From: a virus
IMG/VR virus record: IMGVR_UViG_3300025168_000450
Location: 1-29,008 of that record
Direction: 5' to 3' (one strand)
Length of the DNA: 29,008 nt
In this document: piece after piece, positions 1 to 29,008 of the stretch
Layout of the letters: each line of letters opens with the position of its first letter
Numbering within the stretch: the first letter of the stretch is position 1
Made by a program: the position numbers and the translations under genes
Notes under the pieces: generated by a model
Database searches by the model: none
Told to the model about the DNA's origin: nothing
The model's input: only the letters and a program-made list of their open reading frames with translations

Positions 1-694
1 CTTCAAGCGCATCCATCTCAAAGCCACCCTTGGGTAGAGCCTTGCGATACTGTGGGAACGAACACCATGGTAAGAAGATAACTTTCCAACGGTCATTGTA
101 GTTCGCGTCTAAACAGATACGGTGTAACGCATCTTGGTAATGGTTTGCTGTGCTTTCTATAATGATCTTACCGTCATTGATAGAAGCAACCATAGAAGCC
201 AGATACTCTTCTGGGTTATCATAGAACGCATACTCAGAAAGGTGAGCAGTGTTCATAGTAAAACCACGGTCTTGACTATCTGACTGTGCCGACGATGCCA
301 TCAAAGAACTATCAGTAGAACTAAATGTCAACCTATCTTTTCTATCTTGCACACTTCTCTTAAGAGGTTTAGGCAAGGTGTTAAAGAAACGACGGTCTAT
401 CTTTAATAGTTCGCAAGCAGAGTTATGTTTGTTAGATACAACAGAAGAGTTAAGACTTTCTGGGGAAGAGAACAGTTCCCAAAAACAATACCCACGAACA
501 GCAGTGGTGATACCCATCTGCCTTGCTTTAACAATAGCGATCCTATCGTGACTATGGATAGTGTTGATAATGTCTATCTGTTCTGGTGTGATAACCTCAC
601 CAAACTTTTTATACTTTCCTTTCTTATCTTTTATTTTTAAACGCGAGATAAGTTCTAAAGGGTTGTTTAATACTTGGTCAAGTGTTGTTGTCAT
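1..694 (-). CDS. terL: Terminase large subunit, N-terminal ATPase part (gene continues at the right end of the window)
   Basis: This is the 5' part of the DNA-packaging motor gene. The reading frame starts with ATG at 694-692 and stays open to base 1; through the 185-base end overlap it joins the part at 28018-29008 to give one 499-aa protein. Seen: a Walker A-like stretch VKARQMGITT at residues 55-64, a Walker B-like HLSE at 151-154 with the likely catalytic Glu154, and a coupling motif IESTA at 179-183. These are the motor motifs of phage large terminases, which cut and pump DNA into the prohead using ATP. An AAGG-type ribosome site precedes the ATG, and the start overlaps the upstream 82-aa gene by 17 bases. 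Position 59 (C) differs from its copy at 28882 (A); both spell Ser, so the protein is unaffected. Confidence 0.93.
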   Translation of the reverse strand, partial: MTTTLDQVLNNPLELISRLKIKDKKGKYKKFGEVITPEQIDIINTIHSHDRIAIVKARQMGITTAVRGYCFWELFSSPESLNSSVVSNKHNSACELLKIDRRFFNTLPKPLKRSVQDRKDRLTFSSTDSSLMASSAQSDSQDRGFTMNTAHLSEYAFYDNPEEYLASMVASINDGKIIIESTANHYQDALHRICLDANYNDRWKVIFLPWCSFPQYRKALPKGGFEMDALE

Positions 695-926
695 CGGGTG
701 CCTTCTTCACGGATACTAACCATTGATCCACGGGAGAAACACCTTCGTCGTTTTTGATTTGCGCGCCTCGGAGAAGGACCATCATACTTATTAGGTCTTG
801 GACTTTGGCTGTCTTCCAGCCGTCTTCCTCAAACTTCTCTATCAGCGTAGCACATATTAGTTGAAGAGACTTTTCAAAGTCTCCTTTCTTTATTGCGGTT
901 ATTGCTGCTTTTGCGTTTCGCTTCAT
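678..926 (-). CDS. 82-aa protein directly upstream of the large terminase; possible small terminase
   Basis: The product is a short, mostly helical protein with a basic N-terminus (MKRNAKAAITAIKKGD) and a charged C-terminus. I recognise no domain. It overlaps the terminase large-subunit start by 17 bases. Its size and place match T7 gp18, the 89-aa small terminase located shortly before the large subunit, so a DNA-recognition role in packaging is a positional inference only. The ATG at 926 has only a weak ribosome site, and no upstream in-frame start exists before a stop, so translation may depend on the preceding gene. The 128-aa sigma region-4-like protein two genes upstream, which has a clear helix-turn-helix, is the rival candidate for small terminase. 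Confidence 0.6.
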   Translation of the reverse strand: MKRNAKAAITAIKKGDFEKSLQLICATLIEKFEEDGWKTAKVQDLISMMVLLRGAQIKNDEGVSPVDQWLVSVKKAPDDNNT

Positions 927-974
927 TGCCGGTCCCGGTGTTTGTCATCGTGTTAAGCAGGGTGCCTTGCGGTC

Positions 975-1166
975 CTACTCTTCAATGGACAAGTCAGTTT
1001 CGTCTTCTACTACTATAAACAGTTTGTCAAGCAACTTGTCTAAAGAGATGTCATCTTCTATTCTTTTAAACAAGCGTTTGACTTTGCCTTCTAAGTTTTT
1101 CTTTGGTTTATTTCTTATATACCATTCGCGTTGGCGTTGCTTCTTGGTATAGTCTTTATCGCTCAA
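975..1166 (-). CDS. 63-aa charged protein, TTG start, function unknown
   Basis: This small ORF starts at TTG (1166-1164), inside the 3' end of the 128-aa gene, and overlaps it by 11 bases. The N-terminal half is strongly basic (KKQRQREWYIRNKPKK around residues 8-23) and the C-terminal half acidic, with a likely amphipathic helix between. There is no ATG in the frame, so the TTG start with a weak AAGAGA-like site is the only option I see. I recognise no family. Its place between a DNA-binding protein and the terminase genes suggests a packaging or regulatory accessory, but that is only context. Confidence 0.5.
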   Translation of the reverse strand: MSDKDYTKKQRQREWYIRNKPKKNLEGKVKRLFKRIEDDISLDKLLDKLFIVVEDETDLSIEE

Positions 1167-1542
1167 TGTTGTCTCTTAACTTAACAACTGCTTTCTCATA
1201 GTGTTGTCTAACTTTTTCGTAAGAACACTTCTCTTCTTTTGCAATAAGTCTTAAACTTTTATTCTGCTCTGCTATGCCGTAGAAGCACCTTCTTTCAAAG
1301 GGGGTAAGGAGACCATCTATGTTATCACAAAGTGTCTCATACCGCTCGTCAGAGCCTCTGTCGTATGGTTCCTGAGCGGGGAATGTATCTAGCCAAGTCT
1401 CACTAGCATAGACAACCTTAACCCAGTCATCATACAGGGGACATTTAACTATCTGTTCCCAAGTTTGACAAGTGTCAAACCTATCTGTGTGTGTGCGTCT
1501 AGGGACGCGGCAAGTAACCTTGCCATACTTTCTTCGTGACAT
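1156..1542 (-). CDS. Sigma region 4-like helix-turn-helix protein (128 aa)
   Basis: The C-terminal third (about residues 79-124) reads LTPFERRCFYGIAEQNKSLR, then IAKEEKCSYEKVRQHYEKAV, then KLR. This pattern (L-T-P-x-E-R, then I-A-x-E-x-x-C-S-x-E-x-V-R) is typical of the sigma70 region 4 helix-turn-helix that contacts -35 DNA. The N-terminal 75 residues are unrecognised, basic at the start (MSRRKYGK), with three Cys in the first 35 residues. I chose the ATG at 1542 because GGAGG lies 9 bases upstream and a sigma70-like promoter lies just before that. A longer frame starting at 1581 would begin upstream of the predicted transcript start. It could be a late transcription regulator, an ArpU/RinA-type activator, or the DNA-binding small terminase, since terminase genes follow directly. 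No region 2 is present, so it is not a complete sigma factor. Confidence 0.7.
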   Translation of the reverse strand: MSRRKYGKVTCRVPRRTHTDRFDTCQTWEQIVKCPLYDDWVKVVYASETWLDTFPAQEPYDRGSDERYETLCDNIDGLLTPFERRCFYGIAEQNKSLRLIAKEEKCSYEKVRQHYEKAVVKLRDNIER

Positions 1543-1569
1543 ACAATAAAACCTCCAAGTTTTAAACAT

Positions 1570-1598
1570 AATATAACACACTATGTTCTAAAAGTAAA
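1570..1598 (-). promoter_or_regulatory. Sigma70-like promoter for the 128-aa regulator and terminase genes
   Basis: On the minus strand TTTACT (1598-1593) and TATATT (1575-1570) are separated by exactly 17 bases, matching 4 of 6 and 5 of 6 consensus positions. It lies in the short gap after the 231-aa gene and immediately before the GGAGG ribosome site of the 128-aa gene. It would give the packaging genes and portal an internal start in the long leftward operon. Confidence 0.6.
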
Positions 1599-1624
1599 TA
1601 GTTTATTTATTGTCAAAAGGAAGT

Positions 1625-2320
1625 TTATTCCTCTAAACCTATAAGGTCTAGTATGTAGTCCTTTGCTTTTTTAAACATACTAGGCTCTGGTTCGTCATAA
1701 CCTTCTGTTATGGGAGGACCTTCCATACCGAAATACATTGGTCCCATAAACTCACGATGACCTTTCAACTGCTCTGTTACTTGGTCTTCTGAACGAGGTT
1801 TGCCAGCACGGTTATAAACTTTTTGTAACTCAACAATACTGGAAGGACTTTCAAAGTCAAGGCTATCAATAACTGCTATGACATCATCACCACCTTGGAT
1901 GCGCTTCATTGCTATCGGTCTATCCGTATTAGTTTTTTGTTTAACAATAATAGGAAATAGTTTTGTTTCAAAGTCTATAACATCTTCATCAGTATTTAAT
2001 GTATTAAGTTTTTTCATAACAGCATCATCAACAAACCGCATACGCTTGCTGTCTTGGAGGCGCTGCGCACCCTCTGGCATCTCAATACCAAACAGTTCTA
2101 GCGTTTCCATGTCTTCATTAATAATAGCATTGACTAGGGCACCACGCATTGTAGAAGGTTCTATTTGAGTAAAGCCAATGGCTGGTCCTTTCTCTTGCCT
2201 TACACTTAACATAGCAGGTATCTGTTCAGACACAACAAGACCTTGATACAAAGTTTTAAAGTCTGTATCTAGGTTGTCTATAGCCTGTTGAAACAAAGCC
2301 CTTTGTTGGGCTCTATCCAT
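1625..2320 (-). CDS. 231-aa protein with a lysozyme/transglycosylase-like signature
   Basis: Near residues 42-60 the protein reads QEKGPAIGFTQIEPSTM. This resembles the conserved stretch of goose-type lysozymes and lytic transglycosylases (E, then G-L-M-Q-I-x-P-x-T), with Glu43 as a possible catalytic acid. The spacing between the Glu and the G-x-x-Q motif is shorter than usual, and the rest is unrecognised: alternating charged helices, then a Pro/Gly-rich linker (about 190-213) and a short amphipathic C-terminal helix ending LIGLEE. There is no signal peptide or membrane segment. The start overlaps the previous stop as TGATG, so it is translationally coupled. It is the only candidate peptidoglycan hydrolase I found, so it may be the endolysin or a virion lysozyme. 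The functional call is tentative; the gene itself is secure. Confidence 0.72.
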   Translation of the reverse strand: MDRAQQRALFQQAIDNLDTDFKTLYQGLVVSEQIPAMLSVRQEKGPAIGFTQIEPSTMRGALVNAIINEDMETLELFGIEMPEGAQRLQDSKRMRFVDDAVMKKLNTLNTDEDVIDFETKLFPIIVKQKTNTDRPIAMKRIQGGDDVIAVIDSLDFESPSSIVELQKVYNRAGKPRSEDQVTEQLKGHREFMGPMYFGMEGPPITEGYDEPEPSMFKKAKDYILDLIGLEE

Positions 2321-2691
2321 CAGCCCTTACCTTTCACTGGTGCCTTTGGCGGTGTCTTGGGAGGTGTCTTGGGAGGTGTCTTGACAGGTGTCTTAACAAC
2401 TTTCTTGGCTGCTGCTGCTTTCTTAGCACTTTTCCTTGGTCCTGTAAATGGACTAACCGGGTTACCACCTTTTACAGGTCGTGGGGCAATAGGTCCTCTA
2501 GGTCCAGCACTAGGTGTTCCGGGAGGCACATAGCCGCCGGTTCCTACAGGCTGAGGAGGTATGAAACCACCACCACCCATTTGTCCAGCACGATAGCCGT
2601 CCATTGCGCCGTTCATTCCACCACGTTTTCCTTTTCCAAAGAGTTCTTCCTCTAGGAATGGGCTCTTCTTTCCTTTGCGTTTCATTGGCAT
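2320..2691 (-). CDS. 123-aa basic Gly/Pro-rich protein with histone H1-like TPPK tail
   Basis: The sequence is low in complexity throughout: a Lys-rich start (MPMKRKGKK), a Gly/Pro-rich middle (residues about 25-80), then a Lys/Ala and Pro-rich tail with VKTPVKTPPKTPPKTPPKAP. The tail is encoded by a 12-bp tandem repeat and resembles histone H1 tails. There are almost no hydrophobic residues, so the protein is probably disordered. It is preceded by a good AAGGAG site and followed by a TGATG overlap with the 231-aa gene. It belongs to a row of four small basic proteins. Binding or condensing DNA, or neutralising packaged DNA, is a reasonable inference; no family is recognised. Confidence 0.78.
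   Translation of the reverse strand: MPMKRKGKKSPFLEEELFGKGKRGGMNGAMDGYRAGQMGGGGFIPPQPVGTGGYVPPGTPSAGPRGPIAPRPVKGGNPVSPFTGPRKSAKKAAAAKKVVKTPVKTPPKTPPKTPPKAPVKGKG
2339..2398 (-). repeat. Five tandem copies of a 12-bp coding repeat
   Basis: On the plus strand the unit is GGTGTCTTGGGA, at 2339-2350 (diverged), 2351-2362, 2363-2374 (both exact), 2375-2386 and 2387-2398 (changed at the end). Read on the minus strand it encodes the four-residue TPPK/TPVK repeats of the 123-aa protein. Copy number could vary by slippage in steps of four residues without breaking the frame. Confidence 0.9.
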
Positions 2692-2706
2692 TATCTTATC
2701 TCCTTT

Positions 2707-2985
2707 TTATTTCATACTTTTTTTGCCCTTACACTTCCATCTCTTACGAGATAAGTTGTTGGGCGTATTGGGATCATTTTGTTTTTTCTTTGACAACCGC
2801 TTCTTGATACCATGTGATCTGGCACAATAACTATCGCCTTTCTTTGTTCCGGGTTTGACGCGAGGTCCTCCCCCTTTGGCTTTTCCTGCTTGTCCATAAG
2901 AAACCTTTCTTTTACGACCAGACTTTTTGTCTGTATAGGTCTTGGCTTTTGCCTTACCTTTTCTTGGTTTCTTTCCATAGGGCAT
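2707..2985 (-). CDS. 92-aa Lys-rich protein with a conserved YCARS...DPNTPNNLSRKRWKC signature
   Basis: The N-terminal 45 residues are Lys/Gly-rich (MPYGKKPRKGKAKAK). The C-terminal half has GDSYCARSHGIKK at about 50-62 and NDPNTPNNLSRKRWKCKG at about 70-87. I recall similar small phage proteins with this Cys-Ala-Arg-Ser and Asn-Leu-Ser-Arg-x-x-Trp-x-Cys pattern, but I cannot name the family with certainty. The two Cys might pair or bind metal. The start is the TAATG overlap with the preceding 62-aa gene, and it shares the MPYGKK N-terminus with that gene. A second frame of similar length overlaps it, but its product lacks the conserved pattern and a ribosome site. Confidence 0.82.
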   Translation of the reverse strand: MPYGKKPRKGKAKAKTYTDKKSGRKRKVSYGQAGKAKGGGPRVKPGTKKGDSYCARSHGIKKRLSKKKQNDPNTPNNLSRKRWKCKGKKSMK

Positions 2986-3173
2986 TACTTGCCCACCTTC
3001 TTTTGCGCTGCGCTGTGTGCCTGCTTAAAGGTCTTACCCTTCTTCATCATTTCACGCATCGCTTTCATATGCTTGGCACTGTGATGTTTAGAATGCTTTT
3101 TAAGGTTATCCTTTTGCAATGCAGAAAGCCCCTTCTTTTTTGACTTAGTAGTTTTCTTTTTACCATAAGGCAT
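2985..3173 (-). CDS. 62-aa very basic protein (MPYGKK family member)
   Basis: By my count 21 of 62 residues are Lys or Arg, with five His and few acidic residues. It starts MPYGKKKTTKSKKKG, like the next gene, and continues as a likely amphipathic helix (SALQKDNLKKHSKHHSAKHM). Both ends use the same junction: the stop and the next start overlap as TAATG. Function is unknown. The composition suits binding to DNA or to the inner, DNA-facing surface of the virion, which is inference. Confidence 0.78.
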   Translation of the reverse strand: MPYGKKKTTKSKKKGLSALQKDNLKKHSKHHSAKHMKAMREMMKKGKTFKQAHSAAQKKVGK

Positions 3174-3319
3174 TACTTCTTTTTCCTCTTGGGTTTAAAG
3201 CCACCTTTCTTCTTCTTCATCTTGTCGTAAGTCTTTGGGTCTATAGTAGACTTCTTCTTACTTCTGGAAGTTCCAGCCTTCTTTCGTTTATTAATGTTTG
3301 CGTATAAACCTTTAGGCAT
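3173..3319 (-). CDS. 48-aa highly basic protein starting MPKGLYANI
   Basis: Translation from the ATG at 3319 gives 48 residues, of which 21 are Lys/Arg by my count and only two acidic. It begins MPKGLYANINKRKKAGTS. I recall a widespread class of tiny phage proteins starting with KGLYANI followed by Arg/Lys and Gly-Ser, often called hypothetical or structural. It is coupled on both sides by TAATG overlaps, to the 80-aa membrane protein before and the 62-aa gene after, which strongly supports it as a real gene despite its length. Confidence 0.78.
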   Translation of the reverse strand: MPKGLYANINKRKKAGTSRSKKKSTIDPKTYDKMKKKKGGFKPKRKKK

Positions 3320-3561
3320 TACTTTCTCCTCTTTAGCATATCTTCTAACTTGTCTAAGTCTTTATTTATTTCTTTGAGTTCAGTATCAATAGTAGCCAAG
3401 CGATGGCTAACGGCAATAAGTATATCGCTATTGTCTTCAACATCTGCTGCCTGTGCCTCCAAACTATTTAGCCTGTAACCTGTAGAGAAATAAAAACCTG
3501 CTAGTGTAGCAACAACTCCCCCCACCATAATAAACTCTTTTAAACTAACTGTAGTATTCAT
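3319..3561 (-). CDS. 80-aa membrane protein with coiled coil; possible holin or spanin-like protein
   Basis: A hydrophobic segment at about residues 10-27 (FIMVGGVVATLAGFYFSTGY) is followed by a charged heptad-like helix (about 32-78) ending DKLEDMLKRRK. That is one membrane span plus a coiled coil. It sits after the large internal virion protein, where T7 carries its 67-aa holin gp17.5, so a lysis role is a positional inference; a membrane-anchored virion or superinfection protein is equally possible. AGGAG lies 7 bases before the ATG. A copy of the ATAGACAAWA motif lies 19 bases upstream, suggesting it opens a module. Confidence 0.72.
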   Translation of the reverse strand: MNTTVSLKEFIMVGGVVATLAGFYFSTGYRLNSLEAQAADVEDNSDILIAVSHRLATIDTELKEINKDLDKLEDMLKRRK

Positions 3562-3579
3562 AGTCTTACTCCTAAAACG

Positions 3580-3589
3580 TATTGTCTAT
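3580..3589 (-). promoter_or_regulatory. Module-boundary motif, copy 1 (ATAGACAATA)
   Basis: The minus-strand 10-mer ATAGACAATA is followed by CGTTTTAGGAG and then the ATG of the 80-aa gene. The same element occurs before the 221-aa gene (12513-12522) and, with one change, before the 471-aa gene (18770-18779), always 19-26 bases ahead of a start codon. It may be a phage-specific promoter element or an RNA processing site. It overlaps the end of the 1996-aa gene. Confidence 0.45.
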
Positions 3590-6500
3590 TACCCGCCATA
3601 CTTTATTTCATTTAGTATGTTCAGTTCTTGTTGTTGCCTATTCGGAACTTCCTCAACTGTAAGAGCACCGGTAGATGAGCCAAGGTCTGTAGGCAGTAAG
3701 CCAAGGTCTCCGGGTGCTTCTTGTGTGGATAACTTAACGCTATCCTGTGGGTCTATCTGCTCAACTATAGTTGACCACTCGCGAATGTTTCTCTGGAACC
3801 CTAACAGCAATGCTCCTTCTTTTAAGAGTAGCCAGTTTCTTCTTGCTGCCTTGTCCTTACGGTCAATGCCCCACTCTAGTCCATCAATGGTGGGCTTGCC
3901 GGTCCGAGGAGTTCTAGCCTTTACATTATAAAAAACCTTAAAGGCTTCCCAGTTACCAGTCCTCTTGAGAAAATAAATGTAGGCTGGTGGAATGTATGTA
4001 GAGGCATCACGGATCTCTCCGAAACTCAACTCGTAACCGGCAAGCGTTAGAGGAATACGAACAACAGGGGAAGTCTGCGAAAGTATAGACTGACCTTGTT
4101 TATCTATCTGTCTGCCTAACCCTGCAACATCACCTTCTGTAACACCTTTAAGCATAGCGCCGAAGGAATAGGTAGCAGAAGCAATGTCATCAAAGGCATC
4201 AATAACAGGAACATCTGGACCAAAGAGAGCATAACGACTTCTCGTATCAGGATCATCGTAGATGCCGAGGAACATCTTGGAGTTTTTATAACGCGACATA
4301 AACGGTCGGTATCCCTCATCCTCTTCATTGTTAACTCCCTTAACTAACTTATAACTTTGTAACAGTCTGGTTGGGTTGTTGATAGCATTAGACATAACCC
4401 TACGATAAGACTGCGCTCGGAATGCGTAGATCCAGATACCCTTCATCACAACGTCTCTTTCAAACTTAGTTAAGTTATTGTAGTCATACATTGCTTCTCT
4501 TGCCAACTTAACAGCCTGCGCTTCTGACGCGCCGTCTTGTAAAGCACTTATTAAAACATTAACACGGAAGTAGTTGTCTGTTGCGTTAGCAAGTTCTGAC
4601 CATGCAGTTCTACCTGTTGCTCCGATAAATGTTCTTTCTATTCCTTTTCCTATTTCTCTAATGAACTCTACTGTCTTTGGTTCTCTACCGAACCTTCCGA
4701 AGTTTTCTCCTGTCCATCTTACGAAGTCACGGTAAATGTCAGCACGAACCTCTGCCGTAGCCTGCGACATATTAATACCGTTTCTTTCTACAATGTCTGC
4801 TATTTGATCAGCATCATAAGTTCTTCCAGTTGGTGTGGTAATAACAAAAGAACTATCCCCTGCCTTTCTATACTGGTATCCATTCAGGTTCTGTAAAACA
4901 TTTGCTGACATAGCATTGGGTTTCATTGCCTGTCCTGCTTTCTTAGGACCTATAGATGAGAGCACCATAGCAGGCATAGATAAAACATTCATCATATGAT
5001 ACTTGGGGTTTAGCAAGAGTTGTCCAGCAAGGACACCGTTCTTAGAAACATTAGGTATCCACCGACCAAACAAGGAGCCTGTGCCTGATGCTATACCATT
5101 TACAACTGTCCGAAGCAACCGAGATGTAGCAGGGTCATCATCAACAAGTTTTAAAAACTCGTCTAGATCATTTACCTTATCCAAGAAGTTATTAAGATCT
5201 TGTTTATTAAAGATGCCATCAGGGAAAATGGCTCCGGTGTCGGGGACAGCCTTTCCTGTTGTATCCACTTTATCAAAGTCAAATGAGCCTTCTACTTGGG
5301 TTGGTATATCAAACTCTTCCATACCTTGAGGCTTCCGAGCAGGCTTAGGTGGTGGTTCAGTCCTCCCGGATACAGGTGTTCGTTTTGTTCTTAACATTTC
5401 TCTTGTTAACTTCTGGGGGTTCTGTGTAGCATTAATAGTTTGATAAGTTGCTAACAACTTGTTATCGCTTAATACATTTCTAATGTCAGCCTTTAGATCC
5501 TTCGCTGTATCAAACACATAGAACGGTAGGTCTTCTAGTGCGTCCATAAAAGAAACTGGTTTTGTTCCTGCTGCTATACCCGTCCCACCATAACGTTTCG
5601 TCATCTCTTGACCAGCCGCCTTATCCAAGTTAGCAACGATCTGGTCGCGATACATTCTAGCATCTGCTGCTGAAACATTTTTAGTTTGTGTTCCTAAATA
5701 ATAGTTTTCAAAGATCTTATTTGTTGTAGCATTTCGTAGAAGGTCTGATTCTATAATGTCTTTAAGAGTAGCAACCAATGCATTTTCAAATGGTGATACG
5801 TTCGCTGAAGGCACCAACTGATTAAAGAGAGTTACAAACTGTTCCTCATTAGGTAACAAACTTATTTCGTCAGCATTAAGATCTTCTACAAAGCGGTCAC
5901 GGATCTGCCTCGGTGTAGCATCCATACTCCTATCTCTCCGAAAGATAGGTTCAAGCGATGCAGCCATTACATCTTCTAACACAGCCCTAGCCGCTGATGG
6001 GTCACCACCATTCTTTACTGTTATTAGATCTTGTAATGCTCCTTGTAGTAGTTGATCAAACTGGTCAGGTCTTATACCACCGGTATCACCACCACGATAG
6101 ATGTAGTCAAGTATCATTTCTATTGTGTTTATTTTAAACTCATCGTTAGGGTCTATGCCGTGCTTACGCATTGCTGACTGGATAGTAGGCTTTCCACCAG
6201 TATAACCAAAGATCCTAAAGTCTCTGCTTTGGTTTTTTAGAGGAGAAGTTTTACTAACAAAAAGTTCTGGTAGTGTATCAGTAACCTCTTGGGAAAACTC
6301 TTTTAATAGGTTAACTCTTGCCTTATCAATAAGAAGTCCTGATACATTAGAGCCAGTCTTCTTAGGGTCAAAGTCAAACCTAGTAGTAATGTTTTTATCA
6401 GCAAGAAGTGGTAGGTCACCTGCCAACTCATCAAGAGTTCTACCTGCTAGTATCCTAGTCATACCATCAAGGTATTCAAAGAACTCTGGTGTGAACTTAT

Positions 6501-9500
6501 TAAGAAGAGGTCCGCGTGTTTGTTCAATAAGTTCTCCTAAAATGTTAGGACCATCTTGCATGTTAAACAAGGCTTCTAATACAGTTTGAGTTAGTTGCTT
6601 CTCTTTACCCATAGCATAGGGTGTCATATCTACTGTGCCGTCTGCTTTAATACCAGCAGTCGCAATGTCATCTCTAATACCAAACGCAGCCATTACATAC
6701 TGTTTAGCAAAAGCAGTTGTTGTTCCGAACTGTTCTTCTATTAAGTCACCAAAAGCAATAACGTTTCTGTTAGCCCTGACTTCTTTTACTGGTATGCCTA
6801 ACTTTCTAGAATAGTCTTCAAGGTTATCTAAAACATCAAACATACGCCTACGCATCTTGGTTGTGAACTCTTCGTTAAGGTTACCCATACGGTCTCTAAG
6901 CCGCTTCAAAGAAGCAGAATAAACAGGTGGTTTCTTAATGCCGGGAAAGGTTATAAACTTATTAATGTATGTTTGGTTAGGAAATAAAACGTCTGCTGTT
7001 ACAGCGATAGCCCTACCAAAACGTGAGCGTCGTAGTTCTGGTGGTTTAACCAAGTCATTGATGCGTTCCAAAGTTCTTGCTGCTTGGACACGCTGAACTA
7101 GTTTAGGCTTAGGTCCTTCGGGTGTGGGTGCCTTGCCCCTAACAGTTTCCGAAGCCCGGACGTAACTTTTTTCTAAGTCTGCTACGTCTAATACTTTTGG
7201 TCCTAACATCTTTCTTGCTTGGACTTCTGTCATTAGATCAACTAATGTTCCTAGTCCCCTTGCTACCTCTACTTGCTTACTACGAACAGCAGCATTAAAC
7301 GAAGTTGCTTCATCACCTATTTCTTTTGCTATCTCGTCAATGGCATCTAGCCTAGCCAACATTCTATTAATAATAGTTTTTGATGCTTGACCATTTTTAA
7401 ATAGTTCTGGTATCTCTCTGCGTAGTTTTATAAGAGCGTTAGCAAAGTCGGTTAAGTTAATGTCCCCAGTCTTTCTGGCAGTATCAATAAGTTCTGCTAG
7501 CAGTCTTCCTTCTTCCGATGTCCGGACAGAACGAAGAACTTTATTAACATCTTTCTTTGGCACAACAATACGAGGTGTAAGCAGAACACCGTTCTTACTG
7601 ATAGGGTTCTTACCAGAGTTGATAGCACGTTGTGCTTGACGCTGACGTATACGAACGGCTAGCATTTCGTCTAGGAACCTGTCGCCTACTTCAGCAGTTT
7701 CTTTATTGTATGGAAAGGTTTCTTTTGTTTTTCTGCCAGCAGGCTCACCGGTATACTCGTCAGCCGTGGCTCTTGCTCGGGGGTCGCCTTTACCAGTCTC
7801 TGCTCTAAAACCTTTTTGAAAAAAGTTTGGGTCTCCGGGTTGAACACCCTTATAACCATTAACTCTATCTCTAACACCGGGCAATGTGGGATCAGAAGGC
7901 TTAACTGGGTCAGCGTATATGTCAAACATACCATCACCTATTGGGGCTTCATCTATGTTTGTAGCAAGCCTAGCAGTAGCAGGCGATAGTCCTGCTTCTA
8001 TCTCTACATCTGCTCTACCCGGTAGTGGGTCATCGGGCAATGCTCCTTTTGGATCCACATCATTTAAACGAATAGTTTCATAGTCATCTAGAAAGCGAAC
8101 AGCAGACTGAACACCTTCATCAAACAGTTCTTTTATTTGTTCTGGGTTAGATGCATCAATGCCTGCTTCATCAAGGAAAGCCTTCTCTGTATCATTAAGG
8201 GCTTCGCCTTTTCTTAACTTCTCTGCTAGTTTAACTGTTGGTCTGTTAGCAGCCTGACGACTAACTTCTTTTACACGAAGGTCATTAACGTCTAAACCTA
8301 AAGCATCAGAAATGTTTATGTCATTTGCCCATCGTGCTGCGACAGGAGTATTAGCAAGTATAGTATTACCTGCCGCATAAGCCCCCTGCTGCACCGCCTG
8401 AGCGTTCGTTCCCCCTACCCCCTTGGTAGCCCTAGCCTGTGCCGTGCCTGCCTTAGCAGTAGCCTTTGTGAGTTTTGTTAGTTTTCCTGCGCCAGCATCA
8501 ATAGGTAAGAAAAAAGATCCTCCCAAGAACGACCACCAAAAAGCATCGGAAACGTTTTCAGCAAAGTCTGGATCCTCTGCTAGATCTTTAATAGATGTAT
8601 CAGACGGACCGGCGATACCGGGTAGCCCAGTAGTATCTACAAACCATTGCGCTGCTCCTTGGACACTATCCCCCATTGTCTGCCCTATGTCTCCACCTAG
8701 TTCTTCCAAGCCTCTTGCGTTTGCTAGGTTTTCTGCCCAACGTTGCCCAAGGTTTAAACCATTTGGGTTATCACCATCAACACTGTCAGCACCAAAGAAG
8801 TCAAGTATCTCTTGACCTACTGCTGTTAGTCCAGCCTCTGCTACAAGAAGGTCACGAAGAACTGTTCCAGTAATGTTTTCTTTTACTGCTGGGCTCTGTG
8901 CTGCCAAGTTTTCATAAGTATATCCTAGCATCTCTGTGCCAAGAATGTTACCTGCTATCTTAAGAACAGAACCAGACTTAAACTCTCCAGTCTTTGGATC
9001 ATAGTCATCAGCATCTGGGACGAATGCTTGACCACGGTCACCAAAGTTTTTTATCATCTCATCTTTGAAATACTGTGCGTCAGCAAAAAAGTCATTATCG
9101 TATTTGGCTAGGTCTGCTGCTGGTGTGCTAGGGTTAGCAATGATAGCATCAATCTGTTTTCTATACAGGTCAGGTATTACACTCTCTTGAAAGTTTTTAA
9201 CTTGATCTGCGTATTGTTCAGGAGATAGAATGTCTTGAGGAAGCAATGCCCCTATAACATTAGCAGGGAAAGGAGCGCCTTGTCCTACAAAAGCACGACT
9301 AGTAGTAGCATCTGGAATAATACCCGCCGGGTCTTGGGCTTCGCCAGTAACTGTCCTTGGTTGTTCAAACTGTTGCCTAGTGACTGAAAGAATAGCATTA
9401 ATACGTTCACGTTCTTTCTCCGGGTCATCATAACGAATAGGTCCGAGTTCTATTTGTTTTTGTGCTGCTTCTGCTATTAGTTCTTCTAGTGCTGGGACAA

Positions 9501-9579
9501 ACGCTAGTTGAGTTTCCACAGCAGGTGGTGCTTCCACCGTCTGAACCTTACTTAAAGTTCCGGGGTTAGGTAATGCCAT
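3589..9579 (-). CDS. Giant internal virion (ejection) protein, 1996 aa, T7 gp16-like by position
   Basis: This is the longest gene, 21% of the genome. It is the last and largest of three consecutive genes of 221, 742 and 1996 aa, like T7 gp14, gp15 and gp16 (196, 747 and 1318 aa), which sit in the capsid core and form the channel for DNA ejection. The sequence is Ala/Asp/Leu-rich, soluble and mostly helical. A few hydrophobic patches occur, for example FWWSFLGGSFFLP near residue 350 and GVLAGQLLLNPKYHMMNVLS near 1520. At about 1690-1725 it carries YDYNNLTKFERDVV followed by an aromatic FRAQSYRRV stretch, a pattern I associate with very large phage virion proteins. I see no N-terminal transglycosylase motif of the T7 gp16 kind. 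AAGGAG lies 7 bases before the ATG. Confidence 0.85.
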   Translation of the reverse strand: MALPNPGTLSKVQTVEAPPAVETQLAFVPALEELIAEAAQKQIELGPIRYDDPEKERERINAILSVTRQQFEQPRTVTGEAQDPAGIIPDATTSRAFVGQGAPFPANVIGALLPQDILSPEQYADQVKNFQESVIPDLYRKQIDAIIANPSTPAADLAKYDNDFFADAQYFKDEMIKNFGDRGQAFVPDADDYDPKTGEFKSGSVLKIAGNILGTEMLGYTYENLAAQSPAVKENITGTVLRDLLVAEAGLTAVGQEILDFFGADSVDGDNPNGLNLGQRWAENLANARGLEELGGDIGQTMGDSVQGAAQWFVDTTGLPGIAGPSDTSIKDLAEDPDFAENVSDAFWWSFLGGSFFLPIDAGAGKLTKLTKATAKAGTAQARATKGVGGTNAQAVQQGAYAAGNTILANTPVAARWANDINISDALGLDVNDLRVKEVSRQAANRPTVKLAEKLRKGEALNDTEKAFLDEAGIDASNPEQIKELFDEGVQSAVRFLDDYETIRLNDVDPKGALPDDPLPGRADVEIEAGLSPATARLATNIDEAPIGDGMFDIYADPVKPSDPTLPGVRDRVNGYKGVQPGDPNFFQKGFRAETGKGDPRARATADEYTGEPAGRKTKETFPYNKETAEVGDRFLDEMLAVRIRQRQAQRAINSGKNPISKNGVLLTPRIVVPKKDVNKVLRSVRTSEEGRLLAELIDTARKTGDINLTDFANALIKLRREIPELFKNGQASKTIINRMLARLDAIDEIAKEIGDEATSFNAAVRSKQVEVARGLGTLVDLMTEVQARKMLGPKVLDVADLEKSYVRASETVRGKAPTPEGPKPKLVQRVQAARTLERINDLVKPPELRRSRFGRAIAVTADVLFPNQTYINKFITFPGIKKPPVYSASLKRLRDRMGNLNEEFTTKMRRRMFDVLDNLEDYSRKLGIPVKEVRANRNVIAFGDLIEEQFGTTTAFAKQYVMAAFGIRDDIATAGIKADGTVDMTPYAMGKEKQLTQTVLEALFNMQDGPNILGELIEQTRGPLLNKFTPEFFEYLDGMTRILAGRTLDELAGDLPLLADKNITTRFDFDPKKTGSNVSGLLIDKARVNLLKEFSQEVTDTLPELFVSKTSPLKNQSRDFRIFGYTGGKPTIQSAMRKHGIDPNDEFKINTIEMILDYIYRGGDTGGIRPDQFDQLLQGALQDLITVKNGGDPSAARAVLEDVMAASLEPIFRRDRSMDATPRQIRDRFVEDLNADEISLLPNEEQFVTLFNQLVPSANVSPFENALVATLKDIIESDLLRNATTNKIFENYYLGTQTKNVSAADARMYRDQIVANLDKAAGQEMTKRYGGTGIAAGTKPVSFMDALEDLPFYVFDTAKDLKADIRNVLSDNKLLATYQTINATQNPQKLTREMLRTKRTPVSGRTEPPPKPARKPQGMEEFDIPTQVEGSFDFDKVDTTGKAVPDTGAIFPDGIFNKQDLNNFLDKVNDLDEFLKLVDDDPATSRLLRTVVNGIASGTGSLFGRWIPNVSKNGVLAGQLLLNPKYHMMNVLSMPAMVLSSIGPKKAGQAMKPNAMSANVLQNLNGYQYRKAGDSSFVITTPTGRTYDADQIADIVERNGINMSQATAEVRADIYRDFVRWTGENFGRFGREPKTVEFIREIGKGIERTFIGATGRTAWSELANATDNYFRVNVLISALQDGASEAQAVKLAREAMYDYNNLTKFERDVVMKGIWIYAFRAQSYRRVMSNAINNPTRLLQSYKLVKGVNNEEDEGYRPFMSRYKNSKMFLGIYDDPDTRSRYALFGPDVPVIDAFDDIASATYSFGAMLKGVTEGDVAGLGRQIDKQGQSILSQTSPVVRIPLTLAGYELSFGEIRDASTYIPPAYIYFLKRTGNWEAFKVFYNVKARTPRTGKPTIDGLEWGIDRKDKAARRNWLLLKEGALLLGFQRNIREWSTIVEQIDPQDSVKLSTQEAPGDLGLLPTDLGSSTGALTVEEVPNRQQQELNILNEIKYGG

Positions 9580-9594
9580 TACTACTCTCCTTAT

Positions 9595-11823
9595 TTAAAC
9601 TATTTGCATGCCATTGCGTGCGATCATCTGAAGTCCCAAACGAACATTATTATTTGTTCTTCCTTCTGGAACTATCTCATAAAGATCTTCCGCATTAATA
9701 GATCCCCCTGTCGCTTGGACTAGACGACCATACTCTTCTAAAGTATCTTTATTTTTCATAACAATAGCAGTGGCATCATCTCCAATAGTTTCTTTAAGAG
9801 AGCCGTCTGTTGCTGCATCTGTTGCTGTCTTGTATTCAGCAAGGGTAAGAGGCTTGTCACTATTTTTAAGTTGTGCAGCAATACTATCAGATGCTACCTG
9901 TCCTGTTACCCCTAACTCCATAGCGGACATACTACCACCCGGTTGTTTGCCACCTATGTCTGTTGGAGCAAAGTTTAAGTTTGTAGGTTCTTCGCCTACC
10001 ATATCTAACATAGCAAGGTCACCCATTGGTGGTGGTGCTGCGCTAGCCATCATTACAGGAGTAGTTGGAGTAGGTGTTACGGATGCTTGGTCCGGCAACG
10101 TTTTTGGTATGCCTCCGACTTCCGTTGCGAGCCCGTCTGCCAAAGCACCAAGTTCTCTTGATAGCCGAGGTGATAGGCTACCATCCATAGCAGCATTATT
10201 ATAAACTTCAATAACATCTTCGGTCACTTGTTGCATGCGTGGGTCTAAACTTTCTTTTACTTCTTGATACAGATCACTTAATGTCCAGTCTGTTACTGGA
10301 ACTTGTGTAACCTTACCAACTAAAACATCTTGCCCCGCTTCGTTAGTAATAGTTGTAACAATGTCTGTGTTAGCCCAGTTGTCATTCTGTAGGTCAAGAG
10401 CAAGTGGCTCATCAGCCGACATAACTTCTTTAAGTTCTTTAATGTTCTTCATTGCACCACGCTCTAGAACATTACCTATTCTTTTTTTCTGTCTATCGGA
10501 GTAAGGTAGTTCGTCTAACATTACTGCTCGCTCTTGTGGTGTCTTACCTTGGAAGAGAGTATCTAATGCTTCAATGTCTTGTCGCGATGCCTTGCCCTTA
10601 CGGATACCATACAAGTTATTATAAATACGGTTGGCTTCCATAGTAAGGTCTTCAATGCCACGGGTTTCACCTTTTTCTTTTTTATCAAGCATCTCATCTA
10701 ACTTGCCTTGTCTAACAGCAAGGTCACGCTCTCTATCCCGTATCGCCAGTAGTCGTCTGGGGTATTGCCCATCAGCAAGCGCGTTGATGATACCAGTGGA
10801 ACGGAACAACACATCATTATAAAGTGTCTGTGCTACCTTGTGGTCAGGGTCATTAACATTCATTAATGTATCTTCAAAGTCAGCAAAGGTTCCAAAGGCT
10901 GCGTATTGTTCTTGTATCTCAGCATCTTCTTCTAGAAGCCTACTATTAAATGCTGCCCTACCTAACTTGGCTTCATAGTTTCTTGGATCAAAAGTTCTTG
11001 TTGGCACCAAGGCATCTGGGTTATCAAAGCCTAGAGTTATAAGCGCAGCGTTATCTTGTGGTGAAGTGATACCTCTGGTTCCTACCTTAGCAGCAAGAGC
11101 ATTACCTTCGGCTCTGTATTGTTGTATTGCTTCGTCGCCTGAAACCTGACCAATGCCAAGTTCTGTTTGAGCATCTTTTACTGCTTTTTGATAGTCAACG
11201 TTTGCTAGTAAACCACCTAGTTGTTTATTAGTTTCTCCTGCGTCAAGTATCTCTTGCTCAATGAGGTCATCGTATTCTGCTGTGGCTACTGCCATACCAG
11301 CAGTAGCACTACGACCTTGAGCCAAGTTATTATCATAAAACTGCATCATATGATCTTTGACTAGTGTCTGTGCATCAGCAGGTGTTGTAGGCGTCTGTGA
11401 TATGTAAGTGTTTTTATTTGCATCATAGTCCGATGAAGATGTTGCTCTATTAAAACGTGTTCGTGCTTCGCCTTGTTGTTCTTGCTCACCTTCAAGTATA
11501 GCAGTTTCTATTTTAGTTCTAGCCTCAGACATCTTAGTGCGTGAGTTCAGGTTTGCTACCTCACGACGACCTTGTATCTGTTTAATAGTTTCTCTAAGGT
11601 CATTCTCCTGCTCTACCGTCATCTCCTCAAAGCCTTGGATCTTACGACGTTCCATAGAGATAGCAACTCTCTCCGAATCTATTTGGTTGATGAGTGCTGT
11701 TAGGTTACCCGGAGAAATAGATTCTTGTTGGATAAGAAAAGATAGTATTTGGTTGTATCTAGTGTTAGCAGTATTAACAATGTTGTTCATACCTGCTGCT
11801 AGTATTTGTGATCCTGTAGCCAT
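9595..11823 (-). CDS. Internal virion protein, 742 aa, T7 gp15-like by size and position
   Basis: This Ala/Gln/Glu-rich, almost wholly helical protein has a coiled-coil N-terminal third (for example ERRKIQGFEEMTVEQENDLR) and a Pro/Met-rich linker around residues 575-620. T7 gp15 has 747 residues and the same place between gp14 and gp16, so I infer a core/ejectosome component. Motif-level recognition is absent. The start is coupled to the 221-aa gene by a TAATG overlap, with GGAGG nine bases upstream, fitting stoichiometric co-production with its neighbours. Confidence 0.8.
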   Translation of the reverse strand: MATGSQILAAGMNNIVNTANTRYNQILSFLIQQESISPGNLTALINQIDSERVAISMERRKIQGFEEMTVEQENDLRETIKQIQGRREVANLNSRTKMSEARTKIETAILEGEQEQQGEARTRFNRATSSSDYDANKNTYISQTPTTPADAQTLVKDHMMQFYDNNLAQGRSATAGMAVATAEYDDLIEQEILDAGETNKQLGGLLANVDYQKAVKDAQTELGIGQVSGDEAIQQYRAEGNALAAKVGTRGITSPQDNAALITLGFDNPDALVPTRTFDPRNYEAKLGRAAFNSRLLEEDAEIQEQYAAFGTFADFEDTLMNVNDPDHKVAQTLYNDVLFRSTGIINALADGQYPRRLLAIRDRERDLAVRQGKLDEMLDKKEKGETRGIEDLTMEANRIYNNLYGIRKGKASRQDIEALDTLFQGKTPQERAVMLDELPYSDRQKKRIGNVLERGAMKNIKELKEVMSADEPLALDLQNDNWANTDIVTTITNEAGQDVLVGKVTQVPVTDWTLSDLYQEVKESLDPRMQQVTEDVIEVYNNAAMDGSLSPRLSRELGALADGLATEVGGIPKTLPDQASVTPTPTTPVMMASAAPPPMGDLAMLDMVGEEPTNLNFAPTDIGGKQPGGSMSAMELGVTGQVASDSIAAQLKNSDKPLTLAEYKTATDAATDGSLKETIGDDATAIVMKNKDTLEEYGRLVQATGGSINAEDLYEIVPEGRTNNNVRLGLQMIARNGMQIV

Positions 11824-12488
11824 TATGGAGTTCCTCCGATAGATTGTAACGCGAGGTTTTCTTCCTCAGCACGGAATGTTAAGAAGGGGTATTGCTTTGC
11901 TAGCATAGCCTGTTCTGCTGCACTAGAAACTTTATACTTTTGAAACAAAGCAGTCTGTATGTTTGGATCCAAAGTGCTTTGTGTTTGTGGCATCTGGAAT
12001 GATGAAGCATAAGCCATGGCTGCAGCGTCACCGGTTTGTTTAGCAGCACTAACTAAGTTTTGTTTCTTTTGTTGTTGAACTGCATCTTGTGTTTCAATGT
12101 CACGCGTAGCCCTTGCTATGTCCATAGCCCTTTCGTCTCTGTCTGCCTGTGCTACCACTTGCCCAATACCAGCCTCTGCTTGCATCATTCTTTCTTGTGC
12201 TACGTCTTGCTGTGCTAAAAGGTTACCCCCCGACAACCCTTGTAGTGCTGCTAGTTCTCCTTCTCTGGAGAAGTAGTCTCTTTGTGCTGCTTGGAAAACA
12301 TTACGTTGAGAAGAATAAAGTTCTTCTTTCTCTTGATCGTTAAGACCGGTCTCACCACGCTTAATAGTTTTCTCAAACTGTTTTATTCTTTCTAGCCTAG
12401 CCTTCTCTGAAGGTGTTTTAGCATTAGCAATACCAACCTGTATCAGTTGACTTGCTGCCATTATCGCGGCGTAAATGAGGATCTCCAT
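11823..12488 (-). CDS. Internal virion protein with N-terminal hydrophobic segment, T7 gp14-like
   Basis: Residues 3-20 (ILIYAAIMAASQLIQVGI) form a hydrophobic segment able to enter a membrane. The remainder is a Gln/Ala-rich coiled coil (about 28-150) with many AQ and QQ pairs. This design and the length (221 aa; T7 gp14 has 196) fit the small core protein that is ejected first and inserts into the outer membrane. It starts the three-gene ejection module, has AGGAG before its ATG, and has a copy of the ATAGACAATA motif 25 bases upstream, so it may have its own transcription start or processing point. Confidence 0.78.
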   Translation of the reverse strand: MEILIYAAIMAASQLIQVGIANAKTPSEKARLERIKQFEKTIKRGETGLNDQEKEELYSSQRNVFQAAQRDYFSREGELAALQGLSGGNLLAQQDVAQERMMQAEAGIGQVVAQADRDERAMDIARATRDIETQDAVQQQKKQNLVSAAKQTGDAAAMAYASSFQMPQTQSTLDPNIQTALFQKYKVSSAAEQAMLAKQYPFLTFRAEEENLALQSIGGTP

Positions 12489-12512
12489 TTATTTTCTCCT
12501 ATCTCTAAAAAG

Positions 12513-12522
12513 TATTGTCTAT
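12513..12522 (-). promoter_or_regulatory. Module-boundary motif, copy 2 (ATAGACAATA)
   Basis: This is an identical 10-mer to copy 1 (3580-3589). It overlaps the TAG stop of the 273-aa gene and is followed by CTTTTTAGAGATAGGAG and the ATG of the 221-aa gene. It lies in the 30-base gap that separates the tail-fibre-like genes from the ejection genes. Confidence 0.45.
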
Positions 12523-13340
12523 GTTAATGGAGACTTACCGTAGTCCCACTCTACTATCATTGATGACTTGCCTAGCAGAGTAAAACCAATAGCAGACCTA
12601 GCGTCTCCCGAGATGTTCTTACAAGCAGTAGCAACAACAAAAGTATATTCTCCTGTTGCATTGTTTGTTGTGTCAATGTTTAGATGACCGTAAAGGTTCA
12701 TCTCTCTTAGCATCATATCGTGTATGGTAGTATTATAATAAGCCGTATTAGCACTCTCATTGTCAAGCAATGAATAAGCACCCGATGGCTTACGCATTAG
12801 CAAGAAAACGCTTTGGTTGCTTTCAGTATCTAACAACCCCGGCTCAAAGTTACTGGCACCATTCGGAATACCGTTCATAGTAAGTTTAACTTTTATTCTT
12901 ACTACACACTCTTCATCTAAACGAACAGTTGTATTAAGTCCCGGTAACCCAAGAAGTTGTGCAACATTATTTAATGCTTGTCCATTCTTGACTTGTGCTT
13001 GGAGAACACTAACTCCTCCTTGCGTTGCTATCTGTGCAATAGGTGGTCCTAAACTATCAGTTGCATTGCAAATAGCATCGTTTTTCATTGCGTGAAAACC
13101 TGATGTTCCTGTGCTTGTCATCTTAACTCCACCGCTTTCCGATAGAAACTCTATGTTTCCATAGCCGTGGTTGATAAGTGTAGGACGAACAATGTTTTCT
13201 GTTCTTAGGCTAGCATCAGTAAACTTACTCTGATGTAACTTATCTGTCTGAACTGCATCGCGATAGTCCGCAATACGGTCTTTAATGTTTGTGGCTGTTA
13301 AGACATTGCCATCTGTTAAGTCTGAAGGTGCGTATGCCAT
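12519..13340 (-). CDS. 273-aa tail-fibre-like or virion surface protein
   Basis: The N-terminus contains LTATNIKDRIADYRDAV (about 15-31) and then DASLRTENIVRPTLINHGYG (about 43-62). This is the kind of oligomerising N-terminal segment seen in phage tail-associated proteins that attach to the tail hub. The rest is rich in beta-prone Thr/Asn/Val/Gly residues, and I see no enzymatic motif. It is coupled by TAATG to the 291-aa gene upstream, which has a similar INELYDN helix near its start, so the two may be distant relatives. A receptor-binding or appendage role is inferred from style and from the place between tail tube and ejection genes. Confidence 0.65.
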   Translation of the reverse strand: MAYAPSDLTDGNVLTATNIKDRIADYRDAVQTDKLHQSKFTDASLRTENIVRPTLINHGYGNIEFLSESGGVKMTSTGTSGFHAMKNDAICNATDSLGPPIAQIATQGGVSVLQAQVKNGQALNNVAQLLGLPGLNTTVRLDEECVVRIKVKLTMNGIPNGASNFEPGLLDTESNQSVFLLMRKPSGAYSLLDNESANTAYYNTTIHDMMLREMNLYGHLNIDTTNNATGEYTFVVATACKNISGDARSAIGFTLLGKSSMIVEWDYGKSPLT

Positions 13341-14215
13341 TATACTTTTTCCACTCCTTTTCTATAAACTGTTGCTGTAAAGTTATCATCATTAATAAGG
13401 ACTGTTGGCATAGCAACTGTTCCCTCTGCTGTGCCATAGACGCCGGGCTTACAATGAACAGAAAAAACTAACTGTGTTTCACTACCCCGTATCATATAAA
13501 TAGCAGTCATTCGGACAGACCTAGCAGAGCCCATACCCCCTGTAGTAAAACTTTCTGTTGGTGAGATGCTTTCATTACCGATCGTAAACCCCGCGCCAAG
13601 TGGGTCACAAGAAATAAAAGAACCTATCTTTGGACGAGTTCCGGGGAAGTCAACACCTCCAGTTTGTAGGTCACTTCCTACACCACCGTATTGAACTTGT
13701 GCTTGAATGTCAAACTGTGCGAAGTCTGTATAATAGTTTTGTCCTGTAACATAGGTGCCAGCAGCATTACTATTAACAGTAGTAAGTTTTCCTTCTACTG
13801 TTACTGTTGCTGTCCATTCTACCACTACTATGTCTCCATCGTGTGGAGTAGTAGAAGTTCTATCATTAAAAGCAACACAGTAGTTATTTAAGTTTAGTTC
13901 GTATGTGCCAGCCGTCCTAGCCAACTGTTGCCTAGTAATGCCTGTGATAGTTTGAGAAGCAGAGTTTTGATCTATTCTAAAATAGTTAACCTGAACCCAA
14001 GGATGTCCCCAACCTGCTGCCGCACTACTATCTTTAACATTGTCTGATGTAGCAGTATTAATAACTCTTCTTGTTAGTCCTTCCTTTCTTACTTGGTCTC
14101 CAACAATGTTACTAACAGTTGTGGTAAGTCCGGTAGTGTTGTCATACAGTTCATTTATTTTTGCTGCTGTTATTTGTTCCCCTTCTTTAAGAGGGACCAT
14201 AGTTGCCTTAGCCAT
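13340..14215 (-). CDS. 291-aa tail-fibre-like or virion surface protein
   Basis: I place the start at the ATG of 14215 (MAKATMVPLKEGEQITAAKI), which overlaps the previous stop as TAATG and has GAGGAAAAG just before it. A frame start 10 residues earlier is less likely. An N-terminal helix (ITAAKINELYDNTTGLTTTV, about 15-34) precedes a long Thr/Gly/Val-rich beta region with no catalytic motif. The pattern of a short helix with x-I-N-E-L followed by beta structure is common in phage fibre and appendage proteins. It is one of three adjacent genes of this style; the specific role is not visible. Confidence 0.65.
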   Translation of the reverse strand: MAKATMVPLKEGEQITAAKINELYDNTTGLTTTVSNIVGDQVRKEGLTRRVINTATSDNVKDSSAAAGWGHPWVQVNYFRIDQNSASQTITGITRQQLARTAGTYELNLNNYCVAFNDRTSTTPHDGDIVVVEWTATVTVEGKLTTVNSNAAGTYVTGQNYYTDFAQFDIQAQVQYGGVGSDLQTGGVDFPGTRPKIGSFISCDPLGAGFTIGNESISPTESFTTGGMGSARSVRMTAIYMIRGSETQLVFSVHCKPGVYGTAEGTVAMPTVLINDDNFTATVYRKGVEKV

Positions 14216-14901
14216 TATCTTTTCCTCACTATGCCATGCAAGCAACAGTCTTCAACTTCAAAGCGTTTGGTTGCTACCTCACCAGTAAGGAACTCTCCAC
14301 CTTCTAATGTTACAAACATAGTAAATAAAAGGTCTCCTCCACTGTGATAGAAGGCGAAAGGTATTTGTGTGTGGTTCCATCCGACAACACCAATGTTATC
14401 CGTCTCTCCTATTATAGCACCGTTGCATTGCAAAGTCAAGTTATGCGTTGCATTATGTTTCATATACTCTTTAGAATAGTTCATTACAGTATTAACATTA
14501 GAATACTCTAACGCTGGAACAAAGTAAGTTATCTGATAACAACCAGTAATAAACCCTGCTGATACTTTATTAATAACTAAGTCATCAAACTCTACTGAAC
14601 CTCGGACAATGTAGTCCGAACGAATGTCTTGGGCTGTGCCCGGTTGTGATGGGGGAGCACCGGTCTCTCTTAAACTAGGATAAGAAAAGAACTCCATCCA
14701 AGCACCCATCTCAAAGTGTTTGCTTTGTAACCCAGCCACACTAGCATTGGCTGCTTCTGCTATGGCGTCACCTGCTTCTAGGTTTGCTTCGTCAATACCA
14801 CCATTGGCTAACTCAAAGAGGTCTCTGGTTAGTTCATTAATAACATCTGGCTTGATGTCTTGTGCTGTCTCTATCACATTAGTAGTAGGAAAAAGTTTCA
14901 T
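14215..14901 (-). CDS. 228-aa tail-associated protein of unknown role
   Basis: The N-terminal 55 residues form an Ala/Glu/Ile-rich helix containing DVINELTRDLFELANGG. A beta-rich domain follows, with SVEFDDLVINKVSAGFITGC and later aromatic strands (FAFYHSGGDLLFTMFVTLEGG). It follows the 806-aa tail protein after a two-base gap with only a weak ribosome site, so it probably relies on translation coming from that gene, and it hands over to the 291-aa gene by a TAATG overlap. The helix-then-strand layout resembles its two downstream neighbours. A fibre adaptor or appendage subunit is a contextual guess. Confidence 0.6.
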   Translation of the reverse strand: MKLFPTTNVIETAQDIKPDVINELTRDLFELANGGIDEANLEAGDAIAEAANASVAGLQSKHFEMGAWMEFFSYPSLRETGAPPSQPGTAQDIRSDYIVRGSVEFDDLVINKVSAGFITGCYQITYFVPALEYSNVNTVMNYSKEYMKHNATHNLTLQCNGAIIGETDNIGVVGWNHTQIPFAFYHSGGDLLFTMFVTLEGGEFLTGEVATKRFEVEDCCLHGIVRKR

Positions 14902-14903
14902 TG

Positions 14904-17324
14904 TTATAGCCCCATCAATAATACACCGGCAACATTACTATCAACCTTGCCTGCATCTGCTGTAAGTTTTCTAACCACACCATTAACCTCATACTCAAAG
15001 GTCATACCGATAAGAGCAATAGTTTTTTCTCCTTTCAGCCTTATCTTAAACCAACGGTTGCCACCTGCGCCTAGCATAGCATCTGCGCTTAGTGTTGGTA
15101 GTGGTGTAGTCTCTCCTACTGGAGCAGCACCAGAGGAAGCAATGTTATTAGCAGCGGTAGGTTGGTATGCTTGCTGTGGAATGGAGATGCCAATGTTAGT
15201 TATCTCTCTAGCAGAGAACCTATTCTTATCTATGTCTCTTACAGAGCCTGCGTCAAAGGCTCCCCCCAACACTGCTGTATCAAATAAACCGGCTGGTGTT
15301 TGCTCTGTATTCTTAGTTTCAAAAGAAGTTTTATTATTTGAAGACGGTGTAGACTTAGTAAGGTTCTCATATTCTAACGGCTTCCAGTCAACGCCTACCT
15401 CTAGGTCTCCGCCACCTGCCTCTTGTCTATAGACGTGCAAATAAACTTTCTTTAGATGTTTTATTATGTTTGGATCGCCCAATGACATCCACGTTGTTTC
15501 AAAAGTATAAGAAGGAATACCTGTAGGTTGTGTTCTTGCTTGTCCTCCGGTTCCTCCATAGCCACTACCCTTTGCTCCACACCAAGTCATAATGCCAGAG
15601 TTCTGGTTTTCCCCTGCAGTAAAAGTTAAAGGTGAGTTAGAACCAAACGTAACAAAGCCTTCGGGTATGTATGTAAAACAGTTTGCTGGTATGCCTTCTC
15701 TTACCGACCACCCTTGTATTGGTGCGTGATAAACATAACCTCTGAACGGTGTGTCACTACCATCTGTTGGACAATGAACCCAATACTCTTGGTCGTGTGG
15801 GTTACAGATGCCTACTGCTCTTGCCATGGCATTCTTACTTATTCTTTCTAAGTCTTTATAGATCTTCTCGGATAGTTTAACTACTTGTCCTTGCCCTTGA
15901 TAGAAGGAAGAAGAACCTGCGCTAGTGATGGCATAAACGTGCTTGTCAGAGCCGAGGAACATTACCCCTACTCCGGGCACCATAGCAACGGTGTTAGGCG
16001 CCATACACCCTACTGTCTGCGTTAGAGGCTGCAACATAAACGGAACGTCTGGGTTACCTGATGGAAGAAGGATGTCAATGCTGTGCTCTCTGAATACATA
16101 ACAAATGTTATCTGCTGTGTAGAGTTGTGTTATTGCTCCACCATCTGAGCCTACATCAATAAAGTTAAAGTCTGGGAACTGCTCTGGTCTGTTGCCTGAA
16201 GAATAATAAATAGTGTAAGGGTTCTGCGATGAACCTGATACTATCAAGTGGTTAACAAAGCCTGTGCCTATTGCTACACCTGATGGGAACAAGCCTGATG
16301 ATGTAGCCTTTGGTGCCTCTGCTCCTAACGAACTGTCTGGACATAAGTCAAAGAAGTTTGTTGTGTAGTTATCACTTAACTCTGTAAGAAAATAAAGTAT
16401 CCTTCCTGCTCCGGTAAGTCCATCCTTTTGGTTCTTTGTTCTATAGAGCCTCCGCTTAACTGTTCCTAATGGTCCCTTGGGAATGTTTGTAATAGAAGAA
16501 CCAAACTTGTATTGACGAGAGTTGTTACCTGACGCACCGTATTGAACGCCACCTGCCATATTGAATGATAGCATTGGTGAGTAGTCTGATAGTGGGCTCT
16601 CTGCTCCTGTGTCTGATACAAAAGAAACCGCATACTCAAATGAGTTCCACGTTGGAACTGTAAAGTTAATGTATCCATCATCACTGTCAATGAATACTTC
16701 GTTTGCTGGTGAAGGTGCAAAGCCTAAGTTGTGTTCGGAACAAAAAAGGTTAAGACCTGCGCCTCCTGCCTTAAAGGTTATGCTCTGGTCTCCGTCTCCT
16801 GCCCAACCGTTTGTTTGACTGACCAAGCCGGGAGCGGGTAAAGTTCTAGGAGGTCTAGGTGGTTCGTGAAAAAATGCACGGCGAATGCGGCTGTTACCTT
16901 CATAGAGTAGCGGGTCGTCCGTGCCGTTAAGAATAAAAAGATAGCGACCCATGCGAATGTATTGTGTGCCTGCGTCGTTAGGTCCGGGCTTTGTTCTACC
17001 TTGTTTAAGTGTTATTCTATCTGGACCTGCAATACAAAAAAGAGTAAGCGTTCCATCTGCTTGCTCTTGCTCATAGAGTAGATGATGAACTGCTTGCTTG
17101 TGTAGTTCATAAGAATAGATAGAATAAATACTTGTTGTTCCGTTAGTCACATCAGTTGCTGCTGCGTCATCAGGGTTTAAATAACTGATCCAAGAACGAT
17201 CATTTCTCCAACACCTATCGTCAATGTCGTAACGCATATTCCTAATAAGTTCTGCCCCTGTTGCGTAAGGGGTTAGATCCATACCACCGATAAATGCTAA
17301 GTCTTCTATTTGTTCTTTACCCAT
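14904..17324 (-). CDS. Tail tubular protein B-like (nozzle) protein, 806 aa
   Basis: The length is close to T7 gp12 (794 aa), which forms the tail nozzle, and it directly follows the connector-like gene as in T7. The N-terminus MGKEQIEDLAFIGGMDLTPY and the many beta strands with repeated Gly/Asn/Tyr turns suggest a propeller-like fold; an example is FLGSDKHVYAITSAGS near residue 460. It also has a Pro-rich stretch (HEPPRPPRTLPAPG near 150-165). No enzymatic motif is seen. The start has AGGA before the ATG, four bases after the previous stop. Confidence 0.75.
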   Translation of the reverse strand: MGKEQIEDLAFIGGMDLTPYATGAELIRNMRYDIDDRCWRNDRSWISYLNPDDAAATDVTNGTTSIYSIYSYELHKQAVHHLLYEQEQADGTLTLFCIAGPDRITLKQGRTKPGPNDAGTQYIRMGRYLFILNGTDDPLLYEGNSRIRRAFFHEPPRPPRTLPAPGLVSQTNGWAGDGDQSITFKAGGAGLNLFCSEHNLGFAPSPANEVFIDSDDGYINFTVPTWNSFEYAVSFVSDTGAESPLSDYSPMLSFNMAGGVQYGASGNNSRQYKFGSSITNIPKGPLGTVKRRLYRTKNQKDGLTGAGRILYFLTELSDNYTTNFFDLCPDSSLGAEAPKATSSGLFPSGVAIGTGFVNHLIVSGSSQNPYTIYYSSGNRPEQFPDFNFIDVGSDGGAITQLYTADNICYVFREHSIDILLPSGNPDVPFMLQPLTQTVGCMAPNTVAMVPGVGVMFLGSDKHVYAITSAGSSSFYQGQGQVVKLSEKIYKDLERISKNAMARAVGICNPHDQEYWVHCPTDGSDTPFRGYVYHAPIQGWSVREGIPANCFTYIPEGFVTFGSNSPLTFTAGENQNSGIMTWCGAKGSGYGGTGGQARTQPTGIPSYTFETTWMSLGDPNIIKHLKKVYLHVYRQEAGGGDLEVGVDWKPLEYENLTKSTPSSNNKTSFETKNTEQTPAGLFDTAVLGGAFDAGSVRDIDKNRFSAREITNIGISIPQQAYQPTAANNIASSGAAPVGETTPLPTLSADAMLGAGGNRWFKIRLKGEKTIALIGMTFEYEVNGVVRKLTADAGKVDSNVAGVLLMGL

Positions 17325-17328
17325 TTGT

Positions 17329-18744
17329 TTATCCTAAATAGTTTATGTTTAACCTGCCTTGGGTGAAGCCATTCATAACTTGCATGGACCTCCCTCTCTG
17401 GACAGTAGCATCTCTCTCGCTTGCGTAGCGTGCTTGTAACCTAACCATTCTTTCATCAAACTTTTGTTGATGTATCTGTGCTGCTTGTGGGTTATTGTAT
17501 TTCATATGAACATCAATAAGTGCTCGGTCCACTACGAGGTGATGAAACTCTTCTGGTATCTTTGGTGTATCATAGTCATTGACAAGAGTGTCTGGCTTGT
17601 AAAGGTATCGCAAAGTATAAAAAGTTTTCTTTGACTTGTTCCAGTTATTAACGTCAGGGGCAGAGGTTTCGTCTGCTGTTTGTGGTCTGGGCTGGAAGCG
17701 AACATACTTACTGGATACTACTTCTTTCCATTGATCTCTGTAGCCTCCTCTCTTAAACTGTGCGTTCTTTGTGCTGTTCCAAACAATACTGGTGACCAAT
17801 GCAGTTGAAGCCAGTTCTCCTATAGTTCCAATGTGAAAGAACTTATAGTTGTCTTGACCTGTAGCCTTATGAGCATAGTATATCTTGTATCTCACATCAG
17901 TGCTGGCATCAGCATTATTGACTGCGTTCGCTAGTGTAATGGTTATTGTGTCTGTTGTAGCGGCTGCTGTGGTTTGTTTAACATCACACATTCCACTTTC
18001 TGCTCCGTCAGCATCTACCATTGTGTAACCAAAGACCCAAGGTCCTGCACCGATACCACTGCCTGCTCCACCTGCTGCCAAGTTAAGTTCATTAACTGAT
18101 TCTGATGTATGATGTTTAGCATAAGGAACATAGAAGACAGGCTTGCCACCTGTTACGTCTTCATTAAAGTCATAGGAGTTTGCTAGCCGTTGTGGAATAC
18201 TATGGACCTTTCCTCTCCTTGCACCATTGATAGGAAAGTTATTAAATGTAATGTCCATTATCTCCACCAGATCCTGTGGAAGATACGAATACCTGTGAAT
18301 GATCTTCCAGTCTGTGTATGCTGCGGTTGGTCCAATAAATGGTCTGTCTATTTTCCACTGAACATTACTTCTCTGTGCGACTATCTGGTAGTATTCTACG
18401 CCACCGTTTCCGTTGGCTTGTATGAATGCTCCGATGTATCTGTCTCTAACCTCATCGTCAGGGATAGTAGCCGACTGGATGGGTGAGGCGGAGAATGTAA
18501 TAAGGTCAGAGTTAACTGTAAAAGTGCATGTAGTGTTTGCTGTCCAAGTTAGGTCTGTATGTGTGATGTCATCCCATACTCTTATTTGTTCTTCTTTACT
18601 GTTGAATGTAAAAGGTCTAGTCATCCAGATGTCGTTGTAAGCATCATTGATAACACCGTCTATGTAACGAGATAGAGCGACCGAAGGAACAGGAGTGTAG
18701 TCTATTTGGTTTTTTATTCTTCCTCTTATCTGTGCCAAGTTCAT
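17329..18744 (-). CDS. Head-tail connector / tail tubular protein A-like protein, 471 aa
   Basis: The N-terminal segment SRYIDGVINDAYNDIW (about 25-40) resembles the helix that opens T7 gp11-type connector proteins and P22 gp4-type adaptors. It is longer than T7 gp11 (196 aa). The middle (about 220-330) is a beta-rich insertion with fibronectin-like character (VFGYTMVDADGAESGM, TDVRYKIYYAHKATG). The C-terminal part (about 380-450) returns to helix with EEFHHLVVDRALIDVHMKY, typical of gp11-like proteins. It opens the tail module after a terminator, with GAGGAG before the ATG and the ATAGACAA motif 26 bases upstream. Confidence 0.75.
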   Translation of the reverse strand: MNLAQIRGRIKNQIDYTPVPSVALSRYIDGVINDAYNDIWMTRPFTFNSKEEQIRVWDDITHTDLTWTANTTCTFTVNSDLITFSASPIQSATIPDDEVRDRYIGAFIQANGNGGVEYYQIVAQRSNVQWKIDRPFIGPTAAYTDWKIIHRYSYLPQDLVEIMDITFNNFPINGARRGKVHSIPQRLANSYDFNEDVTGGKPVFYVPYAKHHTSESVNELNLAAGGAGSGIGAGPWVFGYTMVDADGAESGMCDVKQTTAAATTDTITITLANAVNNADASTDVRYKIYYAHKATGQDNYKFFHIGTIGELASTALVTSIVWNSTKNAQFKRGGYRDQWKEVVSSKYVRFQPRPQTADETSAPDVNNWNKSKKTFYTLRYLYKPDTLVNDYDTPKIPEEFHHLVVDRALIDVHMKYNNPQAAQIHQQKFDERMVRLQARYASERDATVQRGRSMQVMNGFTQGRLNINYLG

Positions 18745-18769
18745 TGTTTGTCTCCTCTCTACTTAAATG

Positions 18770-18779
18770 TTTTGTCTAT
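18770..18779 (-). promoter_or_regulatory. Module-boundary motif, copy 3 (ATAGACAAAA)
   Basis: This differs by one base from copies 1 and 2 (T to A at position 9). It sits immediately downstream of the terminator U-tract and 26 bases before the ATG of the 471-aa connector gene. A promoter or processing site here would restore expression of the tail genes beyond the terminator. Confidence 0.42.
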
Positions 18780-18813
18780 AAAAAAACCCCCCTCCTCTTT
18801 TGGAGGAGGAGGG
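18780..18813 (-). terminator. Intrinsic terminator after the capsid and decoration genes
   Basis: On the minus strand an 11-pair G/C-rich stem (arms 18813-18803 and 18797-18787, one G-U pair) with a five-base loop is followed by seven T (18786-18780). It lies 27 bases past the decoration-protein stop and 35 bases before the next start. Its place matches the T7 terminator just after the capsid gene: capsid RNA is boosted, and the tail genes are reached by readthrough or from a new start. Confidence 0.85.
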
Positions 18814-18840
18814 CACTTCCATTATTAGGAAATGTAAATG

Positions 18841-19311
18841 TTAACTAAAGAGCCCGAAGACCCAGACGTCACCGACGTTGGCGGTATCGTCTTCCAAAGC
18901 CATCGCGAAAGGTGCGACGACTTCGGTTCCAGCGAACTTGGCTGCTTGACCGGCTACTGTAGAAGAGACAAGAATGTCTCCCTTAACAACCGCGCCTTCC
19001 AAGTTAGCGCCTTCACAATAGCCTTTGACAACAACCGTGCAACGGTCGCCAGCAGCAGCGGTTGTCGCTGACGCGCCGTCGTGAGCGATCAGAATACCGC
19101 AGGCTTGTCGCGCTGTGGCAGCGTTGGACTGTGCCTTAACAACAGTCACAACGCGGTCTGCGCCGCCTCCGGTGGCTTCTGTGCTCATAGCAACACAGTC
19201 GCCGATAACGATAGCAGCACCGGCGTAGAACGTTTCAGTTACACGTCGGTTAGATGCAGCGATGTCGGCGGGTCCAGCACTTAGGTATTGAACATTAGAT
19301 GATGTAGCCAT
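18841..19311 (-). CDS. Capsid decoration / head-stabilising protein, 156 aa
   Basis: The protein is a small beta-rich, Ala/Gly/Val-rich domain with strands such as ACGILIAHDGASATTAAAGD and CTVVVKGYCEGANLEGAVVK around residues 68-110. This resembles the compact beta-barrel decoration proteins (DUF2190-like or lambda gpD-like in role) usually placed next to the major capsid gene. It starts three bases after the capsid stop with a GGGGAG ribosome site and ends before a strong terminator, so both are expected to be made in bulk. Base composition is unusual: 39 of the 60 bases at 19021-19080 are G or C by my count, well above most of the genome. Confidence 0.75.
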   Translation of the reverse strand: MATSSNVQYLSAGPADIAASNRRVTETFYAGAAIVIGDCVAMSTEATGGGADRVVTVVKAQSNAATARQACGILIAHDGASATTAAAGDRCTVVVKGYCEGANLEGAVVKGDILVSSTVAGQAAKFAGTEVVAPFAMALEDDTANVGDVWVFGLFS

Positions 19312-19314
19312 TTT

Positions 19315-20349
19315 TTATGTCTCCCCATTTGTGATAAGAGCGGAAGAACCGAGGTGGTTAGCGGTCAAGCCACCCATCCACAGGATACGTCCGTAGCGAC
19401 CATCGTAGCCACTAATGTTTTCAAAGCCGGTAAAGTCAAAGTCAGCACCTTCGTGCGTGTAAAGTTGAATACCGTCAAGGTTAAGCATCATAAAGGAGTT
19501 TGCACCAGCACCTGCGGTGGCAACGTCCATCTGACGATCGGGAACGATGATGCCCGAGGAGAAACGAATGCTAGAGATACCGGAGGCATCAAGAGTAGTC
19601 GCATCAACATAACGCTCGTTGTTTTGAAGAAGTTGTCGGTATCTGGAATAACCACCCAACGAAGCCAGTGTCAAGTGGAAACGACCACCATCACCACCAG
19701 CAGGCAGAAGAGTAGAAGCATCTGCTTCCAAGTTATACATATCCAGAAGAGCGACAGTGCCACCAACGTTACGGAACTGGTTATTCAAACCGGGAACCGT
19801 GCCACGCGCAAGACCACCCATAAGGTTACCTTGTGCTCCAACGGCAGCGTCTTCAAGGAAGCCAGTTGCCTGACCGAAGGAAGAGGCAGTGTTACCGTTC
19901 AGTGTAGCCATAGAGCCACCGAAAGCAGTGCCACCACGCACGACCTGTTGGTTGACCTGACGCATAAGCGCGGACAACGCATTTTTATAGCGGGCTTCTG
20001 CGAGGTCAATGATCGCTCGCTCCCCGCTGTTCTCTGCTTCTTCACGACCAGAGATGAGGACTGGCATCGCGAGACGCGTCCAGTCGTATTCGGCTTGCTC
20101 GGTAAAGTCCTGAACCGAAAGGTCCAATGCTTCCCAACCGCTGTCAAGCACCGTTACTTGAGAATGTTCTTTGGTTTCAACAGGGACAACCAACTTGTAG
20201 CCACCGGAAAACTTCTTTTGTTTTCCTAACTTACGAGACACTGAAAGAAATGGTGTGGTCTCAAAAAGACCTTCGCTCACCTCATCAGCGATCTCATAGA
20301 TGGTAGTTGAAAGGATGTCGTTGCTAATACCAGATAATGTAATAGCCAT
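19315..20349 (-). CDS. Major capsid protein (HK97-fold type), 344 aa
   Basis: Length, place and style fit a phage major capsid subunit. It has an N-terminal arm (ISNDILSTTIYEIADEVSEG), a charged long-helix region around 85-145 (GREEAENSGERAIIDLAEAR and following) and a Gly-rich core with beta strands; the C-terminus closes with DGRYGRILWMGGL. A decoration gene follows at a three-base gap. AAGGAG lies ahead of the ATG. The gene is visibly richer in G and C than the tail genes, as often seen in very highly expressed phage genes. The scaffold gene is not beside it but at 24457-25242, on the far side of the early and control region. Confidence 0.85.
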   Translation of the reverse strand: MAITLSGISNDILSTTIYEIADEVSEGLFETTPFLSVSRKLGKQKKFSGGYKLVVPVETKEHSQVTVLDSGWEALDLSVQDFTEQAEYDWTRLAMPVLISGREEAENSGERAIIDLAEARYKNALSALMRQVNQQVVRGGTAFGGSMATLNGNTASSFGQATGFLEDAAVGAQGNLMGGLARGTVPGLNNQFRNVGGTVALLDMYNLEADASTLLPAGGDGGRFHLTLASLGGYSRYRQLLQNNERYVDATTLDASGISSIRFSSGIIVPDRQMDVATAGAGANSFMMLNLDGIQLYTHEGADFDFTGFENISGYDGRYGRILWMGGLTANHLGSSALITNGET

Positions 20350-20370
20350 TTTTATTTAACTCCTTTAAAG

Positions 20371-20508
20371 TTATGAAATACTGAAATAATAAGTTTTACC
20401 ATCAAACTCTATGCGTCTCTTGGTTATCTGAATGGTAACTGTTCAGGTCCAAACAACAAAAAGTGAATGAAAGTTGTCCGTAGATCTTTCGTTCATCACT
20501 AAAAACAT
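20371..20508 (-). pseudogene. Short frame upstream of capsid, interrupted by one in-frame TGA
   Basis: From an ATG at 20508 the frame reads MFLVMNERSTDNFHSLFVVW-T, meets TGA at 20445-20443, then continues in the same frame as TVTIQITKRRIEFDGKTYYF-SIS and stops at TAA (20373-20371), 21 bases before the capsid ATG. The second part looks like normal coding sequence. It may be a decayed or mis-sequenced 45-residue gene, or the likeness may be chance. There is no convincing ribosome site. The remaining bases up to the capsid gene contain only its AAGGAG site. Confidence 0.3.
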
Positions 20509-20514
20509 TTGTCA

Positions 20515-20691
20515 TTATTGTATGTGTATTGGGTTCTCTATGTCTCTAAGAATGTTTTCTATCTCTCTCATCTCTTTATAAAACATATAGCAACTTTCTG
20601 ATGTCTCTGGGTAGTGGATAGTTTCATTAAGGATGGACCACCAGTTCAACAAGTGATCGTAGTCCATCGCTAATGGTTCGCTATCGGTCAT
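20515..20691 (-). CDS. 58-aa acidic protein, function unknown
   Basis: An ATG at 20691 opens a 58-codon frame 18 bases after the methyltransferase stop, ending at TAA 20517-20515. The product begins MTDSEPLAMDYDHLLNWWSI and ends IENILRDIENPIHIQ: acidic and probably helical, with an aromatic cluster (NWWS) and a heptad-like region (MFYKEMREIENILRDIEN). The ribosome site is weak. It fills a gap of 360 bases between methyltransferase and capsid and looks like real coding sequence. I recognise no family. Confidence 0.6.
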   Translation of the reverse strand: MTDSEPLAMDYDHLLNWWSILNETIHYPETSESCYMFYKEMREIENILRDIENPIHIQ

Positions 20692-20709
20692 TGTAAGACA
20701 AGGAGCCGC

Positions 20710-21996
20710 TTACTTCTGTTTGGCATTCATACATCTTTCTCTTTCCTCCCACGCCCAGTTAAGTCTTTCGTGTGCGATGGCATAGTATTCTTTGTCCATC
20801 TCCATACCTATAAACGTATTGTCCAATAGTATCGCTGCCATTCCTGTAGAACCTGAGCCCATAAAAGGATCTAGAACCTTACCACCGGGCGGTGTAATAA
20901 GTTTAATAAGATACTTCATTAAGGCTAATGGTTTAACTGTAGGGTGATGGTTCTTACTAACTCTTGGTGCCCACTTAGGATCACTCTCCATACCACCTGA
21001 GTTAGTTAGGTTTCTTAACTTACCATCAAGTGCATCACATCCTAAGTTTCTTTCTTTCTTACTTACCTTGGGACTGTAGAAGAACCTGCTTGCTCCACCA
21101 AAGCCATCCATCTTTGGTCCGGGTCCTTCATAGGTCTGTGTGCCTCCGTAGTTCTTTCCATAGCCTGTGACCTTTACCTTTGGGTTATGTCCCCCTCCAG
21201 TCTTCGGTGCCTGCTCATCAAGTATCTTACCTGCTTCTTCATCTAACATCACATTGGCTGGGAACCTTCCTATGTTCTGTAGTTTTTCTTTTGCTTTCTT
21301 ATAACTCTCAGAGTTCTCACCAACGTTTAGTGAGTTTAGTTTCTGGATGGGTCTAGGAGATACTTTAGAAAAGTCTTCATCAGACACTACCCTGCTAGCA
21401 TCAATGTTAATACCACCAACACCATGCTTCAATACATTCTTTGCTATTGTTAGTTTCTTCTCTAATGGCTTCCTGATAAGTATGATAGGTTCGTAAGCAG
21501 GCTTAAGTGCTGTGCCCCAACCTTCCCACTTCTCACTCTCTGAACTCATTGCTTTATGTTCTTCTACAGTTGTATTGTATTCTAGATCTTCTTCTCCTGC
21601 TGTATTTAAAGTTGTTCCATGGTTCATTCTTTTACCTCTGTGTTTCATACCATTCTCTTGCTTGTCAATAGCAATGCTGATGTTATGAGACTTTGGAAAA
21701 CCTGAACCATACAGCCACATTAAACAGTCTCTTATTTCAAACCCAGCGTCTTCAAGTGCTGTCATCACTCTGTGATGTTGTCTGCTGTGACCAAAGACTA
21801 AACCGTGAGCACCGGGTTTAAGTTTCTGAAGAACTATCTTCCAGAACTCACTGTCACCTGCTGGTGAGTTTTCTGTGTCCCACTTCTTATTCATAAACTT
21901 TATTAGATACGGTGGGTCTGTAACTAAACTATCAAGACTGTTGTCTTCAAGATCATTCAGTAGATCTTTATTATCACCTAACATTAACTCATACAT
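20710..21996 (-). CDS. DNA methyltransferase (adenine-N6 or cytosine-N4), 428 aa
   Basis: It has the catalytic motif DPPY at residues 27-30 (LVTDPPYLIKF) and the S-adenosylmethionine-binding motif DPFMGSGSTG near 376-385, preceded by HPTVKPLALMKYLI. The DPPY-first order and the large recognition insert between the motifs indicate a beta-class amino-methyltransferase. The insert contains two stretches of the kind common in phage and bacterial beta-class enzymes (GGINIDASRV and GRFPANVML). No restriction enzyme gene is near, so it is an orphan enzyme, perhaps marking phage DNA against host restriction or affecting transcription. AAGGAG precedes the ATG; the 86-aa gene ends 12 bases upstream, so they are one operon. 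Confidence 0.93.
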   Translation of the reverse strand: MYELMLGDNKDLLNDLEDNSLDSLVTDPPYLIKFMNKKWDTENSPAGDSEFWKIVLQKLKPGAHGLVFGHSRQHHRVMTALEDAGFEIRDCLMWLYGSGFPKSHNISIAIDKQENGMKHRGKRMNHGTTLNTAGEEDLEYNTTVEEHKAMSSESEKWEGWGTALKPAYEPIILIRKPLEKKLTIAKNVLKHGVGGINIDASRVVSDEDFSKVSPRPIQKLNSLNVGENSESYKKAKEKLQNIGRFPANVMLDEEAGKILDEQAPKTGGGHNPKVKVTGYGKNYGGTQTYEGPGPKMDGFGGASRFFYSPKVSKKERNLGCDALDGKLRNLTNSGGMESDPKWAPRVSKNHHPTVKPLALMKYLIKLITPPGGKVLDPFMGSGSTGMAAILLDNTFIGMEMDKEYYAIAHERLNWAWEERERCMNAKQK

Positions 21997-22008
21997 TTTA
22001 TTATCTCC

Positions 22009-22269
22009 TTATTTATTTCTTTCTTTGTATTCAAACCAAGTTTTATACAAACCAGTTTCAGTGTTCTTTATATAAAAGTCTTTTACTAAGTCCCACATTG
22101 AAGTCACTCTTATCATTAACAGACCGGCTTCTACATTGTGTTTCTCAGCAACCGTCTTGTAGTTTAAGTCCCACTCACTCTTTGCTATTCTTGTTGGTTT
22201 CAGTTCTTTTATTATTTCATTTAACTCTTCAACAGTTGGTCTCTTATAGGGCTCAGGTCTGTTTCCCAT
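22009..22269 (-). CDS. 86-aa possible DNA-binding regulator, first gene of the leftward operon
   Basis: This small charged protein contains YKTVAEKHNVEAGLLMIRVT (about 47-66), which resembles a helix-turn-helix (T-V-A-x-x-H-N-V, then a second helix). The match is loose and no family is recognised. It is the first gene leftward of the control region, with a strong GGAGG five bases before the ATG and a TATAAT element about 40 bases upstream of the ATG. Being next to three palindromic sites makes it one candidate for the protein that binds them (inference). Confidence 0.68.
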   Translation of the reverse strand: MGNRPEPYKRPTVEELNEIIKELKPTRIAKSEWDLNYKTVAEKHNVEAGLLMIRVTSMWDLVKDFYIKNTETGLYKTWFEYKERNK

Positions 22270-22309
22270 TGTTCCTCCAGTGTGTTTCCTTTCTAATGCT
22301 TACATTATT

Positions 22310-22338
22310 ATTATACGTTTGAGCGACAAGAAAAGTGA
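22310..22338 (-). promoter_or_regulatory. Leftward promoter of the main operon, perfect -10, poor -35
   Basis: The minus strand carries a perfect TATAAT (22315-22310). At 17 bases spacing the -35 hexamer would be TCACTT (22338-22333), a poor match. The GGAGG site and ATG of the 86-aa gene follow. A good -10 without a good -35 suggests activation by a bound protein, and three palindromic sites begin about 57 bases upstream of the -10. Confidence 0.6.
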
Positions 22339-22347
22339 AACACAAAA

Positions 22348-22450
22348 TGAAAATAGTTGATCTTTTTTTTCTTGACACTTTGTCAAACTTACTGTGACAT
22401 ACTGTCATAACCTACTGACAACTTGTCATCAAACTTTTTTGAAAATAGTT
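22348..22450. repeat. 11-bp direct repeats flanking the operator cluster
   Basis: TGAAAATAGTT occurs at 22348-22358 and again at 22440-22450 in the same direction, 92 bases apart, bracketing the three palindromes. The interval also has A/T-rich tracts (eight T at 22363-22370, six T at 22435-22440). It may be a second protein-binding site pair or part of a replication origin. Confidence 0.5.
22372..22428. promoter_or_regulatory. Three palindromic operator sites TGACA-N3-TGTCA
   Basis: Perfect inverted repeats occur at 22373-22385 (spacer CTT; extended by one pair to 22372-22386), 22395-22407 (TAC) and 22416-22428 (ACT). The arms are identical and only the three-base spacers differ. Centres at 22379, 22401 and 22422 are 22 and 21 bases apart, about two helical turns, so dimers bound there would sit on one face of the DNA. 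They lie between the divergent promoters, nearer the leftward one. No gene overlaps them. Confidence 0.85.
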
Positions 22451-22528
22451 ATGCTTTTGACTTTTCAGCATACTACTTATTAATGAAGGCAGCGAGGAAC
22501 AGGGTGAAAATAAACTTCATCTTTCTGC

Positions 22529-22557
22529 TTGACATCTCATCCCCTCCGTGCTATATT
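22529..22557 (+). promoter_or_regulatory. Strong rightward sigma70 promoter of the early operon
   Basis: Consensus TTGACA (22529-22534), a 17-base spacer and TATATT (22552-22557, 5 of 6) form a near-ideal host-type promoter. The predicted RNA starts near 22564 and carries a small potential hairpin (AAGGC/GCCTT) before the GGAG site at 22604-22607. The quality suggests immediate expression by unmodified host RNA polymerase. Confidence 0.85.
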
Positions 22558-22616
22558 ATATATGTAAGGCAGGGATGAAGCCTTCACAAACTAAACTAAA
22601 CTTGGAGAAAAAATAA

Positions 22617-23342
22617 ATGAATGTCAGTAAAAATAAAATGTCGGAGGAAGGTCGTATCCGATACGACTGGATCAAAGACTGGAAGGTAGGCGACCTGCTT
22701 ACCAATGATCGCGGGGACACTATGCTCATCGCAGGTATTGACCTTGACCAAACTAACAACTGGTCATACGAGGGTCGTCGCTACGAGCGATACTACCCAA
22801 CCCAGCGTAACGGATCAACTTACGCTAAACTATTGATCAACAACTTGACGAGGAGCGAGAACTATGCGTGCCTCATCAGTTATACGATGAAGGACTTCGC
22901 AGGAACCCTTTGCTACGGCGAGAGCAGGGAAGGCAGACCAGCCTTCCCGTTCTGGCAGTTTAGCCAAAAGGCTGACATTGAGCGTGAGCGTCTTCATCAG
23001 AAGGCAATAGACGATGCCCACGACAAGGCGGTCCACGCGATTGATACACTTATCTGGGACTGGTTTGGACCATGGGAACAAGGCATCGTCAAGAACCCTA
23101 TTGACTTTATGGCTTATATGAAGACCATCACCGAGGTCAATGGCAAGCCTGTGTCGGATGTTCAACTTGAACAATGGTCGGTAGACCGGATGCGCAACAC
23201 CTCCATCCCCGGCTATGACAACGCGTTGGAACTAAATGTCAGGGTCAGTTATGAGATGGACGGTAAGTCCTGCCGTGGTAGTAACAGCGGACTGTGGGAG
23301 TTCAACACCGGTGACAACTGGGAACTGTGGGGCTCCCAGTAA
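22617..23342 (+). CDS. 241-aa early protein of unknown function
   Basis: This is the first gene behind the strong rightward promoter, with GGAG nine bases before the ATG. The product is soluble and rich in Trp and Tyr (for example NNWSYEGRRYERYYPTQRNG about 43-62 and IWDWFGPWEQG about 145-155), with a helical middle (ADIERERLHQKAIDDAHDKA). There is no membrane span, Cys cluster or nucleotide-binding motif, and I recognise no family. Early timing and the sigma-like gene coupled to its stop suggest a host-takeover or regulatory role, but nothing in the sequence proves it. Base composition is richer in G and C than most of the leftward genes. Confidence 0.85.
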   Translation: MNVSKNKMSEEGRIRYDWIKDWKVGDLLTNDRGDTMLIAGIDLDQTNNWSYEGRRYERYYPTQRNGSTYAKLLINNLTRSENYACLISYTMKDFAGTLCYGESREGRPAFPFWQFSQKADIERERLHQKAIDDAHDKAVHAIDTLIWDWFGPWEQGIVKNPIDFMAYMKTITEVNGKPVSDVQLEQWSVDRMRNTSIPGYDNALELNVRVSYEMDGKSCRGSNSGLWEFNTGDNWELWGSQ

Positions 23343-23896
23343 TGGGAGCCAACTGGCACTTAGAGAAGTGGTGGAACACCAACTGGGCTCTGATGTTTTG
23401 GAAGATGAAGCATCAGACCCACACCTCTGGCACTATCCTTGGATGGTATCAGACGGTGTTCCCCTACACCTCTACCTACGATCTAGTTACTGAGATCAAC
23501 CAAGAGTTCCTCGCAGCAAAGACCCAGTGCTTCGTTGAGAACTACGACCCGAGTTGTGCGAATGTTAATACATACGCCATAAAGTTATTTCATAACTGGA
23601 TCATTGACAGGCTACGCATTAGTATTAAAAGAAAAATAAAGGAGTTACCTATGGAGCCCAAGAACATTGACGACTACATCGTGAGCGCACTGCACAAGAA
23701 GCAAATGACTGAGGTCATCTTTGAGTGTGTGTCCACAACAGAGGAGCGCGAGTTGCTTCTCTTTAAGTGTGGCTTTATCAGCCGCGACAAACTAGCAGAG
23801 CAGTGGGGTTGCACCCCGCGTTCCGTCACCAACCGGTGGCATAAACTACAAACCAAGATGGTTAAAGAATGGAAGGAGTTATACAATGACGAATGA
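23342..23896 (+). CDS. Sigma-factor-like protein (184 aa) with region 2- and region 4-like parts
   Basis: Residues about 47-98 contain DLVTEINQEFLAAK, FVENYDPS, TYAIKLF and IIDRLR, matching the layout of sigma70 region 2 (D-L-x-x-E, F-D-P-S, T-Y-A, I-x-D-x-L-R). Residues about 124-175 contain TTEERELLLFKCG and then RDKLAEQWGCTPRSVTNRWH, a region 4-like helix-turn-helix. This two-part design is that of small (ECF-like or phage) sigma factors that redirect host RNA polymerase. I chose the ATG at 23342 because it overlaps the previous stop as TAATG, like many genes here; a GTG at 23327 would add five residues. The GIY-YIG gene overlaps its end by 11 bases. Assignment is from motif reading only. 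Confidence 0.7.
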   Translation: MGANWHLEKWWNTNWALMFWKMKHQTHTSGTILGWYQTVFPYTSTYDLVTEINQEFLAAKTQCFVENYDPSCANVNTYAIKLFHNWIIDRLRISIKRKIKELPMEPKNIDDYIVSALHKKQMTEVIFECVSTTEERELLLFKCGFISRDKLAEQWGCTPRSVTNRWHKLQTKMVKEWKELYNDE

Positions 23897-24359
23897 ACAG
23901 ACCGAGAGAGGCTGCACGAAGTGTGGCAACAGACTACCAATAGAAGAGTTTTATAAATGCAAAAAGGGGAAACCTATTTCCCAATGCAAGAGTTGTAAAA
24001 GATCATACTACAAAGCAAATAGACAGCGACATAAAGACCAGATGATGAAGGACCAATGGAACGACTACCATACTGTTTATTGTATTTCGTTTCCAGATGG
24101 CAAGCGTTATGTTGGATGCACCAGACGCAAACTAAAGTATAGGTTACACCACCATTGGTCAAGTAAAAGCACCGTGTATAGATACACAGAGGAGAAAGGT
24201 TTTGATAGAAGTAAGTGCCGTATTGTTATCATTAAGGATCGCATTATGGATGAAGCAGAAGCAAGAAGAGTAGAAGCAAAAATGATAGAGAGCGGTATGA
24301 AGCAAGGGTTCCTGATAAACAAGAAGCGATCGCTTAAATACCTTGACAATACTGTTTAG
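23886..24359 (+). CDS. GIY-YIG endonuclease with N-terminal zinc finger, 157 aa
   Basis: The N-terminus has two CxxC pairs (Cys10/Cys13 and Cys34/Cys37) spaced as in small treble-clef or zinc-ribbon fingers that bind DNA. The nuclease domain follows: VYCISFPDGKRYVG (residues 64-77, the GIY and YIG strands), an Arg/His-rich helix (RRKLKYRLHHHW, 80-91), a likely catalytic Glu in EARRVEAKMI (Glu130) and Asn145 in LINKK. Such enzymes are often homing endonucleases in phages, or serve recombination or host-DNA degradation. It has AAGGAG seven bases before the ATG, overlaps the sigma-like gene by 11 bases and ends the rightward operon. It is poorer in G and C than the two genes before it, consistent with separate acquisition. 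Confidence 0.88.
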   Translation: MTNEQTERGCTKCGNRLPIEEFYKCKKGKPISQCKSCKRSYYKANRQRHKDQMMKDQWNDYHTVYCISFPDGKRYVGCTRRKLKYRLHHHWSSKSTVYRYTEEKGFDRSKCRIVIIKDRIMDEAEARRVEAKMIESGMKQGFLINKKRSLKYLDNTV

Positions 24360-24416
24360 TAGTGAGGGTGTAGTTAGCCCTCTTCTAGACTGACATTTAG
24401 AATATCATCCAAGTTT

Positions 24417-24458
24417 AACCCCCCTGTTCGTATTAGATTGGAACAGGGGGGTTTTTTT
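24417..24458 (+). terminator. Intrinsic terminator at the end of the rightward operon
   Basis: A perfect 13-pair stem (24417-24429 with 24441-24453) holds a run of six C and six G around an 11-base loop, followed by seven T (24452-24458) on the plus strand. It stops rightward RNA 58 bases past the GIY-YIG gene, at the convergence with the leftward scaffold gene whose TAA stop lies in the T run. On the minus strand the stem is followed only by TTAAACTT, so termination there would be weaker. Confidence 0.92.
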
Positions 24459-25242
24459 ATTTAGCCTGCTTTTGCTTTTGATGCCACTGATAAGCCTCGT
24501 AGGCAGTATTAAACTTTGGCTTGGCTTGCGACGTTGCCTGTCCAATACTAACCTTGAAGCCAGCATCGCGCGCTGCTTGCTTGTATTGTTTGATCTGGCT
24601 ATTCTTATCTTCAAGAGCAGCCTTGTGTTCCTTACCCTTCAGCAAGTAATAAGCATCTTCAATAGTCATATTCTTTTCAGTGATAAGTTTGGCTATCTGT
24701 GGCTTATACTTTGGAAGGTCGGGATGTTCTCTTTCAAATGTTTTAACTTGATCTATCCTCTCCGATCTCTTCAAGTCCATGCGTGCAGGTTCAAGCAGAG
24801 AGTTCAAACGCTCTGCCGTCTTTGCTTCAATAAACTTTTGGAGCCCCTGCGGGTCATACAAGTCTAAGTCTTCTGGTAGAGACATAGCATTACGCAGGTC
24901 CTCTTCCGTCTTACGAGAAAGCAGAGACTTCTCTCGCTCCTCTAACTCTTTCTTGCGTGATGATAACGTCGTTGTTTTAGAACGATAGTCCTCGCGTAAG
25001 TTTTGAATAAGTTTTTTAGCATCCGAAGGTAACTCTTCCAAAACTTTATTATAGTCTACGCCCTTATGTTTTTCCTGTTTGAACTCATCACCCTTAAGGT
25101 GTTGGTCAAGCAGGTCATCAAGGGATAGGCTAGGAGGCTGTGAGACCTCCTGAGACGCATCCTGCGGACTTGCCGGGGTGTTGGTAGGGGTGCCTTGTTC
25201 GGTTGCCTCTACGGGCTGTTGAGTGGCTTTATTATTTTCCAT
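24457..25242 (-). CDS. Scaffolding protein, 261 aa
   Basis: The product is hydrophilic with no globular core: a Gln/Thr/Pro/Ser-rich N-terminus (1-40), a charged coiled coil (about 78-115, SSRKKELEEREKSLLSRK), further helices, and a Gln/Lys-rich basic C-terminus ending KQKQAK. This is the usual make-up of phage scaffolds, whose basic C-terminal helix binds the capsid protein during prohead assembly. It comes after portal and two accessory head genes, as in T7, but the capsid gene does not follow directly: the early operon and control region lie between. AAGGAG overlaps the previous stop region. It is the last gene of the leftward operon. Confidence 0.8.
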   Translation of the reverse strand: MENNKATQQPVEATEQGTPTNTPASPQDASQEVSQPPSLSLDDLLDQHLKGDEFKQEKHKGVDYNKVLEELPSDAKKLIQNLREDYRSKTTTLSSRKKELEEREKSLLSRKTEEDLRNAMSLPEDLDLYDPQGLQKFIEAKTAERLNSLLEPARMDLKRSERIDQVKTFEREHPDLPKYKPQIAKLITEKNMTIEDAYYLLKGKEHKAALEDKNSQIKQYKQAARDAGFKVSIGQATSQAKPKFNTAYEAYQWHQKQKQAK

Positions 25243-25256
25243 TTGTTTGTTGCTCC

Positions 25257-25820
25257 TTATAGCATATTTAGAATGTCTACTTCTTCAGACTGAACTTCTT
25301 CTACTACTTCGCCAGCAGGCTCCGCAATAACTTCTGGTTCTTCTTCCACGATAGACACCGTGGGTTCTTCTTCACGCAAAAAGCGTTGGAATACTTTATT
25401 CTTCATTAGTTGATCTAGCATAGCAGTAACCATAGCAATGTCTGCGTCGGTGACAAGCGCACTAACATCATACATCTCACCGTCTTGCTCTTCAGGGAAA
25501 GCAGCAAAGAAAGCATCAAGTGCTTCTCTGATACCAGCAAAAGCCTTTACGATGGCTACCGGTAGCGGTCCTTCCACATCAGTGTAAGATGGATCCATCT
25601 CCACATCTTCTATTCCAACTAACTTAAAAAGTTTGTTAATAACAACGGAGGCGGCATTAAGTCGCTTTCCAGTGTATCTTCCAGTGGGGGTCATAGCGGC
25701 TACGGCGTCATCCACCATTGCTGCTTCTTCATTAATAGAAGGCATTAGTTGTTCCATTGCTGCTTCTGCTCTCCCGTCTGGGGTTGTCTCTATCATTTCT
25801 TCATCTGTTACCATAGGCAT
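25257..25820 (-). CDS. 187-aa acidic head-module protein, function unknown
   Basis: The protein is strongly acidic (Glu/Asp/Ala/Val-rich) with a helical core and an acidic Pro-containing tail (EEEPEVIAEPAGEVVEEVQS about 158-177). A conserved-looking middle section reads RLNAASVVINKLFKLVGIED. There is no enzymatic motif. It lies between the 168-aa gene and the scaffold, in one operon with a good AAGGAG site. The acidity suggests contact with basic surfaces, perhaps a second scaffold-like or core-associated protein, but that is a guess from position. The family is not recognised. Confidence 0.7.
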   Translation of the reverse strand: MPMVTDEEMIETTPDGRAEAAMEQLMPSINEEAAMVDDAVAAMTPTGRYTGKRLNAASVVINKLFKLVGIEDVEMDPSYTDVEGPLPVAIVKAFAGIREALDAFFAAFPEEQDGEMYDVSALVTDADIAMVTAMLDQLMKNKVFQRFLREEEPTVSIVEEEPEVIAEPAGEVVEEVQSEEVDILNML

Positions 25821-25832
25821 TGTTAATACTCC

Positions 25833-26339
25833 TTAAAAGTCTTTTAGTTCTGTTTTATCATACTTACCAGCAAGGGTTTCCTTGGCTGGCATCCATTCAT
25901 CCCACACTGCTTCCATAGCAGCCATTGACCCTGCGGTTGCTTCTTGTGGTTTATCAACCCCGTGTTTTTGCATGAGATCAAAAAGTTCATCCGACCGTTT
26001 ATCTTGGTGCGCTTCGTAGTTTGCTTGCTTCTCCATTCTATCAGCAACCCAGTTAGTAGGCAGATCACTTTCACGAACCAAGCCCCGTGCTTCTAAAACT
26101 TCATCACGATGTGTCTCACCATAAATAGTTTGTCCAAGAGCGGGGTCATACTTGCCGTGACTATCAAGCCCACGCTGCCAGTCAGCCCATTGAGAAGCCA
26201 TCTTAGCAGGTTTAGAAATAATAAGAAAGGCTACCTCTCCTGTTAGTTCGTTCTTTAACTGGTCTGGTCTTTCCTTGTGAGAATAGATCTTTTCAACTAT
26301 CTGTCCTGTCTTAAAGTTCTTGTATTCGTAAATGGGCAT
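25833..26339 (-). CDS. 168-aa head-module protein with FmdB-like N-terminus lacking cysteines
   Basis: The first residues MPIYEYKNFKTGQIVEKIYS echo the FmdB-type zinc-ribbon start (MPIYEY, then Cys pairs), but no Cys is present, so the metal site is lost or the likeness covers only the beta hairpin. The rest is helical and charged, with GKYDPALGQTIYGETHRDEV near 82-101 and a C-terminal helix. I recall similar proteins between portal and scaffold in marine podoviruses. It is coupled to the portal by a TAATG overlap with GGAGGAG upstream. The role in the head is unknown. Confidence 0.72.
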   Translation of the reverse strand: MPIYEYKNFKTGQIVEKIYSHKERPDQLKNELTGEVAFLIISKPAKMASQWADWQRGLDSHGKYDPALGQTIYGETHRDEVLEARGLVRESDLPTNWVADRMEKQANYEAHQDKRSDELFDLMQKHGVDKPQEATAGSMAAMEAVWDEWMPAKETLAGKYDKTELKDF

Positions 26340-28021
26340 TACTCTGCTCCTCCCTCTGATACTATAGCCTGACCCTCAGTTCTAATAGCAGCGGCTAGAC
26401 CACCACCACCAACTGGGACACTCTCTTCACCCTCCTGACCCGGTTGTGTCATACCTGACTGGATGCCTTGCATTGCTGCTGCATCAACCTTTGGAATAAA
26501 GTCTTGAGGTAAGTCAAACACTTTAACAATGTAAGAAAGTATTTCTGCTGGGTCTGCTCCGAGTGCTGGTAGCACAGGAAGAAGTTGTTGTATCGCTTGT
26601 CGCTTAACAGCACCTGCCATTGGGGTGTTAGCCTGATCAGCAAAAGCATAGCGGAACTTACCCTCAAAGTGTTTTCTAACAAGAACTGTTGGCTTACCAT
26701 CAATAAGAACAACCTCTTTCATATCTTCATCGTTAGTCATAATAAGATGAAAAATAAGAGACTGATAGATCTCGGCAACCTGTTCAACAGACCTGTGGAA
26801 GAAGCGAGCCATACGACCGATCTCATTAGAAGCATACTGTGTAAGAGCAGCAACCTCTGTAGCGGAAGCATTGGTAGCAATGCCACGGGTAAATGGTGCG
26901 AGCACTGTGCCCCTGTCTAAGTCTCCTCTAACCTCAGCCTTGTAGATCTGATAGTCAGGTGAGAAGGTAGCAGTAGCAAGAGGGACTATTGCATTTCTAG
27001 CATCAACGTCTGGTGGAGTATCTAACTCAACAATAGACATATCTCTGTTCTCTGCTAGGATAGACTTACCTTCTTCATCAATAGCACCCTTGCGAGTTAC
27101 ATACAAGCGAGCGTCACGACGAAGACCATTAGCCCAAACAGTCCGCAAGTTATTTATTTCCCACAACTGGTCATACACACGGGCAACTGCGGAGTAACCT
27201 CGTAGTGGTTGGTCTGGGGAATAAGAAAGATAAACTGGTGCCAACGGTGGGCACGGGGAGCCATCAGCCTTGCGGAAAGGAATAGGAGAGATACGGTCTA
27301 GAACTTTGTTAGCACGCTCTGCCGAGGGAACAAAAAAGATTAGTTCGTCTTCCATAAGGTCATAGAACTCATAAACCTCAACGTAAGAAAGAAGGTGAGA
27401 ACCATCATCAGAAGCCGAGGACGACTGACCATTATAACCTTGGGTTTCCATTATCTTAAGGTAGTCTTCTTTTGTTATAGGGTTGAGACGAACACCGGGG
27501 AACTTACGCTTGGCTTCGTTATACGGCAAGTAATAACGATGACCAACAAAGCGAGAGCGATCCCAACTGTCTGCATCAAAGTCAACGATAACATCCCAAG
27601 GATGAACTGAACGAATGTCAACTGCGTCTAACACACTGTCGCGATCATTAAGAGCAAGTTTATAAAAACTATACGGATAAATAAGTGAGTAACGTAAGCC
27701 TCTTTCCACTTGTTCAACTTTGTCATAAAGGAACTGATTGACACAAGCCTCAACAACTTCTGTATTTCCTCTTCCACTTGCGTCACCTCCTACTGTTACT
27801 GCTGGGCTCTTTGAATAAAGAGACGCCACAAAGCCTTCAACATACGCGTATGTATCAGCGGTGTTAATAGTTACCATATTTGTTGGTGCGTGGTTGTGGT
27901 CTGTTGTGTCATCAAACATCTCACCTTTATACGCACGGGTGTATGATGCCATACGGTGCCTTCTCTGGCTCCAATACTCTCGGTGAAAGTCTACGAGAGA
28001 TCCTATTTCTCCATTGTTCAT
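26339..28021 (-). CDS. Portal protein, 560 aa
   Basis: The portal is the dodecameric ring through which DNA enters and leaves the head. Size, place directly after the large terminase (ATGA overlap) and sequence style support this: an N-terminal helical region (FHREYWSQRRHRMASYTRAY), a middle with WDVIVDFDADSWDRSRFVGH near 150-170, and the long-helix section DQLWEINNLRTVWANGLRRD near 280-300, which matches the stem/wing transition of podovirus portals. The C-terminus is Gly/Gln-rich. AGGAG precedes the ATG inside the terminase stop region. Confidence 0.85.
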   Translation of the reverse strand: MNNGEIGSLVDFHREYWSQRRHRMASYTRAYKGEMFDDTTDHNHAPTNMVTINTADTYAYVEGFVASLYSKSPAVTVGGDASGRGNTEVVEACVNQFLYDKVEQVERGLRYSLIYPYSFYKLALNDRDSVLDAVDIRSVHPWDVIVDFDADSWDRSRFVGHRYYLPYNEAKRKFPGVRLNPITKEDYLKIMETQGYNGQSSSASDDGSHLLSYVEVYEFYDLMEDELIFFVPSAERANKVLDRISPIPFRKADGSPCPPLAPVYLSYSPDQPLRGYSAVARVYDQLWEINNLRTVWANGLRRDARLYVTRKGAIDEEGKSILAENRDMSIVELDTPPDVDARNAIVPLATATFSPDYQIYKAEVRGDLDRGTVLAPFTRGIATNASATEVAALTQYASNEIGRMARFFHRSVEQVAEIYQSLIFHLIMTNDEDMKEVVLIDGKPTVLVRKHFEGKFRYAFADQANTPMAGAVKRQAIQQLLPVLPALGADPAEILSYIVKVFDLPQDFIPKVDAAAMQGIQSGMTQPGQEGEESVPVGGGGLAAAIRTEGQAIVSEGGAE

Positions 28022-29008
28022 CTTCTATATCTCCTATTCTGTTTTAAAGGGTGTGCCGTTTTCGGCGTTCTAATGTTATTTCTTCTGCTATTAAACATAG
28101 CCTTGTCCCATTCACTCTTTGGCATTGGCACATCACGCAGGTGATACAAGCCAATAGCGAGTGCCATAGCCCTGTCATCGTGTAAGCCGGGAGGTGCAGA
28201 GGGGGCAAGACCTTTGTTATCTTTTACTAAACCTCTTAACTCTGTAAATGTTTTATCATCTAAGTTAAAGATCATTTGTTCTTCAAGATAGTTGCGTAGG
28301 TGCTCATACACTTGTATCTTACTTTTTTTAGTTGTTGTGAATGGACGGTAGTTAGTCCAACCGCGACTGTCTAAAACTTCTTTATAACCAGCACCGTGGT
28401 TGTTGGCTTCAAAACAGATCTGTGCGCGGTATCGCTTGGCTAGGTTCATACAAGCGACAGTAAAGTCGTGAACTGATAATGTGTTGCTGCTAATGATAGC
28501 AACTGGAGAGTGGCTAATACGGGAAAGTATTATACCACAGGAATAGTCCCCACCTGTGCCGCCACCCACATCCACACCAAGGATGTAACTGTCACGGGGA
28601 TCATACTCTTCCAATACTGTAACTGTGTCATTGTTTATTTCTATTTTCTGTATGTGTTCAAAATGAACATCTGTAAAGTAGTTGTCGTCTGAAAGTGAAT
28701 AGGCTTCTTCTATTGTGATAGGGAACTCACGGCGGAAGAGACGCTCATCTTTTATTTCTTTTATCTTTTCTCTTCTCCAGAAGACCTGCTCTGGTGACAG
28801 GTTATGCTCTTCTGCTATTTGTTCTTCAAGCGCATCCATCTCAAAGCCACCCTTGGGTAGAGCCTTGCGATACTGTGGGAAAGAACACCATGGTAAGAAG
28901 ATAACTTTCCAACGGTCATTGTAGTTCGCGTCTAAACAGATACGGTGTAACGCATCTTGGTAATGGTTTGCTGTGCTTTCTATAATGATCTTACCGTCAT
29001 TGATAGAA
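28018..29008 (-). CDS. terL: Terminase large subunit, C-terminal nuclease part (continues at 1-694)
   Basis: This is the 3' part of the gene begun at 694-1; the frame is open to the right window end. Within the 499-aa protein it holds the RNase H-fold nuclease that cuts concatemeric DNA: GVDVGGGTGGDYS with Asp316 and Asp324, then CFEANNHGAGY and LHDDRAMALAIGLY, which supply the other acidic metal ligands. The C-terminus is basic (KQNRRYRR) and ends four bases into the portal gene as an ATGA overlap. Bases 28824-29008 duplicate 1-185 and should be counted once. Confidence 0.93.
   Translation of the reverse strand, partial: SINDGKIIIESTANHYQDALHRICLDANYNDRWKVIFLPWCSFPQYRKALPKGGFEMDALEEQIAEEHNLSPEQVFWRREKIKEIKDERLFRREFPITIEEAYSLSDDNYFTDVHFEHIQKIEINNDTVTVLEEYDPRDSYILGVDVGGGTGGDYSCGIILSRISHSPVAIISSNTLSVHDFTVACMNLAKRYRAQICFEANNHGAGYKEVLDSRGWTNYRPFTTTKKSKIQVYEHLRNYLEEQMIFNLDDKTFTELRGLVKDNKGLAPSAPPGLHDDRAMALAIGLYHLRDVPMPKSEWDKAMFNSRRNNIRTPKTAHPLKQNRRYRR
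28824..29008. repeat. Terminal redundancy with bases 1-185
   Basis: These 185 bases match 1-185 except for A at 28882 against C at 59. Because the repeat lies inside the large terminase gene and contains a silent difference, it looks like an assembly overlap of a circular or circularly permuted molecule, not a packaged physical terminal repeat. Confidence 0.95.

Follow-up and report, generated by a model that had tools for sequence, protein, structure and literature searches.

What do three palindromes with identical arms do between the divergent promoters of a small uncultured phage? The window, by which we mean the whole stretch of 29,008 nucleotides analysed here, carries TGACA-CTT-TGTCA at 22373-22385, TGACA-TAC-TGTCA at 22395-22407, and TGACA-ACT-TGTCA at 22416-22428 (none assigned to a strand), with centres and starts 22 and 21 bp apart. 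An initial sequence-only reading had described exactly these perfect arms, spacers, and distances, and an exact-match scan reproduced all of them. The three units are the only exact TGACA-N3-TGTCA matches in the 29-kb window, all within 22373-22428, and two-mismatch matches occur at chance level (17 found vs. 16.9 expected). The accompanying claim that such an array is improbable by chance was likewise borne out, as 160 random genomes (60 first-order Markov sequences with the composition of the window and 100 with the local AT-rich composition) did not yield a single three-copy array of 5-bp palindromes, whatever their sequence. Other palindromes with 5-bp arms (gap of 0-8) formed no three-copy arrays in the window or the relatives examined, C/G-run artefacts in L170 excepted. 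The array itself is real and conserved, and it belongs to a familiar class of multi-site binding arrays. Since relatives both keep and multiply it, it is almost surely a docking array for a dimeric DNA-binding protein that either controls phage genes or starts DNA copying. The genome that carries it is complete at ~28.8 kb and either circular or terminally redundant (its class in the collection is linear), because bases 1-185 of the window repeat the last 185 (28824-29008) at 99.5%.

Conservation was the test on which the sequence-only reading had staked itself, and the array is kept in L125, L315, and more distant relatives. In L125/L139, with a portal protein 85% identical to that of the window, it occupies the same place and comprises nine units, eight of them perfect. 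Six units, five perfect and one degenerate, are present in L315, which was found by scanning 2.9 million viral contigs for trios at two-turn spacing (41 records, complete listing). The spacings of 20, 22, 14, 20, 22, 14, 22, and 21 bp in L125 and of 20, 22, 14, 21, and 20 bp in L315 divide both arrays into three-unit modules, with steps of 20-22 bp inside each module and of 14 bp from one module to the next. Thus, the array appears to grow by trios, with one trio in the window, two in L315, and three in L125. An alignment of the window with L125 across the three shared units, in which differences were counted by hand, gave no change in 30 arm bases vs. 12 changes in 26 spacer and linker bases (Fisher p 1.7e-5). 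Unit 1 is identical in L125, while units 2 and 3 keep their arms and have the spacers TTA and GTT there; in this alignment the arms bear the mark of selection. The place of the array relative to the early promoter is equally fixed, with 100 bp from the array end to the -35 element in the window, 100 bp in L125, and 92 bp in L315, the promoter having the form TTGACA-16/17-TATA(T/C)T.

Distant relatives (portal identity ~35%) carry the array upstream of the terminase gene in L179 and L181/L072, and a decayed version is found in L182; in L181 and L182 it sits between divergent operons. No array was detected in L184, L190, and L186 among these distant portal relatives. The terminase promoter of L190 retains its conserved sequence without an array, which is therefore not needed there. 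The proposed phasing of all sites on a single helix face holds for the trio of the window but not across the family, where 14-bp steps occur in L125 and L315 and unit spacings are 31/18 bp in L181 and 20/17/13/16/20 bp in L179. A purine/pyrimidine orientation of the spacers might have been a directional signal, but duplication of units explains it, and with respect to the operons it is reversed from one subgroup to another; the idea was therefore dropped. Among these more distant genomes, L181 (1391-1855, minus strand) and L183 (15645-16097, minus strand) also carry a gene whose product looks, from a reading of its sequence, like the C-terminal DNA-binding domain of DnaA; RusA-like and initiator-like genes are its neighbours.

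Both divergent promoters are present as initially described, with the correction that the leftward -35 element matches at 4/6 positions and is mediocre, not absent. The leftward sigma70-type promoter, TTCACT-18-TATAAT (22310-22339, minus strand), has its -35 element 33 bp from unit 1 and surroundings that are unchanged in L125, while the -35 element of the strong rightward early promoter, TTGACA-17-TATATT (22529-22557, plus strand), starts 100 bp past the array end. As the array overlaps neither promoter, simple occlusion is unlikely. Relative to the inferred leftward start, the unit centres lie at about -76, -98, and -119, and activation of the leftward promoter by a bound protein, as initially proposed, is possible. 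On its left the array is flanked by TGAAAATAGTTGATCTTTT (22348-22366, plus strand), and a near-copy of this AT-rich repeat forms the right flank (22440-22458, plus strand). Between array and early promoter lies a conserved block of 33 bp (22468-22500, plus strand), matching at 30/33 positions in L139 and 29/33 in L315. A tiny ORF (MKAAR..., first codon ATG, GTG or TTG) may begin within this block.

We tentatively favour, at a probability somewhat short of even, a multi-dimer array that controls transcription at the divergent junction and is bound by the phage's own 86-aa protein. In this reading, dimers of a helix-turn-helix protein would occupy the three TGACA-N3-TGTCA palindromes, each two helical turns from the next, and their binding would probably be cooperative. 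The array lies in the divergent intergenic region, with the 86-aa gene and the rest of the leftward operon on one side and the early operon that encodes a sigma-like protein on the other; the bound complex would start 33 bp upstream of the leftward -35 element and stop 92-100 bp short of the early promoter. The 86-aa protein is encoded by the first gene of the leftward operon (22009-22269, minus strand), next to the array, where the gene of an autoregulated regulator would be expected.

The 86-aa protein was one of three candidate binders named in the sequence-only reading, and it is the one that stays live. Its structure model is all-helical (pLDDT 77), and the fold matches are mostly to helix-turn-helix and homeodomain DNA-binding folds, all weak and not significant. 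Relatives occur in L139, L315, and L180/L141; the gene flanks the array in the window, L139, and L315, and in L180 the relative is accompanied by two sites, one exact and the other degenerate. Relatives were not found in the array-bearing L179, L181, and L072, which are 9-kb fragments, nor by a back-translated scan, and the protein gave no significant match in Pfam, PHROG, a PDB sequence search, or phage tblastn. While no binder was identified by homology, the 86-aa protein is the best phage-encoded candidate. The second candidate, a 241-aa early protein of no known family (22617-23342, plus strand; no significant match in Pfam, PHROG, or phage tblastn), is found only in L139/L125 and the near-identical L123/L124 and is disfavoured by its absence from L315, although the array is present there. 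The third, a 128-aa protein, is probably the 141-aa ORF at 1156-1581 (minus strand) read from an inner ATG, with a weak match to sigma70 region 4 (E 3e-4). Its gene sits in the packaging cluster and is also found in L140, a fragment without the array, and its candidacy is unsupported.

In the early operon, a 184-aa protein (23342-23896, plus strand; listed as a 189-aa ORF at 23327-23896) looks like an ECF-type sigma factor when judged by its modelled structure. Its strongest Foldseek matches are sigma factors, although weak (E 0.2), and its C-terminus, the segment with the best pLDDT, aligns with sigma region 4 at a VIA-align Z of up to 9.3, which is moderate for a helical domain and supportive rather than proof. 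Searches against Pfam and PHROG, including the profiles for sigma regions 2 and 4, returned no significant match. In tblastn only RepA-like helix-turn-helix segments of mycobacteriophages were retrieved (E 0.2), which we treated as chance. Relatives are encoded in L139, L140, L180, and L315, those in the latter three being divergent and the L140 fragment lacking the array; L315 thus carries relatives of both the sigma-like and the 86-aa protein. The gene that follows (23886-24359, plus strand) encodes a 157-aa endonuclease-like early protein with PHROG matches to endonuclease VII, HNH, and homing endonucleases.

The form of the array had been thought unusual, and this did not survive a wider survey. 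Arrays of nearly the same make-up are frequent beside TetR genes, within HTH_36 initiator genes, and upstream of heat-shock genes; in this grouping the name TetR reflects a reading of protein sequences, and HTH_36, Hsp20, UVR, and Clp are Pfam matches. In viral contigs, paired palindromes were detected in at least 119 stretches vs. 11 for a control with reversed arms, and the literal TGACA-N3-TGTCA motif and its variants had no match in the open literature searched. In AT-rich phages the palindrome precedes genes for Hsp20, ClpC-like, or UVR-domain proteins, mostly as pairs 30-32 or 41-43 bp apart, which suggests a phage-carried heat-shock-like regulon. Such sites were seen in L004, L010, L022, L064, L101, and ~47 other AT-rich viral loci. 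As the same arrays accompany several apparently unrelated gene classes, the sequence form alone cannot name the binder. In L019, a pair of this palindrome (1282-1316) is found at a distance of 94 bp from what reads as the gene of a Rep_3-type plasmid initiator.

The array could also be the iteron set of a phage replication origin, where an initiator would bind the palindromes and melt the AT-rich flanks. We regard this as possible and nearly as likely as a transcription operator: phage initiator genes are where the palindrome at the spacing of the window occurs most often, and the scanned proteins of the window match no known replication gene. At least 23 of the 41 viral two-turn trios lie inside HTH_36 (PF13730) replication-initiator genes and two more appear to do so, a count that favours an origin and weighs against the operator. 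These in-gene arrays of three to seven units have spacings that peak at 21-23 bp, like those of the window, and by analogy they look like iterons of the lambda-ori type; contigs that bear them include L308, L330, L309, L051, L023, L316, and L325. The variation in copy number among relatives (3, 6, or 9 units) and the AT-rich repeats on both flanks are also consistent with iterons. An origin would need an unrecognised initiator, given that none of the scanned window proteins matches a known replication protein. On the other hand, no HTH_36 relative occurs in the window or its relatives. Moreover, the array of the window is intergenic, not within a gene, and it has decayed in L182 and is missing from L184 and L190. 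Neither a GC-skew switch nor a cluster of DnaA boxes marks the array: the only DnaA box lies far away, and GC skew was uninformative for placing an origin.

Transcriptional control and replication might also meet in a single element. The array would then be a three-dimer module, copied by trios into 3, 6, or 9 units and read by a new family of 86-aa helical DNA-binding proteins. Such a module would tie the transcription of early (sigma-factor) genes to that of virion genes and might serve as the replication origin as well; we consider this doubtful.

It is more improbable still that a host regulator, e.g. a TetR-family repressor, binds the sites and is exploited by the phage. The idea draws on bacterial genomes, in which 84 of the 116 three-copy arrays lie near a TetR-family gene (at a median of 36 bp). 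These arrays (L191-L306) occur in Bacillaceae, Lachnospiraceae, and others, with efflux and MFS genes as recurrent neighbours. However, their units are mostly 28-37 bp apart and favour C..G spacers, with 123 of 257 spacers ending in G vs. none of the 29 units in this phage family. A search of 398 genomes of one phylum for relatives of the portal protein found none. By far the least probable is that the units act as single-stranded DNA hairpins, such as promoters for virion RNA polymerases of the N4 kind: each unit folds into a hairpin of 5-6 bp with a 3-nt loop (-9 kcal/mol, z -2.7), but any such palindrome would fold alike, the 1996-aa virion protein matches no virion polymerase family, and the units stand at two-turn spacing with loops of varying sequence.

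Within this small group of uncultured phages, in which no known replication gene was recognised, the array is the only cis-element with strong conservation, and finding its binder would therefore reveal how their genomes are activated and perhaps replicated. That one palindrome serves apparently unrelated families of regulators and initiators makes it useful for examining how operators evolve convergently, while the wider survey warns against naming a binder from the form of a motif alone.

Several known systems resemble the array to different degrees. The pairs before Hsp20, ClpC-like, and UVR genes of AT-rich phages share the identical palindrome and a position between divergent genes, but their two copies usually stand at distances of 30-32 or 41-43 bp, and the window has no heat-shock genes. 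The TetR operator arrays of Bacillaceae and other bacteria likewise share the palindrome, here in three tandem copies. Their usual spacing of 28-37 bp and their C..G spacers set them apart, as does the lack of a TetR gene in the phage; a search with a TetR profile had no hit in the window, in its relatives, or in the viral loci that bear arrays. Closer in spacing are the iterons inside HTH_36/DnaD-like genes, which resemble those bound by lambda O within its own gene at the replication origin: they combine TGACA-N3-TGTCA with distances of mostly 21-23 bp and three to seven copies, whereas the array of the window is intergenic and neither lies in nor adjoins an HTH_36/DnaD_N initiator gene. The tripartite operators OR and OL of lambda, which are bound by CI and Cro, differ in that the window has 13-bp sites with 5-bp arms that overlap neither promoter, that no CI/Cro-type gene was found in the phage, and that copies grow by modules of three. 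Nevertheless, in both systems divergent promoters enclose three palindromic sites of the dimer type at a spacing of about two turns, and the gene of a small putative regulator is adjacent.
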